A stretch of DNA of 64,000 nucleotides, taken from the NCBI RefSeq assembly GCF_013402915.1, contig NC_050721.1, positions 62,001-126,000 on the forward strand. Direction: 5' to 3'. The DNA is from Zygotorulaspora mrakii. Taxonomy: Eukaryota; Ascomycota; Saccharomycetes; Saccharomycetales; Saccharomycetaceae. The position numbers were made by a program, and so were the translations under genes. Of this stretch, positions 1-64,000 are shown piece by piece (position 1 is the stretch's first letter; each line of letters starts with the position of its first letter). Under the pieces are notes generated by a model that saw nothing but the letters and a program-made list of their open reading frames with translations, was not told the DNA's origin and did no database searches.

Positions 1-1189
1 TTAAGCGACATTCTGTTGACATCAACAGTTACTACGAACGCGTTGGTTCACACACCTGAAGAAAATGGATTATCGACCCCACTAGGAGTGAGCTGTTCGT
101 GAAGAGACATTGTAAACATCGCAACATCGCACACGATAACTTGGAACGCTCAGTTGAACCAAATGTATGCGGCATTTCTTTATTTTTGATTTGAACTTTA
201 ATTTTCCATTATCTAAGTGGAAACTCACATACTTCGAAGAGATCCACTGAAACTCAGCAAATAATATCTGGAAACCAACTTGTATTTTTAGATATATGAT
301 CTCTAACTTCCTTAGGATTTCTTAGCGGTTTTCAATAATATCTGAGAGCGTGTTGTTTTTTTCCAGGCCTTTTGATTAGACTCTCTTTTTAGGCATGACT
401 CACAAAACGCTGAGGTAATCGAGCAGTTGCGTGTGACGGTTCAAGTCTGGTCTGCAAAATGCGGCATGAACAATTCGATGTAGTCAAAAAACACTGACGT
501 GCCATTCCGCCACTCATGTCATTTTTTACATAAACAAGAGGTAAAGAGTTACGAGACCTCTCTTTTAAAGACATAGCTACTATAATGAATGTGCAACTGA
601 AGCCACTTTTTTAATTTTTACGTTTTCAGGAAGTGAAATTCTTCGTTCCTTATGAAGCGATGGCAACGCCCGAACTGCGGCGTTTTTCTAAACAATATCT
701 ATAACCCCGTGGCGCGTTCCAACGCTGCAACGAAAAGCAAGTAGTCAATACGATGGTGGGTACACTGTAACGTGTGCATCGTCTCTCGTAATGGATCATT
801 CACAGTCCAATGACGACCCTCAAATCTTAGGCTACTGCCAATTGTGTGAACGTAGCTTGGATGCACGTACATTTCCTATGTATTTATTGTTGCAATGAAC
901 TGATCGAGTTAATACCAATCTACAGTATCTTAAACGAGCAATTAGAAAAGGCTGAAAATGTCTTTTAAGCCCGATCATTAAGACTTAGATATGTGCAGCA
1001 ATCAAGATAAGGAACGCCACTGTTCCTTGTGCCACATTCTTCAAGTAGTCTTTTGAGTCTATTCATGCTCATACCAGAACATGTATCTTATATTTAAATG
1101 AGATACCTTTATTCCTTATGTAACGCTGATAGCATTGTTGAGAACTCCCACAAAGAGCTTACCGGCAGCTGCATTAAATCTGGTTACTG
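1..1189. other. Gene-free left end of window
   Basis: No convincing gene. A plus-strand reading frame is open from base 1 to a TGA at 100-102 (about 33 codons) and could be the tail of a gene outside the window, but nothing in it is recognisable. The rest has stops in all frames and would include the promoter of the PLP-enzyme gene at 1190. Confidence 0.5.
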
Positions 1190-2917
1190 ATGACAGAAAT
1201 CGACTTCGGTCAACCCCTTCCTAGCAACCTGGAGTATGCAGTTTCCTTTGGAATCCCTACATGGAGGACTGCACTTGGCTATGTGGAAAAAGACCCGATA
1301 GTAATAGAAAAAATGGCAACGGGATATCCCAGATATTTCCCCCAACCCCCTATTCAAAAGCTCTGTAAGTATTTCGTGAAAAAATTTGGAAAGAATTCTG
1401 AGGATTGTCGCCCTTTTCCTTCTCTCAAGGAGGCCGAGGAGTGCTTGATGTTTATAAAATCAGTCACGGGATCTGAGAGTACTGCCCATCTTGCGGTGGA
1501 CACCTTCAAGCTCGCGGATAATGAGAGTGCGAAATCTGGGGAAAACAACACATTGTGTATAAGAATAGCCGCTGTCTTGGCGGCGGGCGATGAATTCAAT
1601 CACGTTAAAGAGTACTGGAAATTAAGAGGTGAATGCGTATCTAGCCGCTTAGCAGATCTGCTCAGTAAGTCTTTTATGGAGACAGAGTCATTCTCAAGTC
1701 AAGTAAATCATGGGTTGGAAGAGAGGGTATTGTCTGCTCAGAGTTCTGGTGAAAACGCCAAAATATTAATAAAAAGAAGAATAGCAGACAATCATTTTAA
1801 CCCATTCGGCTCGGGAAAAAATAGTGCGGCCTTGGATGTTGAGAAAGTAGACCCTGAAAAAGTTGTGTATCTGGTGTCGAGTGGCATGTCTTCCATTTTC
1901 ACTGCTCGTAGGTTTCTGACTCATTGGGAAGAAAGCAGAGCATCCAAATATTCTTCGAGTCACGAAAATACTAGCAAGGACCAAAATACTTCTGTTTGCA
2001 ATACAGCAGCGATATTTGGCTTTCCTTTTAAGGATACCCAAGTAATCCTTAGGACATTTGGGACATGTAAATTTTATGGCTTTGGAGATTCGAGGGATAT
2101 CGACAGCTTGAAGAATTATTTAGACGCGCCGGGTAATCGTATACTGGCTGTTTTTATTGAAACACCCTCTAATCCTTTATTAAACATGCCCGATTTAAAA
2201 AAGCTGAGAAAGCTAGCAGATAAGTATGGTTTTTTCATTGTAATCGATGATACCATAGGAGGCCTTAACGTTGACGTATTAGGCTATGCGGATATTATTT
2301 GTACTTCACTGACCAAACTCTTCAACGGATCTAGCAATGTCATGGGTGGCTCAGTGATTTTGAATCCACAATCCTCAATATATTCTTCTGCGCTCGATTT
2401 CTTTTCGAGTCATGAGTTCGAAGAGCTATTATGGCTTGAAGACGCCGTAGTCCTTGAAGAAAACTCCAGAGATTTTGAAGATAGGACTATACGTGCTAAC
2501 GAAAATACCGAAAAGCTGATATATGGACTGCTATTAGCGCAACAAGGTGACATTTTTAAAAAAATATATTATCCTGCTTTGAGTTCGAAAGAAACCTTCG
2601 AAAACTATGAGGCCGTTCGTAACGAAAAAGGTGGCTACGGGTGCTTATTTTCTATGTCTTTTTTTAATGAACTAGACGCTGGAGTGTTTTACGATTCCTT
2701 GAAGGTATTCAAAGGACCTTCGAACGGAACTAATTTTACTTTGGCATGTCCATATGTACAGCTGGCTCATCATTCCGAGTTAGAAGAAGTATCTGAGTTT
2801 GGCGCAGATCCTAACTTTGTAAGAGTGAGCGTAGGCTTAGAAGATAGCAAATGGTTGATAGAGGTGTTCTCAGCTGCGATTGAAGCTGTAAAGCAAAGGT
2901 ATCATAGCAAGGTCTGA
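1190..2917 (+). CDS. Cystathionine gamma-synthase-like PLP enzyme (YLL058W/STR2 family)
   Basis: This 575-residue protein belongs to the Cys/Met-metabolism PLP-dependent enzymes (fold type I). S. cerevisiae has three members of this subgroup, Str2, YML082W and YLL058W; the length matches YLL058W as I remember it. The N-terminal 190 residues are the extra domain typical of the fungal subgroup. The catalytic half then shows a phosphate-binding SSGMSS stretch (about residue 226), the ETPSNPLLN motif, the DDT aspartate that contacts the pyridine nitrogen, and the Schiff-base lysine at about K376 in TSLTKLFNG. It probably acts on O-acyl-homoserine or cystathionine-type substrates in transsulfuration, but the exact reaction of the YLL058W group is not settled. 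ATG at 1190 is the first start in the frame. An LTR-like repeat begins only about 24 bp after the stop. Confidence 0.85.
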   Translation: MTEIDFGQPLPSNLEYAVSFGIPTWRTALGYVEKDPIVIEKMATGYPRYFPQPPIQKLCKYFVKKFGKNSEDCRPFPSLKEAEECLMFIKSVTGSESTAHLAVDTFKLADNESAKSGENNTLCIRIAAVLAAGDEFNHVKEYWKLRGECVSSRLADLLSKSFMETESFSSQVNHGLEERVLSAQSSGENAKILIKRRIADNHFNPFGSGKNSAALDVEKVDPEKVVYLVSSGMSSIFTARRFLTHWEESRASKYSSSHENTSKDQNTSVCNTAAIFGFPFKDTQVILRTFGTCKFYGFGDSRDIDSLKNYLDAPGNRILAVFIETPSNPLLNMPDLKKLRKLADKYGFFIVIDDTIGGLNVDVLGYADIICTSLTKLFNGSSNVMGGSVILNPQSSIYSSALDFFSSHEFEELLWLEDAVVLEENSRDFEDRTIRANENTEKLIYGLLLAQQGDIFKKIYYPALSSKETFENYEAVRNEKGGYGCLFSMSFFNELDAGVFYDSLKVFKGPSNGTNFTLACPYVQLAHHSELEEVSEFGADPNFVRVSVGLEDSKWLIEVFSAAIEAVKQRYHSKV

Positions 2918-2940
2918 AACTATCGAGAGAGTGGGTTACG

Positions 2941-3440
2941 TTGGAGTTAGCGACACTAGCTTGCTCGGATATTGGTGAGAGTATTGTAATTTCGAGTTAT
3001 AGAGATATATATAGGTCCTTGATTTTCTATACCATAAATAAATAAGCACTAATTGGATTTAGATTAATATCTGGAAAAAAAGTCAGTATTTATATCTAAC
3101 ATTCTGCATCTATTGAACCATGAGAGGTTTAATAAATAAAGTATTTCGACCGCCCCGGTTCATAGTTCGTGTTGTCATTACGCTATTATTCCAGTCCCTC
3201 AGAACATATGGCATAGCTCATTATTTGTAATTACATGCCACAGATTCCTCCATACTCAGATTCCTGAATAGCAACCGCCTCACAATGGAATACCAGTCAA
3301 AAAGCTCTAGAATCGATTGATATTCAGCTAGGGCATTATCTGACTTCATTTCTTCTGTTGTGTTATGGAAAAATGTCCTATTTCATAATCTTTCTGGTCG
3401 TCTCTTCAATATATATTGCTTTTATCATGGTATCAATTTA
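2941..3440 (+). repeat. LTR-like repeat, copy 1 (diverged solo LTR?)
   Basis: A stretch of roughly 500 bp that aligns along its whole length, with many substitutions and small gaps, to a second copy at about 4325-4800 in the same orientation. Shared blocks include GTTATAGAGATATATA, GATTAATATCTGGAAAA, GTCAGTATTTATA, CTATTGAACCAT and CAGATTCCTGAAT. Two same-direction copies of this size beside a tRNA gene fit solo LTRs of a Ty element. I could not define TG...CA ends or target-site duplications, so the ends are approximate and the element type is unproven. Confidence 0.6.
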
Positions 3441-4145
3441 TGTCCCAACATTTTTTGCTTCCATTTAGCTCAACTCCCGTTTGGTTCCACCAGAACATTA
3501 TGTTGTTTGTATTCAGTAGAGAGTATTTCAGAATTGAATTTTCATTGAAATCTTTTGCAGCAAATTGAATTTGATGTAATTTTAGGGTCTCGTCCTTTGC
3601 AACTCGTACCTCTATTTCATATTCTCTATAATCTCCTCTTTGGAAGCTCCTCTCAAGAATTATATTCTTGAAATCTTTCTTCTTTAATTGAAACATCGGT
3701 GGCCCACAAAAAATTACCCATTACAGATGTCTCACTCACAAATTTCAATTCAAATGAAACAATATTCTATCCAGTGTAGGGGAGCCAGAGATGATTTTTA
3801 TTACTCTAGAGGAAGAATCATATATCTCTCAAGTTATTTGTATTCTTTTTAGTTAGTTTTTTCTTCGAGCACTACAATGTCGAAAACATCAAGTAAGATC
3901 ACTAAGTCTCTTTTCCATAAAGTATTCTTAATATGTGCCTTTAAGCCTGTATATTTTCATTATACATCCAGCTAAAATCGCAGAGAGCTTTCTAAATGAA
4001 ATTCAAATTCTCATAAAGTGGTACACATTTACATTATATTCGACCCATTGTCAGTAAAAGTAATGTAGTTCCGATCCAATGATTGACTATTTCGCTGGGT
4101 TTCGCAATAAATGCACCGCATGAGGTTTGGGCTATGAAATAAAAA
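3441..4145. other. Spacer between LTR-like repeat and tRNA gene
   Basis: AT-rich sequence with no convincing gene. A minus-strand frame at 3433-3696 (87 codons) overlaps the repeat, has no recognisable motif and is probably chance or element debris. No reverse transcriptase, integrase or Gag motif is seen, so the two LTR-like copies do not enclose a coding element. Confidence 0.5.
4141..4145 (-). terminator. Pol III T-run terminator of tRNA-Val
   Basis: Five consecutive A on the plus strand read as TTTTT immediately after the tRNA 3' end on the minus strand, sufficient for Pol III termination in yeast. Confidence 0.75.
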
Positions 4146-4219
4146 TGATCCAACCGAGGTTCGAACTCGGGATCTTCGCCGTGTAAAGGCGACGTCATGA
4201 ACCACTGGACCATTGGACC
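4146..4219 (-). tRNA. tRNA-Val (anticodon UAC)
   Basis: The minus strand folds as a standard 74-nt cloverleaf. The acceptor 5' strand GGTCCAA pairs with TTGGATC at the 3' end with one mismatch. The anticodon stem TCGCC/GGCGA encloses the loop TTTACAC, giving anticodon UAC (valine), and the T arm is CCGAG-TTCGAAC-CTCGG. The internal B box GGTTCGAA-type sequence is intact. It is nearly identical to the S. cerevisiae tRNA-Val(UAC) as I know it. There is no intron. A run of five T residues on the minus strand (4141-4145) directly after the 3' end is the Pol III terminator. The gene lies between two LTR-like repeats, the usual target zone for yeast Ty elements. Confidence 0.95.
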
Positions 4220-4324
4220 ATGTCTAGCTGTGAAACTTCCCGTCTTTTATTAGCATTATATACTGACCAAACACGTCGCGACAAATGTATTTTGAAACAT
4301 ATTTTATTTGGGAAGAGGTTTTTC

Positions 4325-4800
4325 TTCGGAGTAATTGATAGTAACTTGCTTAGACATTGATGATAATATTATGATATTCAGTTATAGAGATATATAATTC
4401 CTCGGTTTCCTATATCATAAAGTGAGATAAAACTAATTGAACGTGGATTAATATCTGGAAAATACGTCAGTATTTATACCTAGCATTTCGCACCTATTGA
4501 ACCATAAGAGAGGACGACGAGTGAAGAATTTTCATCGTCATCACACCATTTCTAGTCCCATAGAATCCACAGTACAACTGCTATTTCGTGTTCATTCCAT
4601 AGACTCCTTCGTAGTCAGATTCCTGAATTGTAAACGTCTCGCGATAGATTATCATACGATATCTTTCCAGTATCTATTGATATTCTGTTAGAGCTTCATC
4701 TGAATTCATTTCTTTTGTAGTATCGTCGCCAGTAGTCTTCTTTCTGGTTCTTCTTAGTCATCTCTTAATATACGTTGTCTCATAATCTCGATCTATATTT
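4325..4800 (+). repeat. LTR-like repeat, copy 2 (diverged solo LTR?)
   Basis: Second copy of the repeat at about 2941-3440, same orientation, starting about 105 bp from the 5' end of the minus-strand tRNA-Val gene. The two copies are clearly homologous but heavily diverged, so both insertions are old. The right end may extend to about 4828. No internal element sequence lies next to it. Confidence 0.6.
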
Positions 4801-5103
4801 CAATAGTTCTATATTTCATTACATCATTCAATCTGTAATAGGAGGATTGACCAACGAACTAGGCCAAGTAAAAAGACGTTAAGCGTCCTTAGACAAGTGG
4901 TTGCGTAAGGGCATTTTAAAAACTATATACTCTATGAAGCATAAAATAGAAGGACAAGAGTAGAAAGTGAGTATATCAAAAAAATTACTTATTTCAATTT
5001 GATTGCTCTCTTTCGAAAGAACTGTAAGAGCTGGTCAAAGATGACTTGAAGGTTGAAGAGAAATTGCTGCTTGTTTTAAGCGGACTGCTGCTGTCCTAAA
5101 AAA
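4801..5103. other. Intergenic, 3' of ZPS1-like gene
   Basis: AT-rich 300-bp stretch after the repeat and downstream of the ZPS1-like stop codon. Nothing recognisable. Confidence 0.5.
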
Positions 5104-5850
5104 TCACGAGAGATTTCCCAAGCAACCGCCCGCTACGACTGAAGAACTATAAACATCGGCCATATAATGGAGGTAGTTGTCAGTATTCTTCACAGCGTAA
5201 GTGGCATTATCTGCAGCGTAGGCTACGATCTCATTCAACTCCTCAACCAATTCACTTACTTCTCTTTGGTTCATAGCTGCAATATGCAAATAGCGATGTA
5301 ACAGATCAATACCTGCGTAGTGTTTTGGGCCAACGTCAACGATAGATCCGTCAAAACAAATTGATGACAAAGGCTTTTTGGAAGTGTAGAAATAATCACA
5401 GATTACAGTTTCTGAAGGAGCTGAGGTACGATGGTAACCTGGATAAGTGTCCGGATGTGCAGCACACAAACCATCAATATCGTCACATCTCAACAAAAGG
5501 TCATTCTTTGACGCCTCAACAAGTTGGTCAAACACACCCATGACGGTGAAAATACTTCCATTTCCAAACCATCTGGTGTAATAGACATCATCAACACCAT
5601 ATTTTAATAGTCTCTGTTTCGCGTAGGCTGAGACTTCCACACTGTCTTTTAGTGCAGCATTAAGCATTCTGACATTGGTGTCGTTACACGTATGGTAAAG
5701 CTCTGGAAAAGTAGGATGTGACCATCCGAATACGTCTCCAGACACCGCAGTTTGAAGCTCCTCTGTCGAATTGGTATTATAGACTGGTGCGCCTAGGGCT
5801 TGGGAAGAAAAAAGACTGATAGCGGTCAAAGTAGAACAAATTAACTTCAT
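5104..5850 (-). CDS. ZPS1: Secreted Zps1/Pra1-family protein (zinc-associated)
   Basis: A 248-residue secreted protein of the Zps1 (S. cerevisiae, 249 aa) / Pra1 (Candida) family, related to deuterolysin-type M35 metalloproteases. An N-terminal signal peptide (MKLICSTLTAISLFSSQALG) ends at about residue 22. Several cysteines follow, as expected for a disulfide-bonded extracellular protein. The segment LLHRYLHI holds two histidines in HRxxH spacing, where a peptidase would have HExxH: the catalytic glutamate is replaced by arginine. Family members are wall-associated and induced by zinc starvation or high pH. The frame extends upstream only with a TTG codon, so the ATG at 5850 is the start. 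I saw no ZRE-type Zap1 site just upstream. Confidence 0.85.
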   Translation of the reverse strand: MKLICSTLTAISLFSSQALGAPVYNTNSTEELQTAVSGDVFGWSHPTFPELYHTCNDTNVRMLNAALKDSVEVSAYAKQRLLKYGVDDVYYTRWFGNGSIFTVMGVFDQLVEASKNDLLLRCDDIDGLCAAHPDTYPGYHRTSAPSETVICDYFYTSKKPLSSICFDGSIVDVGPKHYAGIDLLHRYLHIAAMNQREVSELVEELNEIVAYAADNATYAVKNTDNYLHYMADVYSSSVVAGGCLGNLS

Positions 5851-6054
5851 CGCAATTCTTATAGAGTGCTTGGTGGTCTCAAAGTTTTCAATAAAACTCA
5901 ATCAATTCACATCTGTGAAACATGTTATTACTCTATTATTTATACTTGACACTTTTACAAAGTTGATACCGTTTTAGGATTTTATTCTAGCATTTCAAAT
6001 TCGCTATTGCGGAAGTTCTTTAGGTTAATTTTGCTTCAGTATTCATTTGTTTCA

Positions 6055-6333
6055 TCAGAGTAAAATTGTGAGTGGCTCGTTGATCAACCATTGCCGCCAC
6101 CGTATAGGGTTCTCAAAGCGGTCATCAAACTCTTTTAGGAGATCTCATTTTGTAAGATTTTCACTGGGCGGACCCTGAGGGTACCCCTCGGGGTCACGTA
6201 ATAAGGCTTCCATGTCAATCCCAAAAGCTTGATCCAATCTGTCAGCAGCTAATGGAGGCCAAACTGACCAAATGGATGGAATATAAGCAGCAATCGATTT
6301 TTGAATAGTTTCTTTTTCTGGGCCAAATCTTGT
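6055..6333 (-). pseudogene. Decayed coding fragment with in-frame stop, family not recognised
   Basis: A minus-strand frame of about 93 codons is open from 6333 to the TGA at 6055-6057 except for one internal TGA at 6145-6147. It lacks an ATG at its 5' end and has a stop directly upstream (TAA at 6334-6336). The translation looks protein-like, with segments such as SIWSVWPPLAADRLDQAFG, LLRDPEGYPQGPPSENL and, after the stop, RFENPIRWRQWLINEPL. I do not recognise the family. The good codon quality on both sides of the stop suggests the C-terminal part of a dead gene rather than chance. Confidence 0.45.
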
Positions 6334-8665
6334 TTAGTCAATTCCATAGAAGATTATTACTGTTTTAATCTGAACATATTTAACAACTCTGTTACTGGTA
6401 GAGTCACTAAGATGGACAATTTTAAGTTTGTAATTGACCTGATGTCTGAGTTACATTCAACTTTTCTGTTTTAAGTTATTGTATGCTTTTGAGTGCTGAT
6501 GTAGTTTGACGACATTCGAATTACTGAATTCATTTCTTTTTTAGAATGTGGTCCACTTGGCTTCGATTTATTTCATCACTTGGTCTCGTAGTATATTAGA
6601 CGTTTCTAGCGGAAGAACTTCTTTGATCTGAGCACGACCTCAATGATAGGTATCTCTTTTTCCGGACCATGTTGCAATTAAACATGTAGTTGTACCTCAT
6701 TTTTTTGTTGAATTTTTTCATAAACCAATAGTATCATAGGTTAAACTCAAATTAGTCCTTAAAACTTGCAAAGATAGCGGTGTTTAAGATCTAACCGCGT
6801 TTTGATTTCACAAAGTGGAGAATTTTAAAGTACCGCTCAGAGTTGTATTTAAACTGTTCAGCACGTGGATAATGCCTCATAATCAGATGAAATGGACTAT
6901 TATGAATTATCTGCTGATAAAGTGTCAAACTAATAGAGGCAATCTAGTGGAGCTTTTTTTTTCAGAAATAGAAAGGAATAGAATAGTTTTAGTTTCAGCT
7001 TACAATTCACCTTTTAAGCATGAAATAGTTTGCTGCTACACCACTTAAGTCTTAGAATGACTTTTGCTAGAAAACTCGAACATTTGTGCTTTAGAACCCC
7101 GAAGTCGGATGTACTTCTAGCGATTCAACCAGTATGTCTGGATCATTACTAGATGAGTTTTCCTTACATTCATTAGAGCGGACCTTTTGTGTCTACGCTC
7201 ACTAAGAATGGCATTGACCTCTGAAGTTCTGATTGTATTAATCGATCGAGGAATGAACGTTTTTACAGTTGGTACATCAAGAGCAGACATCAGTGGAAGT
7301 TCACAGAACAGGGGAGGTTAACGATAAAGGCTACAATTTGGTGGTCAAAGGATTAAAGACAAAAATTCGATGAAGGTCCAACATAGATAGCTTGTTTCGG
7401 GTGTCATCTAATTGCCTTTCTCATTTAGAAAGAAAAGATGATTTAAAAAACATACATCATCATGCACTTCACCTTCTGTGTTGAGATACCAGAGACATTC
7501 AAAAAACTTTCAATCATGCCTGTTGCATTAAATATGGTTGTCTTACGGACATAATGAAATCTGCATCAAGAGCAAACAAGATAAAGGGTTTGACTAAAAC
7601 GCTAGAGACCAATTTCGCATTCGAACAATACGGTCTTGAGATTGGAGGAGGAAGCACATACGTTGAACGGAGTTTTACAACATAACCGCCATCACGTACC
7701 TATCATAATCCAAACAAAGCGAGGAGAGTTGAAGCGTATTGCTCAACGTGGCTTAACTGATCTAACATCCATTGGCATCTTGACACCCAACAACCGACGG
7801 AATTCACTGCTATAATTGATGGTCAGTGAATGGCCATCACTTTCCAATAATTTTTGAGAACTTCCTGAGTGAGATTCGAGCCATGATCTATCTATTTGGG
7901 TCCATCGTATGCAATTTGGAATGAAAGGGTGTGTAGAATTCTCAAAGTCACGAGGGCTTCATTCAAGGAGGAAGGGTTCTCGATTTTCCAAAAATTTATC
8001 TATGCTGGCATAAAAAATGTATAGCACATCTTTAAGAAAGATTTCTTCTAAGATTCCTTTCACCGCATCCGTTTCTTGCCGCACACTGTTAAGCTGAGCG
8101 AATTATAGATGTCCACATGAAGGTGTGTTTGAATTCAATTAATGCCTGTATTCTTGTCCGAGGTCATTGTGAATCACATGACCCCACCTACGTTACATAT
8201 ATAGCTTAAAAGCCAGAAAGTGATGATATCTCCAGTACACCTCGTGAATTTGAAATTACGAACTAACCAATACTATCAGAGGAGCTCATTTTTGCCAAAC
8301 TAGTAATTCTTGAGAAATGCACGATTCCGCGTGACTCCATGATATCTTAATACTACAATAAAGAAACAGAATGCTATCATGTTTGAGCAAGTACCAATTC
8401 CGCCAATGATCTCAACAAAGATTTGACTGGTGAACCGTCGACAAGATAAGTTGCCCATAAGGCACTCTGAGTAAAATTTAACTAAAATCTGACTCAGCTG
8501 TTGTTTTTCAAGTTTGAACTATAAGTCTGTTAAGCTTTTGGGACATCATGGGGTTGAACAAGCCTTTCGCAGTGCTTAATCACACTTCACTCACATACGT
8601 TCTTGTGATCAATTTCGCTTTTCATGGCGCTCGCTTTCGCGCTCTGGGGGACAAAACGAAGTAGG

Positions 8666-8753
8666 TGGGTGCAGTCTTGAACACAGACTGAAAAAGGAAA
8701 CTTTCCATCAAACTTTTACTACTGAATTTTCGAAAAATCTGGATCTGCACCCC
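8666..8753. promoter_or_regulatory. Two Aft1-type iron-responsive sites upstream of siderophore transporter
   Basis: TGGGTGCA at 8666-8673 (reverse complement TGCACCCA, a full match to YRCACCCR) and TGCACCC at 8746-8752 lie about 340-420 bp upstream of the ATG at 9086. In S. cerevisiae, Aft1/Aft2 bind this sequence in ARN-family promoters. The sites are seen; binding is inferred. Confidence 0.6.
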
Positions 8754-9085
8754 AGTTTTTCAAGAAATGTCTGCAAGCGCGGCATTCTCCCAGTTCCGAA
8801 TGCTAACAGCTCGCTACAATTTGTCTGGAATTCACTTTTGGAAGGCATTTCTTCAAGATTGTAGTCACATTAACATAGTTCCACCCTAAACTATTGTTTG
8901 GTATTCAACTGTCCGTTTTCTTCTGCCAACGGCAGAGGGCTATATGAATTCTCCACTTTGAATTTTTGCTGAAAATCTATTCCGTTATAAAAGCGAGCTG
9001 TCATTACCATTACTGCTTGGCATCCAGAAGTTAGAAGTAAAGATTGGATTTAACAAAACCGCACAACTGTCATCCCAAAAAAACC

Positions 9086-10945
9086 ATGTCCCAAAATTAT
9101 GAGAGGAGGCCTCATGAAGAAACAAGCAATGGGATTAGTAAAAGAGGCGACAAGGTTGTCGAAGTAGAGGAGAAACTAGAAAATGGTGTTGATTCAGATA
9201 TGCCCGATAAATTAAAAATGACAAAATCTCTTGTAATTCGTAAGGCGGAACTCATGGCAAAGCAATATGATTCGTGGTATTTGAGATCTTTATTTTTACT
9301 GTCAGCATTTATTTGCTCCTTTGGATATGGACTGGATAGTAATATAAGAGACATTTATATGACTTATGCGATGAATTCTTATTCAACACACTCTCTCATA
9401 TCTACAGTGGGCGTTATCAGTCAAGTGATCTCTGCAGTTGCTCAGATATTCTTCGCAGGGATGTCTGATGTCTTTGGAAGGTTGTCCTTATTCATTGCAT
9501 CTATTGTATTTTACGTTTTGGGGACAATAATTCAATCACAGGCTTTTGATGTAAAGCGGTATGCCGCAGGCACTTTCTTTTATAACGTAGGGCTCGTCGG
9601 TGTTATGCTTCAAGTCGTTTTGATTTTGTCTGATAACTCGTCGCTGAAGTGGAGATTATTTTACACATTTGTGCCTGCTTGGCCTTCTATTATCACCACA
9701 TGGGTTTCTGGTAATGTTGTAGCAGCTGCTAATCCTGAAGAAAACTGGTCCTGGAGTATTGCAATGTGGGCGTTCATATTTCCCTTAAGCTGTCTCCCAC
9801 TGATTGGATGCATGCTTCATATGAGATGGAGAGTAAGAAACGACCCGGAATGGAAAGAACTACAAGCTGAAAAATCGTTCTATCAGAGTCATGGCTTACT
9901 AAAGACTGCTGTCCAATTGTTCTGGAAACTAGACGTGTTGGGTGTTTTATTGTTAACCGCAAGTGTAGGATGCATTTGTGTACCTCTAACTCTTGCTGGT
10001 GGGGTATCTACAAGCTGGCAGAATCCAAAGATAATTGCACCATTGGTTCTTGGTTTTGTACTGGTTCCTATTTTCATCGTTTGGGAAAGTAAATTTGCAT
10101 TAGTGCCAATGGCTCCATTTAAATTATTGAAAGATCGCGGTATTTGGGCCCCTTTATGGATACTGTTTTTAGTCTGTTTCGTCTATGCAATGGCAGCAGG
10201 TTACCTCTATACTATCTTACTGGTCGCCGTTGATGAGACTGACCTCTCTGCCACAAGAATAATGAATTTGTATGCCTTTGTAACGGCTGTTTTTGCTCCG
10301 TTTTTAGGAATCATTGTTGCTAGATCAACCAGACTAAAACCGTATATTATTTTCGGTGGGGCGCTTTATTTTGTTACTATGGGACACTTTTACCGTTACA
10401 GGTCGGGAAAAGAGTCCGACAAAGGGATAATTGCTGCTATGGTGGTTTGGGGTATCTGCAGTGGTCTTTTTGACTATCCAATAAACGTGTCAATCCAGAC
10501 AGTGACTTCTCATGAGAATATGGCCAGTGTGACGGCCTTAGGCTACACAATTTTCAGCATTGGCGGAGCCGTTGCATCAGCTATCTCGGGTGCCATATGG
10601 ACTCAGTTGCTGTATCCAAAGCTATTACAGTTGATAGGAGATAGTGATTTAGCTCAGGCAGCATATGATTCGCCATTTGATTTCATTGTTGAAAATCCAT
10701 GGGGTACACCTTTGAGAGAAGCGATGGTTGAAGCATATAGATACGTCCAAAAATATGAAGTTTTGGTGGCACTGGTGTTCACGGTACCAATGTTTTTGCT
10801 GTCTTTCTTTATAAGAGATCCTCAGTTGACCGCAAATGTTGCACAGAGCTTGGAAGAGGGAGAATATGTGCAAACAAAAGAAGATGACCCAATCAATGAT
10901 TGGTTTGCAGCCCATTTCTCCACTTTGAGACACGAGAAAGATTAG
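9086..10945 (+). CDS. Siderophore-iron transporter of the Arn family (ARN1/ARN2/SIT1-like)
   Basis: A 619-residue major-facilitator transporter of the siderophore-iron:H+ symporter family, which brings ferric siderophores into the cell. A hydrophilic N-terminus of about 65 residues precedes some 14 hydrophobic segments. The first transmembrane region FICSFGYGLDSNIRDIYMTY and the loop FAGMSDVFGRLSLFI are characteristic of Arn proteins. The long extracellular loop before the last membrane helix (about residues 520-575) is also typical. The C-tail is acidic. The reading frame extends further upstream only through a TTG, so ATG 9086 is the start. Two Aft1-type sites upstream support iron-responsive control. 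Which of ARN1, ARN2 or SIT1 is closest cannot be decided here. Confidence 0.88.
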   Translation: MSQNYERRPHEETSNGISKRGDKVVEVEEKLENGVDSDMPDKLKMTKSLVIRKAELMAKQYDSWYLRSLFLLSAFICSFGYGLDSNIRDIYMTYAMNSYSTHSLISTVGVISQVISAVAQIFFAGMSDVFGRLSLFIASIVFYVLGTIIQSQAFDVKRYAAGTFFYNVGLVGVMLQVVLILSDNSSLKWRLFYTFVPAWPSIITTWVSGNVVAAANPEENWSWSIAMWAFIFPLSCLPLIGCMLHMRWRVRNDPEWKELQAEKSFYQSHGLLKTAVQLFWKLDVLGVLLLTASVGCICVPLTLAGGVSTSWQNPKIIAPLVLGFVLVPIFIVWESKFALVPMAPFKLLKDRGIWAPLWILFLVCFVYAMAAGYLYTILLVAVDETDLSATRIMNLYAFVTAVFAPFLGIIVARSTRLKPYIIFGGALYFVTMGHFYRYRSGKESDKGIIAAMVVWGICSGLFDYPINVSIQTVTSHENMASVTALGYTIFSIGGAVASAISGAIWTQLLYPKLLQLIGDSDLAQAAYDSPFDFIVENPWGTPLREAMVEAYRYVQKYEVLVALVFTVPMFLLSFFIRDPQLTANVAQSLEEGEYVQTKEDDPINDWFAAHFSTLRHEKD

Positions 10946-11602
10946 CGCTTCAAGCTCGGATGCAAAAAGTGCGCCATACACGCTGGGAAGTTACAGTTAG
11001 TGCAGCTAGCTAGCTGCCTGCTGTATGAAAAAACGAGGCGTGTCCGTGGGTGTCACTAAAATCTCTTGAAAAGCGCAAATTAAGATTATGAACATTCAAT
11101 GGCCTCATTTACTACTTAAGGCGTGAGTATTTTTATTATCATGTGATGTTTAATTCATTTTTTCGAAATCTTTATCCTTTTAATGTCCGACAATCTTCCA
11201 GATAAAGATAGCAAACACGGAATGCTGATTATCCTCTAAACATTCTTTTATTCTAAGCTCATTTATATCTGCAATATCTGTACCCTATATAGGCTTGAGT
11301 GCCAGGCGAAATGAAGTTATCTGATACACTCGCTCATCATAATACTACCTGTACTTGCAGTAACATGTTTCACGAAAGTAATCCAATACAACCTTATTTG
11401 TAGATATGCTGTGCAGCTGTCGTCAACAGTTTATGTCGAAAATTGCCCTTCCACAGTGAAATCGTTTTCTTTTTTATATAGGGGGGCACAATAAAGGTGT
11501 TTTCTTCATTACATATAAAGAGAATCACAAACGCATTCAACTTCATAGCTGAATCGTTTGTAGAGTCCACTATCCTCTCATGCGGCATGCTCTAACCATA
11601 CA
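10946..11602. other. Intergenic between convergent transporter and GRE2-like genes
   Basis: AT-rich 3' region shared by two converging genes. No RNA gene or conserved motif seen. Small frames in it are short and uninformative. Confidence 0.5.
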
Positions 11603-12634
11603 TCACAATTGTCTCTTTTCCATCTTCAGCATTTGTGCTGCAGTGTCGCATATGGTTTTCTCAAAAGGTATGAAATCAAAGTCTAATATCTTATTTGTAT
11701 TGGTGTAGTCGAATTTCGCTAACGAATTTAAGCGCTTGAAACTTTCATCAGGATTTCCTGAGGCAATTTTACCTGCTAATTGGGGAAAACTTTCGCAAAG
11801 AACGTCGGCTATATTCAGGAGAGTGAATCTGCCTGCACACAAAACCAGCCTTCTGCCAATCGATTCTTCCTTTTGAAAAGCAACCATATGCGCCTTCGAG
11901 ACATCGCGTACATCGACGTATCCGCCTACAATATCCATATCAAGTTTCTCTCCCATCTTGGAGTCTATAATAGCTTTGATATATTGGCAAGAAGTATTTA
12001 CTTCCCCGAGAGCATTTTCGTCAAATAGCTGTGGGCCAAAAACCCAAACTGGGTTCACTGTTGACAACTTGAACTTTACCTTGTCTTGATTTTCTTTCCA
12101 AAAATCGTGCGCAGCTCTTTCAGCAAATGTCTTTGCGCCATAATATGCTTCTTCGGGACCCCTAGTTGCTTCTTCCCAGCTAATTTTATTCCAAGAGTCT
12201 TCTGTCAGAAGGTTGTTCGGATTGGTATCATCCTTGAAGCTGGTAACGGCCGCATCGGAAGATGTAATCACAACGCGCTCAACAGAATCAAACGCATAAC
12301 GTTTTATAGACTCCAATATATTCCTGGTTCCATTAACTGCTGGGTTTAAAAGGTCTCTTTCACAATTTTCTGTATTATAATGAAATGGAGAAGCTGTATG
12401 TAACACCACCTTGATATCTTTCCCATATTTAAGGAATAGCTCATCGAAGGCACCGGGATTGGAGATATTCTCTACGATCACAACTGACAGATTTGGGTTT
12501 TTAAACTGCCTATGAAGCTGATCAGCCTTCTCCTGTGATCTGACGGAACCGATAACCTTGTACCCTAACTTTAACAAGTCACTAACTATGTGCAATGCAA
12601 TGAATCCATTTGCTCCTGAAACAAATACAGACAT
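11603..12634 (-). CDS. GRE2: NADPH-dependent aldehyde/ketone reductase, Gre2-like
   Basis: A 343-residue extended short-chain dehydrogenase of the Gre2 / dihydroflavonol-4-reductase-like family (S. cerevisiae Gre2 is 342 aa). The N-terminal SGANGFIALHI gives the GxxGxxA dinucleotide-binding turn, and SVRSQEK the NADPH-selecting arginine region. VVITSSDAA contains the active-site serine, and YYGAK provides the catalytic Y164-x3-K168 pair. Family enzymes reduce methylglyoxal, isovaleraldehyde and diketones. S. cerevisiae has several paralogues (GRE2, YGL039W, YDR541C, YGL157W), so orthology to GRE2 itself is not proven. The gene is divergent from the aquaporin gene across a 2.3-kb gap. Confidence 0.85.
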   Translation of the reverse strand: MSVFVSGANGFIALHIVSDLLKLGYKVIGSVRSQEKADQLHRQFKNPNLSVVIVENISNPGAFDELFLKYGKDIKVVLHTASPFHYNTENCERDLLNPAVNGTRNILESIKRYAFDSVERVVITSSDAAVTSFKDDTNPNNLLTEDSWNKISWEEATRGPEEAYYGAKTFAERAAHDFWKENQDKVKFKLSTVNPVWVFGPQLFDENALGEVNTSCQYIKAIIDSKMGEKLDMDIVGGYVDVRDVSKAHMVAFQKEESIGRRLVLCAGRFTLLNIADVLCESFPQLAGKIASGNPDESFKRLNSLAKFDYTNTNKILDFDFIPFEKTICDTAAQMLKMEKRQL

Positions 12635-14964
12635 TTACTCTATGTTTTGCCACGTCTAACTGAATTATATGCAGTGCACAATTGACTTAATGTTTACTTC
12701 TTAATCCAATATTTGGAATCAATAGATATTTTGTTCAAGTCACTATTTTTCAAGGCGCGACGAGCTGCGTCTTTGAGCGGTGCGTATCGTTTATCACATA
12801 AAGCAGAGACAACTCTGAAACTTGCAAGAATACGTAAAATGCCCTGGAAGTCTTTTTCGAATATGCTGGGTCGTTGACAAAATCACTGTACATTCATTTA
12901 CTTCTCTATCTTTGCCGGGTCACGTGACAGTTTGCGAATGTCGTATCTGCTCTATATTTGCGTAGCAACCGCTAACATTTGGTAACTACGATCCAACAAT
13001 GTTCTACTAAGAAGGCCGGTTTTGCAATTTTGTGACAGAATGTTTTTAGACCTATCTTGTGGCGCATGGATGCTTTGCTCTCAAAACAGGAAGTTTTCTG
13101 TAGGCCGTCCACCATGCAGCCTAGAATGGCACATTATGCAAATGCTGAAGGTGAAAGTCTGCACCTTTACGGGATTTGACCTCTTACGGGATTTGACCTC
13201 TTACGGGTATTCGGTCGCACAACACGGCATTAAATAAAGACCGATCTCACGTCTGTTCGATTACTCTGTTTATATGGGGACGGGCACTGTGGCAAGCGGA
13301 ATGGGGGAGGGGGCAGTTCTATCTGGCCGCGATACAACTCAATGCCCGGAACCAAACCTTGTACGCCGATACGTCACAGGGACTATCAAGTAACTAAAAC
13401 ATGAAACAGGCATGTGTCGAAAGTACACTATCTCACCCAATAAATAGCAGTAAACAGGTCGCTATAGTGTTTGAGGTGATCGCGCAGCTAGTCTACGTTC
13501 TGAGTTTCCTTTGACTCCTGGAGTAAGCACGGCACAGAGAAATGCGAAGATGGCTTCATTTCAGGCGCGGCACTTGTGCTGTTGATGGTAACCTGAGACA
13601 CCTCCGTTTAAGCAGGAAGCCCACCAGCCTGACTGCAACGGGAATCGAACCAATCTTCACTGTAACTTTCGAAACACTGTCGAGACACTTACCCACGCGT
13701 TCGGCGCACTCGAGACTTATGCATTTGCACAATGAACTTGGGCAGCTCTTGAGGCCTTTACCCGAATGGTCGCCGTTTGCCAGTGGCTCTCCAGACCTGA
13801 GAAAGTTTCGCAAGCTGCGCGCAGTGTATATCGTTCCTGTGCCTACAGAAAAACAATAGCTCTTTCGATGCAGCTTGTGATGTAACTTTTTTTGAAACCA
13901 CGAAGCGTTAAAAGAACCTCTTTTATATTTAAATCGAAGGCATCGCTATCTTTTCAAACAACTCCCACCTTCCTGGCAGACCGCCACTGGCGGGAAAGAC
14001 ACGTACACACCTAATTTTGTCAATTTTTTATACATTTTGATGGCACAATCGCATCGCTATTTGCACTGCTGAATACTGCATGGTTGCAGGAAACAATCGG
14101 AAATGCAAGGGGAACAATGAGGACGCGACCACAAACACAATGCGCTGAGCTTTACGCGTCGATTACAAGACTACTCCCTAAAGACTGAATGTTGAGCGAC
14201 AAAAGCCATCCTAGCCGGTGCTGGCAGATTCATGCCGGCATGCTTCCAAAGACGCCAGTGGTCCTTTCCATCTTCCGATACTACAATAACTAGACACCGC
14301 CGGAAGGCTGCTGTTTTCCTGCTGTTTTCTGTGAAAACTATGAATAGATCAGCTTTTTTGCGTTATATCGGTCTGCATAGTTTCTTATTCAGGTTCCGCA
14401 GTTATCCACGCCAATGAAAACAAGTTTGGCACTTGAAACGCAGCAATCCCGTGCGGGCGAGGTGAAAAAAAGATTAGAGGTGCTTTCAGGTATGCCCTTA
14501 GAAAAAGAAGTTGAAGCTGACGAATGTTTACTAATTTGAAAAAGCGGATGTCGGCATAGAAGAAAATTCTGCCAAAGAAGTTTCTCTGCGTATTCCTTAT
14601 TCTGTTACGCCTTGCCGTTTAGCCACACTTCCAAAAGCGGTGTCAGTATATATTTAATTTGAGAAATTTTGTTTGGGCATGCAGAACACGGGAGCCGTAG
14701 CTGGAAGAGAGGTGTTTGCACGTAGAAGTTGCTGTAGGGACCGAGTAAGGGCCGCTTCGGCCAGAATACCTCAGGTAGTAGGGATGTCCTTTTTTTGGAA
14801 TTTTTTTTATCTATGCTATGTTGCCTTGCACAGGGATATAAGGAAGGGCCATCGAAGGTGAAGCCTTGGTTTTATATTCCTTGTTTCTAAATCGTTCTGT
14901 TTCATTTCCTTGCTTTATTTCTCGTCTTTTGTGTGCGGCTAGCGTAGTAAAACTCATTGTGCCA
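12635..14964. other. Long divergent spacer between GRE2-like and aquaporin genes
   Basis: A 2.3-kb region without a convincing gene. It contains a Cbf1-type box CACGTGAC near 12921, a 17-bp tandem repeat at 13167-13208, and an isolated Pol III B-box match at 13641-13651. Overlapping frames at 13542-13859 on both strands have no motif and arise from a locally GC-richer patch. Confidence 0.5.
13167..13208 (+). repeat. 17-bp tandem repeat, about 2.4 copies
   Basis: The unit TTACGGGATTTGACCTC occurs at 13167-13183 and 13184-13200 without change, followed by a partial copy TTACGGG. It is too short for a coding role. It could contain a repeated protein-binding site in the aquaporin/GRE2 spacer. 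Confidence 0.85.
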
Positions 14965-15918
14965 ATGTCAGATATTGAAAATCAGAAACCAGTGACCACT
15001 GGTAGTGATATCCGGGAGAACGGGGCTTCCGACTTCTCCAACGGGGATACTTTGAGACCGCCATTCGGTAAATCAGGCTCTGGTAAAACCGAATCGAAAA
15101 AGTCGGAGTATCGTATATTCCCATACCAACCTAGTTATCCCAGATTTCGGATAGGTTCTGAGACTCTCAGAGGTCACACAGTGGCTGCGTTAGGGGAATT
15201 TTGCGGCACGTTCATGTTTTTATGGTGTGCGTACGTCATTGCACAGATTGCCAATAACGACGTTGCGTTGACAGCAACTCCTGACGGGTCTCATCCAGGG
15301 CAGTTGATTATGATTGCGCTCGGATTTGGGTTTTCTGTCATGTTTTCTATTTGGTGCTTTGCCGGTGTTTCTGGTGGTGCATTAAACCCAGCTGTCTCTT
15401 TGAGTTTAGCTCTAGCACGGGCTATCAACCCTACGAGATGTTGTGTGCATTGGGTGGCTCAAATAGTGGCTGGAATGGCCGCTGGGGGTGCTGCAAGTGG
15501 AATGACACCAGGGGATGTTTTGTTCGCAAATTCCTTGGGGTTGGGATGTTCAAGAAGCAGAGGATTGTTCTTGGAAATGTTCGGAACTACAATTCTTTGT
15601 TTCACTGTTTTGATGACAGCTATAGAATCACGCGACGGTAGTTTCATGGCAGCCCTTCCAATTGGTATTTCTTTATTTATTGCTCACTTGGCATTGACAG
15701 CTTACACCGGCACTGGTGTCAACCCAGCTAGGTCTTTAGGTGCTGCAGTTGCTGCCAGAGAATTCCCAAACTACTTCTGGATATATTGGATCGGCCCTCT
15801 GTTGGGTGCGATTTTAGCATGGTCCATTTGGCAAGCATTACATTGGTTAAACTACCAAGATGTTGTCGCGTGCGAGAAGAAGCGGGTTGAAAAGGAAGAG
15901 GCAGAATCCACTGATTAA
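14965..15918 (+). CDS. AQY1: Orthodox aquaporin (AQY1-like)
   Basis: A 317-residue water channel of the MIP family (S. cerevisiae Aqy1, 305 aa). Six transmembrane helices and two half-helices are evident. Both signature motifs are present: [10 protein letters not shown] with N141 and [10 protein letters not shown] with N253. The core is very close to Aqy1, including [28 protein letters not shown] and [10 protein letters not shown]. The hydrophilic N-terminus (about 65 residues) is longer than in Aqy1 and may gate the pore. The frame reaches back to 14866 only from a TTG, so the ATG at 14965 (MSDIENQKP) is chosen. In S. cerevisiae the gene is tied to freeze tolerance and spore water loss. Confidence 0.95.
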
Positions 15919-16886
15919 CCTTTGGTCTCGACTTTTTTTTTTTATCCAAACTAATTATAATTATCAGCTTTCATTTAGCGTTAATAGCCTATTGTTACAA
16001 AAAGTGATATGCTTATTTATATATTGTTTCATAGACTGAAAAGTTTCTAATTAATCGATGATCCAATAGGCGTTGAATATCTAGTTTTTTTCTGTAAAGC
16101 CAGGGCTAGCTCCATCATCAATATGGCCTATATATAAAAGCCGAAGATGTCGGTCATCTTTTATGCTTTTTGTATGACAATTTAGGAAGAATTATTGGCG
16201 GTAAATGGATGAAGAGAGAAAGAGGGAAAGAGACACGAAATAGTGATATTGCTGTTATGTGGGCACTTCAATCACACTGTTTCCAAATTTTTAAAAATTG
16301 CTAAATCGAAGTACCTCGTTTATTTTCCGTTTTCAGATACATCATATTCCTGTCACAGCTATTAACTCTTGAAAAAAGAGCACACTAGATTCGATATTTA
16401 TTTGCAGCACCATCCATACCTATGTCAATATTGCGAGACAGAGATATTCAAAGCAGCCAAACTACAGTGGTACTGAATTTGCTATAGCTCATCTCCGTGT
16501 GTGCTATCATGAGTTGGAATGACAGTTGCAAACCAAACTGGCTAAAAAATGATAGTAGGCAGGCCTTTTTCTTAATGTACTTTTTTTTTCAAGTTATCAT
16601 GCTTCTACGAATCGCTGTATCAATGCTGGCAAGAAGAATTACAGGATTAGATTAGTGAAGGACAACAGAAGGTAAAGTGGTTCACATGAAAGAGTTTCTC
16701 CCCTCAAGTGTAACTCACTGGAAAAAATAATTCTTCTTTCGTAGATGAATTTCTAGCTTGTACTGCACGCGGCGGTGGCTGCCTTGAAATAAGGAGATTG
16801 GTAAAAAAAAAATAGACTTTTATATTTAGTACTGAAATAAAAACATTGCAGAGCTAAAAATCATTTTACTGAGAAATCTATCACTT
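15919..16886. other. Intergenic between convergent aquaporin and permease genes
   Basis: Nearly 1 kb of AT-rich 3' sequence with A/T runs and a purine-rich stretch near 16205-16235. No gene or RNA recognised. Confidence 0.5.
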
Positions 16887-18386
16887 TCAATATTCATATC
16901 TGTAATTCTCATTCTCAATATCTGTTATGTCTAAATGCAAAGCATCTCTGTAGCCATCTGCGTTATCTATTTGACGGCTATCACGAGCTTTGTTTTCCCT
17001 GATGACAATATAACGTAGGACAAGACATAAAATAATTGCAATGCCCAACTGCACAATCAATGCCACCTTAGCAGGTGTATAATTGGGTGCATCTCTGACT
17101 CTAAACATCTGTGGCCCTATTAAATTACCAATACAGAAACCAACCATCGTGAGTGCATTTCTTGCAACCCTTTTTGTATGACCTGATGTGTTGACTGCAT
17201 TCCAATTGTAAATCATTGGTAGAATGGCGGGAGCAGAATTTAGAAGATAAACTCCGAATAACCTGCCAACTCTGCGATTGTTATCTAGTGCTAATAATAA
17301 AATTGCTCCCAGAATTGAGGGCACACAAACTGCTCCCATAATATAGCTCCGTTGACCAATATAACCAGCTAGATAGGAACAAACTATTGTTGCGATGATA
17401 GAGACAGCACCCGAAGGCATCTGAATGATAGTCGCCTTTCTGTTGTCGAAACCAAATGTTGCAATGATAATGCTTGAAAAATTGGAAACGGCACCATTTG
17501 TAATCATCGTGAGTACTGTGATAAAGAATAAAATCCACGTCTGCTTGTCTTTCATCAATAACTCCTTGACTTGATACAACTTAACAGTGCTATTTTGCAA
17601 ACCCGTTTGATTTCCTTTGATGTGATCTAAAGCTTCAGACCTTTCTGCTTCACTTAAAAATCTGCAAGTCAAGGGACTGTCTGGCACGAATATGATTGTA
17701 GCGATTCCAACAATGACTGTTAAGCATCCCATAAATATAAACAGAATTTGCCAGCTCGCAATTCTAGCAGACTCAACATGCTGGAAACCAAATGAAAGAA
17801 GCGCACCTAGAATCTGACCTGTCCCAATCTGCATGTACCACAGGCCAGTTCTTCTAGATTGCTCTGGCTTCGTCCACCACATGCCTGTAATAATGATAAG
17901 GCAACCAGCGACTGACGCTTCAAACACACCAAGAAGAGTTCTCACAACCATCAGACCTGCATAATTTGTTGAAGCGGCATGAAAGCACACGATCATACCC
18001 CATAACGTAACATTTAAGCCTAGAAATTTAGAAACTGGCAATTTTTGAATCAAATATCCCGATAAAGGTTCAGCTGCAAGATATCCAACGTAGAAAATGG
18101 TACCAAGGTCGCTGAACTGGTTCCCTCTTAGATGTGTCCTGATACCCATTACAGCTGCATAATTAAGTAAGGTCTTGTCCAGATATTGTAAGAAATAAAT
18201 CATCATAAAAAATGGCATGATGCGAAAATCAATTTTCCATCTCAAACGTTTAACTTCCTCAGGTGTTAAAGATTGCTGATGACTCGAAACGGTCTCCAAA
18301 GCTCCTTCTTCCACATCACCTATTTTAAAATTATCAATCAATTCTTCGGTGACGACAGGCTTTACTTTATCGCTCGTTTTTTCCAT
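16887..18386 (-). CDS. Dal5-family allantoate/dipeptide-type permease (MFS, anion:cation symporter)
   Basis: A 499-residue major-facilitator protein of the anion:cation symporter family (Dal5, Tna1, Vht1, Seo1, Soa1). A 65-residue cytosolic N-terminus ends in TPEEVKRLRWKIDFRIMPFF, the family's conserved entry to helix 1, followed by QYLDKTLLNYAAVMG. About 12 membrane helices follow. The tail DITDIENENYRYEY mirrors the LTDxENxNFRY ending of Dal5. In S. cerevisiae Dal5 imports allantoate, ureidosuccinate and dipeptides. The substrate here is unknown. The gene is divergent from a gamma-glutamyltransferase gene, and both carry the same CGG direct repeats and GATA boxes in the shared spacer. That points to a nitrogen-related, perhaps gamma-glutamyl peptide, substrate (inference). 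Confidence 0.82.
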   Translation of the reverse strand: MEKTSDKVKPVVTEELIDNFKIGDVEEGALETVSSHQQSLTPEEVKRLRWKIDFRIMPFFMMIYFLQYLDKTLLNYAAVMGIRTHLRGNQFSDLGTIFYVGYLAAEPLSGYLIQKLPVSKFLGLNVTLWGMIVCFHAASTNYAGLMVVRTLLGVFEASVAGCLIIITGMWWTKPEQSRRTGLWYMQIGTGQILGALLSFGFQHVESARIASWQILFIFMGCLTVIVGIATIIFVPDSPLTCRFLSEAERSEALDHIKGNQTGLQNSTVKLYQVKELLMKDKQTWILFFITVLTMITNGAVSNFSSIIIATFGFDNRKATIIQMPSGAVSIIATIVCSYLAGYIGQRSYIMGAVCVPSILGAILLLALDNNRRVGRLFGVYLLNSAPAILPMIYNWNAVNTSGHTKRVARNALTMVGFCIGNLIGPQMFRVRDAPNYTPAKVALIVQLGIAIILCLVLRYIVIRENKARDSRQIDNADGYRDALHLDITDIENENYRYEY

Positions 18387-18827
18387 TTTGATTTTTTGAT
18401 TGAAATCTCGTATTTGTCATAGCTTAAATGAAGTATGTTAAATCAAGTTGAAGACTAGTCTTGGAAATTCACCTGTATATATACCTTTCTTAGGAAATTA
18501 TCTCGCCGGAAAATACTTGAATTGAAAAATTAAGGTTGCGTATTCTAAGCCTGATAGAGTTGTCGAAAAGGCTGATCATTGATTGAGATATCCATCAAGC
18601 TGTTACCTAAGAAGCACCCTGGCCATCAATGCAGAAGGGTCGATAAAACTAGGATCGCAACTGTTGTCTAATCTTTCTGCACTCAAAATGATTAACGTTT
18701 AGCTTAATTAACCAAGCTCGTGAGGTACCCTTATCACTCTTTTACTACGATTAACGGCTAATGTGTTTTCGTTATCAGAGTTTTCTTCCGAAGATAAGAA
18801 AGGTTCCGAAAACTTATAGCTTGGAAG

Positions 18828-18853
18828 CCGAATATCCGAATAACCGATCACCG
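18828..18853 (-). promoter_or_regulatory. CGG direct repeats upstream of the permease gene
   Basis: The plus strand reads CCG-N5-CCG-N5-CCG-N4-CCG. On the coding strand of the permease this is a run of CGG triplets containing TTATTCGGATATTCGG, about 450 bp upstream of its ATG. Such spaced CGG triplets are typical binding sites of Zn(II)2Cys6 factors. The same 16-bp pattern occurs upstream of the gamma-glutamyltransferase gene. Confidence 0.65.
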
Positions 18854-20033
18854 AAAGTTCTGTCGTGGTCTACCCTTCATTTTTCGCGCAGGGTTCAGCA
18901 GATCCGGGAATTGCTATAGTTTCTACAGTATCAAATCTAATCAAACGATGACAAACTTACATTGATAAAAAAAGACGGAGCTATTATGATTCAATTCAAA
19001 AACTAGACATACATCTCAAATCCAAACATAATTGATTTACTTGGTTAAACTTAAAAATTAGCTATCCTATTTTGTAAAATGAAGCAAAATGACAAGGGAA
19101 GGTGCAAGCCACCAAAGTTGATGTCATAATAGTCACAAAAAGTGGGCTTAGTCTTTCTCACCGCACTACATCTCGTAAACTTATCGCTCCATCAAAGCTC
19201 TCGGATAAATCTGTATCATATATTGAAAATCAGTTGTGTTAAATGTGGTTAGTTGACTGAAAGGGAGTTTTTAATAAGGGGGCAAAACTTTTATCATTAA
19301 GGGTGATGGCAGCTTAAGAAATGCATCTTGTGCAGATGAGGGGGAAGTCAACAGAATTTGCTTTTAGGCCAGGTTGTTCTGATGTAGGAATCAAGCCCTG
19401 GCCATTTTTAGAGTACTAAGATAAAAGTTTCCTTTGATAGGTTGAGATATTTCAAAAGTCTATATACTAAGAAAGGACTACCGTTGCACTCATACTGCTA
19501 AGCATGACGACGGATCACGGAGTGGAATCTCGATTAGACGCAATTCAGAATTTAAAAATAGCTAGCATCAATTGCTCGTTTTTCATGTTATCTTTGTAGC
19601 ATTTTCAATTTACTTTTGTGAATGGAGAACATACAGGTTCCCGTCAGATTGGCATTCCTATTTTCAGCGAAAAACACATCTTTTAATGCAACTTTTTGCT
19701 GGTTGATGCGTGGCAGGAAAACAAACCTAACGTATTTAAGACTTGCTTGAGGTGTCAAAACGATAGCATGAAGTCTTTACATATATAAAAGTAGACATGC
19801 TGCTGAAAAATTAGAATCTGGAAGATAACCATGAATATACCATTCAAACATTTCTGGTTGCTTTACATTCATAGATTATAGAGCATCTCTTGTACAGAAT
19901 ATTGGGCAGCTTACCTGTTTTTATAGACGTCAGTAGGTCAGCCAGCGCTTCTCAAGTGCAGGAGTTTTTTTTTTACCTCCTCTGAGTGCCTATACTCTTT
20001 TATCTTATTTCTTCAGCGGTCCCATTCATGTTT

Positions 20034-20058
20034 CGGCTATTCTTATTCGGCTATTCGG
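20034..20058 (+). promoter_or_regulatory. CGG direct repeats upstream of the gamma-glutamyltransferase gene
   Basis: CGG at 20034, 20048 and 20056, with TTATTCGGCTATTCGG at 20043-20058, about 225-250 bp upstream of the ATG at 20283. It differs by one base from the element upstream of the divergent permease, and the orientation relative to transcription is the same. Further CGG triplets sit at 20017, 20075 and 20093. Confidence 0.65.
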
Positions 20059-20282
20059 AGATTTTGAGAATCCTCGGAACTTTCCTTATCGTCGGAGATG
20101 TATTTGCTTCTCACATCGATCACAGTGTTTGAGTGAATCATCTTCAATACAGATTGTTTAGCATCAGATACAATATCTCACGCTGAGGAATATAAGCTGA
20201 AATGCTATTTCTACCCTGAAAGAAATTTGGTAAACTCACGAACATCAATTGAATTTTAAGTAGGAAAGTACACTTTTCTAAG

Positions 20283-22064
20283 ATGGAAGGCTTTAACAGT
20301 TCCAGGAGATCCACAGTATATTCCGTGAAGGGTATGGTGTCTTCAACACAGCCTCTCGCCACTGCTGCTGGTATCAAGATATTATCACAAGGTGGTAATT
20401 GTGTTGATGCGTGCGTAGCTGTATCGGCCTGTCTTTGCGTTGTTGAACCATCCTCCACTGGGATTGGGGGCGACTGTTACTCTTTATTGTACAAAGAGTC
20501 AGATAAAAAGGTATATGGAATAAATGGCACTGGAAGATCAGCCTCTAGACTAAGTATTGACTACCTGAAAAAAAATCACCCTGATCATATTCTGCCTAGT
20601 TTAAGATTTAAAGATGATTCAATCTTCAAGATACAGATTCCCGGTGCCATTGCAGGATGGTGTGACGCCATTGCAGCTTGGGGGAGTGGTAATGTTACGC
20701 TGTCAGACATACTTGCACCAGCAATTGATCTAGCTGAGAATGGTTTTGTCGTGTCAGAAGTCAGTGCACTTCTCTGGAAGGAGGCTGAAATTAAGCTGAA
20801 GGCAGCGCAAAACTCGGAGAAGGATTTATCCATTTTCCTACCGAATGATAGATTTGAAGCCCCAATTAAAGGGCAATATATGCGAAACGAACGCCTTGCT
20901 GCAACCATGAGAATCATAAGCGAGAAGGGCAAAAAAGGATTCTATGAAGGGGAGATTGCTGATTCCATTGTTTTGGAGCTATCAAAGCGAGGATCTCTTA
21001 TCACTAGGGAAGACCTTAAGAATCATACTTCTACTTTTGTAGAACCAATATCTTTATCAATTCTTGGTCATAAACTTTGGGAAATACCTCCAAATGGATC
21101 TGGAGTAATTGCATTATTAACTCTTGGATTGATAAATGAATTGGATAAATCAGGTGCAATTGACCTTAAAAATATGAAGCACAACTCGTCAGAGTATATT
21201 CATTTGTTATCTGAATGCTTAAAATTGAGTTTCAAGGATTCCGACGAATACGTGAATGATTATGAGTTCTTCGCCAAAAACCATAATTTGGATCAAATGA
21301 AGTCCATTGAAAATTTATTGAGTGAAGATTACTTAAAGAGTAGGAGTAGCCTTTTCAAGAAATCGAATGTGATGCGCAATACAGATGTGAAACATGGAAT
21401 ACCGAATCCAATGTTCAAATCTGACACGGTTTATTTCACTGCATCTGACTCTAACGGTGATGCTTGCTCTTTTATCAACTCAGTATATGAAAATTTTGGA
21501 AGTGGTGTAATCATTCCAGACAGAGGGTTTGCACTTCAGAATAGAGGAGGAAATTTCAATTTGAATCCAACGAGTAAGAACTGTCTAGAGGGGAATAAAA
21601 GGTCTTATCACACCATCATTCCTGGAATGATAACCACACCAAGGAATGATGGACAAGAGGAATTATACGCCAGCTATGGCATTATGGGTGGATTTAACCA
21701 ACCACAAGCACATGTTCAGGTGTATTTGAATATGCTACTTTTTGGAATGGATCCACAGCAGGCTTTAGATGCCCCAAGAATTTGCCTCTATCCTGATCCC
21801 AAAGGTACAGATTCAGGTTTTGGATCAGATGGTCCTGCAAGTAGAGATGCTACATGCATTGGTATCGAAGACGGTATCTCAAGCGCTGTTGTGGAAGAAT
21901 TGAGGAATTTGGGGCACCAAGCGAAAGTTTTCGCAAATGAAAAGCGGACACTGTTTGGTCGTGGGCAAATAATTCGCAGAGAATCAGGTCCTGAAACAAA
22001 AGGTCATTTGGTTTACAGTGCTGGTAGCGATATGAGAGGTGACGGTGCTGCAGTGCCATTATAA
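20283..22064 (+). CDS. Bacterial-type (YwrD-like) gamma-glutamyltransferase, cytosolic
   Basis: A 593-residue Ntn-hydrolase of the gamma-glutamyltranspeptidase family. The opening KGMVSSTQPLATAAGIKILS, then VEPSSTGIGGDCY, is the family's N-terminal signature. The proenzyme should cut itself before T382 in FKSDTVYFTASDSNG, making a large subunit (1-381) and a small subunit whose N-terminal threonine is the nucleophile. Further small-subunit signatures are NFGSGVIIPDRGFALQNRG and the late GGFNQPQAHVQVYLNMLLFG. There is no signal peptide or membrane anchor, unlike S. cerevisiae Ecm38, so it probably acts in the cytosol on imported gamma-glutamyl compounds. It resembles the bacterial YwrD group more than Ecm38, which may reflect ancient horizontal transfer (inference). 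It shares promoter motifs with the divergent Dal5-type permease. Confidence 0.88.
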   Translation: MEGFNSSRRSTVYSVKGMVSSTQPLATAAGIKILSQGGNCVDACVAVSACLCVVEPSSTGIGGDCYSLLYKESDKKVYGINGTGRSASRLSIDYLKKNHPDHILPSLRFKDDSIFKIQIPGAIAGWCDAIAAWGSGNVTLSDILAPAIDLAENGFVVSEVSALLWKEAEIKLKAAQNSEKDLSIFLPNDRFEAPIKGQYMRNERLAATMRIISEKGKKGFYEGEIADSIVLELSKRGSLITREDLKNHTSTFVEPISLSILGHKLWEIPPNGSGVIALLTLGLINELDKSGAIDLKNMKHNSSEYIHLLSECLKLSFKDSDEYVNDYEFFAKNHNLDQMKSIENLLSEDYLKSRSSLFKKSNVMRNTDVKHGIPNPMFKSDTVYFTASDSNGDACSFINSVYENFGSGVIIPDRGFALQNRGGNFNLNPTSKNCLEGNKRSYHTIIPGMITTPRNDGQEELYASYGIMGGFNQPQAHVQVYLNMLLFGMDPQQALDAPRICLYPDPKGTDSGFGSDGPASRDATCIGIEDGISSAVVEELRNLGHQAKVFANEKRTLFGRGQIIRRESGPETKGHLVYSAGSDMRGDGAAVPL

Positions 22065-22483
22065 ATTTCAGGCACCACTTATCGGTAACTTGTTTGTATT
22101 TTACAAAACATCAAGCATGTTTCAGTCTTGCCCCCTTCGCCCCAACTCTTTTATGTTAAGATGAAATCTTGGTAAAGAGGTATTAACGTTGCCCCTACGT
22201 ACAGTGGTTTAACATCTTTCATTAGAGCCAGTGATAGTGATATATATGTTCATCAGAAGTCGCCATCAACCTTATCACTTTTTTGTGACAGCAGTCAGTG
22301 CAAAGAAACCACCCATCTGATAAAAACATAAGGGATAAGAATTGGTAGTACTAGCTTCAATTGACGTTATAGAACTTACTAAATTTTTTTTTACTTACAT
22401 AAATGATTTAAACTTTATCATGTTGGAAGTAGACGAACGAAAAATCATGAGGTATTAAAGAAGTGATGATTTTCTTAACTTTC
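22065..22483. other. Intergenic between convergent gamma-glutamyltransferase and wall-protein genes
   Basis: About 420 bp of AT-rich 3' sequence, nothing recognised. Confidence 0.5.
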
Positions 22484-24622
22484 CTAATTCAAGAAAGCGA
22501 CCAAGAATAGACCAACCAAGGCAGTGAAGCCCTTGCTGAAACCAGCAGCAGCGGCGGCACCTTCCGATTGAATGTAGATACTGCTCGATGCGGTTGCAAT
22601 GGATGAAGCAGCACTACTGATAACTGCCATGCCAGTGGCAGTACCTGCTGGAGCAGCAGTGCCAGTTGGAGCGGCAGTACCAGGAGCAGCAGTACCTGGA
22701 GCAGCCGTACCTGGAGCAGCCGTACCTGGAGCAGCAGTACCTGGAGCAGCAGTACCTGGAGCAGCCGTACCTGGAGCAGCCGTACCTGGAGCAGCAGTAC
22801 CAGGAGCAGCAGTACCTGGAGCAGCCGTACCTGGAGCAGCAGTACCAGGAGCGGCGGTACCTGGAGCAGCAGTGGCGGTTGTGGCAATAGTAGTGCCGAC
22901 AGGACTTGATACTTCAGCAGTGGCTGGTGGCGCTTGCGTTGTCATTACACTTTCATGGCAACCAGAGTCATCACAGTGAGTAACGGTAACAGTCGATGGC
23001 GATGGTGCGGGTGTACCATGAGTAACTGGAAGAGTGCTTGTGACAGTGTAGACACTACCGTGAGAATCAGTTGCCGTAGAGCATGAGATTACAACAGTAC
23101 TGACAACTGGACCAGAGCTGATTGTTGTAGTATAAACAGGAGCTGGAGTTTTCGTTGCTGGCCATGTGCTAGTAATTGTGTAAGTTTTACCACTGGCATC
23201 GGTAGCAGTAGCGCATGAAACAACGACAGTGCTTGTTACAGTGCCTGAAGTGATTGTTGTAGTATAAACAGGAGCGGGTGTTTTCGTAGCTGGTAGTGTG
23301 CTAGTGATTGTATAGGTTTTACCACTGGCATCGGTAGCAGTAACGCATGAAACAACCACTGTGCTTGTTACAGTACCAGAAATAACAGTTGTAGTGTACA
23401 CAGAAGTAGGAGTTTCGGTTACTGGCAACGTGCTTGTGACAGTATAAGTATGCCCACTAGAGTCGGTAGTCGTGGAGCATGAAATGACAACTGTGCTTGT
23501 GACAGTACCTGACGTGACCGTCGTGGTATAAACAGGAGGTGGAGTGGTTGTGGCTGATCCTGACGTCGTAGACGATGGGGTAGACGATGGAGAGCTCGAA
23601 GGTGCGGAACTGGTTGGTGGTGGAGCTGAACCGTAATTCAAATAGTAAATGGATGAACCTGCGTAAGTGCCAGTAACGACATTGAATGTTGAAGGATCAA
23701 AGCCAGTACCAATTGAAAATGATAAAGAAGCAGAACCAGTAGCGGCAACCAAGGTATTAGCACTGTATGACAGAGAAGGTGAAGCGGTCAAGGCGATTTG
23801 ATTCTGTCCGGTGTATCCGGTAACGGGGATAGGAGCAGCAGTCGAATCAGCAGCTAACAAGAAGAGACCTTCGCCAGCGAAATTAATGGACTGACCAGTG
23901 AATCCACCAACGTCCTCGACATATAGAGTACCTCCATTGAGCGTAAAGGTACCTGAACCAGTAACGCCACTTGCAACCGTGTAAGTACTACCACCTGTTA
24001 GAATAATATTACCATTATTCGTGGAAGCACCATCTCTACGTCTCAAGCCTGGGCCACCTGCACCAGCAATAGTTGCACTGCTGAATGAGAACGTACCAGT
24101 GTTAACGTATGGTGTGTACGAGAAAGTACCGCCTGGAGATAAATTGAAAGTCGAGCTACCGGAGTTGGAAAACTCGCCGGGAGTGAAGTTAATATTCGAT
24201 GGAGAATTGGCACCGCCATCTTCGATAGCGAGCGAACCACTGACGTCGACAGAGCTTCCTACAGCGTTAACCGTTGTGCCTGGGTAGGTGGGGACCGTCT
24301 TACTGATAACGAGACCACCTTGAATGTTCAAAGCTCCTTCGAAAGTGTAAGAGGAACCGTCGACTAGAGTTAAAGTGGCACCAGGAACAATGTCAACATC
24401 TCCGGTAAAAACAGCTGCACCAGTAACTGTGACAGCACCTGCAATTGTTGTGGGGCCGATGGTTGTCGTGCCCGTGACAGATGACGAAGGAGTAGCGGAG
24501 CTTGAACTAGATATAGTGGAACCCGAAGTTGTAGAGTTCAAGAACTGTCCAACAACTGTCTGAGAAAACAGACCCAGGGCCAAAGCGGAAGGCAGGGTGA
24601 TATAGCGACTGAATAGTTTCAT
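22484..24622 (-). CDS. GPI-anchored cell-wall protein with Hyr/Iff-like N-terminal domain and tandem repeats
   Basis: A 712-residue predicted wall glycoprotein. A signal peptide (about residues 1-25, ending TVVGQ) precedes a Gly/Ser/Thr-rich region to about residue 335. That region is full of short beta-type repeats ([35 protein letters not shown]) and resembles the hyphally regulated cell-wall protein domain of Hyr1/Iff proteins. Then come four 44-residue Thr-rich repeats starting VYTTT, each with one cysteine (about 355-545). About 13 GTAAP repeats follow (about 582-658), and finally a Ser/Ala-rich stem and a hydrophobic GPI-signal tail ending [15 protein letters not shown] dibasic LRRRD site could be cut by Kex2. 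The upstream frame extension begins with TTG, so ATG 24622 is the start. Likely role: adhesion or wall structure. No exact orthologue is recognised. Confidence 0.82.
22671..22875 (-). repeat. 15-bp minisatellite encoding GTAAP repeats
   Basis: About 13 copies of a 15-bp unit (plus strand CTGGAGCAGCAGTAC, with CCGTAC, CAGGAGC and GGCGGTAC variants). Because the unit is a multiple of three and lacks stops, several frames on both strands are open here. Only the minus-strand frame that joins the signal peptide and GPI tail is real. Confidence 0.95.
22985..23560 (-). repeat. Four 132-bp coding repeats (44-residue Thr-rich units)
   Basis: Four tandem units encode VYTTT...TVVISC...[16 protein letters not shown]. 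The second and third are nearly identical at protein level, which suggests recent duplication or gene conversion. The layout is like that of flocculin and other yeast adhesin stalks. Confidence 0.85.
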
Positions 24623-27189
24623 GTTTGTTTCAATTGCCACACTAGATCCTTGATTGGGCTTCAATACAATATAAAAATGTAGTGAATTTGAAACCGAGTT
24701 AACGAAAAGTAGAGGATTCTGAGCGATTGGCTGTAGAGTACTGGGAAATGTCTGAGATGAGTTCCCACATTTGCGTAGAACCAAAAACCAGAAGGCTGAA
24801 TTTACAAGTGATATTTATATTAATTTGCAGAACTAAATGTCCCTAATGAATGCATGGGTGACACATTCTGCTCTTTGATACGGTTCTTACCAGGAGCAAG
24901 TAGTTAGGACATATCTTGATCAAACTCACACGTAGTGAATGCATTTGGCTAATCCCATTTCAGCATTCTCTTAATTGGCAATTGCTGTTGTTTATTTTTC
25001 AACAATTACCTAATAACGACTTTTTTCCAGGAAAGAATGAATGAAGGTGGACAAACCCAGGTGCCTGTTGCCCCTTTAAGCACCTTTCAGGCAAACAAAT
25101 TAGCATTTTAAGATTTGCCCAAAACACTTAAATCTGCAGAAATATGTGCAAAGGAATGATGCAACATGCGGCAATTTGTTGCGAGTTTCCCTACTCCTGA
25201 ATAAGTACCGTAGAAAAGAAGATGGCAAATCTCCCTTGCCATCGGATCTTTAAGGATCCCGCGAGAAAGAAAAAAGCCATCTTGTTACCTTCCCGTTACC
25301 TGTCCGCCGGGCTCCCGTAGTGAAGCTTCCTAAAGAGGACAACTTGCTCTCAGTAAAGTGCCTATCAGCTGTAGTCTGCGTGCAAATTAGATTTATTAAC
25401 CTAAAAAGGAAACACGTGCACCCTAAGGCAACTCTGTGTCTCTGTTTTCTCAACAGAAATCAAAAAATGACATAAATGACGCGTAAAGTAGCTCATATAG
25501 GACTTTCTTGTTGAAGACTCTTACAGAGAACTTAGATTGCCTTATTAGTGTTCTGCAAGTAGTGCTGCGGCGTTTTCCTGAGGTGACGCACAAATACATG
25601 AAATAGAGTTAAAGTTGAGGCGTGCATGTTGGAGATGCAGCTTAGCGTATAGCCCCACATGACCATGTGTATGTGGGAGGACTATTGCCGTATTGAGTAA
25701 AGAGAGGAGGCACACCCGAAAAATAAAATGTAAATAAAAATATGGTGAGACTAAAAATAGAAATATCAAAATGTCTGAGTTTATGATTTGGCTTCCTGGA
25801 AGGGGTACACGGCAATGTCGAAAGATTTTGGCAAGACAAGTAGCCTCATGGTCTTGGCAGGGCAAAGACACCGAGAAATGGTCAGTTTTGGATCCACCGT
25901 GAGCCCTTCGGGCAGTGCAAACAAACAACTGTATTGACTGTTGTTCAAGAGTCGTAACTCGTCACAGTGACATCGGGACAGTGGGATCGCCAAAGTGAGC
26001 TGGAAAAGTCACTCGGAGATTAGATCTTGAGATGTCGTGAGCCCGAATCTGCAGCGCAGCCCCACCTTCGCGTGTTGTGTTCATGAAACCGGACTTACCA
26101 GCCATTCCAAGAAGTTCTGGCGAGCGACCAGCCATTTCCTTTTTGGGTCGATGGTACCTAATCTCCTCTTTTGGAGTCCAGATTAATCTATCTCCGAATT
26201 AAGAGAAAATGAAGAGTTGTGGCTTCAGGTCCATTTGTCCCGTTGTGGATTTGAAAAAGGCGGGGTAAGCACTCATATTTCAGAAATTATGATTTTTGAC
26301 CTCCGTGTGGATACAAAAGGTCGAAGATCCAGTATCACGGAGGTCGCTGGGAGGTCGCTGGGCGGTCGCAACTGTGACCGTAACAGTCCCACTGTTTAAC
26401 CTTTCGGAACTACGTGGTGGTGCCGTGGTGAGTGTTAAACATCATGAAGTTGAAGGCTGTTGTGAGCTCGCTTGAGTGAGGGAGGATCCATCGCTGAAGA
26501 ATCTATTTTTGGCCCTCGTAAAAGTGGTTGTATGTAGAAGTGGTTGTTGCCTCTGGCTCCTCTTCATTTTAGTTGTTTTTGCGAGGTGTTGCGTCCTGGC
26601 TGTAGTGAAAACAACCCTGGCGGTGATATAAAATTTTTTTCGTAAACGATGTGGAACGAGAGAGAGTTCCAGCGTCCGGATGGAATGTCATCACATGTTC
26701 CATTGCCGTGTGGAAACAAAGAAATAAGAAACGTTGCTCAGGCAACAGCTCTAGTCGCGCTTCGATCTCTCCTGGCAATCGCTAGAGGAAGCCCCTGCGA
26801 GCGCATGAGACTCCTTGGAGTGCCAATTTCGCTATTATTATTGAGCGCGTCTGAGCTGGAGATGTTGCAGCAATGTGCTCAAGCAATGTGCTCTAGGCTG
26901 CAAAAAAAAAAAGCCTTGTCTATGGTCGAAGCTCATCGTACAATCAAGGACACAAATGGTACTATTAAGCTGCATTGGAATATAACTGGGAATAGAATTA
27001 AATAAATGGGTGCAATATCGAAGTGCAAATCAATGATGGCTCTTCACATATGCGATGATTGATCCATATAAAGCTCCATCCAGGTTTTATCACTGATGAT
27101 TTCTCTAGTATTGTTTTCACTTTACCCGTAATGAACAATGCTTTAGTTTCCTACAGTGAGGTAAATTAGAAGAATTGTATTTTATTACG
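24623..27189. other. Divergent spacer between wall-protein gene and FET4
   Basis: A 2.6-kb region with no convincing gene. Small frames on both strands (for example 25545-25928 minus and 26649-27005 plus) show no motif. A short direct repeat built on GGTCGCTGGG lies near 26341-26366. Aft1-type cores lie at 25417-25423 (TGCACCC) and 27007-27014. Confidence 0.5.
27007..27014 (-). promoter_or_regulatory. Aft1-type site upstream of FET4
   Basis: TGGGTGCA on the plus strand, which is TGCACCCA on the minus strand and a full match to YRCACCCR, about 175 bp before the FET4 ATG. It suggests iron-responsive control, as reported for FET4 in S. cerevisiae. Confidence 0.5.
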
Positions 27190-28904
27190 ATGGATAAAAT
27201 TGCTAATTTTTTTGGAAGACCAGGATCAAGACCGGCCATTCATCAAAGAGCGCCGCTTTTGAATTACAGTTCTTTTGTTCCCGGTAGTAACGTCCACTTG
27301 GATGATACAAGTGATAGTATCCACGAACCTGGTAAAGAGGACCACACAGTAAAAAATGTTACTGGGGACTTTTCGAAACAATCTTTGGAAGAAAATGTAT
27401 CTGTTATGTCACAGAGTGTCGACTCAAGCGATGAGGAATTAGGAACCTTGACCGTGGAGAAAAATGGTGATATCGACACCAGCCATGGTTTCACGGGGCT
27501 TCACAAGGGAAAGACTGATATCGCGTTAGATAAACTGGTTGCAATTGCGGGCTCTCAAGCGATATTTTTCTTAATGTGGATCATTCTTATCATCTGGGTT
27601 GTTATTGGTATTGTTTACCGTGCACCAGATAACTGGCAAGTGGTTATGCAGGATGGACAATCGATTCAAAGTTATATCTGGGATACTCTACTGATGAGAC
27701 AACAGCTCATTGGGACACACGAACAAGTCGTTATTTGCGGTGTTTTAAGATCTCGTATTTTGACATATAAGGATTTAATTGCTCGTAAACTGGCTCAGAG
27801 AAACACAAAAAATATTATCGAATATAAATCGAAGGAGATAACTAATGAGGAAATTGAAAAAATCGATTTTGAAGGTAATTTACCGGTTGAGATTTGGTAT
27901 GATAAAGTTTCATCTACTGCTAGCAAGATTATCGGTTCCTTGCCATCCATGATTATTTTTTGGCTCGGTATTATAGTCTGGATTGTTTGTGGTGTTAAAC
28001 CATCAAACGCAGGTAATGATCCTCCATATACTGGAGAAACTACAGGAAGTAATCCACGTTTAATGAAATTTAGTTCAACATGGCAATTATATATCAACAG
28101 TGCCACAGCGGTTGTTCTTTTGGTCTGCACAATCTTTTTGCAAAATATTAGGGCAAGACATGATAAATATTCAGCTAAATTTATCGTGGATATCTTTGAA
28201 ACTGATGAAAAAATAGAGTACACCTTGAGGGATAGCTGCAAAGAATTTAAGCTTGAAAATCCAGTTGTTACTATTCCTGCTCAAAGAAGAAGTATTTTAG
28301 AAAAGCTGATCGATTTTTACGCAGATGTTATTGGTACGGGTATTGGTGTTGTTATCGCATGTGTTGCCATTGGTGCCTGGGGGGTATTGGCCATTTAATG
28401 GATTATGATGATAATTGGTGGTTAATCATTGGTACATATACAGGTCTGATTGGGTTCTTGGATGGATTCGCAATTAGACAGGTTTATTATCGTATAGTAG
28501 ATCACGAGGAAACTAACTATGAAATCGTTGCTAAAGAAGATCTGGAGTTATTCGATTTGTTAGGTATCGAATGTCCTGCATTCTGCGATGGAACCATTCC
28601 CGTGGAACGTGAGAAAACGTTGGAATTTAAAATATCCTCGTTCATTAACCGTACTTGCTCTAGTCAGTGGAGTGTTGTTGTTTCAGTTGCTATTATTGTC
28701 GGTTTAATCATTATTGCGTCCGCTATGCGTTGGAGTACCACTGGTCAATTGATTTGTAACACACCTACAATGATTATCGAGGCTTTTTTCATGATTGTTC
28801 TGCTTCAAGCGCATAATTGGGCTGATCAACAACGTAGAGTGCAGATGACTGCTCTTCTGGCTAGAAGGCGTATCCTTCTATCACACATCACACAAAGATT
28901 TTAA
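27190..28904 (+). pseudogene. FET4: FET4 low-affinity iron/metal transporter, split by a one-base frameshift
   Basis: Two overlapping frames together encode one Fet4 protein (about 570 residues; S. cerevisiae Fet4 is 552). Fet4 is a plasma-membrane low-affinity transporter of Fe2+, Cu+ and Zn2+. Frame 1 (ATG 27190 to TAA 28396-28398) carries MDKIANFFGRPGSRP, the helices around AGSQAIFFLMWIILIIWVV and WQVVMQDGQSIQSYIWDTLL, and ends at GTGIGVVIACVAIGAWG. The homology continues in the next frame from GGIGHLMDYDDNWWLIIGTY to the stop at 28904, with the conserved WSTTGQLICNTPTMIIE and LLQAHNWADQQRR. One extra G in the six-G run at 28379-28384 would restore a single frame. No other damage is seen, so this is either a very recent mutation or a homopolymer sequencing error. 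Confidence 0.9.
28379..28384 (+). other. G6 homopolymer at the FET4 frameshift
   Basis: Six consecutive G. The homologous protein needs a net +1 base here. Homopolymer runs are common sites of both indel mutation and read error. The codon context (TGG GGG GTA) does not form a -1 slippery heptamer, so programmed frameshifting is unlikely. Confidence 0.85.
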
Positions 28905-29112
28905 TTCTTTTGTTTTACCAGAATAAAACCTTGGACTGGCATCAAGGGTATCATCGATTGATATATACTCGAATAAATATTTTTTACTTATGTTGATTTA
29001 ACAATTATAGATTTGAAAAGATTTGATATATCACTAGTCGAAAAACGATAGTAAGTTACGTAAATGTTGTCTAGTTTCAACGTGATTCTCATATATAAGT
29101 TAATGGTAATAC

Positions 29113-31680
29113 TTACGATAACATTAAATTCATTTCCCAATCTTTGTAAACTGCATACCAGTTATCTCCTTGCTCTTCATTTGTCCGTCGCCGCCAAACT
29201 TCGAACATGATTTGCCGAGCTCCCCAGTAGGAGCCCATTCCATTGGCAGCTAGAGTTGCTGCCCATTTCTTAAATTCATCCTGTGATTCTTTATCTATGC
29301 TAGCACATCCGGCAATGAAACCTTGCCATATTAAAGGAACAATTTTGACATTTTTATATTGAATTGAATGACTTAGAGATTGCAGATGATAAAGCACTTT
29401 CGCAACGTACGATTGCAGAAATTGGTAATCTAAACTCCTTGCCATCGTAAAATAATAGATTATCAAGCTGTTATAAAAACTCATTGTGTGGTGATAAACT
29501 CCTTCAATAGTGTCATCAATGAACGTCTTCGAATCGCTTTTATGAAAATCCCATTCTGAGGTCCATTTAAGTAGTCTCTTTTCATACTTTAAACAAATAT
29601 TAGTGAACTGACGCGGTAATGGCATATTATTCATAGTGTAATACTCGTTGTGTCTGACCAAACGAACACAATCGGAAAATAGCAAAATTATTGAATTTGG
29701 TAAACCGTACAAAGCATCAGTACTCAAAATATCGGTATCTAATCTTCTCGGCTCATCTGTATAATAACTTTCACTTGCAATATTGGTGAAAAGTGGTGTA
29801 GTACCTGCACTGGTTGATGCCAAGCTTGAGTTTTTAACAAATTCAATATGTATCTTGCCATCGCTCTTATTGAGGGACTCTCTATATTGACCATCATTTT
29901 TATCTAACAGCTCTGAATCTTCTTCATCATCACCTCCATCAGCGTTCTCTTTGTCATTTTCAGTCAAAGAATCTCGGATAGCAATTTCCTTTTCCCTCAC
30001 TTTATCTAATGCGGTGCTATCTTGTATCAATTTTAAGAAAGAAAAGATTCTATGCAATGCTTTCGCCTTTTGTGAAATTTTTGGTCTCAGTTTCATTCTG
30101 CTTTCGACAAAATCTTCGCATATCGCGAGATGATGTTGACAGTCCGCCATCGTTCCCCACACAACGTCAATGGAGTTCATTGATAAAATTGCTATTAAAA
30201 CATCCTTATAACGTTCTCTTGACACTGTCTCGTTTAAGCAGGCTCTTAGAAAGTTTGAAGCTTGTGTCCGAAAAGTAATACCGTGAGTTAAAAAAAATTG
30301 AGATTCATGAGAATTCTTATTGAACTTACTCTTAAGATTAAAACATGAAACAGCCAGGAGTGCATTCAAAAGCGAATTTCTGGAATTTGAGGTGTACCCT
30401 AAACCAGCCAAATCGCCTATTGCTTTCAAGGCCCTGGGGAAATACTGCGTTTTCCATGGATTTGTTGTCAGTGCAACGACTGTCATTAAATCTGCAACAT
30501 TCTGATAATAGTATTTAAGCAAAAATCTTGTGAGTCCCTTTACCTTCAAGCCCGTTGTCGGCAAATTCAATAAAGTATCTGGACAATGCGGTTGGTTGAA
30601 CATTTTCGAATTTGGAACCACCGAAGGAACAACCTCCATCGCTGTAACGGGCATCTTTGATCCCAGTTGAGTGCAATCGAGTCTGATTGTGTTCTCAGAA
30701 AGTGAAGTGGTATTGCATCTGTTTAGCGGGGATAATTCTTGAAACTGTGTCTCCATTTCCTCTGCTTCTTTCAGCACTTGAGCATTTCCTGCAGCTCTAT
30801 CTACGGGTGAGTTCCTGTGGAATAGCACTTGTAAAGCGTGTTGTAAAATAGCATCTTCAGCTGCTCCGCCGTTTGCAGCATTAGCCACATCAGTGGCGGA
30901 GTTTGTTACTGCGTTTGTCCCCATGCTGCCGATATCATATGTACCAATACCATCCAACGTAGTGTTTCCAGATGACATTGGAAATGAAGTCAAAGGAAAT
31001 CCCTGCAGCGCTGCAGCAGACAACAATGCATCATCTCGAAGCTCGTTCGAGATCCATTCATGGTTGGAGGTACCCGGGAAATTCATCATGAAAACATCGG
31101 TCGAAACCAAATCTGCTGCAGTTCCCGAAGCCTCCTCCTCCGTGACACTAACTGTTGGCGTCTCAGGTTCGGCTGTCTTACCCATACTGATCTCAAGATC
31201 CATTTTTCTTTTCTTTCTTCTCGGCCTGTCCGGTACCGTTTCCATGTTTTCGATCCCTCTGAAAACACCAAACTTCTTGATGATCCATGTCTTGTTTTCG
31301 GCTATCTTATCTGCAGCTGGATTCAACAGTGCCGTCAGCTCCGCATCCATATCCTCATAGTACTGGTACTCTTCCTCATAGCGAACAAAATCTATATTAC
31401 GCCGTCGATACTGCGGCTCATCGATCGCGGTATCACCTGCTAGTTTAGCAACATTATTGCCATTGTTTTGCAATTGATTCCCATATATATCAAAAATAAC
31501 AGGTTTATACCATCGCAGTTTGATATCATATCCACCGCATACTAAACCTGATTTTTCGCATCTCTCACAGTGTGGACGTCTCAGATCACATTTGACTTTT
31601 CTGGCCCTACAGGTCCAGCAGCCCGTGAACGTCTTACCTCTCTTTGATCGCCTGCTCAATGCTTTTTCGCTGCCTACCAT
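29113..31680 (-). CDS. ARG81: Arginine-metabolism transcription factor Arg81 (Zn2Cys6)
   Basis: An 855-residue zinc-cluster regulator (S. cerevisiae Arg81/ArgRII, 880 aa), the arginine-sensing part of the ArgR-Mcm1 complex that represses arginine synthesis and activates its breakdown. The Zn(II)2Cys6 motif uses C21, C24, C31, C38, C41 and C48 in TFTGCWTCRARKVKCD...HCERCEKSGLVC. The next block, GGYDIKLRWYKPVIFD, and the NIDFVRYEEEYQYYEDMD stretch are diagnostic for Arg81. The C-terminal half is the fungal transcription-factor region, interrupted by an acidic linker (about 580-610). The start is the first ATG in the frame. The gene is divergent from TAF13, as in S. cerevisiae (YML099C/YML098W). 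Confidence 0.96.
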   Translation of the reverse strand: MVGSEKALSRRSKRGKTFTGCWTCRARKVKCDLRRPHCERCEKSGLVCGGYDIKLRWYKPVIFDIYGNQLQNNGNNVAKLAGDTAIDEPQYRRRNIDFVRYEEEYQYYEDMDAELTALLNPAADKIAENKTWIIKKFGVFRGIENMETVPDRPRRKKRKMDLEISMGKTAEPETPTVSVTEEEASGTAADLVSTDVFMMNFPGTSNHEWISNELRDDALLSAAALQGFPLTSFPMSSGNTTLDGIGTYDIGSMGTNAVTNSATDVANAANGGAAEDAILQHALQVLFHRNSPVDRAAGNAQVLKEAEEMETQFQELSPLNRCNTTSLSENTIRLDCTQLGSKMPVTAMEVVPSVVPNSKMFNQPHCPDTLLNLPTTGLKVKGLTRFLLKYYYQNVADLMTVVALTTNPWKTQYFPRALKAIGDLAGLGYTSNSRNSLLNALLAVSCFNLKSKFNKNSHESQFFLTHGITFRTQASNFLRACLNETVSRERYKDVLIAILSMNSIDVVWGTMADCQHHLAICEDFVESRMKLRPKISQKAKALHRIFSFLKLIQDSTALDKVREKEIAIRDSLTENDKENADGGDDEEDSELLDKNDGQYRESLNKSDGKIHIEFVKNSSLASTSAGTTPLFTNIASESYYTDEPRRLDTDILSTDALYGLPNSIILLFSDCVRLVRHNEYYTMNNMPLPRQFTNICLKYEKRLLKWTSEWDFHKSDSKTFIDDTIEGVYHHTMSFYNSLIIYYFTMARSLDYQFLQSYVAKVLYHLQSLSHSIQYKNVKIVPLIWQGFIAGCASIDKESQDEFKKWAATLAANGMGSYWGARQIMFEVWRRRTNEEQGDNWYAVYKDWEMNLMLS

Positions 31681-32603
31681 ATTTCGATCACACTATCGCC
31701 GTACGTTACCCAAGTTGGCACTACTATCTTGTGTTACAATTTTGATATCTTTCCTTTATTTTTTCATGCATATATTCCGTAAGAACATGGCATTTTCTTC
31801 CACAGGTTTTGATCAGTATCCTGCTGAAAACAGAAATCGTGAACGAGAAAGCACGAGATTGGAATAGCGACGTAAGAATGAAAAGATTCAACTTGCACCC
31901 TTCAATCCATAATATTGGATCCAACGGCCCAATATTCATGGTGAGAGTTAGCGCAAGTGGCGGTTCAAGCCGGCTGCAAGCGCTGGAAAGCTTGCTACAG
32001 TGAAAGAAGTTCGAATGGGTCACTGCCGTAATTCACGTCAGAGTGTACGTGTTTTGTCAATACGGCGGAACCTTTGCGCCTGCGTACTTCGAAGGGAAGT
32101 TCGCATATTGCCCTAACGGCTTGACGCAGCTCTAAGTGATAGAGAGCTATATATATTATTCTCTGTAAATCACTGAGTAGCGGGCTTACCCTCTCAGATG
32201 GAGCAGCTGCACAGTGCTCCTCCCTGACTGTGAGTACTAAGAGCTGCTCGAGGTGGGTGAAAAGTGCCTGCGCTTGAAGAACAGATACTTCCGGCCTGTA
32301 GGTTACCGTTGGGAGCAGCAAACGGGCCTCGTTTTTACGTTTTTACTTGGTTCTTGTAATATGATAGCCATCCAGTTTTTCCAAAACTCAAAATATGTAA
32401 AATACTATAATTTTAATGCTGATAGCAGTAGGACAGCACACGAGATTTGAAGCAGTCTTCTGCCGCGGTTGCACCAAAGACTAACTGAAGTCATCATTGC
32501 AAGTTGATATTTGGTCCAGTTGCGACTTGAAGAATCTCTCTATTAGGTATAGTGGTTAACTGCAATCAGGTCAAGGGAAACTCAACACAAAGAAGCATCA
32601 AAG
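31681..32603. other. Divergent promoter region ARG81/TAF13
   Basis: A 920-bp spacer. Short frames on both strands (around 31724-32321) have no ATG or no recognisable product. No RNA gene seen. Confidence 0.5.
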
Positions 32604-33092
32604 ATGTCAAAGAAGATGAAAAGAAATAACTTCTTTGCAAAAGACGTGAGCTCTTTGCTATACGCTTACGGTGATGTGCCGCAGCCCTTACAGGAGACTA
32701 TACAGTGTATGGATGATTTGGTTGCAGGTTATTTAGTTGACATCTGCACTTCAGCGTCAAAGACAGCACAGAATTCACAGCGTACTAAATTGAAGCTGGA
32801 AGATTTTAGATTTGCTATACGGCACGATCCAATCAAGCTGGCGAGGTCGGATGAACTTATTGCCACGAACAAGCTCATTACAGAGGCAAAAAAACAGTTC
32901 AATAGTACAGATAATCAGTCCCTGAAAAAGGTCAAGGAGGGAGATAACGATGAAGAGGAGGAGGAGGAGGATGACGACGAGGACGCCGATGATGATAACG
33001 ACGCAGCTGGCTTTAAAAGGAAGGCAAAACATGACAACAAAACAGCGAAATCGAACAGGAACAAGAATAAAAGAGCCAAGCAACAGGCCTGA
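32604..33092 (+). CDS. TAF13: TFIID subunit Taf13
   Basis: A 162-residue histone-fold subunit of general transcription factor TFIID (S. cerevisiae Taf13, 167 aa; human TAF13/TAFII18). It pairs with Taf11 through the fold spanning about residues 9-90, with the near-invariant DVSSLLYAYGDVPQPLQ and LKLEDFRFAIRHDP. After ITEAKKQFN comes a strongly acidic stretch (a Glu/Asp run, about 112-134), then a basic tail rich in K, R and N, as in other yeasts. The stop is 64 bp from the stop of the converging ERO1 gene. ERO1 sits between TAF13 and VPS9 here, whereas TAF13 and VPS9 are direct neighbours in S. cerevisiae. Confidence 0.96.
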   Translation: MSKKMKRNNFFAKDVSSLLYAYGDVPQPLQETIQCMDDLVAGYLVDICTSASKTAQNSQRTKLKLEDFRFAIRHDPIKLARSDELIATNKLITEAKKQFNSTDNQSLKKVKEGDNDEEEEEEDDDEDADDDNDAAGFKRKAKHDNKTAKSNRNKNKRAKQQA

Positions 33093-33156
33093 TAAATAGG
33101 CGGGAAAAGGACATCTAAAAATCAAAACGCCTTAGCTGAAGCTATGTATCTAACGC

Positions 33157-34893
33157 TTATATAATATCTAGTTTATACTCAATTGGTTCCTCCTCTTCTT
33201 CGTTCAAATATGTCACACCAATAAATCTATTCCACAACTTGTTCATGGTATTCAGCGATATTCTCCAAATATTTCTTGGCAAGTCAACATAACTTCTATA
33301 AATGAATCTCAAGGCTTCGGAAAAGTTGTGGAATTCAGTATGCCATGCTCTAACCCATTTGTTCTGTGAACCCTCAGTTGAACTATTTTTCTTCGGCATG
33401 TTCAGATCCTCGAAAAAGGGAACGTTATCCTCCTCTAAAGGCTCTCCCGAATCGAGCACTACTTCTTCCTCGCCTTTACTGCTATTGAGCATCATTACCG
33501 ATTCAGTCCAGCTTTTTTGTGCTTTACCTAATAACTTGAAGAAATTATTATTTTGGAAAAAGTAGGCAAGTTTACCACCTGCTAACCTTGTATTATAAAG
33601 CTTCTCAAAATTGTTAACGGACTCAATAGATTTTGATATTCTATCAAACGTATTGATCAGTGCGATTAGTTCGTATTTGGTCAGTTTGTCCACAATACTT
33701 TGCTTTGACTTCTCGTCACGTTCATCAAGCTCAAATAATATCTTCAAACTTGTAGCATATCCAGTAGTCTGCACTTTACCCCATAACCTGCATCTATCAC
33801 AATGAACACAGTCCATTATTTGGGTCACATTTTTGAAGCGCGCTCTGAAATCATCCTTGACCTTTGAGCTCAATTCATTTTCAAATATCAAATCCTCATT
33901 GAAAATTTTGCTATCCAATCTGGATATGATATTCATAATCATACTTTTGACATCTTCGTTATAGGAGCTGCAAAAGGTCAAATGGTCTAAATATGGTTTG
34001 ATTTTCCACAATGCTTTTGACACAATGGCATAGTTGAAATATAGATTTGAAACTCTTTCCGGGAAATTTCCAACTCTTGCCATGAATAGATCCAAGTTTG
34101 GCTCCCATTTGCCTGTCTCTGTATTCAAGTGTTCATTTGATAAATGAGTGGCAATAGATGCGTGAAATCCAGAGACCAGCCTGTAAAATGCATTCTTTGC
34201 TAACGATTGGCCACTCTCACCCTCTGAGAAACAGTTTTCTTTATAAATACTTGACCATATTTGAGCGGATTCTTCACCACCGTATCCCGTGAACCTCTCT
34301 GGATTGGCCGATAGATCAACTAATACAGCTTCAGAATTGCTGAAGTCGCCAATATCGCAATAATTCACATCAGGGGCAGTAAACTGTTTCTGGTTGTCAT
34401 TACCGACACATAGTTCATCTAAAAATCTACATTCATCCTCACCTTTTTTGTTGCCCTCAGTATCTTCCACGTCATCCAATTTGCCCAATACTTCTGGTTG
34501 CCAGTAATCTGGCAAACTATCCCAATCTTCAACAACATCAACCGCACAAGCCCTATTAACGCAAAATCTATTATTATCGCTCCAAAAAGTGCATGGTTTA
34601 TACAGGTCCAATTTGAAGTATTTGAAAAAATCCGTCCTCGCTAGCGAAACTAAGCTTTCCCTTATATCATTATTTATATCGTTAATCTCCTGGAATGTTA
34701 CATCACAAGTTGGACTCACAAGCTCATCTTTATCGATAGTGCAAAAATTGCTTGCATTTTCATACTGAGGATCTGTTGCACCAATGCTATTGCTCGTATT
34801 TGAAGAGTTCGATCTCCAATTCGTTCCGTTTTCAGCCTGGGCGGTCCCAGTTGCAACAATCGGTAGTACTTTTAATAGATCCAGAATCTTCAT
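33157..34893 (-). CDS. ERO1: ER thiol oxidase Ero1
   Basis: A 578-residue FAD-dependent oxidase (S. cerevisiae Ero1, 563 aa) that oxidises protein disulfide isomerase in the ER lumen and passes electrons to oxygen. An N-terminal signal sequence (KILDLLKVLPIVATGTAQA) starts the protein. The active-site CxxCxxC is C362-C365-C368 in MDCVHCDRCRLWG. The shuttle-disulfide region is around LDLYKPCTFW...CVNRACAVD. Conserved FAD-pocket segments NPERFTGYGG and YRLVSGFHASIATHL are present. The C-terminus ends with the family's FIGV-type and EPIEYKLDI block. The frame extends 8 codons upstream from a GTG, so the ATG at 34893 is used. It lies between TAF13 and VPS9, an order that mixes two S. cerevisiae segments (YML130C and YML098/097). 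Confidence 0.97.
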   Translation of the reverse strand: MKILDLLKVLPIVATGTAQAENGTNWRSNSSNTSNSIGATDPQYENASNFCTIDKDELVSPTCDVTFQEINDINNDIRESLVSLARTDFFKYFKLDLYKPCTFWSDNNRFCVNRACAVDVVEDWDSLPDYWQPEVLGKLDDVEDTEGNKKGEDECRFLDELCVGNDNQKQFTAPDVNYCDIGDFSNSEAVLVDLSANPERFTGYGGEESAQIWSSIYKENCFSEGESGQSLAKNAFYRLVSGFHASIATHLSNEHLNTETGKWEPNLDLFMARVGNFPERVSNLYFNYAIVSKALWKIKPYLDHLTFCSSYNEDVKSMIMNIISRLDSKIFNEDLIFENELSSKVKDDFRARFKNVTQIMDCVHCDRCRLWGKVQTTGYATSLKILFELDERDEKSKQSIVDKLTKYELIALINTFDRISKSIESVNNFEKLYNTRLAGGKLAYFFQNNNFFKLLGKAQKSWTESVMMLNSSKGEEEVVLDSGEPLEEDNVPFFEDLNMPKKNSSTEGSQNKWVRAWHTEFHNFSEALRFIYRSYVDLPRNIWRISLNTMNKLWNRFIGVTYLNEEEEEPIEYKLDII

Positions 34894-35325
34894 TTTGACG
34901 GACACCAGCAAATACACCCACTAAACTTGCAGAAACCCTACACTTGGCTGTTCAAAATTTAAGTGATCTTCAGTTTTTTCTAAAACTAGGATGCCTTATA
35001 TTTATTGTATTAATACTGGCACATAACTTTTCACTTTTTCCTCACTTTTCTTCACTTTTCTTTTCGCCGTTAACAGGCGGAAAATAGAACCGCTTAGTAA
35101 ACTGATAGTGACAGCCTGGCATCACAAACAGATGACAGCAGTACCTTATCGATTCGGAAAACTTAGCAATTCAGCCTCTGTTCTCCAATGCCTCCTGAAA
35201 TTTGATGATGTACCTAATGAAAGACTTGCAGTTTTGTTGCATGTCTTAAGTTACGTGTGCTGTCCTTATTATATTTAATCTTAAAGCCCTGGTTTGTTGA
35301 TTATATAGTTGTTATACTACGAAAT
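34894..35325. other. ERO1 promoter / VPS9 3' region
   Basis: About 430 bp between two minus-strand genes, with pyrimidine-rich tracts near 35030-35065. No RNA gene or confident binding site. Confidence 0.5.
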
Positions 35326-36756
35326 TCATAACGACAGCAGAACATCAACAGTTGCTCCCACTCTATATTTCTTTGCAATACATACATCTTCTATAATGGC
35401 ATCGTCCATTTCCGGGAACATCGCCTGCAAAGTTTCCAGGGTATTTCTTTGCTCTTGTTCTTGCAGTTTTTTGGCCAACTGTTCGACATTCTCGTTGTCA
35501 TTAAGTTGATCGGGATGGTTAGATCCGCTACCCGAGTTGCTGTGCTCTCGGTTTTCATGTTTTGACACGAAGAGCAATTCATTGAATTTCTGCATTACGG
35601 CATTAGCAGCGTTGTCTAATGGATGTAAGATGTAGTCACTTGGTAATGTGCTCTTATTATTTCTTTTATGCTGATGGTCTAAGGCTCCATTATGTTCGTA
35701 GTCTTCAGAGCTCAGAATATCGTCTCTGCTGGCCTTGTCATCATCATTTGTCTCTTGTTGTATGGTGCTCTGGTTCTCTTGGTATCTATCTTCGAAACTG
35801 CTGTCGTGATCTGTTGACAGTGAGCTTTTTTCTAATGTTACAATAAAATTGATGGCGGCCTGAAGACTGTTCAAATAGTAAGAGGCCTCACCACGAATGA
35901 ATTCCTCATATCTAAAACGTTCAATATATTTCACATTAGAGCCCAATGCTTGAATGTTATTTTTCAAAATGGTATATATTAGGATTGGAATGAAATTGTC
36001 CGCACCTTTTTCCTCAACGGTATGATGCCTTAGTATTCCAAATATAACTTTACAGGAGTTTAGAATGCAGATCATTTTGTCGCGAGGCGCTTTGAATCGA
36101 TTTATCTTATTCAGTTCTTTTCCAGAGAATTTTACAAAAGTATCCAAACGGTCAGATAATGAATCATCGATGTCTAGATCTGCAGGCTTTATAAATTTGA
36201 ATTCTTCAACTTTATTTTGCAAGCTTTTATCATCAATCAAATCTTGTTTGTGTTCTTCATCCAGGTTACTTCCCAAGCTTTTGAGACAAGGTGAAAAGCA
36301 TTTATTGTGAAGTTTTCCCATTATCAATTTCTCAATTCCCTCCTGGGCATTTCGTAACATTATTGCGTCTAACGATTTAAACGGCTCATATTCCAAAAAC
36401 TTGTCATAAATAAATATTTTAAAATCGTTTATCAGCTTCTGCTGCTCTCTGGCTGTCCACAACAGTCGTTGAGTTTGAAAGTTCCTCAAAAATGATTTCG
36501 AATATTTTATAATTGGCTCAGCGCTTGGCTCTTGCAACTGTTTAGCGAAGAGTTGAAAATCGTAGAATGTCTCTACATCACTGGTAGCTTCCCCAGAAGT
36601 ATCTGGTTCATCATATTTGGATTTTTCTTGCGCTCTGCAGTCCGGCTTGTCATGAACCCTTATCCCTACGGATTCGGTCTGCTTTACCACATGTTCCGAG
36701 TCTGTATTCTGCTGCAACGGATCAAATTCTTTAAGCACGTCGTTTTGCCGGCTCAT
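35326..36756 (-). CDS. VPS9: Vps9, Rab5/Vps21 guanine-nucleotide exchange factor
   Basis: A 476-residue endosomal GEF (S. cerevisiae Vps9, 451 aa) that activates Vps21 and other Rab5-type GTPases in vacuolar sorting. The N-terminal helical bundle contains LRNFQTQRLLWTAREQQKLI. The VPS9 domain (about residues 190-320) contains RDKMICILNSCKVIFGILRH and ADNFIPILIYTILKNN, the latter with the catalytic aspartate region, and closes with EEFIRGEASYYLNSL. The C-terminal CUE domain (about 433-476) shows LQAMFPEMDDAIIEDVC, with the MFP motif that binds ubiquitin. An acidic/Ser-rich linker separates the two domains. The gene is divergent from the YML096W orthologue with a 190-bp promoter, the same pairing as in S. 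cerevisiae. Confidence 0.96.
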   Translation of the reverse strand: MSRQNDVLKEFDPLQQNTDSEHVVKQTESVGIRVHDKPDCRAQEKSKYDEPDTSGEATSDVETFYDFQLFAKQLQEPSAEPIIKYSKSFLRNFQTQRLLWTAREQQKLINDFKIFIYDKFLEYEPFKSLDAIMLRNAQEGIEKLIMGKLHNKCFSPCLKSLGSNLDEEHKQDLIDDKSLQNKVEEFKFIKPADLDIDDSLSDRLDTFVKFSGKELNKINRFKAPRDKMICILNSCKVIFGILRHHTVEEKGADNFIPILIYTILKNNIQALGSNVKYIERFRYEEFIRGEASYYLNSLQAAINFIVTLEKSSLSTDHDSSFEDRYQENQSTIQQETNDDDKASRDDILSSEDYEHNGALDHQHKRNNKSTLPSDYILHPLDNAANAVMQKFNELLFVSKHENREHSNSGSGSNHPDQLNDNENVEQLAKKLQEQEQRNTLETLQAMFPEMDDAIIEDVCIAKKYRVGATVDVLLSL

Positions 36757-36946
36757 TTTCTACCACCGCTTCAGCTGTCTATTATTGTATTCCCCTCGTA
36801 TGAATATGTTAAATTTAGAAAAGTTTACATATGTTTATTTTCTTTTGATTGAGCTTGTTTGCCATTTCACTAAATAATGAAAAAGCCGATGCGTGATAGT
36901 AGTAACATGTGAGACGTAGCATAGGCAAGAAATCTATTTGAGGTAT

Positions 36947-38503
36947 ATGTGTGGGATACTGCTTCATTTTCAGCCACAGCTGGACGCAAGTATTTTGCTG
37001 AAGAATGAATTGCTAGAGTTCACCGAGCATTCTGACAGTTCGCAATTGTGCAGCGACACCTCAAATATCTTCAATAAAATAGTACCGCATGTCAGAGCTA
37101 GAGGGCCAAATTACTCTTCATTCAGAACTTCACGGGAGCATTCAACAAGCTGGTTTTCCTCTGTACTTTCGCTGCGAGAACCATTCACCACTCAGAGCAT
37201 CGAAATTCATGGGCGGTACGTATTGCAGTTCAATGGTGAACTTTACAATGAAGAAATAAAGGATAATGATACGCGATTTATTGCTAATTTACTACATCTA
37301 GATGATACAGGGATTTCTGAAATTATTCGCTCTTTAGATGGTGAGTTTGCTTATACAATTTATGATAAGAAAGAGAGGATGTTTTACTTTGGAAGAGACA
37401 GCGTTGGCAGGCGAAGCTTAAGTTATCGCCTCAATGAAAGTACCGGCGAGCTATTTGTTGCAAGTGTTACGGGTAAGGAAGAGGAATTCGTGGATTGCAT
37501 TGCAGGAGTAATATATACGTATGATACACAGACGAAAACTCTTAAGCAGAAGGATGTCATCCGCAACCCATTCAGCATATGTGAGGATATAGACAAGGAA
37601 ATGACTAATCTGGGCAGTAGCATTGAGAAATTGTATAAAGAATTGAAATTCTCGACTAAGAAAAGAGTGAGATCCATTCATCCAATGCATATTGAAAATT
37701 CACCTATAGCTGTGCTGTTTTCTGGTGGATTGGATTGCTCAGTAGTAGCCTCATTGGTATTAGAGGAGCTGCGTGAGAACTCTGGCGATTATCAGTCAAT
37801 AAGTGTTGAATTGCTTAACGTTGGATTTGAAAACCCTCGTACGGGCATAATGCCGTCGGAAACACCAGATAGAAAGCTGGCCACAAGCAGTGCAAAAGCT
37901 CTTCAAGCCTTATACCCAGAAATTGATATCAAACTTGTAGAAATAGATGTCCCATATTCAGAATATTTGGCATACAGGCCACAGGTTGTTGATCTCATGT
38001 ACCCGAAAAATACTGAGATGGATCTGTCTATTGCAATTGCTTTTTTTTTCGCTTCTAAAGGATCAGGTTTTGTCACATTACCAGATGGTAGCAGAGATAA
38101 ATATCAGCGCAAAGGTATTGTTCTCTTTAGTGGACTGGGAGCAGATGAACTTTTCGGCGGATATCACAAATTGGCGAACAAATCATCGGAAGAGCTAACA
38201 AAAGAGTTAACAAGACAGATAAATAGCATCTACGATCGAAATTTAAATCGCGACGATAAAGTCATTGCATGCAATGGAGTTGAAGTCAGATATCCATTTT
38301 TGGATGAAAGTCTTATCACTTTTTCAACTGGTTGTATTCCTTTGAATTACAAAGTTAACAAACTGATCTTGCGAAAAATGGCGAGTGAAAAGCTTTATCT
38401 CATTGGAATTTGTGATGAGCCCAAAAGAGCAATCCAGTTCGGCACAAAGAGTGCCAAGATGACCAAAGATGGAAACAAGCATGGCACAGATCTCCTGAAA
38501 TAA
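36947..38503 (+). CDS. Asparagine-synthetase-like protein (YML096W / ASNSD1 family)
   Basis: A 518-residue protein orthologous to S. cerevisiae YML096W (525 aa) and human ASNSD1. It has an N-terminal class-II glutamine-amidotransferase domain whose Cys2 (MCGILLHF) would be the nucleophile. FNGELYNEE and FYFGRDSVGRRSL are the domain's other conserved blocks. The C-terminal half is an asparagine-synthetase-like PP-loop ATPase with VLFSGGLDCSVVASLV and LFSGLGADELFGGYH. The true reaction is unknown; it is not one of the Asn1/Asn2 asparagine synthetases. The frame runs three codons further upstream from a TTG, but the ATG at 36947 must be the start because Cys must be residue 2. Only 6 bp separate its stop from that of converging RAD10. 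Confidence 0.95.
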   Translation: MCGILLHFQPQLDASILLKNELLEFTEHSDSSQLCSDTSNIFNKIVPHVRARGPNYSSFRTSREHSTSWFSSVLSLREPFTTQSIEIHGRYVLQFNGELYNEEIKDNDTRFIANLLHLDDTGISEIIRSLDGEFAYTIYDKKERMFYFGRDSVGRRSLSYRLNESTGELFVASVTGKEEEFVDCIAGVIYTYDTQTKTLKQKDVIRNPFSICEDIDKEMTNLGSSIEKLYKELKFSTKKRVRSIHPMHIENSPIAVLFSGGLDCSVVASLVLEELRENSGDYQSISVELLNVGFENPRTGIMPSETPDRKLATSSAKALQALYPEIDIKLVEIDVPYSEYLAYRPQVVDLMYPKNTEMDLSIAIAFFFASKGSGFVTLPDGSRDKYQRKGIVLFSGLGADELFGGYHKLANKSSEELTKELTRQINSIYDRNLNRDDKVIACNGVEVRYPFLDESLITFSTGCIPLNYKVNKLILRKMASEKLYLIGICDEPKRAIQFGTKSAKMTKDGNKHGTDLLK

Positions 38504-38509
38504 ATCTCC

Positions 38510-39130
38510 TCATCTGTTCAAATACTCGATATACTTTGCGGCCTGTTCAAAATTGAATGCTAATAGCAATGTAAATCCCTTGAACATACAAAGTTTGGCA
38601 ATATCTTTCAATATATCCTCTGAGTTTCCATCATCAACAACAAATATCAATATGTTATCCCCATTGGATTGCAAAGGCAGCATTCTTCTGTTGATATATT
38701 CAGCATAAAGTTTGTGATAGGTTAGTGTTAAAAAAAGCACGGATCTCTTTTTAATAAGATAATCATAATATAGTTTAGTCCCTTTTGTAGATGAAATATA
38801 TCTCCAATTGGTATTTTTAAGGTGATTTAGCAACGGATTCTCTTTTTGAGTTGTATTGACGAGCACTTGTTTGCCTGGCAAGGCCGTTGCGAAATTTGCA
38901 CCACCGCTTTTTGCAGATCCAGTGTTATCATTGAACGGTGGAGCATGCTGTCTACGTTGATTAAAAGCATTGGTTACTTCATTTGATTTAATTGTTTCAC
39001 TTCTGGCAGCAGTCACTTCCGTTTTGCTAATGTCCTTTGACTGCTCATTGTTGCCACCGCTTTCAGTCTCCCTTAGTCTTTTTACGCCAGCAAGAATACT
39101 TTGGAATGAGGTCGGATCGGTGTTATTCAT
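38510..39130 (-). CDS. RAD10: Rad10, partner of the Rad1 structure-specific endonuclease
   Basis: A 206-residue orthologue of S. cerevisiae Rad10 (210 aa; human ERCC1). With Rad1 it cuts 5' of lesions in nucleotide-excision repair and removes non-homologous tails in recombination. The N-terminus MNNTDPTSFQSILAGVKRLR is almost the same as in S. cerevisiae. The middle is poorly conserved. The ERCC1 central domain begins at KQVLVNTTQKENPLLNHLKN and includes YYDYLIKKRSVLFLTLTYHK and FTLLLAFNFEQAAKYIEYL. As in other yeast Rad10 proteins there is little sequence after this for a tandem HhH domain. The gene is divergent from GIM5 with a 160-bp promoter, as in S. cerevisiae. Confidence 0.97.
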   Translation of the reverse strand: MNNTDPTSFQSILAGVKRLRETESGGNNEQSKDISKTEVTAARSETIKSNEVTNAFNQRRQHAPPFNDNTGSAKSGGANFATALPGKQVLVNTTQKENPLLNHLKNTNWRYISSTKGTKLYYDYLIKKRSVLFLTLTYHKLYAEYINRRMLPLQSNGDNILIFVVDDGNSEDILKDIAKLCMFKGFTLLLAFNFEQAAKYIEYLNR

Positions 39131-39292
39131 AGTTTATCCTTTTTCTTCCCAGTTTAGTAATCTATCTTATATCGAATTTCTGGCCATTCACAATTAGTTC
39201 CGAACATATAACAAATAGAGAAAACTTTCGAATACGTATAAGATTGAGAAAAGCTCCACAAACCAGCTGTTGTATTTTTATAAGTTATAGTG

Positions 39293-39834
39293 ATGTCATC
39301 GCAGAAGAGTATGTCAAGCTGATAAACCTTTCCAGTTCTCTTATTCTTTTTACTAACTGGGACTACCGAATAGTTGACTTAAGCAAGCTGGGACCAGAGC
39401 AATTGGCCGCCGTGAAGCAGCAATTCGATCAGGAGTTGCAGCACTTTACGCAATCCCTACAGGCTCTAACAATTGCCAGAAATAAATTTAGTGAATGCAT
39501 CGAGGATATCAAAACAGTCAGCTCTCCAGAGAATCAAGACCAAAAAATACTAGTCCCCGCTTCAGCATCCCTTTATATCCCGGGCAAGATCGTTGATAAC
39601 CACAAATTCATGGTAGATGTTGGTACAGGCTATTATGTAGACAAGACATCTGAAGACGCAATTGTCTTTTATGAAAAGAAAATTGATAAACTTAACAATG
39701 AAGCAGTGCAAATACAAAACATCATAAAGGAAAAGAACCAGTATTCTCAGGCCATTGAGGTAAGAATAAGACAAACAGCTGCTAGCATGCACGAAGAACG
39801 TAAAAAGTCAGCGCTACAAGGTCAGCAAAAATAG
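39293..39834 (+). CDS. GIM5: Prefoldin subunit 5 (Gim5), spliced
   Basis: A 158-residue alpha-type prefoldin subunit that hands actin and tubulin to the CCT chaperonin. Exon 1 is 39293-39308 and exon 2 is 39374-39834. Splicing joins ATG TCA TCG CAG AAG A to TT GAC TTA AGC, giving MSSQKIDLSKL, which matches S. cerevisiae Gim5 (MSSQKIDLTKL); that orthologue has an intron near the same place. Two coiled-coil helices flank a beta-hairpin core with [17 protein letters not shown] and DVGTGYYV. The tail is basic and Gln-rich. The unspliced transcript would stop after 9 codons. The larger frame starting at 39244 is not the real start. Confidence 0.96.
39309..39373 (+). other. GIM5: GIM5 intron (65 nt)
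   Basis: 5' splice site GTATGT at 39309, branch site TACTAAC at 39351-39357, 3' splice site TAG at 39371-39373. The branch-point A lies 17 nt before the intron end. Confidence 0.95.
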
Positions 39835-39944
39835 CTCGGCTTACAATGTAATAGTTTCCCTATGTACTTTTTCCTCATGTACTTTTTCATAATGATTCCT
39901 TTCGTTTTCAGAACTTGGTTCCTGGTGTGAAAATTTGAAAACGA

Positions 39945-39971
39945 TGAAAATTTTGGATGCGATGAGATGAG
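39945..39971 (+). promoter_or_regulatory. RRPE and PAC boxes of UTP14
   Basis: RRPE-type TGAAAATTTT at 39945-39954 and PAC-type GCGATGAGATGAG at 39959-39971, 75-100 bp before the UTP14 ATG. These two elements (bound by Stb3 and by Dot6/Tod6 in S. cerevisiae) mark ribosome-biogenesis genes. Confidence 0.85.
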
Positions 39972-40044
39972 ATGGAGTCTATACATATATTTAAAAACGA
40001 TACGTAAACTAACACACTGAGCTTCAAAAGGGTAGTTTTCTGAT

Positions 40045-42639
40045 ATGTCTAAGCATAAGTCTAAGACCAAAAGTAAGTCCAGGTCAAAACTGACCAAAAG
40101 AGCACAAAATGCTTTAGAAATTGCGGAAAAGGAAATAGCAGGCTATGATTCACAAAATGATGACAATATGTCTCGTAGACCAGTTGTAAACTTGCTCAGG
40201 AGAGTAGAAAACGGTGAGAGTGGTGAAAGTGGGGATGATTTCAAGGATGAAGAGTTGGATTCCGATGAGGCTCTGGGATCGGATGAAGACTACGATGTCA
40301 TGAGTTCTCGTTTCTCACAGACCATCCGTGATGCAAAGAAAAATGCGAAAGGGAAAGAGTCTGTTTCGGAATCTGGCGATGAAGGAGGCTATACCTCCAT
40401 TGATGAGGAAGATTTAATACCCCTATCGGAAGTTTGGGATATGGACGATAACGCCAGTGGAAAAAAGGATAAATCTGTAGATTTACAGTTGGCAAATAGT
40501 GACGAGGAAGTGTCAAGGGACTCCATGAGTAGTGAAAGTGAAGATGAGGATGAGGATGAGGATGAGGATGAGGAGGATCCGTTCGATGAAATCTTGAAAG
40601 ACGATGAAGATATCAGTTTGAAGACAATCACAGCTGATTTACAGAAATATGATGCTAGAAAACATGTCAAGAAACTGGAGAATTACGGGAGCGGTAAAGA
40701 TAGCGAATATAGTTTACCTTCTTTAAAATCAAAAGAAACTGGCAGGAAATTGAATTTAGCTGATATGATGAGTGTTGTTGATGATAAACGGGCCGCAGCT
40801 AATGCAACCTTAATCAAAGATAACAACGAAGCTTTATCGGTTCCTTTGCCTCAAAGAATTCAAGAGAGGCATAATCGTAAAGCAGCTTATGAAATTTCCA
40901 AGCAGGAAGTAAACAAATGGAAAGATGTTGTAATACAAAATAGGCGAGCAGAACATTTATCTTTTCCTATAAATCCGACTATAGAGCATAACCAAGCTTC
41001 GGCGTACACTAAGTCAAATAAAGGAACTCAGTCAGAACTGCAGGAAAAGGTTGAAAGTGTACTAAAGCAAAGTAATTTGGTTGAGGATCAGCGAAACTCT
41101 GAATTTGAAGAATTGGCTACGGCCAAGATGAGTCCAGAAATGCTCAAGAAACGAACCGCAGAAGTTAGACTAATGAGAGAACTAATGTTTAGAGAAGAAA
41201 GAAAATCTAAGAGACTTAAGAAAATCAAATCAAAGGCATATCATCGTATTAAGAAGAAAGAGTTGCTAAAAAATAAGGAATTAGCAGGAGTCTCAGATGA
41301 TGATGATGACGACTACGATGCGGCAAGAGCAAAAGAAAGAATGACTTTGAAGCATAAAACCAATTCAAGGTGGGCAAAAGACATGATCAAAAATGGGATG
41401 TCGAACGATGCCGAAACTCGAGAGGACATAGAAGAGATGCTAAGACAGGGTGAAAGGCTGAAAGAGAAGATGTTAGATGGCGGTCCGAGAGACGAAGAAG
41501 ATGGCTCCATAAGTGATATTGAAAGATCATATGAAGAAGAAGCACCGATTGCAACTGAGAAAGTAGGAAAGTCTGGCATCATGAATATGGAGTTCATGAA
41601 AAAGGCAGAGGCAAGAGAACGGGAGGAAAACAAGAAAGCTATTGAAAGGCTTAGAGCTTTTGAAAATGGTCAAAGTGAATTTGCTTTTTCTGGCGATGAA
41701 GCTAGCGCCAGTGATAATACAGAACAGACAGTTCTCAATCAAGGAAGAAGAATATTCACACCAGCAGCATCATCAAAGGAAGCCGTGCTTGAGCAAAAAT
41801 TCAAAAAAGATGAAAAAGCAATTGTCTCCGGTTTACCTACAGAATCAGCTTCAAAGGACACTGCTGTCAAAGGGACCAAATATCAGCAAAACAGTAGAAA
41901 GGATTCTATCGGAGAAGATGTGAATTTTAATCCTTGGTTGGATGCCAGTGATGATAAAAACGAAGAGCATGTTTCAAGATCTTCTAAGGTATCAATCATA
42001 GATAAAGATAGCTCCCGGATGACCAAACAAGCAAATAAAATCTCAAAGATCAGTGATAAGCGAAACAGGAATTCTAAGAAATCTGACTCCAATGACGACG
42101 ATCTTCTTTTAGATTTGGAAGAAACAAATCGTCTCAACCTCGCTGACCCTTATGGGGGCTCGGAGGATGGAGAAAGGAGTTTTATGTTTAAGCAGCAGGA
42201 GTCCATTGCAGAAGCATTTGCGGGAGATGATGTTGTCGCAGATTTTGAAGAAGAAAAGAGGCAAATTGAGATCGACGAGGACGACAAAGAGGAAGATATT
42301 ACACTTCCTGGCTGGGGTGACTGGGCAGGTGCAGGTGCAAATCCCAGAAAAAAGAGAAAGTTTACAAAAACCGTCAAAGGCATTACTAAAAAGGAAAAAA
42401 GGAAAGACAAAAAGCTGGATAATGTTATCATAAATGAAAGAGTAAACAAGAAAAATCTAAAATACCAATCTTCAGCCGTTCCATTCCCCTATGAAAACAA
42501 AGAGCAGTACGAAAGATCATTAAGGATGCCGCTGGGACCAGAATGGACATCGCGAGCTTCGCATCAAAAATTGATAAAGCCAAGAAATTTGATAAAGCCT
42601 TCCCAAATTATAGATCCTTTGAAAGCTCCTTTCAAATAG
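40045..42639 (+). CDS. UTP14: Utp14, small-subunit processome component
   Basis: An 864-residue nucleolar protein (S. cerevisiae Utp14, 899 aa) of the U3 snoRNP/SSU processome. It binds and activates the DEAH helicase Dhr1 during 18S rRNA maturation. A basic N-terminus (MSKHKSKTKSKSRSKLTKRA) precedes long acidic tracts (about residues 160-195). The conserved central block includes KKLENYGSG, VNKWKDVVIQNRRAEHLSFP and RLMRELMFREERKSKRLKKI. The C-terminal part holds FNPWLD, LPGWGDWAG and the basic KKRKFTKTVKGITKKEK stretch, ending in RNLIKPSQIIDPLKAPFK. PAC and RRPE boxes lie just upstream. The gene follows GIM5, as in S. cerevisiae (YML094W-YML093W). Confidence 0.97.
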   Translation: MSKHKSKTKSKSRSKLTKRAQNALEIAEKEIAGYDSQNDDNMSRRPVVNLLRRVENGESGESGDDFKDEELDSDEALGSDEDYDVMSSRFSQTIRDAKKNAKGKESVSESGDEGGYTSIDEEDLIPLSEVWDMDDNASGKKDKSVDLQLANSDEEVSRDSMSSESEDEDEDEDEDEEDPFDEILKDDEDISLKTITADLQKYDARKHVKKLENYGSGKDSEYSLPSLKSKETGRKLNLADMMSVVDDKRAAANATLIKDNNEALSVPLPQRIQERHNRKAAYEISKQEVNKWKDVVIQNRRAEHLSFPINPTIEHNQASAYTKSNKGTQSELQEKVESVLKQSNLVEDQRNSEFEELATAKMSPEMLKKRTAEVRLMRELMFREERKSKRLKKIKSKAYHRIKKKELLKNKELAGVSDDDDDDYDAARAKERMTLKHKTNSRWAKDMIKNGMSNDAETREDIEEMLRQGERLKEKMLDGGPRDEEDGSISDIERSYEEEAPIATEKVGKSGIMNMEFMKKAEAREREENKKAIERLRAFENGQSEFAFSGDEASASDNTEQTVLNQGRRIFTPAASSKEAVLEQKFKKDEKAIVSGLPTESASKDTAVKGTKYQQNSRKDSIGEDVNFNPWLDASDDKNEEHVSRSSKVSIIDKDSSRMTKQANKISKISDKRNRNSKKSDSNDDDLLLDLEETNRLNLADPYGGSEDGERSFMFKQQESIAEAFAGDDVVADFEEEKRQIEIDEDDKEEDITLPGWGDWAGAGANPRKKRKFTKTVKGITKKEKRKDKKLDNVIINERVNKKNLKYQSSAVPFPYENKEQYERSLRMPLGPEWTSRASHQKLIKPRNLIKPSQIIDPLKAPFK

Positions 42640-42796
42640 AGAGATATTATCAAATGTATGCTCAACAAGTGTCTCTTTTTATTTTTCACAGTTATCGTAT
42701 TCAAAATGTTACTGTATATTATACTCTCATTACTTGCTTACACGTTTGAGACGATTATGCGCCACATCTCTAAATAATTATTTTCCGTAAGCAAAA

Positions 42797-43549
42797 TCAC
42801 AATGCATCTAGTCTATCATTGATTTCTTGTGCAGACATTTTTCTAAATCTCGGACCCTTGTCGGTTGGAATACCGGTGTAACCAAGCAAATCTTTATTCT
42901 CTTCACCAATAACTGCGAGTTCGATCGTATCTCCATTGAAGTCACCTTCCACAGACTCTTTTAGACTTAATAGAACAATATGAATGGCGTCTTCCAATTC
43001 GAGTTCATCGTTCCATCTCTTCTCCAAAAATGTTTTTGCCGCTACTGAGCCTTTCCCGATAGCAGTTGCCTTCCATGGGAAGTACGAACCAGATGGATCA
43101 ACCTGATATAGTCCATATCCACTGTGTTCATCATACCCAGCAACAAGTAAGGACACACCAAATGGACGAACACCCCCAGATTGCGTAGCCTCTTGCATGA
43201 TCTTCGCAATCTCGGAAACAAGTAGTTTCGTTGGAGGATACTCGCCATATATTCTTTTATAATGCGTGTGGGCCACTTTTCTGGATTTGTCGATTAAAAC
43301 TCTATAGTCAGGTCCCATACCAGAGTAAACAGCGCCTATATCTGGAGTTATTAGAGAGATTTTCGATAGCGTTTCAGTGAGGGCAAGTGGCGATGAGGAC
43401 TTTTTCTCTGATGCAATGACTACACCATTAGTAGCCTTAACTCCTATCGATGTGATACCTTGCTTTACAGCGGTGAAGGCATAGTCGATCTGTCCCAGCT
43501 TACCATTAGGGGAAAATGTTGTTAGCGAAAATGAGTATCTATCAGCCAT
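42797..43549 (-). CDS. PRE8: 20S proteasome alpha-2 subunit Pre8
   Basis: A 250-residue alpha-ring subunit of the 20S core particle, the same length as S. cerevisiae Pre8. The N-terminal alpha signature is RYSFSLTTFSPNGKLGQIDYA. KSSSPLALTETLSKI and YSGMGPDYRVLIDKSR follow, as does the gate-facing YGEYPPTKLLVSEIAKIMQ. GVSLLVAGYDEHSGYGLYQVDPSG is typical. Alpha subunits lack the catalytic threonine, and none is present here. A PACE box (Rpn4 site) lies about 165 bp upstream. It converges with UTP14, as in S. cerevisiae. Confidence 0.98.
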   Translation of the reverse strand: MADRYSFSLTTFSPNGKLGQIDYAFTAVKQGITSIGVKATNGVVIASEKKSSSPLALTETLSKISLITPDIGAVYSGMGPDYRVLIDKSRKVAHTHYKRIYGEYPPTKLLVSEIAKIMQEATQSGGVRPFGVSLLVAGYDEHSGYGLYQVDPSGSYFPWKATAIGKGSVAAKTFLEKRWNDELELEDAIHIVLLSLKESVEGDFNGDTIELAVIGEENKDLLGYTGIPTDKGPRFRKMSAQEINDRLDAL

Positions 43550-43713
43550 TGCTTCTCTATTTTATCTTAGTAAAGAACAGTTTACTACTTTGGATATCAG
43601 ATGTAAGTGCAATTTTTGTGATAATACGCAATTGAGCCTGGTGAACTCTAGTAGTCAGCTCTGATGCTTGCATCGAAGGGTTCCTTTTCAAGGTGAGATT
43701 AAGTGAAGCTTGT

Positions 43714-43722
43714 TTTGCCACC
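43714..43722 (-). promoter_or_regulatory. PACE box (Rpn4 site) of PRE8
   Basis: TTTGCCACC on the plus strand reads GGTGGCAAA on the PRE8 strand, the exact proteasome-associated control element, 165 bp before the PRE8 start. Confidence 0.85.
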
Positions 43723-43785
43723 GGAATATAGAAGACTATTGGACATCACTGCATACGCAAATTACGTACATACATTAAGACATTA

Positions 43786-44394
43786 TCAACAAGCCATTGA
43801 TTGCCATTTCTTAGCTTGAGCTTTCTCTAAATCCATTTTAATCCTACTTGAAGGTCTCTTGACGTGCATGAAATTGCATTCGTTTCCTCTTTCACACGCC
43901 TTCATATCATGTTTTCTGCATATGGCCTCGCGAAAGTCCTCAATATGTGTCAAATCACTATACATGGGTCTCTCGTCATACCATCGGGTATTGAAGTTAT
44001 CTTTGGCACGTTGCGCATCTTGCTCCCTTTCGTAGTACAAATACACATTCCCTTTGAGATGATTGGCGTTTTCACACACGATCATTGAACGTAGTGGGCC
44101 GAATTTGCATGCCTCTATGTAAACGTCTTCATAAAACTGGTCAAATGGAAGCATATCAATCCCACTTTCAGGCATATTTAACAGATTGTGCACAACTAAA
44201 GTGTGCGAGCTAGCTGGACGGACGTGTTGCTTTAGACATTTGTCGCCATGTCGACATGCGCCAATCTTGAAGTAAAAATGACTACACAAAAGTTAGTAAA
44301 CATGTGGCTAGACGGCCCTTAATTCAGTAAAAAATACATACCAGTACTCTCTGCAATCTTGAAAATTTCTTGCATCCTCAGTGTCAGTGGACAT
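43786..44394 (-). CDS. U2AF small subunit (U2AF35/U2AF23), spliced
   Basis: A 182-residue orthologue of S. pombe U2AF23 and human U2AF35, which recognises the AG at the 3' splice site together with U2AF65. Exon 1 is 44342-44394 and exon 2 is 43786-44281; the junction splits the codon for C18 (TG|T). The mature protein has the first CCCH finger C18-x8-C27-x5-C33-x3-H37 (YCHFYFKIGACRHGDKC). A U2AF-homology RRM follows, with FYEDVYIEACKFGPLRSMIVC and the TRWYDERPMYSDL motif that contacts the large subunit. The second CCCH finger is C139-x7-C147-x5-C153-x3-H157. There is no RS tail. S. cerevisiae has no such gene. RTF2 is divergent 155 bp away. Confidence 0.93.
44282..44341 (-). other. Intron of the U2AF35 gene (60 nt)
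   Basis: On the minus strand: GTATGT from 44341, branch site TACTAAC at 44298-44292, and TAG at 44284-44282. Branch A to intron end is about 11 nt. If retained, translation stops inside the intron, before the first zinc finger is complete. Confidence 0.93.
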
Positions 44395-44549
44395 CGTACG
44401 GTTCTTTTAGTCCTGTTTCTTTGCTTGTGTAGTTTGATGAGATAGTTATAAAAATCGATGCGATCGATGTCAAACCCAAAATCAATACACGCTAAAACTT
44501 AAAAGCTCGCAAAAACTGCAATCAGGTGTATTTATTTTATCTGGACATT
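44395..44549. promoter_or_regulatory. Bidirectional promoter of U2AF35 and RTF2
   Basis: The two start codons are back to back with 155 bp between them. All regulatory sequence for both genes must be here or in their introns. Confidence 0.8.
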
Positions 44550-45309
44550 ATGGGAGTATGTGCAGCTATTGCTTGGCAATCTCTACAGACATGCTTTAGA
44601 TGAATTTACTAACAGATTATAGAATGATGGTGGATCTTTTAATAAAGTAAAAAAGCTGAATATTGGTCCGGCTGAGGGTACTAACACAGCCAAAGATGAC
44701 AATATAGAAAGGTTTGCAGTGGATTCGAAATGGAAATACTGCAAATTGTCAAATAAAAGGCTCCAGCTGCCTATAGTGAGCGATTATAAAGGAAACTTAT
44801 TTAATAAAGAGGCAATCCTGGAATGGCTGTTGACGCCAGGACGAGAAGACTACAGCAATGATCAGATTAAAAACTTCTCTCATATAAAAAAATTGGACGA
44901 TGTTATAGAACTCAGAAATCTCAAAGAAATAGAAAGCACTGACGAAGGGCATAACAGTGGTTCCACAATAGTGTGCGAATATGGTGAGGGTGTATTTGGC
45001 AAGTCGGTGACACAATTCATTTATCTTGCTACCTGTGATGATGTACTACCTGTAAAAGCATTGGATTTGGTGAACAAAAAAATCTGTCCAAAGTGTGGCA
45101 TCCCGTATCAGACACTTGATGTGATAATGATATATCCCCCCGGCCTGAATGATGTGAAACGATTGGAGGATCGACATGAAATGCTCAGAAAGGCCAATAA
45201 ACATCATAACGGGAGGAAGAAAAAGCTCAAAAGGAAGAGAGAATCGAAAAATGGGCGCTTATCGCAACTAGTTAAGAATAGAAAAGTGACACCTGATTCT
45301 CTTAAATAA
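44550..45309 (+). CDS. RTF2: Rtf2 (replication termination factor 2 / splicing-linked RING-like protein), spliced
   Basis: A 230-residue orthologue of S. pombe and human RTF2. Exon 1 is just 44550-44555 (ATGGGA) and exon 2 is 44623-45309. Splicing produces MGNDGGS, the invariant N-terminus of Rtf2 proteins. The body carries the RING/U-box-like halves WKYCKLSNKRLQLPIVSDY...LFNKEAILEWLL and ATCDDVLPVKAL...KICPKCGIPYQTLDVIMIYP, then a Lys/Arg-rich tail (KRKRESKNGR). S. pombe Rtf2 acts at the RTS1 replication barrier and is needed for efficient splicing of some introns; plant RTF2 is also a splicing factor; human RTF2 is removed from stalled forks. S. cerevisiae lacks it. The gene shares a short promoter with the divergent U2AF35 gene and converges with COX14. 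Confidence 0.93.
44556..44622 (+). other. RTF2: RTF2 intron (67 nt) with tandem AG acceptors
   Basis: GTATGT at 44556, branch site TACTAAC at 44607-44613, and TAG at 44620-44622. A nearer CAG ends at 44615, only 3 nt after the branch A. Its use would give a stop within a few codons, so the TAG at 44622 is the productive site. Intron retention also hits an early stop. Confidence 0.93.
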
Positions 45310-45494
45310 GTTTGCAAACTAATACTAATAAAACTGAAATGTAATTACTGAAGTGTACTTACTGGGAGAAAACGTGTGGATGCAATGGCGATCATGTCAT
45401 GAGACACATCTTTGTGATCCGATGGTTGAAATATGTACAGAACAAAAAATATTGGATCAAATTTTAGGATTGTTATAACAAATATGGAATAAAA

Positions 45495-45701
45495 CTATTC
45501 GGCAGAAGACGCAGCACCTTCTAGCTGCTGTAGTTCCTCTTCTTTCTTCTTGTCCGTTACCTGTTTCTCATATTTGGTACCATTCTTGTATAGAGTGTAT
45601 GTTAGGCCCCCCGCCATGTAGATAGAACCACCGATCAGTGTCAAAACCGTCAAACGATGAATAGCATCAGTAACTCTGGTATACCACGCATATCTAGCCA
45701 T
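45495..45701 (-). CDS. COX14: Cox14, cytochrome c oxidase assembly factor
   Basis: A 68-residue mitochondrial inner-membrane protein (S. cerevisiae Cox14, 70 aa) that joins Mss51 and Cox1 in the assembly intermediate coupling Cox1 synthesis to complex IV assembly. Nearly all of the N-terminal half is conserved: [19 protein letters not shown], then one membrane helix [19 protein letters not shown], then a charged Lys/Glu/Gln tail. The frame extends 4 codons upstream from a TTG, but the ATG at 45701 matches the family start. It lies between RTF2 and MSC1; in S. cerevisiae COX14 and MSC1 are also adjacent (YML129C, YML128C). Confidence 0.95.
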
Positions 45702-45944
45702 TTCAAACAGCAATAACTACGCTCTAATTTTACTGAACACTATGCAAGACGATTAGATATATGTCTTTAATAGTGGTTTTGACTATATCATCGAGTTTAG
45801 CCAACTCGAATATCACAGCGCGGGAAAAACACAAACGTGAAGAATGAGGAACATACCATTTCCAGTTTGAAAATGCACACACGCACGAACACACACATGG
45901 TGGAGGGTTGCTTACATACAATTATAAACTTCATTAACTAGCAC

Positions 45945-47450
45945 CTAAAAGATGCTGAGCGGATGGGTTACATAAAATCTCGCCTTGTGCATCCACCTTG
46001 CGTACCAAGGTTCGTGGAATGATCCAAAGAACATTTGAGTTTTCAATTTTGCCGCTTCAACTAGATCATCTTTTGTTGAAGTTGAGGTATCCACGCCAAA
46101 ACTTTTCAAATACGTTCTCAAATCATCTACCGACCATGATGTTAGGCTGTCCGACCACTTTTCGCTGATGTCCTGCGCCCATTTTTGGGTATCTTGGTTC
46201 AAACTAGAAATTTTATCAGAAACGCTTTCATAAGCATTACTGTCTTGAATTTGATCAGCTTTATCTTGAGCCCAATTCTTCATGTCGTCGTAGTTGATAT
46301 TTTCAGTTAGCTTTTCATAGTGCTTTCGAACATTTTTTAAAGGTGAATTTCTAGAGTCCTGAACCATTTGACGCAGTTGACCGTTGGTTGCTAACAGATG
46401 ATACTTGATTCCACGGACATCAAGGTACCTTTTCATTCTATCCCTTGACCAATTATTCAAATCAACCAGAAAGGTATCATTGATAGCCTCGTTTGACTTG
46501 TGCTTGTAATGAGCAAATAAGCCACCTATTTTGCCTGCAGTTTTGTCCCAAAGAGACTCTACATACTCTGGGGGTTTAGTCAAGAATGGGGATGCCTTTT
46601 CACTCATCTTCTCCGCATACCAGGCCATGTCATCCTTCAGTAACCTAGCATTGTTCTTTGCCAATTTCAACAGTTCATCGCGATTTTCGGCCACTTTCTT
46701 GTCAACTGCAATCTTATGGTTTTCCAGCCAATCAGCCAATTGCTTAGTGGAGAAGCTGTTTAAGACGTCATCTTTAACTTCTCCCGATTTATCGACAAGC
46801 TGCCTACCAACAAAATCGAGACTGTCCAGTACTTCTAGTCTTTTTTCTGATGCCAACTGAGATGCATGGTATAAATTCTCTCTCACCTGGTCCACCAACT
46901 CGTCTTTTGTGTCTACCGCCTTATCGTATGGGATTTGATAATCATTCAACCACTCCTTCAGATCATCCACCGACCAATCGCTGAAGTACTCACTCGATGG
47001 ATAGAACCCAGAACATTCCAGCTTGTCAGACACATTCTGGAAACTGTCCTTGGCCACTTTGATCAACGAGTCCTTGGAAGCTTTCGCGTCGTACTTGATC
47101 TTATGCTGCTTTAAAAACTTCTTTAGGTCACTCTCGGACCAAGTGTCAAACAGCCAATCGGAAACTGGTTTTTTGGAGTCCCTCTTGAGCCATGCGTGCG
47201 TATCGTCCGATGGCCAGATTTGCCACCATGGCTTGGGCTGAGCGGTCGGAGCCCACTTGTCCGCAAGCTCCTCCTTCAGATCCTCTACGCTCTTTGAACC
47301 TAGTTTGTCCAAGTACTTCTTGTGGTCTTCCACATACTGTTGCAGATCCTTTTGAGTCCACCCTTCAAAATTGAAATTCGATTGGTCTGCCACCACAGTG
47401 ACCGCACCTGCGGCCGCCAACAACAGACTGAGCAATATATTCTGTCTCAT
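45945..47450 (-). CDS. MSC1: Msc1-like protein with Ish1 repeats
   Basis: A 501-residue orthologue of S. cerevisiae Msc1 (513 aa), a stress-induced ER/nuclear-envelope or mitochondria-associated protein whose mutants show altered meiotic sister-chromatid recombination. An N-terminal signal sequence (LLSLLLAAAGAVTVVA) is followed by at least five Ish1-type helix-extended-loop-helix repeats: WTQKDLQQYVEDH, WSESDLKKFLKQHKI, WSVDDLKEWLNDYQI, FSTKQLADWLENHKI, WSRDRMKRYLDVRGI and WSVDDLRTYLKSFGV. Linkers are highly charged and helical. A possible STRE (CCCCT) lies at 47598, about 150 bp upstream. The biochemical role is not established. Confidence 0.93.
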   Translation of the reverse strand: MRQNILLSLLLAAAGAVTVVADQSNFNFEGWTQKDLQQYVEDHKKYLDKLGSKSVEDLKEELADKWAPTAQPKPWWQIWPSDDTHAWLKRDSKKPVSDWLFDTWSESDLKKFLKQHKIKYDAKASKDSLIKVAKDSFQNVSDKLECSGFYPSSEYFSDWSVDDLKEWLNDYQIPYDKAVDTKDELVDQVRENLYHASQLASEKRLEVLDSLDFVGRQLVDKSGEVKDDVLNSFSTKQLADWLENHKIAVDKKVAENRDELLKLAKNNARLLKDDMAWYAEKMSEKASPFLTKPPEYVESLWDKTAGKIGGLFAHYKHKSNEAINDTFLVDLNNWSRDRMKRYLDVRGIKYHLLATNGQLRQMVQDSRNSPLKNVRKHYEKLTENINYDDMKNWAQDKADQIQDSNAYESVSDKISSLNQDTQKWAQDISEKWSDSLTSWSVDDLRTYLKSFGVDTSTSTKDDLVEAAKLKTQMFFGSFHEPWYARWMHKARFYVTHPLSIF

Positions 47451-48060
47451 CTTGCGTTCCTTAAATTACACTAAACTCGTCTTGAATGTAGTGGCCACGC
47501 AGGGACTGGTACTCATGCTAAACCGTCGTTATTTATAAAGCAACGAACCGGCGTTACCGCCGATGTTGCCATAAAACCACGATACAACTAATCGCCTCCC
47601 CTTAAAGCAACAATAACCTGATGTCATTACCCTAAAATGAGCATACACATACCCTTTGCTCTTGTTGGCTTAATAGACACTTTGATCATCCCTACACGGG
47701 GTCATTTGTTCAGGTGTTTTGCTATTAGCAATTGTTTCAACTCGTTTGAGTTTGATCTCCCTTTTCCCCAAAAACAAAAAATATTCCCTTAGCGCGTCAA
47801 AAGGCGCGGACAGTGTGGTTTTATGCAGTTCGCAGCATTTGAGAGGCATGATTCGGACAAGACGGCCTTGAACCAAAGGTGTCAAAGTGAAGAGAGCTGA
47901 AGAGAACTAGAAGGATTTTGGTTCTTGTAAAGTTCAAATGAGCAGGGTTCAGTTCCCTCGTTAGAGTATACTATTATATTAATTTTATATAATAAAAAGG
48001 GGTAAACAAAGTGTACAGAGATTGTAAGAAAAAAATAAAATCTTTGAAAATATTCTTGTC
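47451..48060. other. MSC1 promoter / RPS5 3' region
   Basis: About 610 bp between two minus-strand genes. A CCCCT stress-type element is at 47598-47602. An AT-rich patch near 47965-48045 is likely the RPS5 3' UTR. No other gene seen. Confidence 0.5.
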
Positions 48061-48738
48061 TTAACGGTTGGATTTAGCGACACGTTCTAATTCATCCTTC
48101 TTCTTGATGGCGTAAGAAGTAGAAGAACCCTTGGCAGCGTTGATCAATTCTTCGGCCAAAGTTTCGGCGATGGTCTTGATGTTTCTGAATGCAGCTTCTC
48201 TGGCACCGATGGTCAAAAGAGCAATGGCTTGGTTGACTCTTCTCAATGGAGAGACATCAACGGCTTGACGTCTAGCGGCACCACCACCACCTACTCTGGT
48301 GGTGTCTTCTCTTGGACCGGTGTTGGTGATAGCGTCAACAACAACCTGCAATGGGTTTTGGTCGGTCAAAACGTTGATGATGTCCAAGGTGTGCTTAACG
48401 ATTCTGACGGCCTTCAATTTCTTACCGTTGTTTCTACCGTTCATCATCAAAGAGTTGGTTAATCTCTCGATGATTGGACATTGGGCCTTTCTGAATCTCT
48501 TGTTGGCGTAACGGCCAGCGGTGTGAGAAACGAAAATTGGTTGTCTGATTTGGACGTAGTCGACTAAGGAAGCATCCTTGACTTCAACGTCTTCAAAAGA
48601 CCATTTGTTGAACAACTTAATTTCGTTTTGAGCGTGTTGGACTTCCTCTGGGATTGGAGTAGCCAATTCAACAGGAGTGAATTCTTCAACAACTTCGAAT
48701 TCTTCTTGAACTTCAACTGGGGCTTCAGTGTCGGACAT
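48061..48738 (-). CDS. RPS5: 40S ribosomal protein S5 (uS7)
   Basis: A 225-residue ribosomal protein, the same length as in S. cerevisiae and a member of the bacterial S7 family. It sits in the small-subunit head near the E site and the mRNA exit. The yeast-specific acidic N-terminus ([20 protein letters not shown]) is followed by [40 protein letters not shown], and the C-terminal [21 protein letters not shown]. Codon use is strongly biased (GGT, AGA, TTG, GTC), as in highly expressed yeast genes. No intron. RPS5, IBA57 and ATP2 run in the same order as in S. cerevisiae (YJR123W-122W-121W). Confidence 0.98.
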
Positions 48739-49391
48739 CTTGGGTTCGGTTATTATTGGCCTTTAATCAATCGAGATACAGTAGCCAGAACTGAAATAAT
48801 ACAATATTATTCAAAAATTCACCTATCCGTCTTCCTGTAATGTTCAATTGGTGAAAAAAGAGTACGCACACTGTACGGGCTGCTCCACTTCCCGCAAGCC
48901 TGCTACACCTCCAGCACTCAGAGCGACACACTATGTCAGTACGTCGTAGTCTGTTGCCATACCTGTATGGTTGCCCTACGCCGAGGAAGCACCCGCCTAG
49001 GCTCAGAGGATTGCGGGACTCTGCCTGGAACATCGAGGCGCAGGCTGCGGTTCGGAACCGCTGGGCAGAAAAGAGAGTTTCGCTCTGCCTAGCGCACCTG
49101 GTGGTTTCTGCCTGCCAGCTGGTAACAGCACCCATGATCTTCTCGATGTGCGCGTCTGTAAGCACAGTGCGTCGTTGCTCCTTGAGCTCATCCATCATCT
49201 CTCCTTTATTACGGTCATGTTTTAAAAATATAATCATTTCTTCATTTTATAAAGATGAGCGGATTCTTTTTTATGGTGTGGGTGCATGGGTGCCAGTCAA
49301 AAGAATATATTTGGTGAATACATATATATAACACATATAGAATATATTTCTTGACTCCATTTCAGATATATCTATTTACAGTATTGGATGG
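48739..49391. other. RPS5 promoter region with a GC-rich patch
   Basis: A 650-bp spacer. A GC-rich block (about 48880-49190) is open in frames on both strands (48933-49331 plus, 48767-49237 minus). I recognise neither product, and the minus frame would run up to the RPS5 start. Rap1-like sequence lies at about 49276-49295. Confidence 0.5.
49276..49295. promoter_or_regulatory. Rap1-like site(s) upstream of RPS5
   Basis: GTGGGTGCATGGGTGCC contains two overlapping GGGTG cores. The second, GTGCATGGGTG, is close to the reverse-complement Rap1 consensus RTGTRYGGGTG. It is about 540 bp before the RPS5 ATG, farther than usual for ribosomal-protein promoters, so the assignment is tentative. Confidence 0.35.
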
Positions 49392-50888
49392 TCATGGTTC
49401 TTCAAATTCATGCATCTCTAGCCAAAATGGGCGATGCGGCATTACATCTATGCGATGGCTTGTATGGGTGACATCTTTTGCTCTCTTTTCTGTTTGAATA
49501 TAAAATATGTCGCTGTTCTCTCCTTCTTTGAAAGCTCTTGCGAAATGCTCGACTCGCATGAGCGCAACGCCCTTATCACCCTCGTGCGAAATCAAAGCTC
49601 CTGCTGGCCTTTGACGTCTTGGCTTCGCCAGAGCTGGGTTCGGAGCGGACGTGTTGACGAAAAGACTACTGGAGGGGCTATCATGCGTTGGAGGCTCCAC
49701 AGTATTCTTCAGCTTGATTTCAGGATATTTTCCTTCAACTACAGAAATAGAGCCGTTCTCTTTCATATTCGAGAGCGAGACCGGTATGAGCCTTTTCCTT
49801 AGAATGCCGGTAGATAGTGTTCTCGCAGTTAGTTCCTGCCCCACATAACAGCCTTTATCTGCGCTAAGAGCATTTGGTAGAAAATCGAAATTCAATTCTA
49901 ACGGTAGCAGGGTCTCGGGTTCAAAATCCCTAGCACTATCGATATAGCCCGCTTCAAATCTAGCCGCTCTAAAATACTGAGGACTCCTTCTCTCAATCTC
50001 GAATTCTATTGGCAGTCCTACAGGATTGAATAGTTCTGATACATCGTCTGTATCACTCTTTGTAATTATTCTTAGTACCTGCGGCAGTGACCCATCTTGA
50101 TAAAATCGGGATTCAGTTCTCCTCTCGATGTATAATGCTTCAATTTTTTGCTCATGTGTGTGGAAAAGCGCGGAAATCATACCTTTGGCAAAGTTTAAAG
50201 CTGTTTCAGGAGTTTTTGTTGATGTGGAAGGTTCTAATAGATCAACAAGCCATGGATTGGGAATGTCTTTCGGTACACCGGGCAATTGAATCTGAACGTC
50301 CCAGGTTTTTAAAGCGTTTTCGTCGACTTTTTTAACTTTGACCCTGCTAGACAATTTGTGTGTGTTAAAGGAAGTCAACACTTGATCAACAATTGAGCTA
50401 TCAAATTCAAGCAAATAAGTCGGGTACTTGTTGATCTTTGCGTCCTTACTACCGACTAGGGGTGTAGGGTAAATTATTGTGTCAGAAACTAGTTTACCTT
50501 TGCTATTTAAAAGACCTGTGTAGGTGCCAAATCTTGTAACATAAGGTCCATTATCGCTCCATTCAACATAAGTTCCCCAATTTCCTTTGGTATTGTCAAA
50601 TTCTGGCACAATTCTCGGCTGCTTTTGTTCATCCGGATTTATAGTTGTCAAATTCTTTTTGATATGATGCGGCAGAAGTTTCGACATCACCAAACCATTC
50701 AGAAATTTTGGTGCATCAGGACCTAAAACCTTGATGTAACATTTAGCTTCGGCTTGTGCATATTGAAATAGCCCTTTATTTTTATTGTCGTTATTACGCA
50801 AAGCAGTGTTTGACAGTGAGCGAAAATTGCACTTCAACGATTGCCTCGATAAGCAAGCATTAAAGTTTTGAACAATCAGTGGTCTCAT
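49392..50888 (-). CDS. IBA57: Iba57, mitochondrial Fe-S cluster assembly factor
   Basis: A 498-residue mitochondrial matrix protein (S. cerevisiae Iba57/Caf17, 497 aa) of the GcvT/COG0354 folate-binding-fold family. With Isa1/Isa2 it builds [4Fe-4S] clusters for aconitase and for biotin and lipoate synthases. The N-terminal 30 residues are basic and hydroxylated with no acidic residue (MRPLIVQNFNACLSRQSLKC), as in a matrix presequence. The signature KGCYVGQELTAR is intact, with the conserved cysteine that typifies the family. LPLELNFDFLPNALSADKG precedes it. Confidence 0.96.
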   Translation of the reverse strand: MRPLIVQNFNACLSRQSLKCNFRSLSNTALRNNDNKNKGLFQYAQAEAKCYIKVLGPDAPKFLNGLVMSKLLPHHIKKNLTTINPDEQKQPRIVPEFDNTKGNWGTYVEWSDNGPYVTRFGTYTGLLNSKGKLVSDTIIYPTPLVGSKDAKINKYPTYLLEFDSSIVDQVLTSFNTHKLSSRVKVKKVDENALKTWDVQIQLPGVPKDIPNPWLVDLLEPSTSTKTPETALNFAKGMISALFHTHEQKIEALYIERRTESRFYQDGSLPQVLRIITKSDTDDVSELFNPVGLPIEFEIERRSPQYFRAARFEAGYIDSARDFEPETLLPLELNFDFLPNALSADKGCYVGQELTARTLSTGILRKRLIPVSLSNMKENGSISVVEGKYPEIKLKNTVEPPTHDSPSSSLFVNTSAPNPALAKPRRQRPAGALISHEGDKGVALMRVEHFARAFKEGENSDIFYIQTEKRAKDVTHTSHRIDVMPHRPFWLEMHEFEEP

Positions 50889-51320
50889 ACAATTTTCATG
50901 TGAAAGTCTCGATAGCAGGGCTTTCGTAAATAAAGTTCAATCAGATTAAAAATATCTGCTTGTACATTACCAAATGATGAATGCGGAGTTAGCTAACTTG
51001 AAAAAAGCATCATCAGAGCAAGGATATCAAAAAACCCGGATAAAACTTAAACAATAAAGGATTGTTCTCTTGAATATAAAAGATATATATTTTCTACCTA
51101 TTTCACTAAACAATCTCTCAATCAAAGTCTAATTGTTACAAGAGAGTAAAGAGAAATTCGTTATCATCATAATAAGGTCTTAGTTTGAAGGGGAAAAATG
51201 GACTAATTTTGTAATTGAATGCTAAAGAAAAAAAAGTAAAATCAATGTTAATAATAGATCTTTTTCCTTAGAATATCTCTTGTTAAAGAATATGCATATT
51301 TTTTAAAAACAAGAAACTTC
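50889..51320. other. IBA57 promoter / ATP2 3' region
   Basis: AT-rich 430 bp between two minus-strand genes, including the likely ATP2 3' UTR. Nothing else recognised. Confidence 0.5.
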
Positions 51321-52892
<1,572 letters not shown>

Positions 52893-53194
52893 TCAGTTGT
52901 CGAATTGCGGTTGTACTTGCGATACCCACGTTCCACACCTTCTTGCAAGATATGTGACTTTCCAAAAAATACCGATGACAATGTCCTTCTTCAAACACAA
53001 CACACAGCTGACTGTAAAGGAGTAATTGAGTTATTACGGAATTACGGTCTAGTAATAAGCAAGAGAAGTGCCCGAAAGGAAAACCGTTTTAATCTAAAAC
53101 CACTGTAAGTTAAAATACTACAAGTTATATAAAATCAAATACTATCCGTGTCAAACTGCATTTTTCCCACACCTTCCTCGAAAGGGGCCTACGA

Positions 53195-53199
53195 CCAAT
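53195..53199 (+). promoter_or_regulatory. CCAAT box, possible Hap2/3/4/5 site for ATP2
   Basis: CCAAT within ACCAATCGA, about 375 bp before the ATP2 ATG. The Hap complex controls respiratory genes including ATP2 in S. cerevisiae. A five-base match alone is weak evidence. Confidence 0.35.
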
Positions 53200-53380
53200 C
53201 GAATTTGAAAAATCAACTGTTTTCACACGGAATGCGCGCCAAAAATGTGCGCAACGACGAAACGGGCTCTACCCGTTTTTTTTTTATTTTTTGGTTTTGA
53301 TTTGTGCCGACAGCACAGATTCGCCCGTAGCTTCGGAGAGACGGAATGAAGAGTTCTGATTGGCCGGGCGCGCAGCGGGC

Positions 53381-53451
53381 CGGGTAAACGGTACCGCCGG
53401 GTAACGGACTCCTCGGCGTCTTACCCGGCTGTGTCGCGGCACGCCGGGTAA
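53381..53451. promoter_or_regulatory. Cluster of four Reb1-type sites
   Basis: CGGGTAA at 53381-53387, 53398-53404 and 53445-53451, and TTACCCG at 53421-53427: four exact copies of the 7-bp Reb1 core in 71 bp, three in one direction and one in the other. The patch is unusually GC-rich for this genome. Confidence 0.75.
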
Positions 53452-53693
53452 CGTGGAGGTGTCCCTCTGCACGGCGGCTGCTTGCGCCGGTAATTTGTTT
53501 TCAATGCTCAATTTGCGAAAGCGCGAAACCGGATGGCCTGGGAAACGATTGGGAAGCGTAAGAGAAATAGTCAGGTAATTAGCGATGTGTCTTCTCTCCC
53601 GGGGTTTGGCCGGGCAGCACAGGCTGAAAGGGATACATAGTTGCAAAAGATACGAATGCTTGAATATTAACTACTCTATACTCTATCACGTGA

Positions 53694-54575
53694 TCAGTTG
53701 TCGGACTGCAGATCTTTGTACATCTTGCTTGTAATCTCAGCAGAGACGTTTGCGGCCTCTACGACACCCTTCACGATGGCGCTCTTCAGCCCCAACTCCT
53801 CCATGGTGAAAAGGCCCGCGATTGTGGTGCCGCCCGGGGTGCAGATCTGGTGTTTCAGGACGCTAGGGTGATCGCCAGTCTTTTCCAACATCTTGGCGGT
53901 GCCTTCGAGGACCTTCATGGCGCACTCTCTGCTCTCGCGCAAGGGAATGCCCATTTTGATGCCGCTCTCCATCATTGCCTCCAGCATCAGCAGGACGAAG
54001 GCTGGGCCGGAACCAACCAACGCGGTTGCTGCATCCATGTTCTTCTCTGGAAGCTCGACCACGGTGCCGACGTGGCTTATCAGTTGGGAGACCAGCATCC
54101 GCTGGTGCTCTGTGACTGCATCGGAGTTGCATACGACAGCACAGCCGAAGCCGAATTTGGCTGGTGTGTTTGTCATGACACGGCTCACGTACTTGGTGTA
54201 GTGCGAGAACAGTTCGAAGGTCCAGCCGGTGGCTAGGGAGATGACCAATTTGTCCTTGATGGCGTCTTTTACCTGGTCCAGGACTGCTTTCACCAAGAAA
54301 GGCTTTGTGGCCAAAATAATAACATCGGCCTGCTCGACAGAGGCGACGTTCTTCTCATACGTCGAGGTGACCGTAATACCATGCGGGGAGACGCCAAAGG
54401 TCTTCAACAGATCGTCAACAGCGGCAGCGCTTCTAGCGTCATGGTTGCATGTGATGATCTTCGATGGATAGAGTGATTCCAACTCTTGTGTTTCAGCGGT
54501 AGGTGCGTTGTAGATCGCAGATAACAACGCTTGTCCCATGACACCACATCCTACGATCGCCAATGTGTAACCCAT
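53694..54575 (-). CDS. PRO3: Pyrroline-5-carboxylate reductase Pro3
   Basis: A 293-residue enzyme (S. cerevisiae Pro3, 286 aa) that makes proline from pyrroline-5-carboxylate with NADPH, the last step of proline synthesis and the return step of cytosolic proline cycling. The Rossmann turn [13 protein letters not shown] starts the protein. [10 protein letters not shown] and the dimer-domain signature [14 protein letters not shown]...TCPGGTT-type [19 protein letters not shown] are typical. The frame continues far upstream (to 54749), but the family N-terminus fits the ATG at 54575 (MGYTLAIVG). It is divergent from JHD2 with 261 bp between. In S. cerevisiae PRO3 is in the YER track while its neighbours ATP2 and JHD2 are in YJR. 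Confidence 0.97.
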
Positions 54576-54836
54576 CTTGCTCTCTACTGTAGTTGTCTGC
54601 TTGCTTGTAGTCCTGATAGTGAACTTTGCTTTTTGAGATAAATCTCTTGTCTTTTCCCTTGGTTCTCTTTTTTTTTCATTGCCCTGCGAAGCGATAAAAA
54701 TGCAATTTAAGACATGATAGGGAAAAGTGACGATAATTCGATGCATCATTTTTTGATTGTTAATTGATCATACCTCTCGTCCGGTTGAAGACCATAGATC
54801 TTATTTTAGTCATATATTCTATTTTTTTCCTTCATA

Positions 54837-57155
54837 ATGGAATGCATACCAACGCTCTATCCCTCGGTGGAAGAATTTGCCAACCCCATTGAATACCTGT
54901 CAGAGCAGAAAATTAAAAGACTTGGTCATATTTATGGCATGATCAAACTAGTGCCACCACCTGGCTTCCGTCCACCGTTTTCTATAAATACAAGTGATTT
55001 TAAATTCAATGTCAGGGTGCAGAAATTATCGGAACTCAATATATCCAATAGGAGTAGGCTCTTCTTTATGAAGCAGATCAACAATTTCAATAGAACCAAG
55101 AGGGGGAAATCATGCAGTATAAAAAGACTTACCGAACCATATTTTTTCACGGGCGAAGGTCAAAAGATTTATTTCTACGACCTCTTTATTGAGATTGCAA
55201 AAAGCGGAAACGGCCACTCGTCAGGACAGGGAGATCAGAATCAACTTCCCAGACGGGGAAAGCGTACGAGGAGTGGTTCTCCAGACACATCTAGCCCTTT
55301 TTCTCTGCTCGACCTTAATGAGGTCGTAAATGATAGCTCATTATGGAAGAGAATTTCCCGAACTCTTCACACTCCTATCGACGAATTACAACATGCTTTC
55401 AAAAACTATATTTCAAATTACTATGCATTTATTTCTAAACAAGTTAAAAATGGGGATTCCAATCTGTTTTCAAGACTTCTTTATCAGGACAAATACCCGA
55501 AATCTTTACTCAGTGATGACGAAAAATCATTATCTGAAAGCGACGACAGTGAGGATGATGAAGGCTGTGTAATATGCCATCGTTCGAATAACCCAACAAA
55601 AATTATTTTATGCGACTCATGTGATAGACCTTTCCATATTTCATGTCTATCTACTCCTTTGACGTCGGTATCAAAGGGCGACTGGATTTGCAATAATTGT
55701 ATTATAGGAAATGGATATTATGGTTTTAGGGAAGAATCTCATGAATATACACTATCAGAATTCCGATCTCGCTGCAACAGTAAAGAAAAAGAGCTGACTA
55801 GTGATGTCAACACAGGTGAGAGGCTCTCCATTGAAAAATTAGAAGAGAAATTTTGGTATTTCGTCGATAACATGGAAGACTCAATAACCGTTAAATATGG
55901 TGCAGATGTAAATGGTACTTCTCCAGGAGAGATGACAGGATTTCCAACCGCAGAATATGTGCCCAGTAATTTAGATGAGGAGCAAAAGTACGAGCATAGC
56001 AAGTATTATAACCATCCAATGAATCTCATAAACCTGCCGAATGCAAAAGGTTCTCTACTACCAATGTTCGACAGGAGAATTTCAGGAATGACTATTCCCT
56101 GGATGTATGTCGGTTCAACGTTTTCTACCTTTTGCTGGCATTTGGAGGATCAATACACCTTAAGTGCAAACTATCAGCATGAAGGTGCCCCTAAAATATG
56201 GTATAGCATACCAGAATATTCGTGTGATAAATTTCAGAAGCTTATGAGAGATGTGGCTCCTGACCTTTTCGAGAAGCAACCAGATTTAATGCATCAATTA
56301 GTGACCTTAATATCTCCCTACGACAGACGCTTCAAAGAGGCCAAAATCAAGTGCTTCAAGGCTGTGCAGAATCCAAACGAATACATAATCACGTTTCCCA
56401 AATGTTACCATGCTGGATTCAACAGCGGCTACAATTTCAATGAAGCGGTTAATTTCACCCTTGACTCGTGGGTTCCTTACGGTATTGAGGCTATATCAGA
56501 TTATCAAAACACCGGTAAACAATGCGTTTTTGATATGTTTGAGCTTATGATGAATATATTGAACAGTTATTTAGCAGGGAACTCAAAATTCCAGGAGTCT
56601 CTGGTTAGAACATGCTATTCCGAGCTGTTGAACGCATTGAATTCAAAGATCAAGATGATCAACCATATATCGGGAGTAATACCAAATAAGTCGTACTCAA
56701 ATAGAGTGTTAGAATGTAGATCGAAGCAATTCAGTTTGCCTTCGCCCAAAAAAGAAAAGGATGAGCAAAACTTAATTAGTGAGAGTGCCGCTCTGCTTGA
56801 AGAGAGCCGTGAGGAGGAAGAGTACGATGTGTATTGTAATAAATGCGGTACGATCTGCTTTTTAGCATTTGTAGCGCACTACAAGAACCCCCACAGACTT
56901 AAGAAGAGAAGACTACTATCTTACACTCCCAAAAAACTTAATGAGTTAGCGGATGGCAGAGAACTTGAAATCCTCTGCCTCAAAGATTACCATGAACTGG
57001 TTGAAAAAACATATCTTGAAGAAAATGAATGTCAAGCAGAAGATGAAAGTAATGAGCCTTTTGAGAATGACGAATTGGTTTACTTGAGAAATTCACAGGA
57101 AGTGGAAGATATATTACGGGTGGCAAGTAAAAAGATAGACCATTTCAGGATTTGA
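54837..57155 (+). CDS. JHD2: JmjC histone H3K4 demethylase Jhd2
   Basis: A 772-residue KDM5-type demethylase (S. cerevisiae Jhd2, 728 aa) that removes H3K4 di- and trimethylation. A JmjN domain (about 1-45: IPTLYPSVEEFANPIEYLSE) is followed by a PHD finger from about residue 244 (CVICHRSNN...LCDSCDRPFHISCL...WICNNC). The JmjC domain then provides the Fe(II) ligands H435 and E437 (CWHLEDQ) and H525 (KCYHAGFNSGYNFNEAVNF). The C-terminal zinc-binding region is partial (YCNKCGTICFLAF). There is no ARID domain, as in other budding yeasts. It is divergent from PRO3 and followed by ILM1, its neighbour in S. cerevisiae (YJR119C/YJR118C). Confidence 0.96.
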   Translation: MECIPTLYPSVEEFANPIEYLSEQKIKRLGHIYGMIKLVPPPGFRPPFSINTSDFKFNVRVQKLSELNISNRSRLFFMKQINNFNRTKRGKSCSIKRLTEPYFFTGEGQKIYFYDLFIEIAKSGNGHSSGQGDQNQLPRRGKRTRSGSPDTSSPFSLLDLNEVVNDSSLWKRISRTLHTPIDELQHAFKNYISNYYAFISKQVKNGDSNLFSRLLYQDKYPKSLLSDDEKSLSESDDSEDDEGCVICHRSNNPTKIILCDSCDRPFHISCLSTPLTSVSKGDWICNNCIIGNGYYGFREESHEYTLSEFRSRCNSKEKELTSDVNTGERLSIEKLEEKFWYFVDNMEDSITVKYGADVNGTSPGEMTGFPTAEYVPSNLDEEQKYEHSKYYNHPMNLINLPNAKGSLLPMFDRRISGMTIPWMYVGSTFSTFCWHLEDQYTLSANYQHEGAPKIWYSIPEYSCDKFQKLMRDVAPDLFEKQPDLMHQLVTLISPYDRRFKEAKIKCFKAVQNPNEYIITFPKCYHAGFNSGYNFNEAVNFTLDSWVPYGIEAISDYQNTGKQCVFDMFELMMNILNSYLAGNSKFQESLVRTCYSELLNALNSKIKMINHISGVIPNKSYSNRVLECRSKQFSLPSPKKEKDEQNLISESAALLEESREEEEYDVYCNKCGTICFLAFVAHYKNPHRLKKRRLLSYTPKKLNELADGRELEILCLKDYHELVEKTYLEENECQAEDESNEPFENDELVYLRNSQEVEDILRVASKKIDHFRI

Positions 57156-57416
57156 AGGTTAAAAATGATCGCTGAGGTGCTACCTCTTAGTTAGCTGTTA
57201 TTATGCATTTGACCCAATATATTTCCTCATTTATGTGTACCTCCAGCTGATATTTTAATTATTTAGACCCTTGATGACATATATGCCTTTCTTGATTGTA
57301 ACATGCTTTTTGATTGTGGGCGATATTGCGCGATGCATCACTTTTAATAATTTCTTGATCTCATGCTCTAAAAAGACGGGTGAAAGAGAGAGGATTACGA
57401 ATTAGTTCGAGTAACG

Positions 57417-57959
57417 ATGGCCACCATATCGTCATCCAACGGTCTGTTTTTGAGGGTCGCCTTCCTGTTTGCATTGGCCTATTTTTGCTTTATAGATGTT
57501 AGCAAGATTTTGGAGAGTTCCTACTTCTTGTTCTTCACCCACGCAATGAATCTGCCCGGTCTTCTGTTGTCAAAAACTAGTGCTCAGGTCGGAATCTTTG
57601 GTCTATTATTTCTACTTTTGGCACTTCATGATTTGGTACCATTAGTAGAAAACAACAAAGCATATTTCAATTCCGTGGTTCCTATAAGATTGATGGTCTT
57701 TTTTGTTTTAACCGCAATGTCATATTTATGGGAATCCAATCTTTATGTTCACAATAACGTTGTCTTTACTTATTCTTTTGTGGAAGTTTGGATCAATTTT
57801 GTTGTTTTAGGTGCTCTGAGAGAAGAAAAGAACAATGATATGGCAAGGTTCCACCCTATAGAGGCTGAGGAAGAACTAGAAGACACAGATCCTATTTTAA
57901 CAGACACTAATGAAATTGAACAATTGCTTGAAGTTACTTCTGCCGAAGAAAGTCAATGA
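57417..57959 (+). CDS. ILM1: Ilm1-like membrane protein
   Basis: A 180-residue orthologue of S. cerevisiae Ilm1 (203 aa), an ER protein linked to mitochondrial DNA maintenance and slow growth when lost, with no defined biochemical role. Four hydrophobic segments are visible: FLRVAFLFALAYFCFIDV, VGIFGLLFLLLALHDLV, RLMVFFVLTAMSYLW and FTYSFVEVWINFVVLGAL. The cytosolic tail is acidic (EAEEELEDTDPILTDTNEIE). It converges with SRB4, about 100 bp between stops. Synteny with JHD2 supports the assignment. Confidence 0.9.
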   Translation: MATISSSNGLFLRVAFLFALAYFCFIDVSKILESSYFLFFTHAMNLPGLLLSKTSAQVGIFGLLFLLLALHDLVPLVENNKAYFNSVVPIRLMVFFVLTAMSYLWESNLYVHNNVVFTYSFVEVWINFVVLGALREEKNNDMARFHPIEAEEELEDTDPILTDTNEIEQLLEVTSAEESQ

Positions 57960-58059
57960 GCGATTACCTCACTGAACGTACATAGCTAAAAGTAATCTTA
58001 TTTTTGTTACTGTTTGTATAGTCATAGATGCAATGATTTTCTATGCCTACTTACTCTAC

Positions 58060-60093
58060 TTATTCCTCTTTTTTGATTGTAGTCTCCTTGTATTTTACGT
58101 ATTCTGTCACTAAGAAATGAAGAAACTCTTCGATCTCTTTAAACTCTGAAAATTCGGTGTTGAATGAGGTTGAAGTTTCAGGGTCTCTATAACACACAGA
58201 TACAATAGCGTTGCAGTAATTCGGACTGCTCAAAAGCAAAAAGAGCTCAGCTTTGGTTGACAGTTTTATTTCAAACTTGGTTTTTGAAATTTCTAATAAA
58301 CGATCAAAGGCAGAAATACTTTTAGACAATCTAGCGATATTGGCATCAACGGCTACCTTAACAGTCTCATTCTTGAAAATAGGTGTTTCGATTAATTCAG
58401 AATCCCTAATTTCATCTAGAACGTAGTCTTTCACAATTTTTCTCAAAATAATCTTATAATTTTGATGCCTTATTTTTCCAAGAAGTGGTCTTATTAACAA
58501 GATATCTTTTTCTACATTCGAACTGGTACCTCGGATAGATGTGAGCTTTTTTCTCAGGTTTTTTTTGAACATAACAACAAGTAGTAGTCTCAAAGTGGTC
58601 AACATGAAAGCAGCTCTTTTGTCATTTACTTTTGGAGCGTCTTGAATGTGATTGACCACTGAGCTGTCATCTATTGGAAGTAGCTCCATCTCGATTTTTT
58701 CATTTGGAAGTTCCATCACGATTTTATTTTCGTTTTCGATAGTCACACCATAAGATAATAATAGTGAGCATTCCTTTTTAGATTGATACATCAGTTCTTG
58801 TTCGAAGAGGAAGGCTTTTAATCTTTGAATTTGATCTCTCATATCATCTTGATCTCTTTTATTTGCTGCTCTATTGAGGAAAAGTGAATCTAACGAACTC
58901 TCACCGGTTAGTATAAAATCATCCTCTGATTCAATTTTTGTGAATATTCGAAGTCTTACAAATTTTTCGTTAGCCCTAGACGCGGGATTGTCAATTATTG
59001 AAGATGGTATCAATTCCAGCAAGTTGTGTTCGTAGTTATTTCTCAGAACCGCAACACCTCTGTCTCTTTTATATGTCGAACCGGAATCCTCATAACCATA
59101 TTTTATGCCCAGTGATCGCAGGCCCGTACTTTTATCCCTCATTTTGAATATTACATCCTTATTACTGACGTATTTTGCTATTTTATTCCAGTATACGTGT
59201 TCCCTCGACATCACTATCTCTAGCTTTTCGAAATTATCCTTAAGTATAGCTCGAGATTCATTAAGACTCCTCAGCTTCCAACCCCTACTTAAGATATCCG
59301 AGCCAATCTGCCTTTCTCTTGAGATAGGCGTCTGAGGCAGTTTGTCACTGTTTAAAGAACGTACCGGAACTGTCTTCTTCAAGAATGGAGACATTGAAGT
59401 GAGAGCCGTAGACTCCTTGACTGAAGAAAGTAGTAGAGACAGAAATTCTAAGGCTAAAGATGAATCATTCATTGCCAAGTTTATGCTATCAATCATTTCT
59501 TTCCTTATCTTTAAAAACTGTTCTTGTGTTGTAGAGTCCTTGGAGTGATCTCCAAATGCAACAAGCTGAGACGCTTCTGAAGCTTCTGTTTTAATATCTT
59601 GGTTATCAAGTGTTTTCTTTTGGTAATCAATGTCCATGGCGGTATCAGCATCCTCGTCCAAGGCGGAAACATGAGGAGCAGAGACTTCGCCATCAATCGG
59701 TTGATCAACCTTTTGAATCTGGGTGCACTCCTCATTTTCTAACTCTTGCATGAGAGTTCCTTCAGAGAGATCAGCAAACTTGAAACCAGGGCCTCTTTGA
59801 AGTAGTATTAACGGTATCAATTCGCTCATTGGCATTTGACCATACTTCTCGTAAGGATTGGTAATTAAAGTTTGGCTACTTAAGTTCTTTTCTGTACTGT
59901 TTTTTTCCTGAGTCTCAAAGGAATCAGTCTGAGTTCTTTGAGATGTCCCTTGCTGGTTCATCGCACTTTCGTTTGTTGACATCACCAGTGGACTTGCTGT
60001 CGAACGAGATAAAGGAAGTGATATCAAATTAGGATCCAATGCCAATTGGACTCCCTCCTCTGAGATATCATTGGATCCTGGGAATTCATTCAT
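58060..60093 (-). CDS. SRB4: Mediator head subunit Srb4/Med17
   Basis: A 677-residue essential Mediator head scaffold (S. cerevisiae Srb4, 687 aa). Recognisable blocks are ALDPNLISLPLSR at the N-terminus, MPLIP-type MPMSELIPLILLQRGPGFKF, then EQFLKIRKEMIDSINLAMND, SSLALEFLSLLLSSVKESTA, LSRGWKLRSLNESRAIL, KYGYEDSGSTYKRDRGVAVL, IFTKIESEDDFILTGESSLD and MLTTLRLLLVVMFKKNLRKK. The N-terminal third is acidic and variable. The gene lies between ILM1 (YJR track) and RPN3 (YER track); SRB4 and RPN3 are adjacent in S. cerevisiae (YER022W/YER021W). Confidence 0.97.
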   Translation of the reverse strand: MNEFPGSNDISEEGVQLALDPNLISLPLSRSTASPLVMSTNESAMNQQGTSQRTQTDSFETQEKNSTEKNLSSQTLITNPYEKYGQMPMSELIPLILLQRGPGFKFADLSEGTLMQELENEECTQIQKVDQPIDGEVSAPHVSALDEDADTAMDIDYQKKTLDNQDIKTEASEASQLVAFGDHSKDSTTQEQFLKIRKEMIDSINLAMNDSSLALEFLSLLLSSVKESTALTSMSPFLKKTVPVRSLNSDKLPQTPISRERQIGSDILSRGWKLRSLNESRAILKDNFEKLEIVMSREHVYWNKIAKYVSNKDVIFKMRDKSTGLRSLGIKYGYEDSGSTYKRDRGVAVLRNNYEHNLLELIPSSIIDNPASRANEKFVRLRIFTKIESEDDFILTGESSLDSLFLNRAANKRDQDDMRDQIQRLKAFLFEQELMYQSKKECSLLLSYGVTIENENKIVMELPNEKIEMELLPIDDSSVVNHIQDAPKVNDKRAAFMLTTLRLLLVVMFKKNLRKKLTSIRGTSSNVEKDILLIRPLLGKIRHQNYKIILRKIVKDYVLDEIRDSELIETPIFKNETVKVAVDANIARLSKSISAFDRLLEISKTKFEIKLSTKAELFLLLSSPNYCNAIVSVCYRDPETSTSFNTEFSEFKEIEEFLHFLVTEYVKYKETTIKKEE

Positions 60094-60791
60094 ACTGGGG
60101 CACCTCGAGATGTGTGTATATTATGCTGTGCTACGTATTGAATTTTCTCTACATATTCTTTGGATTTTTAGGCAGCTTGCAGCTTTCGGTATAGCGGTAT
60201 AGCGTTTAGTGAGATAATCACCGAGGCAAAACCCAAAAAGAACATGATCAATACGCAGCATCAAAATTTAGGCCACTATATCATATAAGAAAAATGTTTT
60301 AAGAACTTGAAATTTTACCAGTGGGGCTGGTAGAATTTAAGACTCTCTGCACATGAAGTTCTTCGGAATATTATGGCAAATAATAAGTGATCTACATAAT
60401 GTCACACAAGGAAATGTTAAACACTACGGAGATTCAATGGCAGTAATCTCATGAAGCTAATAATAGCTAAGATATAAAGACCTCTTAAATAATTGTACAA
60501 GTCCGGTCTTCTCAAAACATATGCTCAAGTACTGTAGGGAGCCTGATCGCAGACCGAGTATACCAAAGTGCGCACTATTCCTTTTATACCAGCTTAACAA
60601 GACGTGCTGGCTCTAAAAGTGAGGCTACATTCTGAGCAGTGAAGAGGCTGATTTTGCGTGCTCTTCTCTTACTATTTTTGGATAAAATTTCTACAAATGA
60701 CACCGGGTGGCGCCTAAATGGCTTTCAATTATCGAAAAAATGTTATACAGGCCTGATGGGGGAAGTTGTATCATATATATGCACTCGTAAA
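60094..60791. other. SRB4 promoter / RPN3 3' region
   Basis: About 700 bp between two minus-strand genes. A GC-balanced patch near 60530-60660 contains no recognisable RNA gene. A plus-strand frame at 60639-60875 overlaps RPN3 and is not credible. Confidence 0.5.
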
Positions 60792-62312
60792 CTAAAGAAA
60801 CCCAAGGTCGTCTATATCAGAAAAATCAGAAATGTCATCCAAAAGAGATCCATCTATGAACTCATCTTCTTCTGAGTTACCGTTCTTACTTTTGTTCTTT
60901 TTATCTTCAGGATATCTCATTGCAACTATGTTTTCATCATGCAGTTGATTGACGAATTTGATCCTTTCATCAAAAACCTCTTGCGGTTCCTCAGTGTCAT
61001 AGACATTCAACAGTTCGCTTGTTTCGATATATCCCTTTCCGTGATTTATTTTTGCCTCGATGACACCATCTCTGATTGCTCTGGAAACCATATATTCCAC
61101 CGTTTGTTCGGAATCCAAACGAAGCTTCAAACAGATATCTTTCAAAGATATTCTCTTATAGGTCAAGGAAATGATTCTAATACCGGTTTTTATAACATTG
61201 GATCTTAGTCGAACGTATAGCTGATAGTTACCATCTTTTATCAATTGAGATTTGTATTTATTGATTGCAGCCGTGAATTTCTTCAAATCACCAAGTTTGA
61301 CGGCTTTGGCTAGATGAAAATATGGTTCTAATGATCTTTGCATACCAGTTTGATTGAAAAATGATAGTTCTGGAATATCGCCCATGAGTAATTCGATAAC
61401 ACAGCGGAGCTTGTTAGCTTGTTGCAAAAATCCCAAGCTATTCGGTGTATTTGGTGCTTTTCTAATTGCTGCTATGATATATTCGTTGGCTGTTGAGTAG
61501 TCCAATTGAATTGCCATTATCTTTGATAGGTAGAAATAGAATCTGGCTTCGAGGGGGCTTGAAACGTCAGCACTACTTGGAAATTCAACCTTACTGACGA
61601 AATCAGCGGCCGATTCTATTTCACCAGCAGATAAAAAGCTTCTCAGGATTAAGGTTATCAGCATCGCCTTCGTTTCATTATCATGCTTGAGAGATGCTGT
61701 CTTTAGGAATTTAATCATCTCTGAACGGGTTGCTAAATTTGGATTTGTGTCTAATTCTTTATCACATATAGCAATATAGAACCACAGTTTTGCATTAATC
61801 AAATCTAGGAACCTTTGGTTGTAACATGCCAAAATTTTGGGAATGATCACCTTTTTATTAAAAGAATCCAGTTTTTTCAAGTTATGAGTGTCTAATAGAT
61901 ATAATATGACCAATAGATGAACAAAGCTATTTATTTCCGCAGCGAGTTCAATTGTTTTATCGTCAATCACCTCGTAAAATGATGCAGGGTATGCTGATCT
62001 GACCTCTTCGGCATTTGGAACTGCACATTTCTTTTCACCGTTGACAGCCTTCAGCAATGGTTTCTTGAATTTTGAACTGTCAGGATACAATATGTTGATC
62101 AATGCTAACAACGTCTCTTCTTTTAGCACGGATTTTCTCAATTTGCTCAATTCCTTTAATCCCTTCCAGACAAAGAAAGAATCTAAGGTAATACTGGCTT
62201 TTGTTATATCCCGCAACACAGCAATGATTGTCTCTACATTGGCTTCCTCCGCATACTTAACGTCAGCACCGCTCTCAATTGGCGTGTCGATATCCATCAA
62301 ATCGCTCGTCAT
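60792..62312 (-). CDS. RPN3: 26S proteasome lid subunit Rpn3
   Basis: A 506-residue non-ATPase lid subunit (S. cerevisiae Rpn3, 523 aa; human PSMD3). The N-terminal region is helical TPR-like. The PCI domain covers about residues 300-440 and includes YFHLAKAVKLGDLKKFTAAI, KDGNYQLYVRLRSNVIKTGI, RISLKDICLKLRL and VEYMVSRAIRDGVIEAKINH. The tail is acidic with EEDEFIDGSLLDDISDFSD. A PACE box sits about 80 bp upstream, as expected for Rpn4-controlled proteasome genes. Confidence 0.97.
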   Translation of the reverse strand: MTSDLMDIDTPIESGADVKYAEEANVETIIAVLRDITKASITLDSFFVWKGLKELSKLRKSVLKEETLLALINILYPDSSKFKKPLLKAVNGEKKCAVPNAEEVRSAYPASFYEVIDDKTIELAAEINSFVHLLVILYLLDTHNLKKLDSFNKKVIIPKILACYNQRFLDLINAKLWFYIAICDKELDTNPNLATRSEMIKFLKTASLKHDNETKAMLITLILRSFLSAGEIESAADFVSKVEFPSSADVSSPLEARFYFYLSKIMAIQLDYSTANEYIIAAIRKAPNTPNSLGFLQQANKLRCVIELLMGDIPELSFFNQTGMQRSLEPYFHLAKAVKLGDLKKFTAAINKYKSQLIKDGNYQLYVRLRSNVIKTGIRIISLTYKRISLKDICLKLRLDSEQTVEYMVSRAIRDGVIEAKINHGKGYIETSELLNVYDTEEPQEVFDERIKFVNQLHDENIVAMRYPEDKKNKSKNGNSEEDEFIDGSLLDDISDFSDIDDLGFL

Positions 62313-62392
62313 CTCCTCAAGCAGCTTGGTTAAATGAGATGCTAAACTAGATATCCCCTGTATTTGTGTTTATATCTTCTGTTGCTTCAGCC

Positions 62393-62401
62393 GGTGGCAA
62401 A
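62393..62401 (+). promoter_or_regulatory. PACE box (Rpn4 site) of RPN3
   Basis: Exact GGTGGCAAA on the plus strand, about 81 bp before the RPN3 ATG on the opposite strand. The element works in either orientation. Confidence 0.85.
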
Positions 62402-62586
62402 TCCTTTAAGACCCCTTCCTTGCAGCGTGTATGCATACTTTTCAAGTTAAAAGTGGCGACAAAGCGCCTTACCCCGCCATAAGTTTGTAATATGTTAACA
62501 TAGGCAGCTGATGGAGATAATTGAATCTTATATACGTATCTATATATACCTATAGAAGGCATTTCTTGCATTGATATGCGAGACGT

Positions 62587-63966
62587 TTATTTTGCCTTCT
62601 TTTCTGAGACATAACTCAAAGCAGTCAATCTTTCAGCCAACGTTGGATGCGAATAATGATAACTGGAATATAGTGGATCTACGTTCATAGTTGATAGGTT
62701 CTTGATTTGTAGATTGATCAAGGCAGTGCACAGGTCTTTGGACATTCCTAGACCTTTAGCATAAGCGTCAGCTTGGTATTCGTGTAATCTTGAAACAAGA
62801 CTCATCAAAAATTGCAAGATACAATCCATGGGTTTCAGTAAATCGCCGAATAGCAGTAGGCCGATTATCGTTGGGAATTCTGGAGTAAAGACTTTTGTGA
62901 TTGGAGATGCTATAGCTGCGTCTGGAGAACCGATAAAGAATCCAAAGGCATTGTAAAAGGAAAGATTGCGGTAAACGCCCGTGAATAGAGAAAAAATGAA
63001 AAAAATGTGCACCTGACTGTAGATGAGCATACGCAAAATATGATTCTTTTGCCAATGGCCAATCTCATGGGCTAATACAGCGGTAATTTCGTCTATGGAG
63101 CTTTCATTGATCAAAGTATCGTACAATACAATACGTTTACTAGTGAAGGGCAAACCAGTAAAATAAGCATTGGAATGTGAAGACCTTTTTGAGCCATCGA
63201 CGACTAAAACTTTATCTAATGGGAAACCCACTTTCTTTGCCAAGTTTTCAATAGAGTTCTTCAACTCGCCATCTTCTAGAGGAGTAAACTTGTTAAATAA
63301 CGGCATAATGAACACGGGAATCAAGGTCATGGCTAAAATTTGAATACCCAACACAAATAAACAGATGTACCAAATGAAATCAGTTTGGAATCTTTCGAAT
63401 ATCTTTAACAAACCATAAATGATCGGTCCACCAAGCGCATGGCCAAGTACCATGCTCTTAATAGTATCATTTATCCACAACTTGACGGTCAGTTTGTTGA
63501 AGCCAAACTTTTCCTCCAAAATGAAATGTTGATAATAGGACAATGGTAGTTCAATTAAGGTAGAGATGTTCGAAAAAGCACTTAAGAAGCATAAGCTTTG
63601 CGCAACGGTGGACACTATTTTCCATTGGGTGGGTAACGCTAAGTTGCAAAGGCTAACGCTGAAATTCCATAGACGTGGTAGACAATCATACTTGATAAAA
63701 ATAAGTTTTTCGGCTAATCCAAATATGTCAGCAAAGAGCGAATACTTGGCCTTGGCCTTTGAATACTCCCTTGACTTCTGAAAGGTTTCATCATCAATTT
63801 CGTTCTCAAGTACCGGGGCTAGCTTGTCCTTCGATAAGACTTTATACTGACGGTATGAGAGATATGCTTCAAATGCGAATATCCCGACAGAAAACCCTGT
63901 AATGATCCTTTTCACTGGAATGTCTGGTCTGTCTAGCAGCGTTTGTAGTTGGTCAAAAACCGTCAT
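62587..63966 (-). CDS. STE24: CAAX prenyl protease Ste24
   Basis: A 459-residue ER zinc metalloprotease (S. cerevisiae Ste24, 453 aa; human ZMPSTE24) that trims farnesylated a-factor precursor and clears clogged translocons. The zinc motif is H300-E301-x2-H304 in AVLAHEIGHWQKNH. The third ligand is the glutamate in SRLHEYQADAYAK. About seven membrane helices are visible, including FSVGIFAFEAYLSYRQ near the N-terminus. VVDGSKRSSHSNAYFTG is a family signature. The protein ends in a dilysine-like KKAK tail, as expected of an ER resident. The start ATG is 34 bp from the window end, so the gene is complete. It is a YJR-track gene (YJR117W) next to YER-track RPN3. Confidence 0.97.
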   Translation of the reverse strand: MTVFDQLQTLLDRPDIPVKRIITGFSVGIFAFEAYLSYRQYKVLSKDKLAPVLENEIDDETFQKSREYSKAKAKYSLFADIFGLAEKLIFIKYDCLPRLWNFSVSLCNLALPTQWKIVSTVAQSLCFLSAFSNISTLIELPLSYYQHFILEEKFGFNKLTVKLWINDTIKSMVLGHALGGPIIYGLLKIFERFQTDFIWYICLFVLGIQILAMTLIPVFIMPLFNKFTPLEDGELKNSIENLAKKVGFPLDKVLVVDGSKRSSHSNAYFTGLPFTSKRIVLYDTLINESSIDEITAVLAHEIGHWQKNHILRMLIYSQVHIFFIFSLFTGVYRNLSFYNAFGFFIGSPDAAIASPITKVFTPEFPTIIGLLLFGDLLKPMDCILQFLMSLVSRLHEYQADAYAKGLGMSKDLCTALINLQIKNLSTMNVDPLYSSYHYSHPTLAERLTALSYVSEKKAK

Positions 63967-64000
63967 AGCGTATTAACAGAGCAGTGTAGGCAACCAACGA

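What the first reader, a model, noticed from the sequence alone, without database searches (positions are those of the whole stretch)
43786..45309. Divergent U2AF35-RTF2 pair: a possible retained splicing module
Two genes that S. cerevisiae has lost lie back to back with 155 bp between start codons, and each has its own intron. Rtf2 has been shown to support splicing of certain introns in S. pombe and in plants, and U2AF35 reads 3' splice sites. Shared promoter, shared intron dependence and joint absence in S. cerevisiae suggest the two may be kept or lost together. The pair lies between PRE8 and COX14, at a junction of the two S. cerevisiae gene tracks.
Basis: inference. Interest (0 to 1): 0.75.

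Follow-up and report, generated by a model that had tools for sequence, protein, structure and literature searches.

The report
U2AF35 and RTF2, an old pair
Two genes that baker's yeast has lost, one reading the ends of introns and one linked to splicing and DNA copying, sit back to back here and seemingly also in a second yeast genus, but another yeast kept one after losing the other, so they look like old neighbours rather than a unit that must stay together.

Summary
U2AF35 (44394-43786, minus) and RTF2 (44550-45309, plus) diverge with 155 bp between start codons; each has one intron with GTATGT, TACTAAC and TAG. Both belong to their families, and the genome has a likely Mud2 with the U2AF35-docking segment. 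The adjacency is not private to this species: Lachancea quebecensis carries both on one contig under consecutive gene tags. The U2AF35 intron position is typical of the family (PMC4202332). The 'kept or lost together' idea fails its own test: Kazachstania is reported to have lost U2AF1, yet K. africana encodes RTF2. Published intron counts are not higher with U2AF1. Close spacing alone predicts conserved adjacency in yeasts (PMC2258174). Best reading: an ancestral divergent pair over a compact promoter, inherited by synteny, whose members were lost in separate events. A side observation may interest specialists more: this U2AF35 has Leu at the human Ser34 position and Lys at the Gln157 position.

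The parts
43786..44394 (-). U2AF35 (U2AF1 / U2AF23-like) gene, 182 aa after splicing; two intact CCCH zinc fingers (C18 C27 C33 H37; C139 C147 C153 H157) around an RRM-like domain
44282..44341 (-). 60-nt intron of U2AF35: GTATGT donor, TACTAAC, 10 nt to the end of TAG; [quoted passage not shown]
44395..44549 (.). 155-bp divergent intergenic stretch, candidate bidirectional promoter; holds one GATGAG, one TATAAA and two ATCGAT words (no test of function)
44550..45309 (+). RTF2 gene, 230 aa after splicing; Pfam Rtf2; RING histidine position is Asp142
44556..44622 (+). 67-nt intron of RTF2 directly after Met-Gly: GTATGT donor, TACTAAC, 9 nt to the end of TAG; phase 0
   Evidence: proteins P0064 and P0049 look like read-through into the same junction, an inference
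45495..45701 (-). flanking gene COX14

Best explanation
The two genes are ancestral neighbours of the family Saccharomycetaceae, transcribed outward from one compact promoter stretch and inherited together in unduplicated lineages because such tight divergent pairs are hard to break. U2AF35 works as elsewhere: its two zinc fingers read the UAG at the 3' splice site while its RRM-like domain holds the docking segment of Mud2. RTF2 is an accessory RING-like nuclear protein that helps some introns splice and, in mammals, acts at replication forks. They are not an obligatory unit: U2AF1 and RTF2 were lost in separate events. Shown here: gene models, families, a docking segment in the likely Mud2, adjacency in a second genus by gene tags, presence of RTF2 in K. 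africana. From print: loss of U2AF1 there, and the roles of both proteins. Inferred: shared promoter activity, ancestral state of the pair, order of losses.
For: Gene models and spacing; families. A likely Mud2 on the same chromosome with a segment aligning to the S. pombe U2AF59 chain solved with U2AF23 (E 2.1e-7). L. quebecensis tags LAQU0S12e00606g (P0006) and LAQU0S12e00628g (P0068), contig length 326,296 in both rows; 6 of 6 Lachancea tags are 12 modulo 22, so 22 looks like the step between neighbours. RTF2 in K. africana against loss of U2AF1 in Kazachstania and retention in V. polyspora; V. polyspora also has RTF2. Spacing is the strongest predictor of conserved adjacency; the modelled probability that an average S. 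cerevisiae pair is adjacent in K. waltii is 0.83 at zero spacing and 0.75 at 500 bp (PMC2258174). Short divergent pairs tend to be the old ones, lower limits about 80-260 bp (PMC3128071).
Against: Adjacency outside the window rests on gene tags of one species; orientation there is unseen. The dissociation rests on one species whose U2AF1 loss I took from print. Co-expression is named beside spacing as a main determinant of conserved order in unduplicated species, which leaves room for selection on the pair. Nadsonia carries both genes on contigs of the same length, 2,480,304 (P0010, P0108), distance unknown; if adjacent there, synteny alone would be a weaker explanation, since nearly all synteny is said to be gone at that distance (PMC5499181). 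The gap is short: 1 of 35 divergent gaps in 264 kb is 155 bp or less (frames of 150 codons or more only, so gaps are overestimated and this pair is not among the 35).
Confidence: 0.78

Rival explanations
1. The first reader's module: U2AF35 and Rtf2 are functionally coupled splicing factors whose shared promoter sets their ratio, and selection keeps or drops them together.
For: Divergent spacing of 155 bp; adjacency in two genera; Rtf2 loss raises intron retention in S. pombe, with reduced GC content around branch point and 3' splice site of the affected introns (PMC10473836); joint absence in S. cerevisiae; co-expression as a determinant of conserved order.
Against: RTF2 kept without U2AF1 in K. 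africana. No excess of introns in species with U2AF1. A library search for papers with both U2AF1 and Rtf2 gave 2, neither on this subject by title and start of abstract (the name U2AF35 was not tried with Rtf2).
Confidence: 0.1
2. RTF2 is retained here for DNA replication or ribonucleotide removal, not for splicing, so the two neighbours share no pathway at all (a variant of the best explanation, not exclusive of it).
For: Mammalian RTF2 brings RNase H2 to the replisome (PMC10908796). RTF2 persists in K. africana without U2AF1. The His of the CGH stretch is Asp in 9 of 14 aligned RTF2 rows, window included, so the RING of these yeasts has drifted.
Against: Splicing defects of rtf2 loss are reported in both S. 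pombe and Arabidopsis; in S. pombe the fork-barrier effect was explained by splicing of rtf1.
Confidence: 0.3
3. The introns or gene models are wrong and the apparent pair is an annotation artefact.
For: Exon 1 of RTF2 is only six bases; no transcript data were available.
Against: Splicing restores the Met-Gly-Asn-Asp-Gly-Gly start that also opens K. africana RTF2, and the split zinc-finger cysteine reported for the family; both introns carry full consensus signals.
Confidence: 0.02

Closest known systems
U2AF1 of Saccharomycetaceae (Hooks et al. 2014, PMC4202332)
   Same: Same protein, same intron splitting the first zinc-finger cysteine codon, short branch-to-acceptor distance
   Different: Leu instead of Ser at the position of human Ser34; the neighbouring RTF2 is not discussed in the section and passages read
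S. pombe U2AF23-U2AF59 with 3' splice-site RNA (PDB 4yh8, 7c06-7c08)
   Same: Aligns over residues 15-175; the docking segment of the partner is present in this genome's likely Mud2
   Different: Residues 34 and 157 (human numbers) differ; binding not measured
S. pombe Rtf2 (PMC10473836)
   Same: Same Pfam family
   Different: Function untested here; RING histidine position is Asp in this protein
Old divergent gene pairs of yeasts (PMC2258174, PMC3128071)
   Same: Short shared upstream stretch, adjacency kept across genera
   Different: U2AF1 lost in several lineages, and in K. africana without RTF2

Membership tests
U2AF35 / U2AF1 | Two CCCH zinc fingers of spacing 8-5-3 and 7-5-3 | tested here: met
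   Residues C18 C27 C33 H37 and C139 C147 C153 H157; zf-CCCH 35.3 bits
U2AF35 / U2AF1 | RRM-like domain with the aromatic residue that accepts the large subunit | tested here: met
   Aligned through the domain to S. pombe U2AF23; W at residue 118 (that this is the docking residue is recalled). RRM_1 itself scores 19.6, under its cut-off 20.7
U2AF35 / U2AF1 | A large-subunit partner with the docking segment in the same genome | tested here: met
   Likely Mud2, residues 136-180 of the protein used, aligned to U2AF59 at E 2.1e-7; its match to the U2AF_lg model is 29.5 bits, far under that model's cut-off
U2AF35 / U2AF1 | Recognition of the 3' splice-site AG | not testable with these tools
   Needs binding or splicing assays
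RTF2 | Pfam Rtf2 domain over the curated cut-off | tested here: met
   119.4 bits, cut-off 27.4
RTF2 | Zinc ligands of the RING-like part | tested here: inconclusive
   Cys positions 42, 140, 157, 160 invariant in 14 of 14 rows, but the His position is Asp in 9, His in 3, Cys in 2; Asp can be a ligand in some RINGs (recalled)
Conserved divergent gene pair | Adjacency in more than one genus | tested here: met
   Window and L. quebecensis by gene tags; orientation in Lachancea unseen
Conserved divergent gene pair | Co-expression from one promoter | not testable with these tools
   No expression data held
Co-retained splicing module | Both genes kept or lost together across yeasts | tested here: not met
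   K. africana: RTF2 present, U2AF1 reported lost from Kazachstania

The most novel reading that the evidence does not exclude
In yeasts that keep both, the pair is a feedback unit: one promoter feeds the 3' splice-site reader and a splicing helper, and each product is needed to remove the intron in its own or its neighbour's transcript, so splicing capacity sets its own supply. Loss of U2AF1 broke this circuit in the Kazachstania-Saccharomyces branch and left RTF2 free to be lost later.
Probability: 0.06. Interest if true: 0.6.

Novelty: new member of a known kind. Interest (0 to 1): 0.3.

Why it matters
U2AF1 loss is a standing case of a spliceosome losing a 3' splice-site reader, and it is debated whether longer branch-to-acceptor distances came before or after (PMC4202332). 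A neighbour with a splicing role that outlived U2AF1 in K. africana helps to order the events and warns against reading joint absence in S. cerevisiae as one event. The natural Leu34 and Lys157 residues offer a ready comparison for the two human cancer hot spots of U2AF1.

Tried and rejected
Co-loss as the explanation: rejected on K. africana. Intron number as a correlate: ten species without U2AF1 as named against the other ten of that table (three of these said to possess it, seven by implication), Mann-Whitney p = 0.08 in the opposite direction. Other splicing factors in this genome: Pfam SNRNP27 and Sde2 gave nothing, but nothing rang in the controls either, so no conclusion; Methyltransf_10 (METTL16) gave nothing while 5 of 14 controls rang. 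Intron survey: 264 kb of this chromosome, 20 candidates printed, 14 dropped by eye as chance; six kept (U2AF35, RTF2, and genes that I recognise as GIM5, RPS21, PHO85 and VPH1-like; names recalled, PHO85 donor uncertain). Their branch-to-acceptor distances are 9, 10, 16, 16, 21, 21 and 5 of 6 end in TAG: too few to test the Leu34 effect. Promoter words: nothing beyond chance claimed. Ancestral genome paper PMC2675101: 88 lost loci stated, neither gene named in its main text. Gene-tag search in the paper library: 0 papers.

Full report
What is there. Two divergent genes lie at 43786-44394 (minus) and 44550-45309 (plus), with 155 bp between the start codons. The first encodes a 182-residue U2AF35: both zinc fingers are intact and the protein aligns to S. 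pombe U2AF23 over residues 15-175 at 164.9 bits. The second encodes a 230-residue RTF2 (Pfam Rtf2, 119.4 bits), with one match over the cut-off in the genome. Each has one short intron with GTATGT, TACTAAC and TAG, and each frame stops early if unspliced. The flanks match a proteasome alpha subunit, Utp14 and COX14.

Are the introns old? For U2AF35, yes: Hooks et al. (PMC4202332, section 10 read in full) report Tetrapisispora blattae and T. [quoted passage not shown] the window's intron is in that place. For RTF2 the evidence is weaker. The unnamed protein P0064 reads into exon 2 with residues that fit TTTACTAAC followed by 21 nt ending in CAG, and P0049 begins just upstream of the same junction. 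Against this, the records of V. polyspora (P0054) and L. lanzarotensis (P0066) run on upstream of Met-Gly, which may mean that these species have no intron there. By the same reading of protein letters P0003, P0004 and P0005 carry the U2AF35 intron with 8, 9 and 14 nt after TACTAAC. All this is inference.

Is the adjacency shared? In Lachancea quebecensis U2AF35 is LAQU0S12e00606g and RTF2 is LAQU0S12e00628g, both with contig length 326,296 bp. All six Lachancea tags in those two lists leave the remainder 12 when divided by 22, which fits a step of 22 per gene (the convention itself is recalled), so these are consecutive genes. Orientation there was not seen. In Nadsonia fulvescens both proteins come from contigs of the same length, 2,480,304 bp, at unknown distance. 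So adjacency is not private to this species.

Are they kept and lost together? No. Hooks et al. name C. glabrata, K. lactis, Saccharomyces, Kazachstania and Naumovozyma as having lost U2AF1; K. africana and K. naganishii are the Kazachstania in their table. K. africana encodes a full RTF2 (KAFR_0A02990, 222 aa, 194 bits and E 8.3e-52 with the window protein alone; its 309 bits do not count, as it was part of that query). Monosporozyma unispora has one too (MOUN0_L00298, 230 aa, 234 bits, not in the query); the taxonomy lists it in its own genus, I recall it as a former Kazachstania, and its U2AF1 status is not known to me. V. polyspora has U2AF1 and RTF2 (Kpol_455p3). V. polyspora and Tetrapisispora are placed as the duplicated species most distant from S. 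cerevisiae, so U2AF1 probably went first, before Kazachstania and Saccharomyces parted, and RTF2 later in the S. cerevisiae line. Eight named species of the family have RTF2 (21 hits, all listed; 120 listed of 1842): K. africana, M. unispora, V. polyspora, Torulaspora globosa, and Lachancea 'fantastica', lanzarotensis, quebecensis and nothofagi. No row listed there is named as Eremothecium, Kluyveromyces, Naumovozyma, C. glabrata or Saccharomyces; many rows have no name. As Hooks et al. do not name Eremothecium among the losers of U2AF1, it may be the reverse case, U2AF1 without RTF2, but the search can miss genes and I do not count it.

Does intron load go with U2AF1? In the published table the median is 200.5 introns in ten species with U2AF1 (seven of them by implication) and 249.5 in the ten without (p = 0.08), opposite to the idea; the table counts introns with S. 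cerevisiae counterparts, so it is biased. What does go with U2AF1, with exceptions in Vanderwaltozyma and Tetrapisispora, is a short branch-to-acceptor distance. Six introns judged real in 264 kb here have 9 to 21 nt, in keeping with a U2AF1 species. A protein on the same chromosome that is most likely Mud2 has the docking segment.

Why the pair may persist without special coupling. Poyatos and Hurst (PMC2258174, passages) found spacing the strongest predictor of conserved adjacency, as a neutral model expects; they also name co-expression as a main determinant in unduplicated species, which favours the rival view. Chen et al. (PMC3128071, passages) found that short divergent regions gain weight among the older pairs. 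In 264 kb of this chromosome 1 of 35 divergent gaps between frames of 150 codons or more is 155 bp or shorter; shorter and intron-bearing genes, this pair included, are not in that count, so the gaps are overestimated. A shared promoter is thus likely but untested, and needs no common pathway.

What the partners do. U2AF1 reads the acceptor AG; structures with RNA exist (PMC7505975, passages). S. pombe Rtf2 associates with splicing factors and its loss raises intron retention, and a plant study agrees, but whether it acts directly is open (PMC10473836, passages). Mammalian RTF2 brings RNase H2 to the replisome (PMC10908796, passages). PMC8496845 (passages) ties U2AF1 loss to looser acceptor choice. 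PMC10581693 (outline and passages) does not mention RTF2 in its main text. PMC5499181 was seen in passages, PMC2675101 in passages and abstract.

A side finding. In an alignment of the window protein with 17 of the 42 hits, the residue matching human Ser34 is Leu here and Ser in 15 of the 15 other rows that cover it (2 rows do not). The residue matching Gln157 is Lys, Arg or Asn in 9 of 9 rows of the window's own group (window, three named Saccharomycetaceae and five unnamed relatives at 60% identity or more) and Gln in 9 of 9 others, Nadsonia and Babjeviella included. In the solved complexes S34F and S34Y show little discrimination at -3; the yeast match of Gln157, Gln151, lies by the bases at -1 and +1, and Q151R binds UAG sites more tightly. 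So this group has fixed, at a human cancer hot spot, a change of the same kind as Q157R. What Leu34 does is unknown.

Verdict. Observation confirmed; neighbours confirmed by tags in a second genus; co-retention contradicted by K. africana. An ordinary, old divergent pair with an informative loss pattern.

Noticed in passing
window 44394-43786, residues 34 and 141 of the protein: U2AF35 has Leu at the human Ser34 position (only this row of 16 that cover it) and Lys at the human Gln157 position (Lys/Arg/Asn in 9 of 9 rows of its group, Gln in 9 of 9 others); both are cancer hot spots of human U2AF1.
   Followed up: partly
window 45034-45042, residues 140-142 of RTF2: The RING CGH stretch reads CDD here; the His position is Asp in 9 of 14 aligned rows, His in 3 and Cys in 2.
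   Followed up: partly
window 39309-39373 (+): A third intron gene lies close by: a prefoldin-like GIM5 frame (name recalled) with GTATGT, TACTAAC and TAG, 65 nt.
   Followed up: no
G000:C6:732770-733063 (L037): Weak second match to Pfam Rtf2 (23.9 bits, under the cut-off) inside a 641-codon frame.
   Followed up: no
Nadsonia fulvescens proteins P0010 and P0108: U2AF35 and RTF2 come from contigs of identical length (2,480,304 bp), so probably one scaffold; if adjacent, the linkage would be far older than the family.
   Followed up: no
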